Shown piece by piece: positions 1-39,641 of a stretch of DNA of 39,641 nucleotides. The stretch comes from Gammaproteobacteria bacterium (lineage in GTDB: Bacteria > Pseudomonadota > Gammaproteobacteria > SZUA-229): positions 1 to 39,641 of the forward strand of contig JAOUNI010000022.1 in the NCBI GenBank assembly GCA_029881035.1, given 5' to 3'. Each line of letters begins with the position of its first letter. Position 1 is the stretch's first letter. The notes below the pieces were generated by a model, which was given only the letters and a program-made list of their open reading frames with translations, searched no databases and had not been told where the DNA came from. The position numbers and the translations under genes are program-made.

Positions 1-154
1 TTCACCGGCAGTGCGTGAGCAGGTTGCGCGGCTGGCGCGTGTTCGGCCTGATGTGGCGGTTGAGGTTGTGGCTGATGATGATGCGCGGCTGACTGATCGT
101 GACAAGCATTTTAATACCGGCGTGACCAGGGCGCTGCTGGCTGCGGCGGCGGTT
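1..154. repeat. Left copy of terminal overlap (circular genome)
   Basis: These 154 bases recur at 39488-39641. The copies differ only at window positions 10, 23, 25 and 28; the other 150 bases agree. Three differences are silent and together positions 23 and 25 change Val to Ile in the primase. The overlap shows that the contig closes on itself as a circle or comes from a circularly permuted molecule. The mismatches suggest that reads from two variants were joined. Confidence 0.9.
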
Positions 155-202
155 GATGGTGATGTGGTGATTCCGAGATTTGATAAGGAGGCTGGCCAGT
201 GA
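2..202 (+). CDS. TOPRIM primase, C-terminal end (continues from 38697-39641)
   Basis: This is the 3' end of the primase gene that starts at 38697. It enters the window in frame at base 2 and stops at TGA 200-202. After removing the overlap, joining it to the right-end part gives a protein of about 330 residues. The visible segment is the acidic end of the TOPRIM-type region, with Asp-rich residues and a conserved-looking DRDKHFNTG stretch, followed by a short tail. The apparent GTG at 11 is not a start. The stop overlaps the GTG start of the next gene at 199. Confidence 0.85.
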   Translation, partial: SPAVREQVARLARVRPDVAVEVVADDDARLTDRDKHFNTGVTRALLAAAAVDGDVVIPRFDKEAGQ

Positions 203-366
203 ATAAAGTGACTTGTTGTTGTTTGTGCGGTGACGAAGATAAGCCGTTAAAACGAATCTATGGTGATTGGTACTGTGACGAATGCGAAGAGTTTGATCGT
301 ACCTGTGATATTGATGCTTATGAAGAGCAGAAGCGCGCTCGAATCGCTGAAGAAAATGAATATTAG
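199..366 (+). CDS. Small zinc-ribbon-like protein (55 aa)
   Basis: A 55-residue protein with cysteines spaced like a zinc ribbon: C6-C7-C8-x-C10 near the start and CDEC at about residues 26-29, followed by an acidic helical tail. The GTG start overlaps the primase stop and has a very strong AAGGAGG ribosome-binding site at 185-191. It sits between primase and helicase with tight spacing, so it probably belongs to the replication operon, perhaps as a DNA- or primase-binding accessory. That role is inferred from position and I do not recognise a named family. Confidence 0.75.
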   Translation: MNKVTCCCLCGDEDKPLKRIYGDWYCDECEEFDRTCDIDAYEEQKRARIAEENEY

Positions 367-399
367 TTTGATAACAATAATAAATAACGAGGCTGAAGC

Positions 400-1914
400 A
401 TGAGTGATAAGCCGACTGATTTTAATGATCTGGCGCAGGTGCAGGGTGTTGAGGCGCTCGGTGTGCAGATCACTAAAGATTTGCATGATATTACGGTCGA
501 CCGACGACGCGAAGTTGACGCGCCAGCGCAGCTTTCGGAGGGGGTGAAGGCTGTTTCTGATATGGGCAATGTGGTTCCATTTGATAAAAACAGCAATCTA
601 CCCAACGAAAACGCTGCGCGTGATGACGAATTTGAGCGTGTATGGCGTGGCAAGTTTGAACGAACTAATTCTGGCAGCCTGAAAGGCTCGGTGCGTAACA
701 CTGAGCTGGTGCTGCGACATGATAAGCATTGGGCGGGGGTACTGGGGCTTTGTGAGTTTAGTCATCGTGTTTTGAAGTTGAAGCCGCCACCGATGTCGGA
801 TTCGTGCGCGGGTGAGTGGAATGATATGGATGCGGGGTCTTTGCGGCTTTGGTTGGCTGAGCAGTATGGGTTTACGCCTAACCACGGTGATGTGACTGAT
901 GCGCTGGTGACGGTGGCGCGATCGAATAGTTTTCATCCTGTCCGGGAGTATCTTGAGTCGATTAAATGGGATGGTGTGCCACGGTTAAAAGACTGGTTGA
1001 GGCTGGCGTTTGATTCAACGGAGCCGGAGGGCTATCTGGCGTTGGTGGGCCCGAAGATTCTGGTGGGCGCGGTGGCGCGTGTGATGCGACCTGGCTGTAA
1101 GGCTGAGGAGGTGATGATTCTCGAAGGTCGGCAGGGGCGTGGTAAGTCAACGGTGATTTCTATTCTGTTCGGTGACTGGTTTTCTGATTCGCCTTTGCCG
1201 ATTGGTAAGGTGGCGGCGCAGGAGCTTATCCAGGGTAAGTGGTGTTTTGAGATTGCGGAGCTGGACGCCTTTCATAAAGCGGAGGTGACGGCGTTGAAAC
1301 AGTTCCTGTCGCAGCAGATTGACAGGTTCCGACCGGCGTATGGTCGGAGCGCGTTGGATTTTCCGCGCCAGACGCAGTTTTGGGGATCGACTAATCAGGA
1401 TACTTATCTGCGCGATTACACGGGTAACCGAAGGTTTTGGCCGGTTTTTTGTGCGACCGTGAATAAAGAGTGGGTGCGCGAACATCGGGACCAGTTGTGG
1501 GCTGAGGCTTTGCAGCTTTATGAAAACAAGTTTCAGTGGTGGGTTTCTCGGGAAACGCCGGAGCGCGAAGCGGAGTGGTTGCTGGTGACGGATGTCCAGG
1601 ATTCGAGAATGCAGGCCGATCCCTGGGAGGGGTTGCTCATTAAGTTTTTCGCTAAGTCCGTCAATGAGTATTTTCATGCGCATGAGATTCTTGAGGGGAT
1701 TGGTGTTGATGGTGGGCACCAGACTCAGGCCCATGTAAACCGGATTGCGCCGATACTGAGGTCGTTGGGCTGGAAAAATACACGCAAGCGAATTCCTGAT
1801 GGAAACGGCAGAAAAGTGCAGGCGCGGGTGTGGATTAATCAAGATCTGCTGGATGAGGTTCCGTTAAGCAGTGATAAAAACGAACAATCGGGTGATGAAT
1901 TATGGGATATGTGA
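400..1914 (+). CDS. VapE/D5-like replicative helicase
   Basis: A 504-residue protein of the virulence-associated E (PF05272) group, the superfamily-3-like helicases that many phages and islands use to unwind their origin. The Walker A loop is at about residues 243-251 (GRQGRGKST). The Walker B region follows at about 280-287 (FEIAELDA), and a sensor-like stretch (FWGSTNQDTYLRDYTGNRRFW) lies near 330-350. The first 90 residues are less conserved and may contact the primase. The start at 400 has ACGAGG about nine bases upstream. With the TOPRIM primase it makes the usual two-gene primase-helicase unit. The stop falls at the edge of the repeat cluster that begins at 1910. Confidence 0.9.
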   Translation: MSDKPTDFNDLAQVQGVEALGVQITKDLHDITVDRRREVDAPAQLSEGVKAVSDMGNVVPFDKNSNLPNENAARDDEFERVWRGKFERTNSGSLKGSVRNTELVLRHDKHWAGVLGLCEFSHRVLKLKPPPMSDSCAGEWNDMDAGSLRLWLAEQYGFTPNHGDVTDALVTVARSNSFHPVREYLESIKWDGVPRLKDWLRLAFDSTEPEGYLALVGPKILVGAVARVMRPGCKAEEVMILEGRQGRGKSTVISILFGDWFSDSPLPIGKVAAQELIQGKWCFEIAELDAFHKAEVTALKQFLSQQIDRFRPAYGRSALDFPRQTQFWGSTNQDTYLRDYTGNRRFWPVFCATVNKEWVREHRDQLWAEALQLYENKFQWWVSRETPEREAEWLLVTDVQDSRMQADPWEGLLIKFFAKSVNEYFHAHEILEGIGVDGGHQTQAHVNRIAPILRSLGWKNTRKRIPDGNGRKVQARVWINQDLLDEVPLSSDKNEQSGDELWDM

Positions 1915-2152
1915 CACCTGTGACGGCCTACGGTTTGAGGGTGTCACAGCTACAGGCTAGACGGGGCGCGGGTTGTGACGGCGTGACGGCTGTGACGCCG
2001 GTTTCCCGTGCACGTAGGCGCGCACACCTACGCGCGCGCACGCATGCGGATGCGAATATATGTGTCACAGGTGTCACTACTGTCTTATATAAGCAAAATC
2101 AGGAAGTTAGAGTGTGACGGCCTCAAATTGTAGGGTGTCACAGGTGTCACAG
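1910..2152. repeat. TGTGAC repeat cluster; candidate replication origin
   Basis: About ten copies of a TGTGAC(A/G)C(C) motif lie here in both orientations. CTGTGAC-type copies are near 1910, 1919, 1974, 1991 and 2113. GGTGTCACA-type copies are at 1940, 2061, 2070, 2134 and 2143, some back to back. Between the arms is a GC-rich stretch with an inverted repeat, CGTAGG (2013-2018) and CCTACG (2027-2032). Such iterons directly after a VapE-type helicase gene are a likely binding site for an initiator or the helicase, hence a candidate origin. The repeats also encode Val-Thr-rich peptide in one frame, which is probably a by-product. Confidence 0.6.
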
Positions 2153-2506
2153 GGGTTTGAGTGGTATCGAGCTGATCTTTACAGCGTTGAAACAGTGGAG
2201 GGTTATCGAGTGATGGTGCAGAAGGTTGGTGGTCGGTGGGTTTATTCTGCATTTAGTCCATGTGAAAAAATTATCAGGAATGGTGATCGCTGGTTTTTTC
2301 GTGGCTTTGAGTACAAAGATCGGTATGAGATTGGTGAGCAGGTGCCACCGGCTTTTGATTTTCGAGGCATGACGGCTTCGATGCCGTTGGGTTGTTTTCG
2401 TGATGTTGATTTCGGTGGCACTGAGCCTGCGATGGCGGCTGCGAAGGATGCTTGTTGGTTGGATTGGTTAAATAATAATAACGGGGTGTGTGATGGCGAA
2501 GATTAA
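2114..2506 (+). CDS. Hypothetical protein of the replication region
   Basis: A 130-residue soluble protein that I do not recognise. Its GTG start at 2114 has AGGAA at 2101-2105, but the first 30 residues are encoded by the TGTGAC repeat cluster. A second in-frame start, GTG 2210 or ATG 2213, has a better GGAGG site at 2197-2201 and gives about 97 residues. The body has aromatic and Gly residues typical of a small beta-rich fold and lacks membrane segments. It overlaps the next gene by 17 bases, so it is probably part of the same early transcript. Confidence 0.6.
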   Translation: MTASNCRVSQVSQGFEWYRADLYSVETVEGYRVMVQKVGGRWVYSAFSPCEKIIRNGDRWFFRGFEYKDRYEIGEQVPPAFDFRGMTASMPLGCFRDVDFGGTEPAMAAAKDACWLDWLNNNNGVCDGED

Positions 2507-2894
2507 AACGATTGATGAACGGTTGTATGAGTGGGCGGATTTCGTGAGGGACAATAAAAAAGATTTGTTGTTTGCAAATAAATCACCTGAACAGCAAACG
2601 GCTGGCGGTGGTGATGTTAGTGATGGTTATATGCCGGAACACGTGGTATTGATGGAACTGGCTGTATTGCAATTACCTGTTGATTGCCGTGAGGCGGTGA
2701 AAGCTAAGTACATGGGATGCCAGGATAACCAAGCTGATCAGGCGCGCCAGCTGTCTGCCGCGCTAAAGAAAAAGATTTCTCGGCGGCGATTTAGCGAGAT
2801 GATCTATTACTCGCATCTGTTTATCGCTGGGATTTATACAGGACTGGAAATGGCTATTGAAAAAAGTGTTGACAATGCCGCCCAGAAACCTTAA
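2493..2894 (+). CDS. Q-like late antiterminator
   Basis: A 133-residue protein that resembles phage Q-type antiterminators in layout. It has an N-terminal RLYEWADFVRDN helix (the family has an RL-x2-W-G motif), a middle helix around LPVDCREAVKAKYMG, and a basic C-terminal half with KKKISRRRF followed by a YSHLFIAGIYTGLE helix. The ATG at 2493 is preferred; a GTG lies one codon upstream. Position supports the call: it is the last gene of the early operon, and its end overlaps a TTGACA element followed by an intrinsic terminator, as at lambda pR'. Sequence similarity to the family is modest by eye. A RinA/ArpU-type regulator is an alternative. Confidence 0.6.
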   Translation: MAKIKTIDERLYEWADFVRDNKKDLLFANKSPEQQTAGGGDVSDGYMPEHVVLMELAVLQLPVDCREAVKAKYMGCQDNQADQARQLSAALKKKISRRRFSEMIYYSHLFIAGIYTGLEMAIEKSVDNAAQKP

Positions 2895-2897
2895 GTT
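2869..2897 (+). promoter_or_regulatory. Candidate late promoter
   Basis: A perfect TTGACA (2869-2874) lies at the end of the Q-like gene. A weak -10 (TAAGTT, 2892-2897) follows after 17 bases. An intrinsic terminator stands 56 bases further on, in front of all late genes. This matches the lambda pR'-tR' arrangement, in which Q modifies polymerase near the promoter. The assignment is inferred. Confidence 0.5.
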
Positions 2898-2952
2898 TGC
2901 ATTCAGAGTGTGTTGTTGCGACTGAGGCACACCGAACAAATTAATAATCATC

Positions 2953-2981
2953 AAAGCCTGCGAATTTCGCGGGCTTTTTTT
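2953..2981 (+). terminator. Intrinsic terminator ahead of late genes
   Basis: An 11-bp stem (AAAGCCTGCGA with TCGCGGGCTTT, one G-U pair), a three-base loop and a run of seven T. It would stop transcription before the holin genes unless polymerase is antiterminated. Confidence 0.85.
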
Positions 2982-3006
2982 ATGTCTTTTTTCAGGAGGC
3001 GGGCCA

Positions 3007-3564
3007 GTGAATCTTAAGTCGGTATTGAAAACTATCGGTGTGGGTTTGCTGGCCAGTAACCCAGTGGGCGCAGGTGTGTTGTCTGTGGTGAATGCGTTCC
3101 TGCCTGATGATGAGAAGTTGGATGCTGGCGTGGCAACGGGTGCGGATGTTCATTCTGCTATCGATAAGTTACCAGCTGATGTTCGTGAACGGTTAATGCA
3201 GGCTGAGATTAATTTAGAAGTTGAGCAGGAGCGCGGTCGCACTGCTCGTTACCAGGCGATGTGTTCTGCTGATGGCCAGCAGACTCGGGCAAAGATTGTA
3301 CAGATGGCCATGTGGTCGCTGATCGGGTTGACGATGGTGTTCATGTTGTTTGTTGGTTTTGTGTATGTCGAGAAGGGCGCAGCTGAGGCTTTCAGTGCTG
3401 AGATGGTAGCGTTTTTCTTTGCGCTGTCTGGCACGTATGCCTATGTGATCCGCGCGTACTTTGGTGACCTTAAAGCTGAAACGCAATCACGACACGCCAC
3501 GATTGATGACAAGCCACAACATCCGAAAGGATTGGCTGGTTTGTTTTCAGCGATCAGGGGTTAA
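3007..3564 (+). CDS. Holin-like protein of the 3TM/GTA-holin type
   Basis: A 185-residue membrane protein. An N-terminal hydrophobic stretch (about 10-30, GVGLLASNPVGAGVLSVV) is followed by a charged helical region (50-95). Two strong membrane segments come next (about 100-120, MWSLIGLTMVFMLFVGFVYV, and 128-150, FSAEMVAFFFALSGTYAYVI), and the tail is basic. This matches the layout of 3TM holins (PF11351-like), which form the membrane lesion that releases or activates the endolysin. The GTG start at 3007 has AGGAGG at 2993-2998. It is the first late gene, directly after the putative antitermination-controlled terminator. Confidence 0.7.
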   Translation: MNLKSVLKTIGVGLLASNPVGAGVLSVVNAFLPDDEKLDAGVATGADVHSAIDKLPADVRERLMQAEINLEVEQERGRTARYQAMCSADGQQTRAKIVQMAMWSLIGLTMVFMLFVGFVYVEKGAAEAFSAEMVAFFFALSGTYAYVIRAYFGDLKAETQSRHATIDDKPQHPKGLAGLFSAIRG

Positions 3565-3566
3565 GG

Positions 3567-3788
3567 ATGTCAGATATCAAACAGCAGGCTGTATCGACTA
3601 TCGATCATGTCAAACATACGATGGATGCGGGTGCGTTTACTATTACAGTTGGCGCGCTGGCTGAGATACTGCCAGCGTTCGCGGCGTTGCTGTCTATTGT
3701 CTGGATGATGATCAGAATTTATGAGACGCGCACAGTGCAAAAGCTGCTAGGTAACACTGTTGTTGTTGATGATGAGCAGGATGATTAG
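3567..3788 (+). CDS. Small class II-like holin
   Basis: A 73-residue protein with a hydrophobic core of about residues 20-48. It contains ITVGALAEILPAFAALLSIVWMMIRIYE, long enough for one long or two short membrane segments, and has an acidic C-terminus. This pattern (LPAFAALLSIVWxxIRIYE) is typical of small phage holins found beside lysis genes. It starts two bases after the previous gene. Two adjacent holin-like genes could form a holin/antiholin pair, but which acts as which cannot be told from sequence. Confidence 0.65.
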   Translation: MSDIKQQAVSTIDHVKHTMDAGAFTITVGALAEILPAFAALLSIVWMMIRIYETRTVQKLLGNTVVVDDEQDD

Positions 3789-3790
3789 TC

Positions 3791-4138
3791 GTGCCTGAGT
3801 CGCCTCCGCGATTAAGTTGTAAATCAAAAACAAAACGTGCGGTGGTGAAGGTTGCTGAAAAGCGTGAGTCAGCCGCTAAGCGCGGTTATGGTCGAGCATG
3901 GCAGAAAGCTCGTGAAGGTTTTTTGCGTAAGCATCCGTTGTGCGAGTGTGATGAGTGTCAGGCTGGCGTGAAGCGAGTGATGGCCGCGACGGTTGTAGAT
4001 CATAAGGTTCCGCATAGAGGTGATAAGGTTTTGTTTTGGGATCGAAACAACTGGCAGGCAATGGCCGCGAGTTGTCATAACAAGAAAACCGCGCGAGAAG
4101 ATGGCGGGTTTGGAAACCGAACCGCATCGACCAGCTAG
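3791..4138 (+). CDS. HNH endonuclease (packaging-associated type)
   Basis: A 115-residue HNH nuclease. A basic N-terminus precedes the zinc-binding pairs (CECDEC at about residues 54-59 and a later Cys-His). The catalytic HNH motif runs from VVDHKVPHRGD (about 74-84) through NNWQAMAASCHNKKTARED (about 93-111). In cos-packaging phages such as HK97 a gene of this type lies just before terS, and the HNH protein aids terminase cutting at cos. The position here, directly before terS, fits that role. The start is GTG at 3791, with AGGATGA upstream. Confidence 0.85.
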   Translation: MPESPPRLSCKSKTKRAVVKVAEKRESAAKRGYGRAWQKAREGFLRKHPLCECDECQAGVKRVMAATVVDHKVPHRGDKVLFWDRNNWQAMAASCHNKKTAREDGGFGNRTASTS

Positions 4139-4362
4139 GCATGGGGGGTGTAAATCCTTACAGCCGCGCGCACTGTAGACCGAGTCCCTACCTCCATTTT
4201 TACGTGGATAGTTTTGAATAGAGATTCACCACTTGCTGATTTTGTTAAAAGTGGTGATAGAAAAGCAGGATAGTCAAGAAATATTTAGTAGTTAATAAAA
4301 GTTTTTAATTTTAAATTTGTTTCACGTATTAATTCAGGGATTATTTTTATCAGGCAATCATC
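4139..4362 (+). other. HNH-terS intergenic region; possible cos site
   Basis: This 224-base region has no gene. Its first 60 bases begin with a run of six G (GGGGGG) followed by TGTAAATCC, then GC-rich GCCGCGCGCAC and a pyrimidine-rich stretch. It then turns strongly AT-rich before terS. An inverted repeat (TCACCACTT 4226-4234 with AAGTGGTGA 4249-4257, 14-base loop) sits in the middle. In HK97-like phages with an HNH gene here, the cos site lies in this gap, so the GC-rich part is the best candidate for the cutting site. No cohesive-end sequence can be defined from this sequence alone. Confidence 0.4.
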
Positions 4363-4818
4363 ATGACGAAGAAAGCAGATCCAAACAAAGGGAACGTATC
4401 TCAGTTCCCTGGGGATTATGCTGGGCACTCTGATGATTGGCATATACAGCAAGCGGCAGATATGCGGCCTGCTGGTTTAAAGGCTGAAGAGTGTGATGTT
4501 TGGGATGTGATTGCTCCTGAGTTGAGCAAGGTAGGGCGGCTTAAAAAACTGTATATCGAAGTGATCTGCGAATATTGCCGGATCGTTGCAAAGTTGGCTG
4601 AGGCCCGTGAATACCTGGATCGCGAAGAATGGACTTATGTCACCACTGGCCGTCATGGGTCACAGGAAAAATCACGACCAGAAGTTGCTCAGTTGAATGA
4701 TGACTGGCGAAAATTCCGTTCATTAGTGAGCGAGCTGGGCCTGTCGCCTGCGGCTGAAAAGAGCCTGAATAGCAAACAGGGTGATCTGTTCGGGCCGAAC
4801 CCTTATTCAGATTTGTAG
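4363..4818 (+). CDS. terS: Terminase small subunit (P27 family)
   Basis: A 151-residue protein of the phage terminase small subunit P27 type (PF05119). It shows a PxGLxAEExDVWDVIAPELSKVGRLKKLYIEVICEYC helical region at about residues 36-75, a basic middle and the conserved GLSPAAEKSL element at about 127-136. It recognises the packaging site and recruits the large subunit. Its last codon position overlaps the GTG start of terL at 4818, so the pair is translationally coupled. Confidence 0.9.
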   Translation: MTKKADPNKGNVSQFPGDYAGHSDDWHIQQAADMRPAGLKAEECDVWDVIAPELSKVGRLKKLYIEVICEYCRIVAKLAEAREYLDREEWTYVTTGRHGSQEKSRPEVAQLNDDWRKFRSLVSELGLSPAAEKSLNSKQGDLFGPNPYSDL

Positions 4819-6527
4819 TGGTCGCGAAAAGTCAGCACATCAAAGACATTGATAAATATGTCAACGATGTCATAGCAGGGCGCAAGCTCGCTAACAAATG
4901 GGAAATTTTAGCGTGTAAGCGTTACAAAAAAGATTTAAAACGCTCGCGCACTACTGGTTTCGAATACGAGTTTGATCGGCAGAAAGCTGAGCACGCGATC
5001 AAGTTCATCGAGACATTGCCGCACACCAAAGGAAAGTGGGCCACGCTCACAGGTAAAGATCGTCTGATCAGACTGGAAGGCTGGCAGAAGTTCATTATTG
5101 GAAGCATTTTTGGTTGGGTTCACAAAAAAACTCGGCTTCGCCGGTTTAGAGTCGCGGATGTTTATGTGCCGCGAAAAAACGGTAAGAGCGTTATTGCTGC
5201 AGGCATCGGGCTTTATATGCTCACCGCTGACGGTGAGTTTGGCGCTGAGGTTTATTGCGGTGCGACTACCGAAAAGCAAGCCTGGGAAGTATTTAAGCCA
5301 GCTAAATTGATGGCTGAAAGGTCGCCAATGTTTCGGCGGCATTACGGCGTTGAAGTGACCGCGCGTTTTCTAACACGGCCTCGTGATGGCTCGGTGTTCG
5401 CGCCAGTCATAGGCAAGCCTGGTGACGGAGCGTCACCCTCCTGTTCGATCGTTGATGAGTTCCATGAACACGATGACGATGAGCTTTACGACACTATGAT
5501 CACAGGCATGGGCGCGCGCGAACAGCCGCTCATGCTGGTGATCACAACGGCGGGCTCGAATATCGCCGGGCCCTGTTATCAAAAACAAAGAGACCTCGAA
5601 AAAGTTCTCGAAGGTGTTTTTGAAAACGATCAGCTGTTTGGTGTTATCTACACCATCGACAAAGAAGATGACTGGAAAGCAGAGTCGTCACTGATTAAAG
5701 CCAATCCAAACTACGGCGTATCAGTTGGAAAAGATTTCCTGAGAAACCAAATTCGTGACGCTGAGCAATCACCACGAAAAATAAACACGGTCAAACGTAA
5801 ACATTTCAATATCTGGGTCGGTGCTAAAGACGCCTGGATGAACATGGACTTGTGGAACGCGCAAGGCGACTCAACGCTTCAGCGTGAAGACTTCGTTAAC
5901 GATCCCTGCAACAAGGCGCTCGATCTATCGAGCAAGCTCGACATCACGGCTGATGTCGATATGTTCACGCGCGTCATCGACGGCAAAGATCATTATTATG
6001 TTTTCGGCAAATACTATCTGCCTGAAGACAGAGTCAACGAAGACGGCAAAGAACATTACCAGGGCTGGGTCAACGACGGTCATCTGATTACAACTGACGG
6101 CAACGTCATCGACTACCAGACGATTGAAGACAACGCGGCTGCCGACGGTAAGAACTACCAGATCGAACAGGTTGGATATGATCCCTGGGGCGCAACCGAT
6201 CTGGCGCAACGCCTGCAGGACAGTCACGGCATGACCGTGGTAGAAATCCCGCAAACCACAAAGTATTTATCCGAGCCGATGAAGTGGGTCGAATCAATGG
6301 TGCTCGCTGGTCGTTTTCATCACGACAACAACCCGGTGCTGTCATGGATGATCTCGAACGTAGTCTCGAAAGAAGATGCAAACGAAAACGTGTATCCGCG
6401 CAAAGACGGTAAAGAAAATAAAATCGATGGCGCAGTAGCCACCATCATGGCCATGCTGTTATCGATGAAAGAAGAATCTGAAGAAGGCCCGAGCGTTTAC
6501 GAAGAACGAGGAATAATAGCATTTTGA
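4818..6527 (+). CDS. terL: Terminase large subunit
   Basis: A 569-residue ATPase-nuclease that pumps DNA into the prohead and cuts it. The ATPase domain carries a Walker A-like loop (VPRKNGKSVIAA, about residues 116-127) and a Walker B (SCSIVDEFHEHDDDE, about 210-224), followed by the coupling motif LMLVITTAGSN. The nuclease domain has the acidic residues expected of an RNase H fold: ALDLSSKLDITAD near 375, GYDPWGATD near 455 and NKIDGAVATI near 535. The length is normal for the HK97 group (Terminase_1). The GTG start overlaps terS. Confidence 0.95.
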   Translation: MVAKSQHIKDIDKYVNDVIAGRKLANKWEILACKRYKKDLKRSRTTGFEYEFDRQKAEHAIKFIETLPHTKGKWATLTGKDRLIRLEGWQKFIIGSIFGWVHKKTRLRRFRVADVYVPRKNGKSVIAAGIGLYMLTADGEFGAEVYCGATTEKQAWEVFKPAKLMAERSPMFRRHYGVEVTARFLTRPRDGSVFAPVIGKPGDGASPSCSIVDEFHEHDDDELYDTMITGMGAREQPLMLVITTAGSNIAGPCYQKQRDLEKVLEGVFENDQLFGVIYTIDKEDDWKAESSLIKANPNYGVSVGKDFLRNQIRDAEQSPRKINTVKRKHFNIWVGAKDAWMNMDLWNAQGDSTLQREDFVNDPCNKALDLSSKLDITADVDMFTRVIDGKDHYYVFGKYYLPEDRVNEDGKEHYQGWVNDGHLITTDGNVIDYQTIEDNAAADGKNYQIEQVGYDPWGATDLAQRLQDSHGMTVVEIPQTTKYLSEPMKWVESMVLAGRFHHDNNPVLSWMISNVVSKEDANENVYPRKDGKENKIDGAVATIMAMLLSMKEESEEGPSVYEERGIIAF

Positions 6528-6664
6528 AAATAATCCCTGACATCTTAGGAATCGCGGGTCTTGGCCTGGTTGGTTATGGCGTTGCTCAATGGAGCGTGCC
6601 TGCGGCCTGTGTGGTGGTCGGTGTAGTCCTGATGTTTTCCGCCTACCGAATGGCTAAAAAATAA
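6524..6664 (+). CDS. Small two-helix membrane protein between terL and portal
   Basis: A 46-residue protein starting with TTG that overlaps the terL stop and ends two bases before the portal gene. It is mostly hydrophobic with a Gly-rich first segment (ILGIAGLGLVGYGVA) and a second one (PAACVVVGVVLMFSAY), ending in Lys-Lys. Tiny membrane proteins at this position are common in HK97-like head operons, but their function is not known. Exact packing between its neighbours supports real translation. Confidence 0.65.
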   Translation: MKIIPDILGIAGLGLVGYGVAQWSVPAACVVVGVVLMFSAYRMAKK

Positions 6665-6666
6665 TT

Positions 6667-7863
6667 ATGTTTCTCGATAGAATTGCGAACCCGCAAGCGG
6701 CGATCACTGAATCCAGCGAGCTGGCTAAAATGATTTATGGCTCGCAATCAAATGCGGGCGTGACCGTCACTACCGATAGCGCCATGCGTCAAAGCGCGGT
6801 TTATGCCTGCGTGTCCGTTATCAGCGAAACCGTTGCGCAGTTGCCGTTAATTCTTTACATGCGTGATGGTGATAGAAAACAACGTGCGATCGCAAACCGT
6901 TTGTACAGTTTGTTGCACGACGCGCCGAATGATTTTCAAACCAGCTTCGAGTGGCGTCAGACAAAAACTGCTCACCTTTGTCTACGCGGTAAAGCGTTCA
7001 GTTTTATCAATCGGTCAGTAACAGGCGAAGCGCTTGAGTTGTTACCTATGCACCCTGATCGGGTAAAAATAAAACAGCATAAAGATTATCGGCTTGAATA
7101 CGAATTCACCGATGCCGACAACATCAGACATATACTGCGGCAGGATCAGGTGTTTCGTCTCACTGGTCTGTCGTTTGATGGCGTGAACGGCATCAGCCCG
7201 ATTGCTTACCATCGTGAAACCGTTGGCACGGGCATTGCTGCAGATAAGCACACCGCGTTGTCGTTTAAAAACGGCGCGAAGATGAATGGCGTGCTGAGTA
7301 ATCCCGGTCACTTCAGCACTACTGAAGTCGCTAAGCGAGTCAAAGAAAGCTGGGACGAAGCGCACAGTGGCGACAACGCCTTTAAAACACCGTTGCTCGA
7401 AGATGGTTTGTCATGGATACAAACTTCAATGAACAACCGTGATGCTCAATACATCGAAACCCGTAAATTTCAGACTGAAGAAATAGCGCGAATTTTTCGA
7501 GTGCCGCCGCATAAAATCGGTCATCTTGAAAAAAGCACCAACAACAACATTGAGCATCAGGGTTTAGAGTTTGTTACCGATACCATGATGCCCTGGCTGC
7601 GCCGTTGGGAGCAGGCGATTGCTCGTGACTTACTAGGCCGGTCTGATAGCCGAAAGTATTTCTCTGAATTTTTGGTTGATGGTTTGCTGCGTGGCGACTC
7701 AAAGAGCCGCGCAGAATATTACGCGCGCGCGGTCGGTAGCAACAACGGCCCTGCATGGTTAACGGTTAATGAGATTCGCGCAATGGAAAATAAAAATTCG
7801 ATTGAAGGTGGCGATGTTTTATACGTGCCTTCATCCGTTATGCCTGCCGGAGAGAATAAATGA
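6667..7863 (+). CDS. Portal protein (HK97 family)
   Basis: A 398-residue portal (PF04860 type), the twelve-subunit ring at one capsid vertex through which DNA enters and leaves. Typical features are the N-terminal SAVYACVSVISETVAQLPLILYMR segment, LLHDAPNDFQTSFEWRQ, the middle VFRLTGLSFDGVNGISPIAYHRETVG region and the FRVPPHKIGHLEKSTNNNIEHQGLEFVTDTMMPWLRRWEQAI helix region near residues 280-320. The length is normal. It overlaps the protease gene by four bases (ATGA). Confidence 0.95.
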   Translation: MFLDRIANPQAAITESSELAKMIYGSQSNAGVTVTTDSAMRQSAVYACVSVISETVAQLPLILYMRDGDRKQRAIANRLYSLLHDAPNDFQTSFEWRQTKTAHLCLRGKAFSFINRSVTGEALELLPMHPDRVKIKQHKDYRLEYEFTDADNIRHILRQDQVFRLTGLSFDGVNGISPIAYHRETVGTGIAADKHTALSFKNGAKMNGVLSNPGHFSTTEVAKRVKESWDEAHSGDNAFKTPLLEDGLSWIQTSMNNRDAQYIETRKFQTEEIARIFRVPPHKIGHLEKSTNNNIEHQGLEFVTDTMMPWLRRWEQAIARDLLGRSDSRKYFSEFLVDGLLRGDSKSRAEYYARAVGSNNGPAWLTVNEIRAMENKNSIEGGDVLYVPSSVMPAGENK

Positions 7864-8726
7864 TTTTAGGAAAACACCGCGATCAACGCACGGCTGAATC
7901 AGTGGCTCGTTTCTGGGGCAAGACTTTATCCAAAGATGAAAAACAGTGGTACAGCATCAACACCACGAACAGCGACCAGGCTGAGATTTTAATTTATGAC
8001 GTGATCGGCTGGCCGTTCATCGATGCTGAAACCTTCGTGCGCGAACTGACCGCGATCAATGCACCGAACATTAAAGTGCGCATCAACAGTCCAGGTGGTG
8101 ATGTCATGGATGGCACGGCTATCTATAACGCACTGCGCGCGCATCCTGCACAAGTCACCACCGTTGTCGAAGGCATGGCCGCATCAATGGCCTCAGTAAT
8201 TGCGTTAGCGGGTGATCACGTCGAGATTGCCGACAACGCTTACTTCATGATTCACAACCCGTGGACAATCGGCTGGGGTGACGAACACGCACTGCGCGAC
8301 ATTGCAGACTTACTCGGTCGCATTGGCAACACACTGGCGCAAACCTACGCCAAAAAAACTGGCAGCAAAGTCGCTGACATTAAAGCATTGATGGATGCTG
8401 AGACCTGGTTCATCGGCAGCGAAGCCAAAGACGCTGGCTTTGTCGATGCTGTTGTCGGTGATGTAGAAGCTACCGCACGATTTGAACTGGGCATGTTTGA
8501 CCATGCACCTAAAGCGCTGAAATCGGCACCGCGTTCATTCGCGGAAAACCCGCCCAGTGCAAAAGAATTAGAACAGCTCCTGCGCGATGCAGGTTTTAGC
8601 CGTTCACAGTCCGCTGCTATTACCAGCAACGGACACAAGGCCATTCGCCAGCGCGATGCTGATGAGGATGTTCTTCTCGCAATACAAAACTTAACTTTAA
8701 CAATGAATACCGGAGAACAATTATGA
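7860..8726 (+). CDS. ClpP-like prohead protease
   Basis: A 288-residue S14-type serine protease that processes the capsid scaffold. The oxyanion-side motif INSPGGDVMDG (about 75-85), the nucleophile Ser109 in GMAASMAS and the catalytic His132 in FMIHNPW are all present. A further domain from about 210 on (APRSFAENPPSAKELEQLLRDAGFSRSQSAAI) is the usual linker and DGF-like helical tail of phage versions. It sits between portal and capsid and overlaps both with ATGA junctions, which implies coupled translation in fixed ratios. Confidence 0.92.
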   Translation: MILGKHRDQRTAESVARFWGKTLSKDEKQWYSINTTNSDQAEILIYDVIGWPFIDAETFVRELTAINAPNIKVRINSPGGDVMDGTAIYNALRAHPAQVTTVVEGMAASMASVIALAGDHVEIADNAYFMIHNPWTIGWGDEHALRDIADLLGRIGNTLAQTYAKKTGSKVADIKALMDAETWFIGSEAKDAGFVDAVVGDVEATARFELGMFDHAPKALKSAPRSFAENPPSAKELEQLLRDAGFSRSQSAAITSNGHKAIRQRDADEDVLLAIQNLTLTMNTGEQL

Positions 8727-9949
8727 GTGAAGCACTCGCAAAGGCTGTCGAAAATCTTGGCAGTAGTTTTGAGCAGTTTAAAAACGCCAACGATCTGCGT
8801 CTGGCTGAAGTAGAAAAGAAAGGCACGGCTTCCGCTGAACTAAGGGAAAAGGTTGATACCATCAGCGCGGCGGTGGGTGAGTTCCAGAAAATCAAAGACC
8901 AGATCGATGCTATCGAAGCCGCTGCCAATCGTGGCGCTCTGGGCGGCGGTGGTGCGGTTGATAGCAAAGCCATCATCGAACACAGCGAAGGCTTCAACGG
9001 CTTCATGCGCCGTGGTATTGATGACGGTCTGCGTGCCCTGGAAATTAATGCGGGCCTGACTACACAGTCAGATCCTGATGGCGGCATGATTGTGCCGGTT
9101 GAAGTGGACAAGGAAATTGTTCGCCTCGCAGGCACGATGTCGGTCATGCGGTCACTGGCCACGGTGCGTCCTGTTGGTTCTGCGGTTTACAAAAAAATCA
9201 TCAATAAAGGCGGCTCGACTTCCGGATGGGTTGGTGAGGAAGAAACTCGCTCTGAAACAAACACACCTGTTTTGGCCGCGCTTGAATTTCCAACTATGGA
9301 ACTTTACGCCGAGCCACATGCTACGCAGACGATGCTGGATGACAACGAATTTAATGTTGAGTCGTGGTTAGCTGACGAAGTCGCTATCGAGTTTGTCGAA
9401 CAGGAAGGTGCGGCCTTTATTACCGGCAACGGCGTTAAACGGCCGCGTGGTATTTTGGGCTATGACACAGTAGCCAATGCCTCATGGATACACGGCAAAC
9501 TGGGTTTTGTTACCTCGGGCGCGGCGGCTGATTTTGCGGCAGCACCAGACGGCGGCAATGCGCTAATTAATCTGCAGCACTCACTCAAGTCAGTCTACCG
9601 TAGCAACGGCACGTTCCTGATGAATGACCTGACGATGGCGGCAGTGCGTCAACTCAAAGACGGTAACGGCGCTTACCTATGGCGTCCGGGTATAGAGGCA
9701 GGCGCATCCAATACCCTACTGGGCAAACCTGTTGCGATTGATGACACCATGCCGGATGTTGCTGCTAACGCATTTGCAATTGCCTTCGGTGATTTCCGTC
9801 GTGGTTACGTTATCACTGACCGCATGGGCGTGCGCGTGTTGCGTGACCCATACACAAATAAGCCGTTCGTCAAGTTCTACACCACCAAGCGCGTTGGTGG
9901 CGGTGTGCAAAACTTCCAGGCTATCAAGTTGCTGAAAATCGCAGCTTAA
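8723..9949 (+). CDS. Major capsid protein (HK97 fold)
   Basis: A 408-residue capsid protein of the PF05065 family. Residues 1-75 form a charged coiled coil, the delta or scaffold domain expected to be removed by the upstream protease. The mature part starts near 100 (GLTTQSDPDGGMIVPVEV) and includes the E-loop and P-domain region with GWVGEEETRSETNTPVL, the A-domain stretch NASWIHGKLGFVTSG and the C-terminal FGDFRRGYVITDRMGVRVLRDPYTNKPFVKFYTTKRVGGGV. An intrinsic terminator follows. Confidence 0.95.
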   Translation: MSEALAKAVENLGSSFEQFKNANDLRLAEVEKKGTASAELREKVDTISAAVGEFQKIKDQIDAIEAAANRGALGGGGAVDSKAIIEHSEGFNGFMRRGIDDGLRALEINAGLTTQSDPDGGMIVPVEVDKEIVRLAGTMSVMRSLATVRPVGSAVYKKIINKGGSTSGWVGEEETRSETNTPVLAALEFPTMELYAEPHATQTMLDDNEFNVESWLADEVAIEFVEQEGAAFITGNGVKRPRGILGYDTVANASWIHGKLGFVTSGAAADFAAAPDGGNALINLQHSLKSVYRSNGTFLMNDLTMAAVRQLKDGNGAYLWRPGIEAGASNTLLGKPVAIDDTMPDVAANAFAIAFGDFRRGYVITDRMGVRVLRDPYTNKPFVKFYTTKRVGGGVQNFQAIKLLKIAA

Positions 9950-9970
9950 TCGTAGCCACGCAGTAAACCG

Positions 9971-10003
9971 AAACGGCGGCCAGTTGGTCGCCGTTTTCTT
10001 TTT
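9971..10003 (+). terminator. Terminator after capsid gene
   Basis: AAACGGCG (9971-9978) pairs with CGCCGTTT (9989-9996), with a ten-base loop and a T-rich tail (TCTTTTT). It probably lowers expression of downstream genes relative to capsid, as is common in siphophage head operons. Confidence 0.75.
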
Positions 10004-10036
10004 GAATATTTATTTTAAGAACGAGGAAAAATAATC

Positions 10037-10456
10037 ATGCGCGATTTGCATAACAACATTAACCCAACTGGAGTAGCTGTTACCGCTAACACGGATAACA
10101 CTGCAACGGTTTCCGGCATCATCGATTTACAGGGCTACGGTTCGCTGGAATTCCTGATTGCCACCGGCACACTGGCTGACGCTGATGCCACCTTCACTAC
10201 GCTAGTTGAAGAAGGTGACGTTGCCAATTTGTCCGACGCTGCAGCCGTTGCTGATGGCGACTTGCTAGGCACTGAAGCGCTGGCTTCATTCACCTTTGCT
10301 GAAGACGATTCTGTTTTCAAAATCGGCTACACCGGCAACAAACGCTATGTTCGCTGCACCGTGACACCGGCAGCAAACACAGGTGCAGCGCCTTTGGCGA
10401 TCATCCCTGTGTTGGGCCATCCCAACATCATACCTACTGATAACCCGCCTGCGTAG
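10037..10456 (+). CDS. Post-capsid protein, probable head decoration
   Basis: A 139-residue Ala/Thr-rich beta protein with no membrane segment. The layout (MRDLHNNINPTGVAV, IIDLQGYGSLEFLIATGTLADADATFT, GYTGNKRYVRCTVTPAANTGAA) is one I associate with a conserved protein found immediately after the capsid gene in many HK97-like phages. A virion surface or decoration role is likely from position but not proven by a motif. The start has GAGGAA upstream, and the gene lies between two strong RNA hairpins, which suggests independently tuned expression. Confidence 0.6.
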   Translation: MRDLHNNINPTGVAVTANTDNTATVSGIIDLQGYGSLEFLIATGTLADADATFTTLVEEGDVANLSDAAAVADGDLLGTEALASFTFAEDDSVFKIGYTGNKRYVRCTVTPAANTGAAPLAIIPVLGHPNIIPTDNPPA

Positions 10457-10464
10457 TCCGTAAG

Positions 10465-10497
10465 CAACGGAGCTGGCCGATAAGGCTGGCTCTGTTG
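10465..10497 (+). other. Stable intergenic RNA hairpin without T-tract
   Basis: A 14-bp stem (10465-10478 with 10484-10497) containing three G-U pairs and a GATAA loop. No T-run follows, so a standard terminator is unlikely. It may protect the 3' end of the upstream message or be a processing site. Confidence 0.55.
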
Positions 10498-10537
10498 TTG
10501 TGGTTACGGGTTTCCTGAGAAACAAAGGAGCAAAACC

Positions 10538-10903
10538 GTGAAAGATTACACAGTTATAAAAGGCTTCAAAGGTTCACGCACCGGCGCGACCGTTGAAGAG
10601 TTTGTCGAAGGCAAGGTTGTGCAGCTTGATGGTGACCTTGAAAAAGTCGCTATTGACAACAAATGGGTGAAACCATCAAAAGGGCAGGCACCGCAAAAAA
10701 CTGAAAAAGTTAGCATCGATGATGATCGGGTTTTTAAACTGGTTGATGCTATTCGGGCGCTGGAATTAGATAACAAAGAACACTGGACAAATTCCGGTGC
10801 ACCGGAATGCGCAGCACTGGCGGATCTGACTGGCTCAAAAGTAAGTGCCGCTGAACGCGACGCTGCTTACCAGTATTTTATTGATAATAAAAATTACCTG
10901 TAG
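10538..10903 (+). CDS. Head-region protein with C-terminal WTxxGxP domain
   Basis: A 121-residue protein starting with GTG at 10538 (AAAGGAG at 10524-10530). The first half has a small beta-rich segment (TVIKGFKGSRTGATVEEFVEGKVVQL). The second half (about 63-121) carries the pattern AIRALELDNKEHWTNSGAPECAAL plus AAERDAAYQYF. That pattern resembles the short C-terminal module of Mu/FluMu gp35-36-like head-assembly proteins. Placement between capsid-associated and connector genes supports a head role. The exact function is unknown. Confidence 0.55.
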   Translation: MKDYTVIKGFKGSRTGATVEEFVEGKVVQLDGDLEKVAIDNKWVKPSKGQAPQKTEKVSIDDDRVFKLVDAIRALELDNKEHWTNSGAPECAALADLTGSKVSAAERDAAYQYFIDNKNYL

Positions 10904-10922
10904 AGGTAATTTTTAATTGTAC

Positions 10923-10953
10923 AAAAAGAGCCGCGTATTGCGGCTCTTTTTTT
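10923..10953 (+). terminator. Intrinsic terminator
   Basis: A perfect 12-bp stem (AAAAAGAGCCGC with GCGGCTCTTTTT), a GTATT loop and seven to eight T. It is one of the clearest terminators in the window and separates the capsid cluster from the connector genes. Confidence 0.9.
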
Positions 10954-10975
10954 ATAACCAGAAGAAACAAAAATC

Positions 10976-11518
10976 ATGCGAAATGAAATAGTCACCGCTC
11001 CTGCTGAAGAACCCATTGCCCTGGCTGAAGCTAAGGCGCACGTAAGGGCCACGGATACATCAGAAGACGCATTGATCACCTCGCTGATTATTGCGGCTCG
11101 TGAATATGTCGAGGCGTACATATTAAGAAAGCTCGTTACTCAACGGTGGCGTGTTTATTACAACGATTTTTATGAACTGGTGCTGTTCGATCTAACACCA
11201 GTGTCATCCGTGTTATCGGTTAAGTATATCGACGCCGATGGCGTACTCACCACGCTGGCAGCAGATCAATACAAATTATTAAAATCTGCACCGGCCAACG
11301 TCATCGCCGCTTACGGTGTGACCTTCCCGTCGCCACGCAACGAAGCCGAAGCGGTATATGTCGAAGTTGAATGTGGTTACGGTGGTGCAGCGGCTGTGCC
11401 AGTGGCCATTAAGCAGGCCATGTTACTTTTTATTGGGCATCATTACGAAGACCGTGAAGCCGAAACACCGGCAGCCGTTAACGCCTTGCTGTCACCTTAC
11501 CGGGTGGTCACGTTCTAA
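10976..11518 (+). CDS. Head-tail connector, gp6-like
   Basis: A 180-residue protein of the HK97 gp6 type (PF05135), which forms the ring below the portal. The hallmark is the N-terminal helical part EPIALAEAKAHVRATDTSEDALITSLIIAAREYVEAYILRKL (about 12-53), followed by a beta region and a C-terminal helix (VPVAIKQAMLLFIGHHYEDRE). It ends exactly where the next gene begins. Confidence 0.88.
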   Translation: MRNEIVTAPAEEPIALAEAKAHVRATDTSEDALITSLIIAAREYVEAYILRKLVTQRWRVYYNDFYELVLFDLTPVSSVLSVKYIDADGVLTTLAADQYKLLKSAPANVIAAYGVTFPSPRNEAEAVYVEVECGYGGAAAVPVAIKQAMLLFIGHHYEDREAETPAAVNALLSPYRVVTF

Positions 11519-11838
11519 TGAAAGCAGGCACCTTACGTCACCTGGTCTCATTACAAAGCGCCACCAAAACCGAAGGTGATTATGGCGAAGACACGGAAAC
11601 ATGGACACAGTACGCAGCGCCTCGCGCCGCTATCGTACCGCTGCGCGGCGCAGAGTTTTACGCGGCTCAACAGGTCAACGCGGAAATAAATGTAAAAATA
11701 ATAATCAGATACCGTGCTGATGTAAAAGCCTCGCACCGTGTCGTGTTCGGCAGCATCACCTACGAAATCGCAGCACCACCGATCAACCCGCAAATGAAAA
11801 ACATTGAACTGCACTTAATGTGCAAAATCATTAACTAA
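11518..11838 (+). CDS. Head closure / head-tail adaptor, gp7-like
   Basis: A 106-residue beta protein of the SPP1 gp16/HK97 gp7 adaptor group (PF05521). Characteristic features are the start AGTLRHLVSLQSATKT, the WTQYAAPRAAIVPLRGAEFY segment near 30-50 and the end VVFGSITYEIAAPPINPQMKNIELHLMCKII. It closes the connector after packaging. The ATG overlaps the last base of the gp6-like gene (TAATG). Confidence 0.88.
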   Translation: MKAGTLRHLVSLQSATKTEGDYGEDTETWTQYAAPRAAIVPLRGAEFYAAQQVNAEINVKIIIRYRADVKASHRVVFGSITYEIAAPPINPQMKNIELHLMCKIIN

Positions 11839-11856
11839 TAAGTACAGGAGAGAATA

Positions 11857-12372
11857 ATGGAACAGAGATTATTTGTTGGTTATGACGATGCGGGTAATAA
11901 GGTTTATCAAGTGGTTGTTGATGAGGCGAAGAAGGTTATAGAAAATCCCCTCATTGGCGTATCAGAATCATACACGATTACTATAAATGCTGCGGCTGAG
12001 TTGCCTGCAGATAGCACAGCAGTAACGCCAGCAGAGGTAATTACAGTCACGCCAACCGCAGGATTTAAACGGTGTATTGTGACTTTTTTCGCAGATGAAG
12101 GCATGACTCCATTTGCCGTTGGTGCAAATGTTACGCTCAATGCCAATGACACAACGATTGCTGCTTCTCGACTTTCCATTGCCGATTATACAGAAGGGGC
12201 TTCATTGACCAGTGCTGCATCTAAAGATGCCCACAAAGTAAGTAAAAACCGAGGGTTAATGTATGACCTTTCAGGGCTTGATTCGACAATCGAAAAAATT
12301 AGTCTTGTTGGTATTGCAACTGGTGGCACAGGTGCAGCATCTAAATCTCACATTGAATTGGTGTTTATCTAA
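11857..12372 (+). CDS. Virion-associated hypothetical protein of the accessory cassette
   Basis: A 171-residue Ala/Thr/Val-rich protein, probably all beta, with no membrane segment. I do not recognise the family. Its start has CAGGAGAG upstream, and its stop overlaps the next start (TAATG). It is the first of three genes (11857-14491) inserted between the connector genes and the gp10-like gene, where such phages normally have none. Position and composition suggest a capsid- or tail-surface protein, perhaps an anchor for the LamG-like protein. This is inference only. Confidence 0.55.
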   Translation: MEQRLFVGYDDAGNKVYQVVVDEAKKVIENPLIGVSESYTITINAAAELPADSTAVTPAEVITVTPTAGFKRCIVTFFADEGMTPFAVGANVTLNANDTTIAASRLSIADYTEGASLTSAASKDAHKVSKNRGLMYDLSGLDSTIEKISLVGIATGGTGAASKSHIELVFI

Positions 12373-13145
12373 TGAAAAACAATCTACTCACACTCGGACA
12401 AAAAGACCGTAGCTTAATTTTGCCATCCGTTTTAGGCAAAGGATTTTTCTACGGAATGTACGCGGGCAATACCAGCATTGTTGATAAATTTGGTTTGGCT
12501 GCTGATATAGGCAAGACTGGTGTTACTGGTGATGTCAGTACAAATGCAGGCTGGTTTACAGGTAATGGTGCAGACCATTATGAAAGTCTAACTGATACTC
12601 ACATGCACGATGTGTTAAGTCTAGGCTTGACAGAGCAATTAATACTGACTTTTGATTTGTTTCTTGCTGCCGGATGGGCAGCAAATGATGCAGCTATGTC
12701 ATACGGCAGATACACTTCAACAGTCGGCGGGTTTGTCGCAATGGTACTAAGCACAAACAGGGTTCGATTTGACTATCGAGCTGTAGGTGGTAGTCAGTTA
12801 AGTGTTGCCACTTCAGCGGTGATGGCCAACGATGTGCGGCACACAGTTACTTTTGATGTAAACGTGGGCGCAGGTACAGTTGACACTTATGTGGATGGTG
12901 CTGTTTCTGGCGGGGCTTCTGGCGTTGCTTTTGGCACTCCAGTGACAAATGAACAAACAGGTGGTTTATTTATCGCTGCCCGCATGGGAGCATCAGCAGC
13001 AGATAGCCAAATGGATGCTACTGGCAGAATGGCAAACCTACTTGCTTTTAAACCTGCGGTTGTGGATACCTCTTTGGCACTAGCAATAAACACTGAAATG
13101 TATAATCAGCGCCATGAAATTCCGTGGGCAATTGAGGGTAAATAA
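12372..13145 (+). CDS. LamG/concanavalin-like domain protein
   Basis: A 257-residue protein. Residues about 50-225 fit a LamG-like jelly roll: TEQLILTFDLFL, GGFVAMVLSTNRVRFDYRAVGG, DVRHTVTFDVNVGAGTVDTYVDG and GGLFIAARMGA, followed by a DATGRMANLLAFKPAV strand. Such domains bind sugars or act as adhesion modules on virions. No signal peptide is seen. It is coupled to genes on both sides by TAATG overlaps, so the three cassette proteins are likely made together. Confidence 0.65.
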   Translation: MKNNLLTLGQKDRSLILPSVLGKGFFYGMYAGNTSIVDKFGLAADIGKTGVTGDVSTNAGWFTGNGADHYESLTDTHMHDVLSLGLTEQLILTFDLFLAAGWAANDAAMSYGRYTSTVGGFVAMVLSTNRVRFDYRAVGGSQLSVATSAVMANDVRHTVTFDVNVGAGTVDTYVDGAVSGGASGVAFGTPVTNEQTGGLFIAARMGASAADSQMDATGRMANLLAFKPAVVDTSLALAINTEMYNQRHEIPWAIEGK

Positions 13146-14491
13146 TGGCTATCACTGACTGGTGGTTAGGTGATGCTGGCGTTGACTCTGCCAGCGTGGT
13201 ATTGCGTTCAGATACCAACGGCGCAATAACAGCCAGCAAAAGTTTTTCTGGTGATACTGTGGCTGATACGTCTATTGAGGATGGGCTTGTCAGAATTGAT
13301 TTTGCAAATGTTGTCGCTGATGAAAGTGTAGATATTACTATTTCAGGTAGCACAATTACTGCACAATTAAAGCTAATGCCTGTAGATACTCCATTTTGTA
13401 TTGGCTGGTATTCCTGCATGGAAATCGGGCTACGCATGATTGCAGGCAACCAAATGATAAATAAACACAATGTTGTTGCTTCATTCGGTGAGGGCGATTT
13501 GCCATACGTGGAAAATAATATAGCTCACTGGGGAGTTTCCAAAGTTGGGGCAAGTAAAAGTGGTGGGCAAACACAAGCTAATGCCTCAGCCCACTACAGG
13601 GCTTTTATGCGTAACCCAGGCGTAAAATATTTATCTCAAAATGCGCCATTCTTTCGTATGGGTGATGATCATGAGTGGCCGGGGGACGATTGGGATCACA
13701 CAGTTGCAAACGCAAACGATCAGGGTTTAACGTTCACATTGCAATCAGAAGTAGATGACTTATTCGACAAGTTCAATAAAGCACTGACTGGCTACCAGAA
13801 AGGTAATCCGCAAAACAGTTATCCAACAGCTACGGCACAAAAGCCGTCAAACGCTGATGCAGGCACAGATGTTAATAACTATCCGCCGTCGTATTTTCGT
13901 AAACGTATCGGCAATGCTGAATTTTTCATGCTTGATTGCATATCCCATCGAAATCCTATTGCCGCCGTTGATGATGAAAATAAACACATGCTCGGTAGTG
14001 TTCAAGAGGCGTTGTTGCTTTCCGCGCTATCCGATTCCACAGCGGATTTCAAATTCATAGTGTCAAGCAAAGTATTTTTTGCTGCTGCATCGACATTTGC
14101 AAATCAGGATTCATGGGCGTGGTATCAAACCCGTCGTGACGTAATACTGGATTACATACGTGACAACAATATAACAACTGTTGCTATTTTGTCTGGCGAT
14201 CAGCACACGCCGCAAATAAGTTACGCCTTGCAATCAGAAGGTGACAACTGGGATATGTTTGAAGTTTGTGCCTGTCCTGTTGGCGTACCATTAACAGGCG
14301 TAATTGACACAGCAACAGAAAATAAAGAGCTGCTGGTTTGGGCGAATCAGGTCTACGGGATAGTTCAGGTTTTTGATACTCATTGCCTTATTGAACAATA
14401 TTCTATTGATGGCAAACGAGCGTCGAGCACAAGATTAAATGCAGGAAGTAATATCCCTGTCTTAACAAACAACCAAATTGCATTTGGATAA
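13145..14491 (+). CDS. PhoD-like metallophosphoesterase
   Basis: A 448-residue protein with the ordered metal-site motifs of the PhoD family of alkaline phosphatases and phosphodiesterases: GEGDLPY (115-121), GDDHEWPGDDW (173-183), LDCISHR (263-269), KFIVSSKVFF (303-312) and LSGDQH (349-354). Residues 1-80 form a separate beta domain. There is no signal peptide, unlike secreted bacterial PhoD, so the enzyme would act from the virion or inside the cell. Substrates could be phosphodiesters in surface polymers or phospholipids. Its place in the head-tail operon, coupled to a LamG-like gene, favours a virion enzyme. The substrate is not predictable. Confidence 0.8.
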   Translation: MAITDWWLGDAGVDSASVVLRSDTNGAITASKSFSGDTVADTSIEDGLVRIDFANVVADESVDITISGSTITAQLKLMPVDTPFCIGWYSCMEIGLRMIAGNQMINKHNVVASFGEGDLPYVENNIAHWGVSKVGASKSGGQTQANASAHYRAFMRNPGVKYLSQNAPFFRMGDDHEWPGDDWDHTVANANDQGLTFTLQSEVDDLFDKFNKALTGYQKGNPQNSYPTATAQKPSNADAGTDVNNYPPSYFRKRIGNAEFFMLDCISHRNPIAAVDDENKHMLGSVQEALLLSALSDSTADFKFIVSSKVFFAAASTFANQDSWAWYQTRRDVILDYIRDNNITTVAILSGDQHTPQISYALQSEGDNWDMFEVCACPVGVPLTGVIDTATENKELLVWANQVYGIVQVFDTHCLIEQYSIDGKRASSTRLNAGSNIPVLTNNQIAFG

Positions 14492-14506
14492 TAGAAGAAA
14501 ACCGAA

Positions 14507-14563
14507 ATGAAAAAACTACTAGCATTAATGTTGTTCACATCCATTGGCTTAATGCTGATCTGA
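14507..14563 (+). pseudogene. Truncated signal-peptide-like ORF
   Basis: An 18-codon reading frame, MKKLLALMLFTSIGLMLI, looks like the first part of a lipoprotein or secreted-protein signal peptide and then stops at TGA. It lies in the 143-base gap at the right edge of the PhoD cassette. It may be the remnant of a gene lost when the cassette was exchanged. It could also be a real tiny membrane peptide. Confidence 0.3.
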
Positions 14564-14634
14564 AATGACCACACAGCAAACAATAAAAGTTTTCTTCGCC
14601 ATGCTGAAGCATTGATCTGCAATATCTGAGTCCA

Positions 14635-15177
14635 ATGATCTCCACCAACTTCACCCCTTCAATTCCCGATCTAATCAAAGAGATTGGTGCGCTCGAAGAA
14701 GGTTTACAACGCAAGGCTGTCACCTCGGGTTTAACCGCTTCAGCGAAACCGTTGAAAGATCGGCTGAAACAAAACGCGCCATCAGACAGCGGTGCGTTGA
14801 AAGGTTCTATCGGTCAGGTGGTGTTGTCATTAACCGCGAAAGCGCGGCTGGGTTTTGCTGCAGACGTTCGCGCCATTCTGGTCGGGCCGGTGCGTAAAGC
14901 TAATTCAACACTGGGCGGTGTGACTAAAAAACGCGCACAGGGTTATAAGGCTCACTGGTTAGAAGAGGGTACGAAAGCTCACACTATAAAGCCGCGAAAA
15001 AAAGGCGGTCGCAAGGCGCTGAGTTTTGGTGGTGGTTTTGTTAAAGAAGTGAATCATCCTGGTATTAGCGCCACGCATTTTATGGGTAACGCTTACCAGC
15101 AAACACAAGCATCGGTTAACGATAACTTTTACCAGGGGCTGTCGAGATACCTCGATAAAATCCGCAAGGTAGCATAA
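14635..15177 (+). CDS. HK97 gp10-like tail component
   Basis: A 180-residue protein of the HK97 gp10 family (PF04883), which acts in head-tail joining or tail completion. The typical pattern is present: a helical N-terminus, LKDRLKQNAPSDSGALKGSI at about 41-60, and a basic middle with HWLEEGTKAHTIKPRKKGGRKAL. The C-terminal part is NHPGISATHFMGNAYQQTQ. The ribosome-binding site is poor (only GAG a few bases upstream), perhaps because of rearrangement at the cassette edge. It overlaps the next start by TAATG. Confidence 0.85.
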   Translation: MISTNFTPSIPDLIKEIGALEEGLQRKAVTSGLTASAKPLKDRLKQNAPSDSGALKGSIGQVVLSLTAKARLGFAADVRAILVGPVRKANSTLGGVTKKRAQGYKAHWLEEGTKAHTIKPRKKGGRKALSFGGGFVKEVNHPGISATHFMGNAYQQTQASVNDNFYQGLSRYLDKIRKVA

Positions 15178-15905
15178 TGACTGTTTCATTTATTACCACC
15201 AAGCTGACGGCTACTGCCGCGTTTCAGCAGGTTGCTGCTGCGCCTGTGTCTGTGGGTAAGCCGTCACTCGATACCGCTAAAGCATTAAAAACATTATTGC
15301 GCGCCACGTTCACGGGTGGCAGTTTCGATCCGTTAACACTGGGCAGCGAGCCGGTGCATCCGTCATTGGTATATCAACTGGTGAGTAGTGGCTGGTTGCG
15401 CCTGCAGGGTTTCGCGGTGGCTTATACCGAAACTTATGTGCTGTTCATTCGCGCGGCAACTATGTCGGCGTTAGTGACTAAAGTCGATGCCGTGGTCACG
15501 GTGATCGAAGCCGGTAGCAACGCCATCGAAGTCACTGACATGCTCACCGAATTTGATGACGTGCAAAAACTGTATCGCTGCAACATGGAAATCGCTTTCA
15601 CGCAACCGGCGGGCGATGGCACGCTGGCGGCGGCGCTGGTGTATCCGTTAGCAATCGACGGCACGCCTAACCAGTACGATGCTGATTGCTCACAACGCCG
15701 CATCAATAGCTATGGCGTCATCACGCTCACCACCGGCAACAACGTCACCACTTTGCGCGACACAGCAGAAGCCGCGCTGGTCGGTCAGTCGATGGGCGAA
15801 CAGTTCACACCGCTGCAACTGAAATCAGGCTCAGCACTGGAATTACCCGGTGGCCTGCAAGCCTGGCACGACATTTATTTTGAAACTCAATACACCACTA
15901 ACTGA
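15177..15905 (+). CDS. Probable tail terminator protein
   Basis: A 242-residue soluble alpha/beta protein located where HK97-type phages encode the tail terminator, between the gp10-like gene and the tail tube gene. It has an N-terminal small segment, a central FAVAYTETYVLFIRA and VVTVIEAGSNAIEVTDML region, and a C-terminal half that again looks beta-rich. It is longer than the usual tail terminator (about 130-150 residues). No sequence motif proves the role; the call rests on gene order. Confidence 0.5.
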   Translation: MTVSFITTKLTATAAFQQVAAAPVSVGKPSLDTAKALKTLLRATFTGGSFDPLTLGSEPVHPSLVYQLVSSGWLRLQGFAVAYTETYVLFIRAATMSALVTKVDAVVTVIEAGSNAIEVTDMLTEFDDVQKLYRCNMEIAFTQPAGDGTLAAALVYPLAIDGTPNQYDADCSQRRINSYGVITLTTGNNVTTLRDTAEAALVGQSMGEQFTPLQLKSGSALELPGGLQAWHDIYFETQYTTN

Positions 15906-15916
15906 GGAAGCTAACT

Positions 15917-16132
15917 ATGTACCAACGCAAAGACAAAGACGGCAAAGTGATTACCGAGCGTGCCACTGTACAACCCACACCCGAGCAGGCGCAGAAGCAA
16001 AAGTTTCAGCGCATTGCTGATGATAATAAACAGCGTGAAGCCTTTTTGAAATCACGCGAATCGAAACCAGCGGCGGCTGAACCGGCTCCGGTTAAATCTG
16101 CAATCACCCACAAACCCGCTGCCACCGTTTAA
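15917..16132 (+). CDS. Small charged hypothetical protein
   Basis: A 71-residue, lysine-, glutamine- and alanine-rich protein with no predicted globular core. It has a basic N-terminus (MYQRKDKDGKV), a Q/K-rich helix and a Pro/Ala-rich tail. It lies between the putative tail terminator and tube genes, with GAGGAAG upstream. Its role is unknown. Confidence 0.6.
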   Translation: MYQRKDKDGKVITERATVQPTPEQAQKQKFQRIADDNKQREAFLKSRESKPAAAEPAPVKSAITHKPAATV

Positions 16133-16172
16133 CAGCAGCTCTTAAAAATTATTAATAGCAGGAGTTAGAAAA

Positions 16173-17123
16173 ATGTCTGATATTCAAGTAGCGGATAACC
16201 GGATCTACGTCAAAGATGAAGTCACGTATGGAACGGATAGCGTACCCACCGCAACCGATCGTGTTCGCACCAGTGACCTCGACATCGTGCCTTACGATGG
16301 CCCTCGTATCGAAAAAGCGTATGACGGTGACGGCGGTCGTGATCGTAACAGCATCAACACTGGCCCGTTTACATCATTGACCTGCAAAGTAGATTTCGCA
16401 GGCTCTGGCACTAAGGATATTGAGCCGACTTATGCGCCTTTATTGCGTAGCTGTGGTGTGGGTGTTGTTGAAACCGCGCTTACTAATACAACGATTACAA
16501 CTGGCACGGGCGTGATTACCGACAGCTCATCAATTTATTTTGTTGAAGATCTCGCTGGTGAGCTGGAAAAATCAGCACTACTCGGTGTGCGCGGCACAGC
16601 AGGGCTGGACATTAGTCGCGGTGCCGTTCCGCAATGGGATTTCAGCTTACTGGGTACATACAACCAGCCCAGCCACATTGCCTCCACGTTAGCCGGTGCG
16701 CCTGCTGCACAGCTCAAAGGCATCCCGGTCACTAATGCCAACACCGCCACGGTCACGCTCGACGGCGCAACGGTTTGCCTGGAGTCGCTCAAGTTCGACA
16801 ACATGGGTTACACCACTGACTTTGTTAACGGGCCAAACTGTTTAGAGGTTAAGTCGTCCCCGACACAAATCAAAGGCACCATCGTCATCAAAGACGAAGG
16901 TTATGCAACGAAAAATTTCGTGGCCTTAGCGGAGTCACACGGAGGGGTAACGGAAGTCGCGCTGGCGGTAACGCACGGCACGGTGACTGGAAATATTCTC
17001 AGCGCCTCGGTTGCGACTATCCAGATCACCGACATCAAGCGCACCAGCCTCAACGGTATCAAAGGCTGGACCATGACCTTCGGCCTGACCAGCAACGCGC
17101 CACTGGTTATCGTACAAACTTAA
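16173..17123 (+). CDS. Major tail tube protein
   Basis: A 316-residue beta-rich protein of the phage tail tube type 2 group. Features are the start IYVKDEVTYGTDSVPTATDRVRTSDLDIVPY, the GPFTSLTCKVDFAGSGTKDIEPTYAPLLRSCG segment (about 65-97), and a second domain from about 190 with TVTLDGATVCLESLKFDNMGY. It polymerises into the tube around the tape measure. A strong GGAGTTAGAAAA leader precedes the start. As expected for a major virion protein it stands alone between small genes. Confidence 0.8.
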   Translation: MSDIQVADNRIYVKDEVTYGTDSVPTATDRVRTSDLDIVPYDGPRIEKAYDGDGGRDRNSINTGPFTSLTCKVDFAGSGTKDIEPTYAPLLRSCGVGVVETALTNTTITTGTGVITDSSSIYFVEDLAGELEKSALLGVRGTAGLDISRGAVPQWDFSLLGTYNQPSHIASTLAGAPAAQLKGIPVTNANTATVTLDGATVCLESLKFDNMGYTTDFVNGPNCLEVKSSPTQIKGTIVIKDEGYATKNFVALAESHGGVTEVALAVTHGTVTGNILSASVATIQITDIKRTSLNGIKGWTMTFGLTSNAPLVIVQT

Positions 17124-17149
17124 AGCATTCGCTTTGGTGGCTTGGGCTT

Positions 17150-17189
17150 CCCGTGGCCCTTGCTGCCGATTCATTTCACACGGGCTTTT
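17150..17189 (+). terminator. Possible weak terminator after tail tube gene
   Basis: CCCGTG (17150-17155) can pair with CACGGG (17179-17184), followed by C and TTTTA. The loop is long, so confidence is low. Confidence 0.3.
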
Positions 17190-17210
17190 ATTCATTAAAG
17201 GTAAATAGTT

Positions 17211-17462
17211 ATGCACTACAGAAACGGAAGAGCCGCAGTAAACGGTGACAAGATTGTTTCATTGAACGGTGGCGAGGTCGTGGCAGCGGGTACGCTGTAT
17301 GACGCGGTGCCTGGTAATGATTATTGCAACGGCCACATCATGGTCGGATACGAGCAAAGCGGCAGCGATCCGGTTGCCTGCATGTGCGATTGTTTGCATG
17401 TCGATGATCTGGCGGCAATTCTGGCTGAGAAAGGTCTGGGTAATCGTCCAGACGGAATGTAA
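17211..17462 (+). CDS. Small cysteine-containing conserved-looking protein
   Basis: An 83-residue protein with ordered features: MHYRNGRAAVNGDKIVSLNGGEVVAAGTLYDAVPGNDYCNG, then ACMCDCLHVDDLAAILAEKGL. The CMCDC cluster could bind metal. I associate this pattern with small phage proteins near tail genes, but no function is known. The ORF ends before a terminator that separates it from the tail chaperone. Confidence 0.65.
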   Translation: MHYRNGRAAVNGDKIVSLNGGEVVAAGTLYDAVPGNDYCNGHIMVGYEQSGSDPVACMCDCLHVDDLAAILAEKGLGNRPDGM

Positions 17463-17475
17463 TTCATTAGCTGAG

Positions 17476-17511
17476 AAAAGCAGAAGCATCTACTCCTGCT
17501 TTTTGTTTTTT
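17476..17511 (+). terminator. Intrinsic terminator
   Basis: AAAAGCAG (17476-17483) pairs with CTGCTTTT (17496-17503), followed by TGTTTTTT. It lies between the small Cys protein and the tail assembly chaperone. Confidence 0.6.
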
Positions 17512-17536
17512 AATTTTATTATCACGGGAAAATATT

Positions 17537-17989
17537 ATGTCATTCCAAATTGGAAAAAAAACCATCAAGTGCAATGTCGGCTTTAAGGCCGAAGGGGATC
17601 TTGACGAACAGGTCGATGTTTCGATCGTGCTGGTCTATCAGCGGCCTTCAGTAAAAGACGCCAAAGAATTCAGCAAACTCAATGCCGAATTTGCCGACGC
17701 GGTGAAGTCACTGTCTGCGCCAGGCGCTGATACATCAATGGTCGAAACCAGTGAAGCCATCAACGCCATTGAACAGAAAATGTCCGACTTTGTGCGCATC
17801 CGTATTTCCGGCTGGGATAAAGTACAGGGCGGTGAGGGTGAAGCGTTAGCGTTTAACCCGGAAAACCTCGACCTGTTATTTAATGACAAGGATGCCAGGC
17901 GCGCAGCCTTTACCCGTTACACCGACCTGGTTAACGGACGCAAAAAGGAGGCAGACGAAAACTTAAAAAAATCGGAAGCTACTGGGTAA
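17537..17989 (+). CDS. Tail assembly chaperone, short form (gpG-like)
   Basis: A 150-residue cytoplasmic chaperone that is needed for tail assembly but absent from the virion in lambda-like phages. It starts with SFQIGKKTIKCNVGFKAEGDLDEQVDVSIVLVYQRPS, and near its end is a lysine-rich tail (KKEADENLKKSEATG). The stop TAA is at 17987. A run of seven A at 17965-17971 near the end allows a -1 shift into the downstream frame, giving the long form. Position directly before the tape measure module fits the G/GT pair. Confidence 0.85.
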   Translation: MSFQIGKKTIKCNVGFKAEGDLDEQVDVSIVLVYQRPSVKDAKEFSKLNAEFADAVKSLSAPGADTSMVETSEAINAIEQKMSDFVRIRISGWDKVQGGEGEALAFNPENLDLLFNDKDARRAAFTRYTDLVNGRKKEADENLKKSEATG

Positions 17990-18339
17990 CGGCAAAGGAA
18001 CCAGTAGATGAAGAGGAAAAAAGGGAACGTGAGTCCGCAGCTTTGCGGCTTATGAATTTCACGGAAGAACAAATTAAAGAAGAGCTGGCTCAAGAAGAAG
18101 GCGGGCCAGATAAAGACTGTGAAATATGGCCTGAGCATGTTGAGGCGCTGGATTTGTTTCTCAGCGTGCAGCGGCGATGGGTGTATCCAGCTATGTCGAG
18201 CCGCCCGGTTGGGCTGGATCCGGCATGGGTAACACTCAAGGCTGAACTGATGTTTCCTGAGAAACAAAATCGGCTTGAGGTTATTAACCAGGTAGAGCTG
18301 ATAGAGAGAGGTGCGCTCGGTGCATGGCCAAAGAGTTAA
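17537..18339 (+). CDS. Tail assembly chaperone, frameshift fusion (gpGT-like)
   Basis: The long product joins 17537-17971 (145 codons) to the -1 frame from 17971 to the stop at 18337-18339, about 267 residues. The -1 frame is open without a stop from the slip site, begins with IGSYWVTAKEPVDEEEKRER and continues into the acidic T domain (LMNFTEEQIKEELAQEEGGPDKDCEIWPEHVEALDLF). The T segment has no good start of its own, so it should be made only by frameshifting. Known GT fusions bind the tape measure; here the same role is inferred. Confidence 0.82.
17965..18007 (+). promoter_or_regulatory. -1 ribosomal frameshift signal
   Basis: The slippery heptamer A-AAA-AAA is at 17965-17971 in the frame of the short chaperone. 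After a seven-base spacer a 7-bp hairpin follows (CTACTGG 17979-17985 with CCAGTAG 18001-18007, 15-base loop). The 0-frame stop (17987) lies inside the hairpin loop. All parts of a programmed frameshift are present. Confidence 0.8.
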
Positions 18340-18355
18340 GGTGTAATATTTAAAC

Positions 18356-18385
18356 TTGACATTCGGTAGCCGGATGGATTATTGT
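18356..18385 (+). promoter_or_regulatory. Moron promoter
   Basis: TTGACA (18356-18361) and TATTGT (18380-18385) are spaced by 18 bases. This sigma70-like promoter would drive the antisense RNA and two-gene moron inside the tail operon. Just downstream is a 7-bp inverted repeat (GCACTAG 18392-18398, CTAGTGC 18405-18411), a possible operator or leader hairpin. Confidence 0.65.
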
Positions 18386-18467
18386 TTCTCTGCACTAGCA
18401 AAATCTAGTGCCGGAATTGGTCTTCCGTTTGGTCAGAGAGCAGGGCTCTCATTCGATGAGCTTTTTT

Positions 18468-18559
18468 TGTGCCTGTAGAAATATGGCAGGCTGTGCGGGG
18501 CTTCCTTCGGGAAGGCCGATCCTCTGACCGGTAAGACCAACCCCGTGCAGTCTGCCACC
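18468..18559 (+). ncRNA. c4-like antisense RNA
   Basis: A structured leader segment that resembles the c4 antisense RNA of phages P1, P7 and P4. It folds as GCCTG/CAGGC, then GGCAG/CTGCC enclosing TGTGCGGGG/CCCCGTGCA, with an inner CTTCC-TTCG-GGAAG hairpin. Two exposed stretches, CCTCTGA (18521-18527) and AGACCAA (18534-18540), are exact complements of TCAGAGG (18599-18605, covering the Shine-Dalgarno of the next gene) and TTGGTCT (18567-18573). In P1 the c4 RNA uses two such short regions to block translation of a gene on its own transcript. The family match is from memory of its layout. Confidence 0.62.
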
Positions 18560-18566
18560 CTATTGA

Positions 18567-18605
18567 TTGGTCTCGATGGTGGCAGTTCTTGAACATATTC
18601 AGAGG
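18567..18605 (+). promoter_or_regulatory. Target region of the c4-like RNA
   Basis: This region contains TTGGTCT (18567-18573) and TCAGAGG (18599-18605), both complementary to the antisense RNA upstream. The second includes the ribosome-binding site AGAGGA of the gene starting at 18614. GGTGGCAG (18578-18585) can also pair with CTGCCACC (18552-18559), which would compete with the closing stem of the RNA, giving two exclusive folds. Confidence 0.6.
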
Positions 18606-18613
18606 ACGCTACT

Positions 18614-18997
18614 ATGTCGGCACAAGTAATAAAACTAAAAGAGTATTCACCCGGTATCCAGCAAGCCACTATTAAGCTTGAGTGGCAGGTGTCCAGTGAT
18701 GCACCTAAAACAGTCGATGATTTATATTTCACGAAGCGCGAACCAAACGGTTGTATCAATTGGTGGGCTGTAACTAAGCCTAGCAATTATTATAGTGCGA
18801 ACTATATGGTAGGAAGGGCGCATGCGTTTGATGTAATTGAGTTAATGTTTAATCCAAAAGCAAAAAACTTAAATGATGGGCTGCTTAGTAATATCGCTAT
18901 AAACATGGCTGAAAACCACAAAACAGACGATGGTGTGATGCGTGGTTTCTTTAGTGCGTTCAGTGAGTTATTGCTAAATGGGAAAGTAGTGCGTTGA
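18614..18997 (+). CDS. Hypothetical moron protein under c4-like control
   Basis: A 127-residue soluble protein. It has an N-terminal beta region (AQVIKLKEYSPGIQQATIKLEWQVSS), a central aromatic motif GCINWWAVTKPSNYYSANYMVGRAHAFDVIELM (about 51-83) and a helical C-terminus ending GFFSAFSELLLNGKVVR. I do not recognise a named family. In P1 the analogous gene is icd (a division inhibitor) followed by the antirepressor ant, but no similarity to those is visible. Its ribosome-binding site is the predicted antisense target, so translation should be off while the RNA is present. The next gene starts at its last codon. Confidence 0.65.
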   Translation: MSAQVIKLKEYSPGIQQATIKLEWQVSSDAPKTVDDLYFTKREPNGCINWWAVTKPSNYYSANYMVGRAHAFDVIELMFNPKAKNLNDGLLSNIAINMAENHKTDDGVMRGFFSAFSELLLNGKVVR

Positions 18998-19782
18998 GTA
19001 GCGCAATTGATATTACTGGACAGCGGTTTGGGAAATTACTAGTAGTTAAACGGGTTGAAAACGATAGTAGTGGTTTCGCTATGTGGTTGTGTCACTGTGA
19101 TTGCGGTAACTCGAAAGTCATCCGTGGTGTTTCTTTGAGAAACGGCAATACAAAAGGTTGTGGCTGTATTGCTGCGCCCGATCATACGGGTAAGCGATTT
19201 GGTGGATTGGTGGTTTTAAAAAAGTTAGCCAATAAAAAGTCGCATTCTAATTGGTTATGCAAGTGCGACTGTGGCGCCACAACTAAGGTTACGAATACTC
19301 GCTTGGTTAGTGGTGCCACGAAATCATGCGGTTGCGGCAGAAAGTCTTTGGATGGGCTAAGCACGTCCAGTCCTCGTGAATACCGAAGCTGGCGAGCGAT
19401 GCTTGCGAGGTGCAATAACCCGGAAACAAGACATTACGAGCATTATGGTGGTAGGGGAATAAAAGTTTGTGATCGCTGGTTGGATTTCACGTTGTTTCTG
19501 AAAGATATGGGACGCAACCCCGGTAGGTTTCACACGCTTGATAAACAGGATAATAATGGTAATTACGAACCGGGTAACTGTGCGTGGGTAGATAAGAAAG
19601 CCCAGGCAAGAAATACACGGCGTAACTTTATTCTTTCATATAAAGGTAAAAAGAAGTGCCTTGCTGAATGGTGTGAGTTGCTAGGTTTAAAATATCACAC
19701 TGTATATTGTCGATTGCGTAATGGTTGGTCGGTGCAGTCGGCACTTGAAGAACCGAAAAAAGTAAACCAGTTTTCAGAATAA
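18994..19782 (+). CDS. Zinc-ribbon HNH-like homing endonuclease
   Basis: A 262-residue protein built from two tandem zinc ribbons and a nuclease-like core. The ribbons are GQRFGKLLVV... with CHCDCG and GCGC at about 8-57, and GKRFGGLVVL... with CKCDCG and SCGCG at about 62-113. The core has YRSWRAMLARCNNPETRHYEHYGGRGIKVCDRW and HTLDKQDNNGNYEPGNCAWVDKKAQARNTR (about 129-210). A C-terminal helix-turn-helix resembling NUMOD modules follows (LAEWCELLGLKYHTVYCRLRNGW). Such proteins are phage-borne homing nucleases. It starts with TTG overlapping the previous stop, which implies coupled translation. It may have carried the moron into the tail module. Confidence 0.75.
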   Translation: MSSAIDITGQRFGKLLVVKRVENDSSGFAMWLCHCDCGNSKVIRGVSLRNGNTKGCGCIAAPDHTGKRFGGLVVLKKLANKKSHSNWLCKCDCGATTKVTNTRLVSGATKSCGCGRKSLDGLSTSSPREYRSWRAMLARCNNPETRHYEHYGGRGIKVCDRWLDFTLFLKDMGRNPGRFHTLDKQDNNGNYEPGNCAWVDKKAQARNTRRNFILSYKGKKKCLAEWCELLGLKYHTVYCRLRNGWSVQSALEEPKKVNQFSE

Positions 19783-19804
19783 AAACAAATTATTTTTAAT
19801 AAAC

Positions 19805-19830
19805 AAAAGCTCACTTCGGTGGGCTTTTTT
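19805..19830 (+). terminator. Terminator closing the moron
   Basis: A ten-base stem (AAAAGCTCAC with GTGGGCTTTT), a TTCG loop and a T-run. With the promoter at 18356 it makes the segment a complete transcription unit inserted between chaperone and tape measure genes. Confidence 0.9.
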
Positions 19831-19845
19831 ATTGGCGTCGATAAA

Positions 19846-22800
19846 ATGGCTCAGACATATAAAACGGGAATAATCCTGACCGGGTCAGCCGATGGAGCGA
19901 TCAGAGCGGTCAAATTAACGGACGAGCAACTTAAAAAATTAAACTCGACCGAAAAGAAAGGGCACGATACTCAGAAAAAAACCCGCGCGGAAACTAAAAA
20001 AACCAGTCAGTCGATGGGTGATTACGCGGGCAAACTAGGCCTGGTTACGTCTGCAGCTTCTATATTAACCGCCGCGTTGGGCGGGTTGTCTATAGCGAAT
20101 ACCGTGCGCGAAACAGTGGCTTTAACGCGGGAGACCAACGCCTGGGCGGCGGCGGTAGGTGTGACTACGCAGGAATTGCGGGCTTCGGAATATGCGGCCC
20201 AGTCTTTGGGGTTGTCTCAAGGCAAGATCGCGGACATTTATAAAGATACGGCTGAAAAAATTTCTGACGCTTATATCAATGGCGGAGGTGAAGCGGTTGA
20301 GGCTTTGCGCAATATCAATCTTACCGCTGCGGATCTCAATAGTTTGTCTCCTGATCAGCAACTTATGGCTATTGCTAACGGCCTGGATTCTATTGGTGAT
20401 CACAACAACAAAATCCAGATTTTGGAATCGCTTGCTTCTGATGCCAGCCTGTTAATCCCTTTACTGGAAAACTCCGGTGAAAAATTTAAACAATTAAAAC
20501 AGGAAGCGATTGATTCTGGCAGGGCCATGTCGAATATCGACGCGGCTGTTGTCACCTTGCTCGATGTTGAATTTCGTAAATTGTCAGCTTCATCTGACGG
20601 CTTTGGTAATAGCCTCACCGCAGGTTTAGCGCCTGCTATTTATGGTGTGACCAAAGAAATTAATACACTGACATTGGGCTGGGGTAGCGCCAGCGAGATA
20701 ACTGCGAAAGCGATAGATATTACCGTTACGGGGTTGGGTTTTGTGCTCGATGCAGGGCATGATGTTTTGACCACTGTGAAGCTGATAGAAATCGGTTGGC
20801 TGCATGTGGGTAATGTTGGCGTGTCAGCGTTTATTGGAATGGGTAATGTCGGCGTTGATTTTGTTAATAACTTCCTGCTTCCGTTTCGTGAAACACTGGG
20901 GTCAATTACTGAAGGCTGGGGGTATCTGCTTCAGTTAGCGGGTGACTTTACGGGTAACACCGCCTGGCAGGAAGCTGGCGAATTTATGCTGGGTTACAGC
21001 AAGGCTATTAAAGAAACCCGTTTTGAGATGGCGGATTTTATTGGTCTGCAAAAAGATTTGCAGGGTCAAATCGCAAAGTCCAATGATGAGCTGCTGGCAA
21101 TGCTCAACGCCAAAGCGCCGTCAGATGAAATAAAAAAATGGCTGGCTGAGCAACGCGCAGAAGTTGAAAGACTGGCAGCAGCGAACGTGGCTGCGGCTGA
21201 AGCACGAAAATTGCTGACTGATGAAGAAAAAAAGGCAGCGGAGTCCTCTAAAGAATTAAGAATAGCGGCTGATGCGACCGCGCAAGTTTATAAAGACACA
21301 GCATCATCCATTCGTAATTCATTCAGCGGTGCGTTTCGTGACATTCTTGACGATCAAAATACTTTTGTTGATCGTATGTTTGATTCAATTAAAAACCTGT
21401 TTGCTGATATAGCAACATTACAACTGACTAAACCGTTCATCATTCCATTTACAGCGGGTATAGCAGCATCAACCGGCGCTAACGCTGAAGAACAGTTAGC
21501 GGCTGTCAGCGGAATGGGCGGCACCGCCGCCGACACTAAAGGCGTAATGGCTGATGTCGGTGAATACATTGGCGCAGGCATGGTTGGTTACATGGCTGGT
21601 GGTATGGCCGCGAAAATGTTTGATGTGGCGAACCCTGGCATGGCGCAAAACCTATCGGGCATTGGTGCCATGATCGGTCTGTCGATGGGTAATCCATTTA
21701 TTAGCGCTATCGCCGGTTTTGTTGCAGGTTCATTATTCAAAGGCGACTGGGTTACTGATGCTGAAAAATTAAACCTTTATTACACGCGTGGTGCGGGTGT
21801 TTCGGGTAATCGCGAAATCAGCCAAAGTCGTGATGGTGGTGCTTTTAATTCAGACGACAGCCAGACTATTATTCGTACACTGGATGCGGCTTTTACTCAG
21901 CGCCTGTCGCTAACCTTTGGCCAGTTTGAGGACAGCCTGGTCAATCAGCTTCATTTGTTGAACATCGGCAATCTTAATGCGTTGATGGATTTTACTTCGT
22001 CAGTGGCGCTGGATATTACCGGTCTCAATTCTGAGCAGGTCAATGACGTTATTACGCAATGGGCGGGTAATGTCTCTGTTGAAATGGCAGCGGCGTTATT
22101 GCCGGGGCTGGATGCTTTCAGGCGTGTAGGCGAGACAGGTGTAGAGACGATTGATCGACTTACTCAATCACTAGGTTTGATGTACAGTTTTGGTCGCAAT
22201 CTTGATATTACTATTGCGAGTTTGACGGCGGGCAATAATGCTGCAGCTCAGTTTGGTATTCAGATTCAATATGCCACGGCGGATATTGTTGCGACCGCGA
22301 ATCAGTTGGCGAATACGCAGGACATGCAGACACGCATCGAGCTGGAACAGCAATATGCTGACCAGGTGCTGGCGCGTTATAAATTAGAGCAGGACATGCT
22401 TACTGCCCTGCAGGCAAGCGTGGTTTCGATCAGCAACGACATCTCTGGTTTGCGCGCGACTATTGGTGGTGATATCGCCAGCATTACCGGCGGCTTTGCA
22501 CCGCGTAGTGCTTCGTCTATTGCTTCTGATTTAGCAGGTATCTCTGGTGGTAGTGCGCCTGATTTGACCCGGTACATTAACTTAACAGGCAAACTGGATA
22601 CGGTTGGAGCGCAGAGTACAGCAATGCTGGCTTTGATTAATGAAAAAAACAGTGCGAAGAATGAACTGGAAATAGCGAAAGCTGATTATGAAATTGATTT
22701 ACAGGGCCAGATTGATGATTTAGTTTCAAAAATGACCAGTGCGTCATTTGATGATGCGGTAAATGGGTCGGTTGATAGGTGGTACGCTGAAACTCTATCG

Positions 22801-23862
22801 TTAACGGCTGAGCTTGCCGATGGTCTGGCTGAATTCGACGCGCAGATTGCGCCCGTTGCGGGTTCTATTAGTGCGCTGAAGTTAGAGTTTGCGGCCTTAC
22901 TGGATAAGGTGACGAGTTTACAAACCAAAGCTGATGCTGCGCTCACTGATTACAACGCCTCAATGCTGGATTATTTGTCTTTGACGTCCGACCAGGTTGA
23001 TCAGTTGCAAAGTTTGCGTGAAGAAACACTGAACTATTACAACACCATGAAGCAGCTCGATGGTGCCATGACCAGCGCAGCGGCTAACATTGGCAGCACA
23101 CTTGAATCGTTACGCCTGGGCACGCTTTCACCGTCGGCACGGCTGGCGGATCTCACCGGGCAGTTCACCAGTTTAACTTCCAGCGCCAGTGGGGCTACGG
23201 GTTACGATTTGGTTTCGATCAGTGAGCAGTTGAATGCGCTGGTTAATCCGTTGTTGTCTGAGGCTTCAACGCTCTATGCGAGCGGGCAGGGTTATCAGGA
23301 TATTTTCAACATGATCACCTCAAGCCTGGGTGATGTGCAGCAGATGTTAATTGATGGTGCGCCGCAAGGTTATGAAGAAAGCTCGATTACATTATTAACT
23401 TCTATTGATAGTTTGTTGGGCGGTTTGCAGGATGTACTCAGCGCCGCTGAGTTGGCCATCATCGACGCGATCGATACCAGCCGGATTCACACCGTGGCCA
23501 CGTTGCAGGACATTCGTGAATTGCTCGGTGGTGAAAAACGCACGTTATCGAGCTTTGATGTCGGCACATCGTATGTGCCCAACGATATGACCGCGAATAT
23601 TCATCAGGGTGAAGTGATCATCGATCCACAAAGCTCGGATATTCTGCGCCGCTACGGCATACAGGTTTCGGGTGGTGGTGATTCTCGTATGGTGGAAACT
23701 TTGAATCGGATTGAGCGTTTGTTGTCGGAAAATTCGGGCGACTTGCGTCTGACGGTAGTGACGGCTGACGGCAAAGTGATCAAAGAAGAAGTAATTCGAG
23801 ATATTAAAAAACGCAGTAAACGTGGCGAGTCAATCGTACATGCTGCTGGAGTCGTTGCTTAA
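19846..23862 (+). CDS. Tail tape measure protein
   Basis: A protein of about 1338 residues, the longest in the window, which sets tail length. It starts with MAQTYKTGIILTGSADGAIRAV. Long coiled or helical parts follow, with hydrophobic stretches near residues 65-90 and 565-635 (GEYIGAGMVGYMAGGMAAKMF and a Gly/Ala-rich segment). Its end, SFDVGTSYVPNDMTANIHQGEVIIDPQ, is the common C-terminal motif of tape measures. The ATG at 19846 is preferred, because an upstream in-frame start at 19819 lies inside the terminator stem. At about 0.15 nm per residue the tail would be near 200 nm (inferred). Confidence 0.9.
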   Translation: MAQTYKTGIILTGSADGAIRAVKLTDEQLKKLNSTEKKGHDTQKKTRAETKKTSQSMGDYAGKLGLVTSAASILTAALGGLSIANTVRETVALTRETNAWAAAVGVTTQELRASEYAAQSLGLSQGKIADIYKDTAEKISDAYINGGGEAVEALRNINLTAADLNSLSPDQQLMAIANGLDSIGDHNNKIQILESLASDASLLIPLLENSGEKFKQLKQEAIDSGRAMSNIDAAVVTLLDVEFRKLSASSDGFGNSLTAGLAPAIYGVTKEINTLTLGWGSASEITAKAIDITVTGLGFVLDAGHDVLTTVKLIEIGWLHVGNVGVSAFIGMGNVGVDFVNNFLLPFRETLGSITEGWGYLLQLAGDFTGNTAWQEAGEFMLGYSKAIKETRFEMADFIGLQKDLQGQIAKSNDELLAMLNAKAPSDEIKKWLAEQRAEVERLAAANVAAAEARKLLTDEEKKAAESSKELRIAADATAQVYKDTASSIRNSFSGAFRDILDDQNTFVDRMFDSIKNLFADIATLQLTKPFIIPFTAGIAASTGANAEEQLAAVSGMGGTAADTKGVMADVGEYIGAGMVGYMAGGMAAKMFDVANPGMAQNLSGIGAMIGLSMGNPFISAIAGFVAGSLFKGDWVTDAEKLNLYYTRGAGVSGNREISQSRDGGAFNSDDSQTIIRTLDAAFTQRLSLTFGQFEDSLVNQLHLLNIGNLNALMDFTSSVALDITGLNSEQVNDVITQWAGNVSVEMAAALLPGLDAFRRVGETGVETIDRLTQSLGLMYSFGRNLDITIASLTAGNNAAAQFGIQIQYATADIVATANQLANTQDMQTRIELEQQYADQVLARYKLEQDMLTALQASVVSISNDISGLRATIGGDIASITGGFAPRSASSIASDLAGISGGSAPDLTRYINLTGKLDTVGAQSTAMLALINEKNSAKNELEIAKADYEIDLQGQIDDLVSKMTSASFDDAVNGSVDRWYAETLSLTAELADGLAEFDAQIAPVAGSISALKLEFAALLDKVTSLQTKADAALTDYNASMLDYLSLTSDQVDQLQSLREETLNYYNTMKQLDGAMTSAAANIGSTLESLRLGTLSPSARLADLTGQFTSLTSSASGATGYDLVSISEQLNALVNPLLSEASTLYASGQGYQDIFNMITSSLGDVQQMLIDGAPQGYEESSITLLTSIDSLLGGLQDVLSAAELAIIDAIDTSRIHTVATLQDIRELLGGEKRTLSSFDVGTSYVPNDMTANIHQGEVIIDPQSSDILRRYGIQVSGGGDSRMVETLNRIERLLSENSGDLRLTVVTADGKVIKEEVIRDIKKRSKRGESIVHAAGVVA

Positions 23863-25316
23863 TGGATATGATCACACTGTTAAATGATCCGAACTCTGAA
23901 AAAATATTACAGCTCGAAATTGACGGCACGCATTATTTATCGGACACAGCTTACTATTCCGAGCCAACCGACACACCGGCTAATCAGCCTTATGCGCCGG
24001 TCATTGCTCAGGGTGGTATTCCGAGTTACCGCCGCCGCATACAGGAGCTATGGGGTGGACGCTCACTAGCGAGCTGGGGCGAAGTTTCTCTGGCGAGTGA
24101 AATCGTTAATGGTGTTGATTTTTCTACCACCAGTATTCGCGGCAAACTGGTCGAGGGTTTTGTCACCGGCAAACGCAACCTGGTGGCGCTGGCTGATCGT
24201 TTGCAAATTATAAAAGGCGTGATCGGCTCTAAAAGCGTGAATGCGGACGGCGGTATTAGTTTTGATGTGATCGATGATCAATCAAAATTTCAGGCCACTG
24301 AGTTTCCACCAAACCGTTACGATTCAGCCACGGAGGTCGCGGGGTTTCCGGTAGCCAATCACGGCTTGAGTAAACCGGTTTGCCTGGGCCGTTGCAAAAA
24401 CGTACCCGCTACCTTAGTCGATGCAGGCACGTGGACTTACCAGGTGAATGATCCCGCCACGGGTTCGATCAATGCAATCTCTGCCGTGTACGATAACGGT
24501 GTCGTGGTCTCGACCAGTTCGATTGATCTGGTCAATGGAAAATTCACACTCACTTCTGCGCCGGTCGGTATTGTTACCGCTGATGTGGACGGTGTTAAAG
24601 ATGGCGCGACATGGTTATCAACCACCACGCTGATCGTTGACTGGTTGGCGCGTAATTATGGTGGCGTCGCTGGTGCTGATGTCGATATTTCAGGTCTGCC
24701 GTCTGGTGTTGTTGGTATTTTTTTAAATTCATCTACCACGCTCGATACCGTTATCACCAGTTTGTTGCAGGGCTGTTTGGGGTGGTGGCAATTTTCATCC
24801 ACGGGCCAGCTCCGTGTTCGTCAGATTTCCGCGCCTGTTTCGGGCGGAAAAATCTTTAATGAAAAAAAACAGTTATCAGAATTAGTTTTTACTGAAGACG
24901 ACGAACTCTATTGGTCGGTGCCGTTGTTGTATCAACGCAACTGGCAGCGATTAGAGCCTGCGTCGTCTGTGGCAGCGAATCAGGCAACCTGGTTGCGCTC
25001 AGAAGGTTATGAATCACGTACTGAAGATGCAGCCATCCTCGCTGCTTACGATTATGCGAGCACAGCTTCACGGCTCGAAACTTACTTTGACGTTAAGGCT
25101 GACGCTGAAACGGTAGGCACTTTGGCGCTCGCTATGTTTGGCGTGCCGCGTTATCGGACTGTAGTCGATCTACCACTCACGGCTCCGTTAACTCAGCTGG
25201 GTGATTCAATAGAGTTTCAGGATGCGGGGATTTTTGATGGCGATTATTTAGCGATTGGCTTAACTGATGAATGGGATGAAGAGCTCCCGGTTGTTAAAGC
25301 GGAGGTGTGGGGATAA
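23862..25316 (+). CDS. Tail tip / distal tail protein
   Basis: A 484-residue beta-rich protein following the tape measure, where phages of this type encode baseplate hub or distal tail proteins. Visible parts are an N-terminal domain (ILQLEIDGTHYLSDTAYYSEP, SYRRRIQELWGGRSLASWGEVSLA), a middle with VDFSTTSIRGKLVEGFVTGKRNLVALADR, a domain near 280-330 (TTLDTVITSLLQGCLGWWQFSSTGQLRVRQI) and a C-terminal TLALAMFGVPRYRTVVDLPL segment. The exact equivalent in lambda or T5 cannot be named from sequence. It overlaps the tape measure stop (TAATG). Confidence 0.7.
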   Translation: MDMITLLNDPNSEKILQLEIDGTHYLSDTAYYSEPTDTPANQPYAPVIAQGGIPSYRRRIQELWGGRSLASWGEVSLASEIVNGVDFSTTSIRGKLVEGFVTGKRNLVALADRLQIIKGVIGSKSVNADGGISFDVIDDQSKFQATEFPPNRYDSATEVAGFPVANHGLSKPVCLGRCKNVPATLVDAGTWTYQVNDPATGSINAISAVYDNGVVVSTSSIDLVNGKFTLTSAPVGIVTADVDGVKDGATWLSTTTLIVDWLARNYGGVAGADVDISGLPSGVVGIFLNSSTTLDTVITSLLQGCLGWWQFSSTGQLRVRQISAPVSGGKIFNEKKQLSELVFTEDDELYWSVPLLYQRNWQRLEPASSVAANQATWLRSEGYESRTEDAAILAAYDYASTASRLETYFDVKADAETVGTLALAMFGVPRYRTVVDLPLTAPLTQLGDSIEFQDAGIFDGDYLAIGLTDEWDEELPVVKAEVWG

Positions 25317-26200
25317 TGGCTATCGATAAAACAAAGCACGTTATTTTTATGGCTGACAATATGCTGGATCGGGCAACCGCGCTCACGGCTTCGTCAGAGG
25401 TTGCGTCGTTACCAGTAACCAATTTGCAAAATCATCAGCGCACAGAATTGTTTCGCACCGATGGCAACGTCGCGGGGCAGGTGGATATTGATATAACACT
25501 GAATGCTAGCGAAGGCAGCGTCGGCGGGTTAGCGGTTGTTGATCATAATTTATCATTGGCCGGTTCAATTCGCATACAGGCATGGACTGATGCTCACGAC
25601 GGTGCTGCGCAAGTGGTGGATGAAATTATTCAGCCGTATGCGCCGATATATGCTTTTGGTGATGGTGTTTTTGGTGAAGGTCTCTTTGGCGGTTATGCAT
25701 CTCTGGGGCCGTTCAGTTCGTATTCGCCACGCTCATATCTACGCGTAATTTCATTTTTACAACTCGTTGCTGTTATTGATGCCGACTACTGGCGCGTGAC
25801 ATTGATTGATTCAACGCTGGATTATATTCAATGTGGTCGTTTATTTATTGGTGAAGTGTGGCAACCAGAAACCAATTATTCATGGAGCAGCAAACTGTCT
25901 CGCAAACCGGAATCAAAAAAGCGTCGTAGTCGTGGAGGGCAGGATTATGGTAATCCGAAGCCTGGTCGTATGGCGCTGGAATTCAATCTTGACTGGTTGC
26001 AGCTCAACGATCAGCAACGGCTTTGGGCTGCTTATCTTTATGTGGAATCGGACACGCCGGTCATTGTAATTCAGAAACCCGATACCGATTCGTTTGACCG
26101 TGAATTGCGGTCACTCTATTGCACATTCGACGGACTTAGTGTCGAGGCCGCGTTCGAGGGTAATCATCGTTCATCTATTAAACTTATTGAGGCATTGTAA
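25316..26200 (+). CDS. Tail tip protein
   Basis: A 294-residue protein. It starts with AIDKTKHVIFMADNMLDRATALTASS and has a jelly-roll-like middle (GQVDIDITLNASEGSVGGLAVVDHN) and a repetitive YAFGDGVFGEGLFGGYASLGPFSSY element near 110-135. A basic stretch (SRKPESKKRRSRGG) lies near 200. It follows the distal tail gene in a single cluster, so a baseplate or tail-tip role is likely. The ATG at 25316 overlaps the previous stop and has GGAGGTGTGGGG upstream. An in-frame GTG at 25307 is less likely. Confidence 0.65.
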   Translation: MAIDKTKHVIFMADNMLDRATALTASSEVASLPVTNLQNHQRTELFRTDGNVAGQVDIDITLNASEGSVGGLAVVDHNLSLAGSIRIQAWTDAHDGAAQVVDEIIQPYAPIYAFGDGVFGEGLFGGYASLGPFSSYSPRSYLRVISFLQLVAVIDADYWRVTLIDSTLDYIQCGRLFIGEVWQPETNYSWSSKLSRKPESKKRRSRGGQDYGNPKPGRMALEFNLDWLQLNDQQRLWAAYLYVESDTPVIVIQKPDTDSFDRELRSLYCTFDGLSVEAAFEGNHRSSIKLIEAL

Positions 26201-26202
26201 AA

Positions 26203-26955
26203 ATGGCTGATACACCTACTGATAATTTTAGCATTGTAAAACCTGAGATTGGTGTCGGTGGTCACGGCCCTAAAGTTCATACATTTTTGGACAAAATAGA
26301 CAGCGAACTGCTTTCTATTTTTGTGATGGGCCAGCTTTCTGTCATCGACAAAGACCTCACCGCGCCACCCGGCTCACCGGCTGATCGTGATGTTTATATC
26401 GTTGCGGCAGGAGCAACCGGTGCATGGGCAGGTCTCGATGGCGACGTCGTAGTGTGGAGCGCAGGCGCGGCGGCGTGGGCAACCTTAACGCCGCTCGAAG
26501 GCTGGTTGGCGTGGGTCGTTGATGAGGGGGTTGAGTATCGTCATGATGGGGCGGCTTGGGTAGCGATAACCCTGTCCGGTATATGGACGCCAGTTGTTTA
26601 CAGCGGAGCCAATGTAGCTGTTCTATCTTCGTCAGGGGGGCGTTATCGCTACTCCGGAAAGAAGTGTTTTGTTTCCTTTAACTTCACCATGACAAGCAAA
26701 AACGGTATGTCCGGCACTATTTCAGTTAGTGGGTTTCCTCTTACGCCAGATGTAACATACGCGCCTTATCCCATTTTTTCGACAGAGTACGCCGGTGCCA
26801 ATTTGGCGTTGGGGAGTCACCTGGTGGCTAGCATGGCAATAGGTGGGGGTATTACTTTTCGCTATATTAATAATACCGGTGGCGGAAATGTTACTGATGC
26901 AATGATTACAGATACTTTAACTGGATATTTTAGGGGAGAGATACTTTTACCATGA
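26203..26955 (+). CDS. Tail fibre / receptor-binding protein with DUF2793-like domain
   Basis: A 250-residue protein. Residues 50-120 carry the DUF2793-like pattern (APPGSPADRDVYIVAAGATGAWAGLDGDVVVWSAGAAAWATL, then GWLAWVVDEGVEYRHDGAAW) often found in tail fibres. The C-terminal half (about 130-250) is beta-rich (YSGKKCFVSFNFTMTSKNGMSGTISVSGFPL) and may be the receptor-binding tip. It is the last structural gene. No chaperone or enzymatic domain is visible, so host-range determination probably lies here. Confidence 0.7.
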   Translation: MADTPTDNFSIVKPEIGVGGHGPKVHTFLDKIDSELLSIFVMGQLSVIDKDLTAPPGSPADRDVYIVAAGATGAWAGLDGDVVVWSAGAAAWATLTPLEGWLAWVVDEGVEYRHDGAAWVAITLSGIWTPVVYSGANVAVLSSSGGRYRYSGKKCFVSFNFTMTSKNGMSGTISVSGFPLTPDVTYAPYPIFSTEYAGANLALGSHLVASMAIGGGITFRYINNTGGGNVTDAMITDTLTGYFRGEILLP

Positions 26956-27362
26956 TCTCAACCACAAACTACCTGTCACAAACCCAGTCCTTACTTGATT
27001 TAGACGAGTACACGGACGGCTGCACAACACCGTTTAAAACATTCATCCATAGATGGTTAAAGAAATCGCGCGTACTCTGCGCGGCGCATGACTTTGGTGG
27101 GCGGGGTTTAATTAAAGGTGTTCGTCCTGGTTGGCACAACAATTTGCACACGCTGATTGCTCACTGGTCGCAGCCAGCGCCGATCTATTGGGTATGGGGT
27201 TCAGTAGTTGCTTTTTTTACTTTGTTTTGGGCCGTGTGGCATCATGATTGGGGGATCAATTTTTTTGACCTTGTTGGTTTTCATGTTTTTCTTTTAATGA
27301 TTATTGCTGTTTGTTTATTGGTTAAATACAAGCTGCTGATATTAAGTTGGGGTTGGGTTTAA
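26952..27362 (+). CDS. Two-TM membrane protein at end of late operon
   Basis: A 136-residue protein. The N-terminal half is soluble and contains CAAHDFGGRG (about 43-52) and HNNLHTLIAHW. Two membrane segments follow (about 77-95 and 103-128). It starts inside the fibre stop codon (ATGA) and stops four bases before the convergent integrase gene. A role in host envelope modification, superinfection exclusion or lysis is possible, but no family was recognised. Confidence 0.6.
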   Translation: MISTTNYLSQTQSLLDLDEYTDGCTTPFKTFIHRWLKKSRVLCAAHDFGGRGLIKGVRPGWHNNLHTLIAHWSQPAPIYWVWGSVVAFFTLFWAVWHHDWGINFFDLVGFHVFLLMIIAVCLLVKYKLLILSWGWV

Positions 27363-27366
27363 TAAA

Positions 27367-28332
27367 TCAATCCAACTTAGCCGCAATCTCTTCCGCGCTC
27401 GGGTTGTAATAAATCATCAAGCTCTTTGGATCTCGGTGGCCGACCATGCGCGCTAGATCGAGAACGTGCAGCTTCTGCGCTAATCGGGTCAACGCTTCGT
27501 GGCGCGAATCGTGAAAGGTCATATCTTTGATGCCGGTCTCAATTCGTGCCTTTCTAAATGTGGATGAAAGCACGCCGCTGCTAATGTCGAGCCGGTGATC
27601 GGGTAGGCGCTGAAACAACTCAACCGCGCGGCTGGTCAAAGGTACGTCGCGCCGGTCACTATTCTTCGTGTCGATCAAAGACACAAAGCGTTTTTCAGGA
27701 AACACCTTGTCGCTGTCCAGGCTAAGCAGTTCACCCGCGCGCATAGCTGTTTCAATCGCAATCAACCAGGCATAAGCCGTCACCTGTTTTTTATTCTCAG
27801 GCGGCTGGCCCTCAACATAACCGAGCTGCTTCAACATGGTCTCGATCTCATCAGGTAGTACACGCCGGAATCGATGCTTCGGCGTCGTTGGTGCTGCTAC
27901 GCCTTTCATTGGGTTAACCTCCAGCCATCCCCATTCCTTGCGCGCGATCTCAAACACAGACCGCAGCAAATTCATTTCACGCTTCACCGTACCTGATGCC
28001 ACCTTCCTCAACGCCGCGTCACGCCATTTAGCGATATCCGACGTCTCTATTTTATTCATGGGCAAAGCAATAAACTGGATCTCTTTCTCAAGTTTATGCA
28101 AACGAATCGCCTCCCAGCGCGCCCCTTTTTTCGTTGGCGATACCTCCTTTGCATATCGTTTTAACGCCGCCAACATCGAATGCGCACCAGTACCAGCATC
28201 AACACCATTCAGCTCCTGCTCAACCGCCCAATCACGACACGCCGTTTTAGTATCAAACGTAGCAGACCGCCGTGCACCATCGATGCAAACCTCAACCCTC
28301 CACTTCTTCCCGCGCTTCCTGTATGCAGCCAT
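27367..28332 (-). CDS. int: Tyrosine integrase
   Basis: A protein of about 321 residues. The N-terminal domain has a basic DNA-binding start (AAYRKRGKKWRVEVCIDGARRSA, the arm-binding type), the core-binding domain covers about 55-150, and the catalytic domain has all expected residues. These are Arg in AMRAGELL (about 198), Lys in TKNSDRRDVPL (about 223), His-x-x-Arg in FHDSRHEALTRL (about 274-277), His in MVGHRD (about 299) and Tyr in MIYYNPS (about 308-309). It inserts the phage at attP, which lies just upstream of the gene. ATG at 28332 is preferred over TTG at 28338. It is convergent with the late operon. Confidence 0.93.
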   Translation of the reverse strand: MAAYRKRGKKWRVEVCIDGARRSATFDTKTACRDWAVEQELNGVDAGTGAHSMLAALKRYAKEVSPTKKGARWEAIRLHKLEKEIQFIALPMNKIETSDIAKWRDAALRKVASGTVKREMNLLRSVFEIARKEWGWLEVNPMKGVAAPTTPKHRFRRVLPDEIETMLKQLGYVEGQPPENKKQVTAYAWLIAIETAMRAGELLSLDSDKVFPEKRFVSLIDTKNSDRRDVPLTSRAVELFQRLPDHRLDISSGVLSSTFRKARIETGIKDMTFHDSRHEALTRLAQKLHVLDLARMVGHRDPKSLMIYYNPSAEEIAAKLD

Positions 28333-28347
28333 AATCAATACCCATGT

Positions 28348-28390
28348 TTGGCGTAAATTCTGGCGTAAAGTGTGCGGGAACGGGCGTAAA
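28348..28390. repeat. Integrase arm-type sites, left of attP core
   Basis: GGCGTAAATT (28350-28359), GGCGTAAAG (28362-28370) and GGCGTAAAT (28383-28391) recur here. The first two are a tandem pair. Matching copies lie beyond the core at 28567-28586. They resemble arm-binding sites of tyrosine integrases. Confidence 0.6.
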
Positions 28391-28510
28391 TAATCAAGTT
28401 TAGCGGGTTGCAGCGTAGTTATGCGGGAGTTAGCGGAAAGCGTAACCGATTGAAAAACAAATAAAAATCATGCTTTTCAGTAGGTTATAAAAGTTGAGTG
28501 TTTTTTGAGG

Positions 28511-28526
28511 TGGTGCCCAGGAGAGG
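28511..28526 (-). other. attP: Probable attP core (tRNA 3' end identity)
   Basis: The minus strand reads CCTCTCCTGGGCACCA, which has the form of a tRNA 3' end: five bases of T-stem, a seven-base acceptor strand (CCTGGGC), discriminator A and CCA. The bacterial site would be a tRNA gene whose 5' acceptor strand is GCCCAGG. The core sits between two sets of GGCGTAAA repeats and between int and xis, as expected for attP. The tRNA type is not determined. Confidence 0.72.
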
Positions 28527-28564
28527 CATAACAACTATTAAATAAATCAGTTAGTTATAATTGC

Positions 28565-28586
28565 TTGGCGTAAATTTGGCGTAGAT
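28565..28586. repeat. Integrase arm-type sites, right of attP core
   Basis: TTGGCGTAAATT (28565-28576) overlaps TTGGCGTAGAT (28576-28586). They are the same motif and phase (about 11 bases) as the pair at 28350-28370 and are in the same orientation. Confidence 0.6.
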
Positions 28587-28799
28587 TTATCGACCGTTGT
28601 TGTTGATCCAGTTCAGCATGTCTTCTTTTTTCCAGCGTTTTAGGCTGCCCATTATGCGGGGGTTTAGTGGTTGTGGAAAGCCGGTTCTTTTGACGAGGCG
28701 CTCAAGTACCTGGCGTTTGCTGCATCGTAATAATTCGGCTACTTCGTCCGGTGTGAGTAGTTCTATTTCTGTGGTTGTTTGTTGGGTGCTGGGGTTCAT
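28587..28799 (-). CDS. xis: Excisionase-like winged-helix protein
   Basis: A 70-residue DNA-binding protein of the MerR/AlpA-like excisionase type. It has LLTPDEVAELLRCSKRQVLERLVKRTGFPQPLNPRIMGSLKRWKKEDMLNWI at about 14-66, including the helix-turn-helix and the wing. It directs integrase toward excision. It lies immediately beside attP and follows SSB in the leftward operon, so it would be made after induction. AGGA is eight bases before the ATG. Confidence 0.85.
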   Translation of the reverse strand: MNPSTQQTTTEIELLTPDEVAELLRCSKRQVLERLVKRTGFPQPLNPRIMGSLKRWKKEDMLNWINNNGR

Positions 28800-28807
28800 G
28801 GTGGTTC

Positions 28808-29626
28808 CTATTTTTTTATAACGGTTCTGGTGCCGTTGGTTTCTTTGCTTACGATGCTGTTGCTGGCCATGATGTCGAGCAGCTGGGCGGCGTGGGCGTA
28901 GGTTGTTTTTAATTTTTTATGCAGGCCGTCGGTGGTGACTATTTGCTGTGCCGTGACTATGGCAACGGCTTCGTCATACACTGGATCGGTTTTGCCTGTT
29001 GCTATTACTGTTCGACTGCCGTCTGGGTTTAGGTCGCTGATTATGCCGTCGGTTTCCATTGTTTCAATTAGTCGGGCGGCTCTGTTGTAGCCGACTTTCA
29101 GGTGGCGCTGCAGGCCTGATATGGTTGCTGAGTTTTGTTCTCTGACAAATTCGACTGCCGCGTCATAGAGTGCGTCGGGTTCACCATTATTGCTTTCACC
29201 CTGGCTAGCTGTGTGGCTGCTGGTGGCTTGATTAGCTACTGGCTCAGCGGTTGGCTCGGTTGTGTAGTCGGGTAACGCTCTGAGCGTGTCAGTGCCTTTG
29301 TTGTCGAGTTTTTGTATAGCGTATGCCCGGATCTCGGTGAAGTATCTTTTTACGCCGTTGTCCATCCAGTCTCGGGTGCGCTTGCTGCCTCTGGTGTAGA
29401 TGAGGTTGCCTTTGCGCATGTACTGATAAGCGTGTTCGGCTTGTTGGTTGAAAAGTTTGACGACGTGCCACTCAACTTCTTCGATGTATTTACCTGATTG
29501 TTTACTGGTGTAGCTTTCATCGGTGACGACCAGTAGTTTGCAGACGGCACTACCATTTGGGTTGCGACGGATTTCCGGGTCTTTGGTTAGAGTGCCGATG
29601 ATTTGTATATCGTTAAGGCTTGGCAT
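28808..29626 (-). CDS. ssb: SSB fused to two FtsK-gamma-like winged helices
   Basis: A 272-residue fusion. Residues 1-110 form a single-strand DNA-binding OB fold (MPSLNDIQIIGTLTKDPEIRRNPNG, VEWHVVKLF, YMRKGNLIYTRGSKRTRDW). A Pro/Thr/Ser linker spans 111-150. Two winged helices follow, 152-197 (ALYDAAVEFVREQNSATISG, NRAARLIETMETDGIIS) and 215-262 (PVYDEAVAIVTAQQIVTTDG, HAAQLLDIMASNSIVS). They resemble the FtsK gamma domain that reads KOPS sequences; the first is much closer to the family. The start at 29626 is two bases after the previous stop. Its usual acidic SSB tip is absent, replaced by VIKK. Confidence 0.82.
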   Translation of the reverse strand: MPSLNDIQIIGTLTKDPEIRRNPNGSAVCKLLVVTDESYTSKQSGKYIEEVEWHVVKLFNQQAEHAYQYMRKGNLIYTRGSKRTRDWMDNGVKRYFTEIRAYAIQKLDNKGTDTLRALPDYTTEPTAEPVANQATSSHTASQGESNNGEPDALYDAAVEFVREQNSATISGLQRHLKVGYNRAARLIETMETDGIISDLNPDGSRTVIATGKTDPVYDEAVAIVTAQQIVTTDGLHKKLKTTYAHAAQLLDIMASNSIVSKETNGTRTVIKK

Positions 29627-29628
29627 GG

Positions 29629-29886
29629 TTAAGCAACCTTGTAACCGAAGTGCTCTTCGGCGCATTCTTTGCAATAGAAAACGCCGCAATATAAACAACG
29701 GTACATATAAAGGTAATTAACTAGCTTGAGACATCCGCACCGTATTTTCGTATGTACTAGCGGTATGTTGTCTTTCTCCTGCAGCTTGATAAATTTAATT
29801 TGTTCATGCATCCATTTAAGTTTTTGCTCACGCTGCTCAGGTGTGGCGTTACTCTTATAGGTAGGCAGCTTTGCTGCTGTATCCAT
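29629..29886 (-). CDS. Small zinc-ribbon protein
   Basis: An 85-residue protein with a helical N-terminus (TPEQREQKLKWMHEQIKFIKLQEKD). A cysteine-rich C-terminal half follows: CGC at 50-52, then CLYC, CKEC and EHFG, which could bind one or two zinc ions. It is tightly packed between the endolysin-like and SSB genes. The function is not known. Confidence 0.65.
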   Translation of the reverse strand: MDTAAKLPTYKSNATPEQREQKLKWMHEQIKFIKLQEKDNIPLVHTKIRCGCLKLVNYLYMYRCLYCGVFYCKECAEEHFGYKVA

Positions 29887-29888
29887 GT

Positions 29889-30362
29889 TTACACCTCAAT
29901 CAGTTCGATGTGTGGTAGATCGTCAAAGGTCTGGTCGCGGTAGTCGCCGTCGCCATCCCAGTCGGCTCCGAGTCGGAGATCGAAATTAGCCTCTATATCT
30001 GGGAAGTTTTTGCACATTTGCGACCAGGTGAAGCGGAATAGGGCGATTACTTCATAAAATTTCACGCGCTCCTTCCAGTCGAGATCACGCGTTTTGGTTG
30101 TCTGGCCTTTGAGGTCTCCCCAGCCTTCAGGTATTGGGTACGGTGCAACGTCTACGGCCATTGATGGGTAACTGTTATGTTTACTTTGTGGCCATTGTTT
30201 GGTGCTGTTGCCTTTTTTAAAGGCGTCGGTCTGTTCTGTCTCGGTGCGGTGGCCGACCAGGATGGTGATGTCGTGATGTTTGACTACGCGCTGGCAGAGT
30301 TCCTGTAATACTGGGTGACAGGTGTCGAGCTTACGTCTTGAGCTGGGGCCGAAGTCGGGCAT
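29889..30362 (-). CDS. M15 peptidase endolysin (L-Ala-D-Glu/VanY type)
   Basis: A 157-residue zinc peptidase that cuts the peptide of peptidoglycan, like the T5 endolysin. The motifs are GHRTETEQTDAFKKGNSTKQWPQ (37-59), the zinc ligands His62 and Asp71 in SKHNSYPSMAVDVAPYP, and the third ligand His151 in DLPHIEL. A DWDGDGDYRDQ loop (about 134-144) is the acidic, possibly calcium-binding, element known from this family. No signal peptide or anchor is present, so it needs a holin. It is encoded in the leftward early operon, far from the holin genes at 3007 and 3567. Confidence 0.88.
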   Translation of the reverse strand: MPDFGPSSRRKLDTCHPVLQELCQRVVKHHDITILVGHRTETEQTDAFKKGNSTKQWPQSKHNSYPSMAVDVAPYPIPEGWGDLKGQTTKTRDLDWKERVKFYEVIALFRFTWSQMCKNFPDIEANFDLRLGADWDGDGDYRDQTFDDLPHIELIEV

Positions 30363-30376
30363 GGTGTTATCTCCTT

Positions 30377-30658
30377 TTAATTGTTTTCTTTGATTGAGAG
30401 GTTGTAACCGGCGCAGAATGAATAAAAGGCCAGTTGCGTGTTTAGTTCCAGGTAGAACAGGGCGCTGAATTCGTCTTCATCGGTTTCAAGATGGAAGTCG
30501 TTGAGGTCGTTATTGATTACCCATGCCTCAAATTTATCCATCATGATTTTGATGTGGCTTTCTGTCCTGGCTTTGGTGATAGCTTTGTCTACGATTTCAG
30601 TGGGTATGGCACTCACTGGCTTGTTGTGGTCATGTCTGCTTGTGTGTGATTGGCTCAT
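30377..30658 (-). CDS. Hypothetical acidic protein
   Basis: A 93-residue, mostly helical protein with His-rich start (SQSHTSRHDHNKP), helix IVDKAITKARTESHIKIMMDKFEAW and an acidic central stretch (DFHLETDEDEFSALFYLEL). There is no membrane segment and no recognised family. It lies in the leftward early operon between the 139-aa gene and the endolysin. Confidence 0.6.
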   Translation of the reverse strand: MSQSHTSRHDHNKPVSAIPTEIVDKAITKARTESHIKIMMDKFEAWVINNDLNDFHLETDEDEFSALFYLELNTQLAFYSFCAGYNLSIKENN

Positions 30659-30673
30659 GGTGTTGGTCTCCGG

Positions 30674-31093
30674 TTATCGTTGAGGGGTTGAACGCAGCAG
30701 TTGTTGTGCGTTTTCGATGGGTAATATGTGTGGTGAGTACGGTGCTTTGTACGGTGGTTTTTTGCTGGTGAATAACAGCGTGCCGAATTCTTCATTCACC
30801 CTGTCTTCGCCGTTCCAATTTAAAATAACGTGGGTGGCTTCAAACCATTTTTTCAGGCGTTTCACCAGTGCTTCGTCTGGCTCTTTTTCGTAGTGGATGA
30901 CGATCATGTGTTTGATTCTCTTTTCAATCAGGACGGAGGCACCGAATTGTTTTTGCATGGCTTCGATAAATGGATCGGTGGCCAGCATGTTGAATAGTTC
31001 TGGACGGTTCTTTTCCATGCGCTCGATGATGTTGATGCGTTGCTCGGAGGTAATGGCACACAGGTCGATGTAACGTTGGTCAGCTGTACTCAT
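30674..31093 (-). CDS. Hypothetical protein of the leftward operon
   Basis: A 139-residue soluble protein starting at ATG 31093. GGGAG lies about nine bases upstream, and the start overlaps the stop of a small upstream frame (ATGA). Residues 45-85 include an alternating beta segment (GASVLIEKRIKHMIVIHYEKEPDEALVKRL). The C-terminus is Pro-rich (KKPPYKAPYSPHILP). No family was recognised. A longer version starting at 31141 is less likely. Confidence 0.6.
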   Translation of the reverse strand: MSTADQRYIDLCAITSEQRINIIERMEKNRPELFNMLATDPFIEAMQKQFGASVLIEKRIKHMIVIHYEKEPDEALVKRLKKWFEATHVILNWNGEDRVNEEFGTLLFTSKKPPYKAPYSPHILPIENAQQLLRSTPQR

Positions 31094-31167
31094 AATGGTT
31101 GCTCCCAGTCTTTGCGGCGTGGCTTGGTAAGAAACACCCAAAGCGCGATGATTAGTTTTTTAATCAT
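31090..31167 (-). CDS. Tiny membrane peptide (25 aa)
   Basis: A 25-residue frame, MIKKLIIALWVFLTKPRRKDWEQPL, with one short hydrophobic segment and a basic tail. Its ATG overlaps the stop of the P-loop gene and its stop overlaps the start of the next gene, both by ATGA. This three-way coupling supports translation. Small basic membrane peptides can alter the host membrane, but no role is shown. Confidence 0.5.
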   Translation of the reverse strand: MIKKLIIALWVFLTKPRRKDWEQPL

Positions 31168-31400
31168 GCTGGTGCCTGTGTTCTGTTCATGTGATCGATG
31201 GCGACGGTTATATGGATAACCGCTGCGCCATTGATGTTGAACGGTGGCATGCAGCTGGTGATCGCTAAGCCTTCATCGGGAATAAAGCTGGAGCCATCCC
31301 ATTCATCGACTACGGATTTGCAGCCGTAGAATTTCTGTAGCTGTTTGGCGTCGGCTGTTTTTCCGCTGGCCTGTTTGCCGTAGATGATAACTATGCTCAT
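31164..31400 (-). CDS. Minimal P-loop protein
   Basis: A 78-residue protein starting MSIVIIYGKQASGKTADAKQ, a clean Walker A motif (GKQASGKT, residues 8-15). An acidic VVDEWDGSS (about 29-37) could be a Walker B, and the rest is a small alpha/beta body. It is far shorter than any full P-loop NTPase, so it may bind nucleotide as part of a complex. It follows the ParB-like gene, where a ParA would be expected. The start at 31400 has CGGAG upstream. Confidence 0.6.
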   Translation of the reverse strand: MSIVIIYGKQASGKTADAKQLQKFYGCKSVVDEWDGSSFIPDEGLAITSCMPPFNINGAAVIHITVAIDHMNRTQAPA

Positions 31401-31425
31401 GGGTTGGCTCCGGTTGGTGGTTGGT

Positions 31426-32964
31426 TTAGTTGTTGTCGCCGCGATACATCGCTGCCAGGTCTTCGGGTACACCGTAGATGCCAGCTTTTTCGAGTAGCTT
31501 GTTCTGGATTTCTTCAACGGGTAAATTGCGGATCTCGTTTACCCATCCGATGGCACCGAATGAGTCGATGATGGCTGAAGGCGTGGTAGTGACCAGTTCT
31601 TCTTTGTTTTTGAGTTTTAAATAATCTCTGTCGATGGTGTAGAAACCTTCGAGCTGGATATTGCAGTGGTGGGCTAGTCTTCGCAGGTTGTCGCGATCCA
31701 TGCATCTGACGATCTCATAGCAGGCCATGACTTCTAGCTGCGCCGGGTCGATGGCTTGCTTGAGCGTAATATCGATACCCTTGTCTTCGATGTCGTTATC
31801 AAGGTTTAGGTATACGTCTTCGAGCAAGCAATCATAATGACCTGGCGCACCACTGGCCATCCACAAGACAACCTGGCTGCGGGTTGTCTGGCTCAATAAC
31901 AAGCAGGCGTTTATTTGAGGGCGAAGCCATTCATCGAGGTATTCTTGCGTGTTTTCGATTAAGGCCAGTTCTTTTTGGTCAACGGGAGCGCGAAGTACTT
32001 TGTTGGTTTTTTTTAATTCATCAACAGAGACGCCTAACTGTTTTGCTTCGGCAGCAAGCTCCTTTTCTTTTTGTTTTTTGCTGGCAGCGGCCTCGCGTTT
32101 TTTAGCTGCAGCTATTTTTTTCTCTGCGGCTTCCTGTTTTTCGTCGTAACACTCTTCATTGAGGCAGTAGATGCGCTCATAGAAATCATTAATTTTGATA
32201 TGTTTACAGGTTTTGCAGCCCTTGCATTCTGCTCTATCGAAGGCCGTGCGCACGGGCGCGACCTGTCCTTCTTTGGGCTTACCTGGACCGATAACCAGGT
32301 GGTGCTCGTGAAAAGCATTCTCAATTTCTTCGTCCAGCTCACTGATTGAAATTATTTTTTTCTGTTTCTCAAGAAACGCCTGCATGTGCGCCATGACTTT
32401 GTCGCTGGCGAGGGCAGGCAATAAATATTTGCCATGCGCAGCGGTGAGCTTGCCTTGCTGGATCATTAGTTGCGTCCATTCTGGAAGCTGTAACAGGCGA
32501 CGGATGTTGCTGATGTAGCTGCGGTCGAAGGGTTTGAAGCCACACTTGACCAGTTCTGCAGGTAGCTTGGTGGCTTGGACGCCGTGATTGGTGATCATGG
32601 TTTCAAAGAAGATGGCCATTTCAATGGCGTTCAGGTCGCGGCGCTGGAAGTTCTCGCTGACCTGATCGAGCAGGCGCGCCTTTGGGTCAGGGGCGTTGCG
32701 GTACAGGCATGGCACTTCTTTAAGGCCTGCCAGCTGGGCCGCGCGCCAGCGGCGTTCACCGGCCAATATGAACCATTGCTCTTTGCCGTCGGTCTCTTCT
32801 ATAAAGTAGAGAATCGGCTCCATGATGCCGCGCACCTTGATGTCGTCAGCCAGTTCCTGCAAGGCTTCAGGGTCAAAGTATTTGCGGGGCTGGGCTGGAT
32901 CTGGGTTCAGGTCCTTTGGTTTGATGTATTCGATTGCTTCTATTTCTGGTGCTGCTTGTGTCAT
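31426..32964 (-). CDS. ParB/Spo0J-like protein with zinc-binding insert
   Basis: A 512-residue protein. Residues 10-110 form the ParB-like CTPase/nuclease domain (EYIKPKDLNPDPAQPRKYFDPEALQELADDI, AGERRWRAAQLAG, QVSENFQRRDLNAIEMA). An HTH region follows to about 200. Next comes a Cys cluster near 245-275 (CKGCKTCKH, YCLNEECYD) and a long alanine/lysine coiled coil. The large C-terminal domain is unfamiliar. It is the first gene of the leftward operon, behind operators shared with cI. Without a ParA, roles in transcription or replication are as likely as partition. GGGAGA precedes the ATG. Confidence 0.85.
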   Translation of the reverse strand: MTQAAPEIEAIEYIKPKDLNPDPAQPRKYFDPEALQELADDIKVRGIMEPILYFIEETDGKEQWFILAGERRWRAAQLAGLKEVPCLYRNAPDPKARLLDQVSENFQRRDLNAIEMAIFFETMITNHGVQATKLPAELVKCGFKPFDRSYISNIRRLLQLPEWTQLMIQQGKLTAAHGKYLLPALASDKVMAHMQAFLEKQKKIISISELDEEIENAFHEHHLVIGPGKPKEGQVAPVRTAFDRAECKGCKTCKHIKINDFYERIYCLNEECYDEKQEAAEKKIAAAKKREAAASKKQKEKELAAEAKQLGVSVDELKKTNKVLRAPVDQKELALIENTQEYLDEWLRPQINACLLLSQTTRSQVVLWMASGAPGHYDCLLEDVYLNLDNDIEDKGIDITLKQAIDPAQLEVMACYEIVRCMDRDNLRRLAHHCNIQLEGFYTIDRDYLKLKNKEELVTTTPSAIIDSFGAIGWVNEIRNLPVEEIQNKLLEKAGIYGVPEDLAAMYRGDNN

Positions 32965-32993
32965 TTTGGTGTTCTCCCGTGTTGTTTTGTGAG

Positions 32994-33022
32994 AGAGTAC
33001 AACCAAGAGTTGTATTAGTCAA
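32994..33022 (-). promoter_or_regulatory. PL-like promoter of leftward operon
   Basis: On the minus strand TTGACT (33017-33022) and TACTCT (32994-32999) are spaced by 17 bases. The -35 box lies between two repressor operators and one operator fills the spacer, so repressor binding should block the promoter. The -10 is weak. Confidence 0.5.
32998..33014. promoter_or_regulatory. Repressor operator at PL
   Basis: A palindrome TACAAC-CAAGA-GTTGTA with the same half-sites and spacing as the two operators between cI and the cro-like gene (35715-35753). Confidence 0.75.
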
Positions 33023-33036
33023 CAAGTTTAAGTTGT
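33022..33036. promoter_or_regulatory. Second repressor operator at PL
   Basis: ACAAG-TTTAA-GTTGT, one base from the consensus ACAAC-N5-GTTGT. Its centre is 23 bases from that of the first PL operator, which would put two repressors on one DNA face. Confidence 0.6.
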
Positions 33037-33117
33037 ATTTTTTTTGGTGTTTCCTGGGAAACAAGGGATAAGGAGAACCTTAAATATTACCGTTCGTCGG
33101 GAAGTGTATTTATTGGC

Positions 33118-33145
33118 TTGCAATCCACTCAATGAGTGGTAATAT
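33118..33145 (+). promoter_or_regulatory. Promoter with palindromic operator
   Basis: TTGCAA (33118-33123) and TAATAT (33140-33145) are spaced by 16 bases. The spacer is almost wholly a palindrome, CCACTC-AAT-GAGTGG (33125-33139), unlike the cI operators. A different regulator, perhaps one encoded just downstream, is likely to bind here. Confidence 0.6.
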
Positions 33146-33197
33146 ATAACCGTAGTCAACGAACAGGGTCAAAGGCCCGCCTAACAGGAGAAACGAC

Positions 33198-33551
33198 ATG
33201 AACAACACTATCGACATTAATACTACAGCTGGTCAGGTTGCTGGCCGTATGATTCTGGCTAACGACGGTCTTTACCAGTTGATGCAGTCTGCATTCGGTG
33301 GCGAGGAAGATTGCGAGGGCACTATCTATCGTGTGAGAGAGCCAGCAAAACCACTTAAAGGTCGCGGGAATAGCCGTCACGAATTTGAGATGAATCAGCC
33401 GGGGGCAAAGAAGTTCTATGAAGAGCTGCCGGTTGCGCATCGCGACCAGATCAGCACCCGTCACAACAGCAACCACAATCGTTATTCATGGGAGTACGTC
33501 ATTTCCGATGAGGCGAAGTTAATCTGGGAACTTTATCATGACGCATTTTGA
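33198..33551 (+). CDS. Hypothetical protein
   Basis: A 117-residue protein with helical start (QVAGRMILANDGLYQLMQSAFGG), a basic centre (REPAKPLKGRGNSRHEF) and an aromatic C-terminus (YSWEYVISDEAKLIWELYHDAF). No family was recognised. CAGGAGA precedes the ATG. It is the first gene of a short rightward operon controlled by a palindromic operator and overlaps the next gene by 14 bases. Confidence 0.6.
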   Translation: MNNTIDINTTAGQVAGRMILANDGLYQLMQSAFGGEEDCEGTIYRVREPAKPLKGRGNSRHEFEMNQPGAKKFYEELPVAHRDQISTRHNSNHNRYSWEYVISDEAKLIWELYHDAF

Positions 33552-33996
33552 GTTGAAGCAACTGCGCCGAGCCATCGGCGCAAGCATTTCCCGCATGGCC
33601 GAGCTGCTCGGTCTTGCGGGTGATAACGCGGCGGATGCGTTGCGCAAAATGGAAAACGGTGGCAAGCCGATATCTGGCCCGATTCATCGGCTGGCTAAAT
33701 ACATGCAGGAAGGCGTGGCCGATGGGCGTATGTCGGCAGCGTTGCCGGAGTTCCTGATCTGTGACGACATGGGTGGTGATTTGAATATTGAGTGGGTGTT
33801 TCACACCCGCTACCCGCGCTTCCTGGCGGCAGTGACTGATTCGCCGGTTGATGGCACGGTGAGTGCATCGCTGGATAATCTTGAATGGCTATCGGTGGCA
33901 ATGTGGATAGACGAGCCGGTGGACGATGCTGAGTCGGTGGTTGTGCAGGCGGCCGCAGCCTTTGCGGATTATACGACCGAGGCGATGGATGGCTGA
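33538..33996 (+). CDS. HTH transcriptional regulator
   Basis: A 152-residue protein with an N-terminal XRE-like helix-turn-helix: FELKQLRRAIGASISRMAELLGLAGDNAADALRKMENGGKPISGPIHRLAKYM (about 4-56). The remaining 95 residues form an acidic alpha/beta domain. It could bind the palindrome upstream of its own operon. It overlaps genes on both sides. Confidence 0.65.
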   Translation: MTHFELKQLRRAIGASISRMAELLGLAGDNAADALRKMENGGKPISGPIHRLAKYMQEGVADGRMSAALPEFLICDDMGGDLNIEWVFHTRYPRFLAAVTDSPVDGTVSASLDNLEWLSVAMWIDEPVDDAESVVVQAAAAFADYTTEAMDG

Positions 33997-34225
33997 CGCA
34001 GCGCAAACTGATCACCGTGCCTGGCTCATTCAGTGGAAGCGTGACAACAATAAAACCAATGCTGAAATCGCGGCACTGTTAAGCGAACGAACCGGTGACC
34101 GGATCAGTCAGCGCTCGGTTGAGAACTGGCTGGGTGATCCGGCTAAGGCTTCGTCGCGGCGCTGCCCTGGTTGGGTGGTGTTTGTTTTGCGCCGCCATTG
34201 TCAACCGCCGCAAGGAACCCCTTAA
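33989..34225 (+). CDS. Small HTH-like protein
   Basis: A 78-residue protein with WLIQWKRDNNKTNAEIAALLSERTGDRISQRSVENWLGDP at about 10-49, a helix-turn-helix-like pattern, and a basic end. The ATG at 33989 overlaps the preceding gene and has GAGG just upstream. The last 83 bases run opposite to a possible small gene on the other strand (34143-34286). It may be a co-regulator for this operon. Confidence 0.55.
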   Translation: MADAAQTDHRAWLIQWKRDNNKTNAEIAALLSERTGDRISQRSVENWLGDPAKASSRRCPGWVVFVLRRHCQPPQGTP

Positions 34226-34286
34226 TATAAGCACCTGGCAGGGTGAACACCTCTTCACCGGCTTTGCCGATTAGTTTGAATTTCAT
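34143..34286 (-). CDS. Possible small protein at end of cI operon
   Basis: A 47-residue frame, starting MKFKLIGKAGEEVFTLPGAY and ending in a Gly/Ala/Pro-rich tail. It starts 12 bases after the lipoprotein stop and runs antiparallel to the end of the rightward HTH gene. The start of the sequence looks like a small beta protein. The ribosome-binding site is weak, so it may be chance. Confidence 0.38.
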   Translation of the reverse strand: MKFKLIGKAGEEVFTLPGAYIKGFLAAVDNGGAKQTPPNQGSAATKP

Positions 34287-34298
34287 GTCTTTTTAGCG

Positions 34299-34598
34299 TT
34301 AATTGCATTTATAGGCATTGCCAGAAACATAAGGCGAGCTGCCACCGATGCTGTTTGTGATAACTATGTGTGTCGCGCCTAGTTCTGCCGCTTTCTCTAT
34401 CGCTTCGTTTCTGGCGTTTTGAATGCCTTGCGAAATCATTAGCCCGCTAACAGTCGATGAGCCTTCGACTGTATTTAGTAGCTGGCATTCTTTGACCATG
34501 TTGGTATCGGCCAGCTGGACTGATAACGCTTTGTCGCTAAGCGTGGTTGCACAGCCTGTTAGTAATGAGATCGTTATTATGATTGCTGATTGTTTCAC
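34299..34598 (-). CDS. DUF4156-like lipoprotein
   Basis: A 99-residue lipoprotein with a lipobox at LLTGC (Cys16), then mature sequence NMVKECQLLNTVEGSSTVSG and EAIEKAAELGATHIVITNSIGG, the pattern of DUF4156-type small lipoproteins. It would sit in the periplasmic face of a membrane. The GTG start has AGGAG upstream. It follows the BRCT gene by nine bases in the cI operon, so it is likely expressed in the lysogen and may modify the host envelope, for instance against superinfection. That role is inferred. Confidence 0.75.
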   Translation of the reverse strand: MKQSAIIITISLLTGCATTLSDKALSVQLADTNMVKECQLLNTVEGSSTVSGLMISQGIQNARNEAIEKAAELGATHIVITNSIGGSSPYVSGNAYKCN

Positions 34599-34607
34599 TT
34601 TGTTCTC

Positions 34608-35231
34608 CTATAGTGATTTTACCCAGTGCTGTTCAGATATGATGTTAATCAACGAGCCCTTGTTGTTTAGCTCGACGGCCTTTTCTATTTTGCGACCAAA
34701 GGTTGAGTGTATCCAGTCGCGACTGCCGACTTCGCCGATGATCAGGTAATCTGTTTTTTTCGTTGGTTTCGTTGTAGCGGAACCGAGCCGCTCTTCGATA
34801 ATGCCGGTCACCTGGTCGCGGGTTCCGGTGATGAATTTGCCGGTGGCGCAAAAGATGCGGCCATCGTATTCGATTGGCGGTGGCGGCTGGGTCAATGGCA
34901 GCTCGGTGCTGGTGCTGGGTTCGTTGTAGAGGTGGGCGGCGGGGCCGGTTGTTTCTATGAGTAGATCCAGCAGTTCGGCCTGTTCGTTGTTATCCAGCTT
35001 GCCATCGCTGAGCATACGCTCGATTCGGCAGTACAGGATGTTGGCCGGCCACTGGTCGGCGGCGTGACGGTTGGTTTCCATCCATTTCAGCATCATCTCG
35101 GCTTCAGCCTGTACCACGGCGCCGTCGAATAGTACGCCTTTGCAGATGCCGATGAGCTCATCGATGTTTCGGTCGATAAGACGCGATCTGGATAACAGTA
35201 GATTGAGTGGTTGTCCGTTTTGGTCGAGCAT
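34608..35231 (-). CDS. BRCT-domain protein with TerB-like N-terminus
   Basis: A 207-residue protein. Residues 25-95 form an acidic helical domain of TerB-like layout (GAVVQAEAEMMLKWMETNRHAADQWPANILYCRIERMLSDGKLDNNEQAELLDLL). A Pro-rich linker follows, and residues 120-205 match a BRCT domain (FCATGKFITGTRDQVTGIIEERLGSATTKPTKKTDYLIIGEVGS). BRCT domains bind DNA ends or phosphopeptides. A strong AAAGGAGG site precedes the ATG. It lies directly downstream of cI, so it is probably a lysogeny gene. Confidence 0.8.
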   Translation of the reverse strand: MLDQNGQPLNLLLSRSRLIDRNIDELIGICKGVLFDGAVVQAEAEMMLKWMETNRHAADQWPANILYCRIERMLSDGKLDNNEQAELLDLLIETTGPAAHLYNEPSTSTELPLTQPPPPIEYDGRIFCATGKFITGTRDQVTGIIEERLGSATTKPTKKTDYLIIGEVGSRDWIHSTFGRKIEKAVELNNKGSLINIISEQHWVKSL

Positions 35232-35263
35232 GTTGCCTCCTTTCTGCCGGGAAGTGGATCAGG

Positions 35264-35698
35264 TTATTCGTGGTTGCCGGTGTCTTTGTCCAGCTTTGGA
35301 TTAAGCGCTGCAATAATGCCGCTCAGGCGCGCACGATCAGCAGGGTCGAGTTCGTGTATTTGGTTTAATAGTTCGACATCTTCCTTGCTGTACGGCGCGC
35401 TGGCTTCCTTGACTCCTTGTGTTTGTTGACCTGCTGTTTCGTCACCTAGCAGGTATTCGGCGGTGCTGTTGAGTCCTTTAGCTATGGCGCTGATCCGTTT
35501 TGTGTACGGCATCGAGTCGCCGTTCAGCCATTTCCTGCACGCTTCATAAGATATTTTAATGTTGAGGTTGCCTTTGATGAAGTCGTGAAACCACCGGGCC
35601 CTTCCAGCGTTCTTCTTGGGCGCGCCCGCTATATCAAGCAGCTTGTTCAGCCTGGTGGCAAATCTCTCAGCTTCAGTATGTTCAACCATAGGTTGCAT
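35264..35698 (-). CDS. cI: CI-like repressor (HTH only)
   Basis: A protein of about 144 residues with an N-terminal HTH domain (FATRLNKLLDIAGAPKKNAGRARWFHDFIKGNLNIKISYEACRKWLNGDSMPYTKRISAIAKGL, about 11-75) and a short acidic C-terminal part. No LexA/S24 autoprotease domain is present, so RecA-driven self-cleavage is not expected. The ATG at 35698 or 35689 has no ribosome-binding site and lies about five bases from the predicted transcript start. It should bind the ACAAC-N5-GTTGT operators. BRCT and lipoprotein genes follow. Confidence 0.8.
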   Translation of the reverse strand: MQPMVEHTEAERFATRLNKLLDIAGAPKKNAGRARWFHDFIKGNLNIKISYEACRKWLNGDSMPYTKRISAIAKGLNSTAEYLLGDETAGQQTQGVKEASAPYSKEDVELLNQIHELDPADRARLSGIIAALNPKLDKDTGNHE

Positions 35699-35709
35699 GT
35701 TACTGATAA

Positions 35710-35739
35710 TTAATACAACAATCAGTTGTTGACAGTAAA
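35710..35739 (-). promoter_or_regulatory. PRM-like promoter for cI
   Basis: On the minus strand TTTACT (35734-35739) and TATTAA (35710-35715) are spaced by 18 bases. The start of transcription would lie near 35702, leaving about five bases before the ATG, so the message is nearly leaderless. Confidence 0.55.
35715..35729. promoter_or_regulatory. Repressor operator near cI
   Basis: ACAAC-AATCA-GTTGT palindrome between cI and the cro-like gene. It fills the spacer of the cI promoter, so occupancy should repress cI. Confidence 0.75.
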
Positions 35740-35758
35740 CAACTCTTAGTTGTATATT
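35729..35758 (+). promoter_or_regulatory. PR-like promoter for the cro-like gene
   Basis: TTGACA (35729-35734) and TATATT (35753-35758), 18 bases apart, five of six matches at -10. The transcript start would be at 35765-35766, exactly at the ATG of the cro-like gene, so the message should be leaderless. Confidence 0.7.
35739..35753. promoter_or_regulatory. Repressor operator near the cro-like gene
   Basis: ACAAC-TCTTA-GTTGT palindrome inside the spacer of PR, centred 24 bases from the other operator. Binding here should block the cro-like gene. Confidence 0.78.
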
Positions 35759-35765
35759 TGCAGCC

Positions 35766-36023
35766 ATGAAGAACGCAGCGATGATAAAAGCAATAAAAAT
35801 TGTTGGTGGTCAGGCCGCGCTGGCTGGCGCGGTAAGCAAAATAATGGGGATTGATCCACCGCTCACTCAGCAAGCCGTTTCCAGGTGGCTGGATAAAGGT
35901 TGCCCTTATAACAGGGTGCTGGCTGTTGAGCGCGCTACCGTTGAGGCTGGCAGCGATGAGTTTGTGTCTCGTCATGAGCTTGATCCTGATCTTTACCCGC
36001 AGGATGAAGAGGCTGCGGCATGA
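35766..36023 (+). CDS. Cro-like repressor of YdaS type
   Basis: An 85-residue DNA-binding protein with the YdaS/Cro layout: AIKIVGGQAALAGAVSKI (about 9-26), LTQQAVSRWLDKGCPYNRVLAVERA (helix-turn-helix, about 33-57) and the ending VSRHELDPDLYPQ. It is divergent from cI and shares operators with it, so it should favour lytic growth. No ribosome-binding site precedes the ATG, in keeping with the predicted leaderless transcript. Confidence 0.82.
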   Translation: MKNAAMIKAIKIVGGQAALAGAVSKIMGIDPPLTQQAVSRWLDKGCPYNRVLAVERATVEAGSDEFVSRHELDPDLYPQDEEAAA

Positions 36024-36041
36024 GTCTGGCCATCGATCGCC

Positions 36042-36365
36042 TTAGTGCGAATCTTGCGAGCTGGGCGCGGTCACCAGCTGTTCGGCAAATTGTTCGACAA
36101 CGTCGCAGGCGCCGTGTATTTCTGGCGGCAGGTGTTGCTGCATTTTTGTTTTTGCTTGCTGCAGGTCTATGGCTAGCGCCTGCGCCAGCGTTGGGTTGGT
36201 GTCCCTGATGTTGTTGCATAAGCAAGCAACAAAGGTATCTAGCGCGATGAGTGTTTCTAAGGTTTTTTTGTGGTCGAGCATGTTTCTTGCGGCTTCGGCT
36301 ACGTTGGTCATGGAGCGATTCCTATTTTTAGTTTTATCTATGTTTGGCGCATGTAAGTCTAGCAT
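36042..36365 (-). CDS. Leftward hypothetical protein between cro and cII
   Basis: A 107-residue helical protein (VAEAARNMLDHKKTLETLIALDTFVACLCNN, TNPTLAQALAIDLQQAKTKMQQHLPPEIHG). A clear CAGGAG site nine bases before the ATG and a TAATG overlap with an upstream frame support it. It is antisense to the rightward early transcript. In lambda the leftward promoter PRE, activated by CII, runs across this interval. A similar promoter would express this gene when lysogeny is chosen. No family was recognised. Confidence 0.6.
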   Translation of the reverse strand: MLDLHAPNIDKTKNRNRSMTNVAEAARNMLDHKKTLETLIALDTFVACLCNNIRDTNPTLAQALAIDLQQAKTKMQQHLPPEIHGACDVVEQFAEQLVTAPSSQDSH

Positions 36366-36475
36366 TAGGTTTCGCTCCTGTTTGAATTCATCGGATGACC
36401 TTCCGGTGATTGGTGAGAAAAGGGTGCCTCGTACAGGTAATGCTGGCGGGGCTTTTTTTCGTTTACGGTTTTCAT
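36365..36475 (-). CDS. Small leftward peptide upstream of the 107-aa gene
   Basis: A 36-residue frame (MKTVNEKKPRQHYLYEAPFS at the start). Its stop overlaps the ATG of the next gene by TAATG, and the ribosome-binding site of that gene lies inside it. Translation of the peptide may control the next gene. It is a possible regulatory leader peptide; no family is recognised and the ribosome-binding site is weak. Confidence 0.5.
   Translation of the reverse strand: MKTVNEKKPRQHYLYEAPFSHQSPEGHPMNSNRSET
36428..36460 (+). terminator. tR1-like terminator after cro
   Basis: GCCTCG pairs with CGGGGC, with an inner CAG/CTG stem, followed by seven T. It lies between the cro-like and CII-like genes, the place of lambda tR1. 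The stem is modest. Confidence 0.5.
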
Positions 36476-36534
36476 AGGTTTATTAAAGCAGCCCGGTAGA
36501 AAGGTTGCGAGGTTAAAAAAGGGGAATTAACTCG

Positions 36535-36993
36535 ATGAGTAATAAAAAAGAACAAAGCGTTGATTGTGATGATGTGCATTTTGCGATGCATAGCGCGGTT
36601 AAGAATAATCAATCGGTTAAGTTTTCTGACCTGGCCACGGAGACGGGCCAGAACAAGCAGACGTTTATCAATCGGCTGAATTATAAGGATACAGAGCATC
36701 CGCCCACTGTTGAAGATTTGGAACTGGTTGTGCGTCGCACGGGTGACACTACGCCAATCGAGATTCTTTGCAGTATGTTTGGTGGTCGGTTTACCAGTGC
36801 CAGCAAGGATGTGTCTGAGTCAGTCATGTCGGCGGTGCTGCATGCGGCCAGTGAGCAGGGTGATGTATATGCTGCCATCGAGAAAGCAAAGCCGGGTGGA
36901 TATAGCAGAAAAGAAAAAGTCGAAATCAATCGGCAGATTAGTGAGGCCGTTGCGGCGCTTAATAAATTAAAAAACACAGTGAACCAGGAATAG
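36535..36993 (+). CDS. CII-like regulatory protein (CP76 type)
   Basis: A 152-residue protein with the layout of phage regulatory protein CII of the PF06892 group: DDVHFAMHSAVKNNQSVKFSDLATETGQNKQTFINRLN (about 10-47), HPPTVEDLELVVRRTGDTTPIEILCSMFGG (about 55-84), and a helical C-terminus (SRKEKVEINRQISEAVAALNKLKN). It probably activates lysogeny promoters. AAAAAGGGGAATTAA precedes the ATG. It is the second rightward gene after the cro-like gene, as in lambda. Confidence 0.8.
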   Translation: MSNKKEQSVDCDDVHFAMHSAVKNNQSVKFSDLATETGQNKQTFINRLNYKDTEHPPTVEDLELVVRRTGDTTPIEILCSMFGGRFTSASKDVSESVMSAVLHAASEQGDVYAAIEKAKPGGYSRKEKVEINRQISEAVAALNKLKNTVNQE

Positions 36994-36997
36994 GGCA

Positions 36998-37186
36998 ATG
37001 CCTGATCTGTATCGCAACCCACCGCTGGAATATGCAATGCGCGCAGAGATTCGTGTTAAAGGCTGCAGCTGCTGTTCGCGAAGTGTTGAGGTGTTGAAGG
37101 GCGCGTTTAGTTGTCCTGTGGATAAAAAGTTTCCAGCCTGCCAGCGTGACGTAAAGGGTTTTCAATATGACGAAGGGGATGCGTGA
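36998..37186 (+). CDS. Small cysteine-rich protein
   Basis: A 62-residue protein with a cysteine cluster, CSCC at 23-26 and two later cysteines (FSCPVDKKFPACQRDVKGF), probably metal-binding. It starts five bases after the CII-like stop (AGGAA upstream) and overlaps the next gene. No family was recognised; such small Cys proteins are common in phage early regions. Confidence 0.65.
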   Translation: MPDLYRNPPLEYAMRAEIRVKGCSCCSRSVEVLKGAFSCPVDKKFPACQRDVKGFQYDEGDA

Positions 37187-37536
37187 TGCCAGCGATGAAT
37201 ATTAGAGATGAGGCAGCGGACAGTGTTGAGCGTGCTGAAATTTTTGCAGCGATTTGTGGCGGTGATTGTTACCGGGTGAATGATGTTCTGTATTTGTATA
37301 AGGGTGTGTTCACAAAGAGCGCCAGGCGAATCAGGAACACGCATTGTGATGAGGTGAAGAGTATCCACATCAACGGTAGCAATAAAGCGGTGATTTTAGA
37401 TAACCGTTTGTTGACGGTTGATGAAAAAGAAAAGCTGGCACTGGATACAGGATTTAAAAACTTCGAGGCGTTGTTGAGTTTTTTTAAAGATAAAAAACGT
37501 CTGCCGCTGGATGGGCAGTTGGTGAGGTGGTTGTGA
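37186..37536 (+). CDS. Hypothetical early protein
   Basis: A 116-residue soluble protein. The N-terminal half has EIFAAICGGDCYRVNDVLYLYKGVF. The C-terminal half has VDEKEKLALDTGFKNFEALLSFFKDKKRLPLDGQLVRW, a pattern (DGF-x5-M-x2-FF ... LPF-G-W) seen in the ends of several small phage proteins. No function is known. The ATG at 37186 is preferred; a GTG one codon earlier also exists. It overlaps the previous stop. Confidence 0.6.
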   Translation: MPAMNIRDEAADSVERAEIFAAICGGDCYRVNDVLYLYKGVFTKSARRIRNTHCDEVKSIHINGSNKAVILDNRLLTVDEKEKLALDTGFKNFEALLSFFKDKKRLPLDGQLVRWL

Positions 37537-37715
37537 AAGCGAAACTATTAATGGTAACCGCGTTAAGTATAGCGGCCAGTGCTGGTGTTTCGTTGCATGT
37601 GCCTGGCTCAAGAAAAATAAAGAAGGCGACGGATGCTGATCGTGATCGGTTGGTGTTGGCTGGTCAAAAGCGCCAAAGAAAAAAAGAGCGTCAGCTTAAG
37701 TTGGCGGGGCGGTGA
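37533..37715 (+). CDS. Small basic protein with N-terminal hydrophobic segment
   Basis: A 60-residue protein. The start (MKAKLLMVTALSIAASAGVSL) looks like a signal or membrane anchor. The rest is very basic (RKIKKATDADRDRLVLAGQKRQRKKERQLK). The GTG overlaps the preceding stop (GTGA). A TM-anchored, nucleic-acid-binding role is possible, but nothing specific is recognised. Confidence 0.55.
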   Translation: MKAKLLMVTALSIAASAGVSLHVPGSRKIKKATDADRDRLVLAGQKRQRKKERQLKLAGR

Positions 37716-37764
37716 CATGGTTAGTGATTTTAGTGATCATGTTTTAAAGGTAGTGGGTGAGTAG

Positions 37765-37863
37765 GTGTTTTTCTTCTACATAATATTAACCGCCATCGCC
37801 ATAGCCGGTGCAATGCTTTGCGTTGAATTTTATTATGCGCTGTTTAAGTTTGATGAAGAATAA
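37765..37863 (+). CDS. Tiny membrane protein, possible first cassette gene
   Basis: A 32-residue protein, MFFFYIILTAIAIAGAML followed by CVEFYYALFKFDEE, with one membrane segment and an acidic tail. The GTG has GGTGAG five bases upstream. Its TAA stop is inside the R'' end of the first attC-like site (TAAC), as is common in integron cassettes. No function is known. Confidence 0.5.
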   Translation: MFFFYIILTAIAIAGAMLCVEFYYALFKFDEE

Positions 37864-37926
37864 CGTTCGAGCTGTGGGGTGAGGCGCGTTTTTTGCGCCG
37901 AGTCCCACATGAGCGAATTGTTAGGT
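37858..37926 (+). other. attC-like site 1
   Basis: The left end TAACGTTCGAGC and the right end GAGCGAATTGTTAGGT are imperfect inverted repeats. The right R' box is GTTAGGT (GTTRRRY consensus). The centre folds as GTGGG/CCCAC, a loop with G-A mismatches, and GGCGC/GCGCC. The reverse complement of the right end (CCTAACAATTCG) is close to the end of known resistance-cassette attC sites. The left 7-mer, GAATAAC, is a poor match to RYYYAAC. Confidence 0.62.
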
Positions 37927-37947
37927 TTTTTTGATGAGAGGTGAAAT

Positions 37948-38187
37948 GTGAAAATAGAGCAGAATATAAATATACACGGCATTATTTGCGTTCTTTCTTT
38001 TGAAGTTTCTCACGAAGATTTACGAGAGCTACTAGGAGGCTCAGAATGCGAGTGTTCATTCGAAGAACTGGAAGATCTTCTCCTTCAATGTGGCGAGAAA
38101 ATTCATTTGATGCTTTCTCAATCAGCGAAATCGTTTCATTTAGATCTGTTGACTTCATATGCTAATGCTCTCCGTGATAAATGTTAA
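37948..38187 (+). CDS. Hypothetical cassette protein (79 aa)
   Basis: A 79-residue protein, MKIEQNINIHGIICVLSFEV, then helices SHEDLRELLGG and CSFEELEDLLLQCGEKIHLML. It is acidic and soluble, with no recognised family, as usual for integron cassettes. GAGAGG lies upstream of the GTG. Codon use is AT-richer than in neighbouring genes (many TCT, CTT, AGA), a sign of separate origin. The stop is seven bases before attC-like site 2. Confidence 0.65.
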   Translation: MKIEQNINIHGIICVLSFEVSHEDLRELLGGSECECSFEELEDLLLQCGEKIHLMLSQSAKSFHLDLLTSYANALRDKC

Positions 38188-38193
38188 TCATGA

Positions 38194-38277
38194 ACCTAAC
38201 GCCTATATGAAGCCGCGCCGCACAGGCGCTAAAAAGAATGCCGACAATACCGCGTCGGCTTGCATTAATTGTTAACT
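38194..38277 (+). other. attC-like site 2
   Basis: R'' is ACCTAAC (38194-38200), an exact RYYYAAC match. R' is GTTAACT (38271-38277), one base off GTTRRRY. The L boxes TATATGA and its partner (reverse complement TAATGC) pair with one extra base, and AAGCCG pairs with CGGCTT. Inside is GCGCC/GGCGC. This arrangement, with an unpaired spacer and extrahelical base, is characteristic of attC. Confidence 0.68.
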
Positions 38278-38293
38278 GACAACGGTGAATACC

Positions 38294-38587
38294 ATGATGG
38301 AAGTAAAAGATTATCTGCTGGCATGTCTTAGCGAAGAAAGCGGGGAGATTGCGCAAGCCGTTGGTAAAGCGCATCGGTTTGGGCTGCTAGACAAAAACCC
38401 AGTATCAGGGCTCACAAATTGGGTTGAGCTGAGGGGAGAGGTTCACGACCTTATCGCCGTCTATGAAATGCTGTGCGATAAGTTTGACCAGGCCGAGGCA
38501 TTAGACCGCAAGTTGATCGAGGTCAAAAAAGAGAGGGTTACGGATTACATGGTCTACTCCCACGGCCTTGGGCGGCTTGCCAGTTAA
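38294..38587 (+). CDS. MazG-like NTP pyrophosphohydrolase (cassette gene)
   Basis: A 97-residue all-helical protein with the MazG-type metal-binding pattern: ExxE at E15-S-G-E18 in LSEESGEIAQAVGKAHRFG, and ExxD at E49-V-H-D52 in ELRGEVHDLIAVYEML. It would hydrolyse nucleoside triphosphates to monophosphates and is about as short as such family members get. MazG-like genes are known both in phages and in integron cassettes (iMazG in Vibrio). Its stop lies in the R'' box of attC-like site 3. ATG 38294 is preferred; GTG 38285 is in frame. Confidence 0.78.
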   Translation: MMEVKDYLLACLSEESGEIAQAVGKAHRFGLLDKNPVSGLTNWVELRGEVHDLIAVYEMLCDKFDQAEALDRKLIEVKKERVTDYMVYSHGLGRLAS

Positions 38588-38643
38588 CACCTCAATATGA
38601 TGCTTAGCGTTTTTTGCTAAGTCTTCATATTGATTTGTTATGC
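38582..38643 (+). other. attC-like site 3
   Basis: TAAC on both ends, a perfect nine-base L box pair (TCAATATGA 38592-38600 with TCATATTGA 38625-38633), a short bulge (TG against TCT) and a CTTAGC/GCTAAG stem with a T-rich loop. R'' is AGTTAAC and R' is GTTATGC. Of the three sites it has the best stem. Confidence 0.72.
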
Positions 38644-38696
38644 AATGGACTGCTGGTTTTAAGAATAAAAAATAATAATAACAGAAGGTTTTTATT

Positions 38697-39641
38697 TTGA
38701 TTCTCGATGATGTTTATAAATTAGCTGATGACCTGGGGCTGGAAGTTGACAAGCTCAAGCTCGATGGTCAGTGGCATCGTGTGCCGGTGATCGGTAAGAA
38801 AAAGAGTAATAAAAGCGGCTCTTTTTGCTTAAGTGAAATCACGTTGAAGTCTGGCGATACGGTGGTGGTTGGTTTGTTGTGTAACTGGTCGTCTGGCCGC
38901 GAAGAACGTTTGACGCTGGATGATGTGGTTGGTGCTACGTCTGATGAAATTGATGAAGCCAGGCGTCGGGCACGCGCGGCGGCTGAGGCTGGTAAAAAAG
39001 AAAAGGAAAAACTGCAGACGGAGACGGCTAAACGTGCTGAAGAAATTTGGAACCGTTTACCTGAGTCGGGCATGTCGCATTACCTGGGAAACAAGAAGGT
39101 GCTGAATTATGACGTGCGGTTTTCCCGTGGCTCGATTGTGGTGCCTGCGCGTGATGTCGATGGCAAGCTGTGGACGTTGCAGTATATCAATGCTGAAGGT
39201 GAGAAGAAGTTTTTAACCGGCGGCGCGAAGCGTGGCCGGTTTCATTTTATAAAATGTCCCGCAGGGACTCATTATTGTTTTGGGGTTGCTGAGGGTTATG
39301 CAACGGCTGCGTCGTTATTCGATGCGATGGCGCAGCGTTTTTCTATTGCGGTGGCATTTGATGCTGGCAATTTATTGCCGGTTGGCGAAGCCTTGCGTTC
39401 GCGGTATCCCGATTCTCGAATTATCTTTTTTGCTGATCACGATATTTATAAAGGCTATCCGCAGGCTTTAATTCGCGCGCGTGATGCTTCACCGGCTGTG
39501 CGTGAGCAGATCGCACGGCTGGCGCGTGTTCGGCCTGATGTGGCGGTTGAGGTTGTGGCTGATGATGATGCGCGGCTGACTGATCGTGACAAGCATTTTA
39601 ATACCGGCGTGACCAGGGCGCTGCTGGCTGCGGCGGCGGTT
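38697..39641 (+). CDS. TOPRIM DNA primase (cut by window end; finishes at 2-202)
   Basis: 315 codons are in the window, and the protein finishes at base 202 after the overlap, giving about 330 residues. A small N-terminal region precedes a long charged helix (EARRRARAAAEAGKKEKEKLQ, about 96-120). The primase part has GSIVVPARDVDGKLWTLQYI and the TOPRIM domain VAEGYATAASLFDA (glutamate of the GxxEG type) followed by AFDAGNL and IIFFADHDIYKG (the acidic pair). This is the kind of primase found beside VapE helicases. The TTG start has AGAAGG eight bases upstream. Confidence 0.85.
   Translation, partial: MILDDVYKLADDLGLEVDKLKLDGQWHRVPVIGKKKSNKSGSFCLSEITLKSGDTVVVGLLCNWSSGREERLTLDDVVGATSDEIDEARRRARAAAEAGKKEKEKLQTETAKRAEEIWNRLPESGMSHYLGNKKVLNYDVRFSRGSIVVPARDVDGKLWTLQYINAEGEKKFLTGGAKRGRFHFIKCPAGTHYCFGVAEGYATAASLFDAMAQRFSIAVAFDAGNLLPVGEALRSRYPDSRIIFFADHDIYKGYPQALIRARDASPAVREQIARLARVRPDVAVEVVADDDARLTDRDKHFNTGVTRALLAAAAV
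39488..39641. repeat. Right copy of terminal overlap
   Basis: The same 154 bases as 1-154 with four mismatches, all within the first 28 bases. It confirms that the ends meet in the primase gene. Confidence 0.9.

What the first reader, a model, noticed from the sequence alone, without database searches (positions are those of the whole stretch)
37721..38643. Integron gene cassettes inside a phage early region
Three short genes are each followed by a hairpin with attC architecture in one orientation. All have TAAC/GTTA ends, L boxes with an extra base, a central stem, and gene stops in or next to the R'' box. The third site has a nine-base L-box pair. One gene is MazG-like, a type known from integron cassettes. 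No IntI is encoded, so a host integron integrase would have placed them. This would make a temperate phage a carrier and possibly a landing pad for integron cassettes, linking two mobile systems. I am not aware of this being widely described. The array sits just before the primase gene, so cassettes would be expressed early without a cassette promoter.
Basis: partly seen in the sequence, partly recalled or inferred. Interest (0 to 1): 0.92.

Follow-up and report, generated by a model that had tools for sequence, protein, structure and literature searches.

The report
Backwards integron cassettes in phages
This phage carries a MazG-like gene, and probably a second small gene, bounded by integron-type sites that face the opposite way from the genes, the reverse of bacterial integrons; most viral contigs holding the two site patterns searched show the same layout, so phages likely keep their own pool of swappable genes that host integrases would move.

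Summary
The three hairpins are attC sites. A model built from the attCs of the integron in the same genome bin (which encodes an intact IntI) ranks exactly these three first in the window (56.7, 25.4, 20.0 bits; next 11.0), all on the minus strand. Phage-borne attC clusters are published (Qi et al. 2023); I found no report of this polarity. In IMG/VR, attC polarity is opposite to neighbouring genes in 33 of 40 loci (first pattern) and 91 of 97 clusters (disjoint second pattern). In bacteria with the same patterns, 20 of 32 sites are same-sense, 2 opposite, 10 unclear. Four cassettes shared by otherwise dissimilar viral contigs end at G|TT on both sides, as expected for integron-integrase exchange. 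Nine of 14 reversed loci tested lie near replication genes. Likely mechanism (inferred): host IntI acts in trans; founder insertion behind TAA stop codons fixes the reversed polarity. No close relative of this phage, hence no empty site, was found.

The parts
37858..37926 (-). attC1 (TAACAA...CGTTA on the minus strand); R' box TAA|C at 37861-37864 on the plus strand
   Evidence: R1 56.7 bits; 57-58 of 69 bases identical to host attCs at C25/C82; 85% BLAST match
38194..38277 (-). attC2; R' box TAA|C at 38197-38200 (plus strand); L'' ATG-C-AAGCC pairs L' GGCTTCAT with one extra base
   Evidence: R1 20.0 bits with filters off; missed with default filters; no better folding than shuffles; sequence
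38582..38643 (-). attC3; R' box TAA|C at 38585-38588 (plus strand); lies ahead of the primase gene
   Evidence: R1 25.4 bits
37765..37863 (+). 32-aa ORF, possibly a small membrane protein; stop codon is the TAA of the attC1 R' box
   Evidence: ORF and in-phase stop; coding score weak
37948..38187 (+). 79-aa ORF of unknown function, probable gene of cassette A; a 58-aa ORF on the other strand (37982-38158) cannot be excluded
   Evidence: no homologue but itself; the 58-aa antisense ORF has the higher codon score
38285..38587 (+). MazG-like NTP pyrophosphohydrolase gene (start more likely at 38294), gene of cassette B; stop codon is the TAA of the attC3 R' box
   Evidence: phrog_4856 1.3e-12, no Pfam hit; 30 homologues besides itself, 43-83% identity
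37864..38199 (+). cassette A as the predicted exchange unit in gene direction: attC1 + 79-aa ORF
   Evidence: R' to R' by sequence; inference
38200..38587 (+). cassette B as the predicted exchange unit in gene direction: attC2 + MazG-like gene
   Evidence: R' to R' by sequence; inference
38697..39641 (+). DNA primase gene (runs off the contig end), next gene behind attC3
   Evidence: phrog_2249 1.9e-53
36535..36993 (+). CII-like regulator (Phage_CP76), upstream on the same strand
   Evidence: PF06892 9.6e-22
27367..28338 (-). phage integrase, not an IntI
   Evidence: phrog_1 4.8e-46, PF00589; not among the five IntI-model hits of the genome

Best explanation
Three attC sites of the type found in the integron of the same genome bin lie between early genes of this phage with polarity opposite to the MazG-like gene (and probably to a 79-aa gene), so that each predicted exchange unit is 5'-attC-gene-TAA, and a host integron integrase acting in trans likely inserts and swaps these units. 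Shown: attC likeness and polarity; the MazG-like gene on the opposite strand; an intact IntI and mostly canonical arrays in the bin; the same reversed layout in most viral contigs with the two searched patterns; four cassettes shared by otherwise dissimilar viral contigs with both ends at G|TT. Inferred: the phage infects the organism of the bin; its IntI does the work; founder events enter just behind a TAA stop codon followed by C (complement of G|TTA), which harms no gene in a compact operon and fixes attC in reverse; later cassettes enter the R' box, again behind a stop codon, and are read from an early phage promoter. Reversed polarity also puts the recombinogenic bottom strand on the coding strand, which may raise exchange during transcription or replication (untested).
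For: Model and scores; IntI and matching attCs in the bin; attC in 42 of 54 family genomes, the bin included. Orientation, family bacteria: 31 canonical, 0 inverted, 10 uncalled of 41 cassettes; upstream flank 41 same, 2 opposite, 16 unclear of 59 sites; 12 of 12 loci same-sense. Viral set 1: 47 inverted, 11 canonical, 27 uncalled of 85 cassettes; upstream flank 87 opposite, 16 same, 31 unclear of 134 sites; 33 opposite, 6 same, 1 tie of 40 loci. Viral set 2: 91 opposite, 3 same, 3 tie of 97 clusters. Bacteria with pattern 1: 17 same, 2 opposite, 6 unclear of 25 sites, 11 of them from one genome; pattern 2: 3 same, 0 opposite, 4 unclear of 7. Deposited annotation: PH101 and MW202573 reversed. 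Exchange: both ends at an R box in L084/L087, L177/L224, L071/L074, L200/L247; two groups of near-identical contigs (99.97-100%) part company exactly at R'. Upstream stop codon in phase with the R' TAA at 46 of 121 and 40 of 90 viral sites, 8 of 54 for R'' in family bacteria.
Against: No relative of this phage with an empty site or other cassettes was found, so no movement is shown for it. The 79-aa ORF is weakly supported and a 58-aa ORF runs the other way: only the MazG cassette is firmly inverted. attC2 was missed with default filters. Of the 32 testable shared-block ends, 13 are not at GTT, and 3 of the 19 that are (L198 rows) are GTT in ordinary sequence; rows overlap, and collapsed by hand 12 of 24 distinct ends are at an R box. 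A cruder count gave 14 of 29 against 25.6% background. In one search, 9 of 14 testable ends are elsewhere, and the diverging side of the five R-box ends is short (88-197 bases on the shorter side), so contig-end errors are not excluded. TJE1 is same-sense, as are 6 of 40 and 3 of 97 viral loci. The longest-ORF method gave a weaker contrast in set 1 (35 inverted, 23 canonical, 19 ambiguous, 8 none). L081, counted as opposite, carries an intI. attC1 is followed by seven T. Host assignment rests on binning and attC likeness.
Confidence: 0.8

Rival explanations
1. Ordinary bacterial cassettes were copied from a host array into the phage, and the plus-strand ORFs are chance or native phage genes; nothing about the polarity is special.
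For: attC1 is 57-58 of 69 bases identical to attCs of the bin; a 58-aa ORF in cassette A has canonical polarity and the higher codon score.
Against: The MazG-like gene is supported by homology and is inverted. Inverted genes are rare in the family's arrays (0 of 31 called by codon model; 2 of 36 called by longest ORF). The reversed layout holds in 91 of 97 viral clusters of set 2.
Confidence: 0.1
2. The hairpins are transcription terminators or conserved linker repeats between phage genes that only resemble attC, and modules are swapped by homologous recombination in them.
For: They sit behind stop codons; attC1 is followed by T7; the terminator scan finds 3 sites in 37500-38900 against 1.4 +/- 1.4 in shuffles, two of them the inner hairpins of attC2 (minus) and attC3 (plus); RecE-like genes lie near L083 and L084 arrays; half of the distinct shared-block ends are not at an R box.
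Against: Strand-specific attC features match real integron arrays. A run of five or more T within 16 bases after the hairpin in gene direction is rare: 1 of 43 and 5 of 118 viral sites. Four shared cassettes have both ends at an R box. The patterns read backwards gave 0 hits in 369 genomes. In Qi et al. five of six tested phage attCs recombined with attI1.
Confidence: 0.06
3. Assembly or binning artefact: host integron sequence wrongly joined to a phage contig.
For: Metagenome contig; its ends overlap by 154 bases at 97% identity only; the IMG/VR record is the same assembly and so no second witness.
Against: The array lies inside the contig with genes on the same strand on both sides, and apart from attC1-like sequence the segment 37600-38760 has no DNA match elsewhere in the bin, so there is no host copy that could have been joined in.
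Confidence: 0.04

Closest known systems
CALINs and attC sites in phage genomes (Qi et al. 2023, PMC9892861; abstract, results section and found passages read; figures and supplements not seen)
   Same: attC clusters without integrase in phage genomes; DNA-modification genes among the cassettes; five of six tested phage attCs recombine with attI1
   Different: No genes inverted relative to attC are reported in the text seen: PH101 and TJE1 are called typical, only divergent attCs in P12002L are noted. By R1 and deposited annotation PH101 and MW202573 come out reversed, TJE1 same-sense
Integron of the genome bin (C82/C25/C72)
   Same: same attC family; intact IntI; cassette-sized genes
   Different: genes mostly run with attC polarity and the array starts next to intI; in the phage the firm gene runs against it, with no intI
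Vibrio anguillarum phage Va_90-11-286_p16 (MK672802)
   Same: temperate phage with an attC array (11 R1 hits)
   Different: a piece of a chromosomal integron with its intI (Qi et al.), most annotated genes in the attC sense
attG sites (Loot et al. 2024; seen only as a reference entry; content recalled)
   Same: cassettes entering non-integron targets at a GTT core
   Different: here the inferred target is the complement of a stop codon followed by C in a phage operon

Membership tests
attC site | R''/R' pair with TAAC / GTTA core | tested here: met
   all three sites, minus strand
attC site | L''/L' pair with an extra base on the L'' side | tested here: met
   clear for site 2 (one base); site 1 one or three bases; site 3 a perfect nine-base pair, then unequal loops
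attC site | covariance-model score | tested here: met
   top three of the window with a model made here from 11 host sites; IntegronFinder's own model was not available
attC site | recombined by an integron integrase | not testable with these tools
   -
CALIN | two or more attC sites close together without intI | tested here: met
   three sites in 786 bases; no match of the host IntI in the window
canonical gene cassette | gene followed by its attC in the same polarity | tested here: not met
complete integron | intI with attI next to the array | tested here: not met
   no intI in the phage; intI on another contig of the bin; attI was not searched for
intrinsic terminator | G+C-rich stem followed directly by a T-run | tested here: inconclusive
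   T7 behind attC1 but not directly behind a G+C-rich stem; scan marks inner hairpins of attC2 (minus) and attC3 (plus), near the shuffle level

The most novel reading that the evidence does not exclude
Phages keep a separate, widespread pool of integron cassettes built the other way round (attC in front of the gene, crossover right behind the stop codon). Phage early genes such as DNA-modification and nucleotide-pool genes are traded one at a time between unrelated phages by the integrases of their hosts, and because of the polarity these cassettes would be silent in host integrons while host cassettes would be antisense in phage operons.
Probability: 0.6. Interest if true: 0.92.

Novelty: new variant of a known kind. 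Interest (0 to 1): 0.82.

Why it matters
It gives a concrete, site-specific route for single-gene mosaicism in phage early regions and links it to host integrons. It separates two cassette pools that share recombination sites but not expression polarity, and it bears on the open question of where cassettes come from: a phage gene ending in TAA|C next to an attC is already a cassette. It is directly testable by polarity surveys and simple recombination assays.

Tried and rejected
Empty-site comparison for this phage: primase, upstream 117-aa gene and MazG queries found no close relative in IMG/VR; the primase has no match in 53 other family genomes and at best about 33% identity among phage records. 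MazG as a known cassette gene: not in 53 other family genomes; 16 viral or archaeal loci with relatives hold no attC by R1; phage and plasmid records give only matches under 60%; the one genome-contig scan gave one archaeal contig. attC1 in phage records: no match; the attC of L083 matches only phage P1 L-II and one Salmonella record, neither fetched. Longest-ORF orientation calls were noisy in GC-rich loci and were replaced by a codon model with re-training. The first boundary count was blunt and was redone; both are reported. A class-wide search for MazG did not complete twice and not asked again. Literature: seven searches (listings with abstract openings seen), a find in Qi et al. ('reverse' and 'antisense' 0 times), passages of PMC11023631 and PMC11389934; none reports reversed phage cassettes. 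Subscription papers, preprints and supplements are not covered.

Full report
What is there. The window is the whole contig G000:C35 of a 2.69-Mb metagenome bin and equals IMG/VR record IMGVR_UViG_3300022204_000009. Its ends overlap by 154 bases at 97% identity, as for a circular phage genome. It encodes terminase subunits, portal, head protease, major head protein, tape measure, endolysin, integrase, a repressor-like protein, CII and primase/helicase, so it is a temperate-type tailed phage. Between a 62-aa ORF and the primase lie a 32-aa ORF, a 79-aa ORF and a MazG-like gene, each followed by a hairpin.

The hairpins are attC. The bin encodes an intact integron integrase at C82 (430 bits against a cut-off of 265) beside an array of attC sites; more lie at C25, C72 and C50. 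Eleven host sites gave model R1, whose consensus structure is the attC architecture: a four-pair R stem and an L stem with one extra base. Over the whole window without filters, R1 ranks the three sites first to third (56.7, 25.4, 20.0 bits), then falls to 11.0. With default filters over five sources it found 12 host sites (11 of them in the model), window sites 1 and 3, 11 sites of a Vibrio phage known to carry an integron, and nothing else; site 2 was missed. It found nothing in 113 kb of 16 loci holding MazG relatives. attC1 is 57-58 of 69 bases identical to attCs of the bin. In the family, 42 of 54 genomes, the bin included, hold attC by this model.

Polarity. All three phage sites score on the minus strand; the best plus-strand score at a site is 4.5 bits. 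The MazG-like gene (phrog_4856; 30 homologues besides itself) is on the plus strand. In the family's bacterial arrays genes run with attC polarity: 31 canonical, 0 inverted, 10 uncalled of 41 cassettes by codon model; 34, 2 and 5 by longest ORF. The 79-aa ORF is an orphan with weak codon support, and a 58-aa ORF on the other strand scores higher, so cassette A is only probably inverted. In gene direction the unit is attC-gene-TAA: the R' crossover falls directly behind the stop codon of the 32-aa ORF and of the MazG-like gene, and 12 bases behind that of the 79-aa ORF.

A general pattern in viral contigs. An exact, strand-specific attC pattern taken from the host consensus found 41 stretches in IMG/VR. 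R1 found 137 matches in them, on one strand only in each locus. Of 85 cassettes, 47 are inverted, 11 canonical, 27 uncalled; the earlier longest-ORF count was 35, 23, and 27 ambiguous or none. Of 134 sites the upstream flank is opposite at 87, same at 16, unclear at 31; downstream 90, 17, 27. By locus, 33 are opposite, 6 same, 1 tie of 40. One same-sense locus, L096, carries an intI and looks like an ordinary integron; L081, counted as opposite, also carries one. A second pattern, disjoint from the first and composed partly from a viral site already seen (L078), found 111 stretches. Leaving out the three set-1 loci, 108 loci form 97 clusters: 91 opposite, 3 same, 3 tie. Bacteria with the same patterns mostly go the other way: pattern 1 in 13 of 369 genomes, upstream 17 same, 2 opposite, 6 unclear of 25 sites, 11 of them from one genome; pattern 2 in 4 of 369 genomes, upstream 3 same, 0 opposite, 4 unclear of 7 sites, downstream 1 same, 1 opposite, 5 unclear. 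The patterns read backwards gave no hit in these genomes. Independent of my gene calls, deposited annotation shows reversed sites in PH101 (three R1 hits, E 0.008-0.023; bases 100,001-131,903 not scanned) and MW202573 (four hits, one weak), and same-sense sites in TJE1 (three hits, two of them weak); P12002L gave no hit.

Signs of movement. Blocks shared by otherwise dissimilar fetched stretches of viral contigs were aligned in attC polarity. Both ends are at an R box in L084/L087 (100% over 332 bases), L177/L224 (99.7%, 291), L071/L074 (94.5%, 651) and L200/L247 (92.3%, 325). Over all rows, 19 of 32 testable ends hold a GTT at the break (10.6% of random 9-mers do), but three of these (L198 rows) are GTT in ordinary sequence and rows overlap; collapsed by hand, 12 of 24 distinct ends are at an R box and 12 are not. 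A cruder count gave 14 of 29 against 25.6%. Near-identical contigs were then compared: L147 against L159 and L252, and L194, L220 and L235 among each other (99.97-100% identical over 2.8-11.7 kb), part company exactly at R', the last three with three different left neighbours; L207 shares 684 bases from the same point with a fourth neighbour. In all, 5 of 14 testable ends were at R', 9 elsewhere (mostly L197/L201/L242). The diverging sides are short (88-197 bases on the shorter side), so errors at contig ends are not excluded.

What they carry and where. In 14 reversed loci one long neighbouring protein each was tested: 9 gave replication or recombination functions, within about 4 kb of the sites: RecE-like exonuclease (L083, L084), DNA polymerase (L086), helicase (L078, L101, L104, L107), primase (L074, same PHROG family as the window's primase; L092). 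L087 gave a tail protein, L090 a terminase; L091, L094 and L097 gave no named function. Of ten proteins encoded between reversed sites, the exchanged L071/L074 cassette is a Mom-like DNA modification protein, one is a DNA methyltransferase, two match phrog_322 of unknown function, six have no match.

How it likely works. Inferred steps: the phage meets an integron-bearing host whose IntI recombines folded attC bottom strands (passages of PMC11023631). The first insertion takes place where TAA is followed by C, the complement of G|TTA, so it leaves the upstream gene whole; this fixes attC in reverse. In line with that, the upstream gene's stop codon is in phase with the TAA of R' at 46 of 121 viral sites and 40 of 90 sites of set 2 with an opposite flank, against 8 of 54 for the R'' box in family bacteria. 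Later units enter the R' box behind each stop codon and are read from an early phage promoter. The bottom strand then lies on the coding strand. In Vibrio cholerae, placing bottom strands on the lagging-strand template raised cassette excision, so strand placement may matter in phages too; this is untested.

Terminators. attC1 is followed by seven T, and a scan of 37500-38900 marks three terminator-like sites against 1.4 +/- 1.4 in shuffles, two of them inner hairpins of attC2 and attC3. A run of five or more T within 16 bases behind the hairpin in gene direction is rare in the viral sets (1 of 43, 5 of 118). The sites may weaken transcription, but this does not explain their attC features.

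What is known. Qi et al. 2023 (PMC9892861; results section read) reported integrons or parts of them in 21 phages and showed that five of six tested phage attCs recombine with attI1. They describe PH101 and TJE1 as having typical layout; the text found does not discuss genes inverted to attC. The searches named in Tried and rejected found no report of it. The window is thus a new member of phage-borne attC clusters, and the reversed class is a new variant.

Limits. No relative of this phage was found, so nothing is shown about movement of these two cassettes. The host is inferred from binning and attC likeness. Viral status of the other contigs rests on IMG/VR and the PHROG hits given. The codon model is home-made; its unclear calls are counted above.

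Noticed in passing
window 18479-18562 (+): C4 antisense RNA (Rfam RF01695, 65.6 bits) in the tail region of the phage, a regulator best known from P1/P4-type phages (recalled).
   Followed up: no
L081 2428-3372 and L096 8674-9618: Two of the IMG/VR contigs with attC encode an IntI about 48-50% identical to the host's; L096 looks like an ordinary integron on a contig called viral.
   Followed up: partly
pattern-2 attC type (TAACNC...), loci L147-L254: This attC type was found in 111 viral stretches but in only 4 of 369 sampled bacterial genomes of the class; it may be enriched in phages.
   Followed up: partly
L071 4218-4820 / L074 7521-8126: A Mom-like DNA modification gene is the shared cassette of two dissimilar viral contigs, in L074 near a primase of the same PHROG family as the window's.
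   Followed up: partly
L194, L220, L235 (and L207); L147, L159, L252: Near-identical viral contigs diverge exactly at an R' box with different left neighbours: natural candidates for watching cassette turnover in one phage lineage.
   Followed up: partly
G000:C25 end and C82:2032-2160: The two integron contigs of the bin share the same attC and the start of the same cassette at C25's end, so they may be neighbours or carry a repeated cassette.
   Followed up: no
window 1-154 and 39488-39641: Contig ends overlap by 154 bases with 4 mismatches near the start, suggesting a circular genome with population variants.
   Followed up: no
window 31426-33006 (-): 526-aa ParB-domain protein in a phage that also has an integrase.
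   Followed up: no
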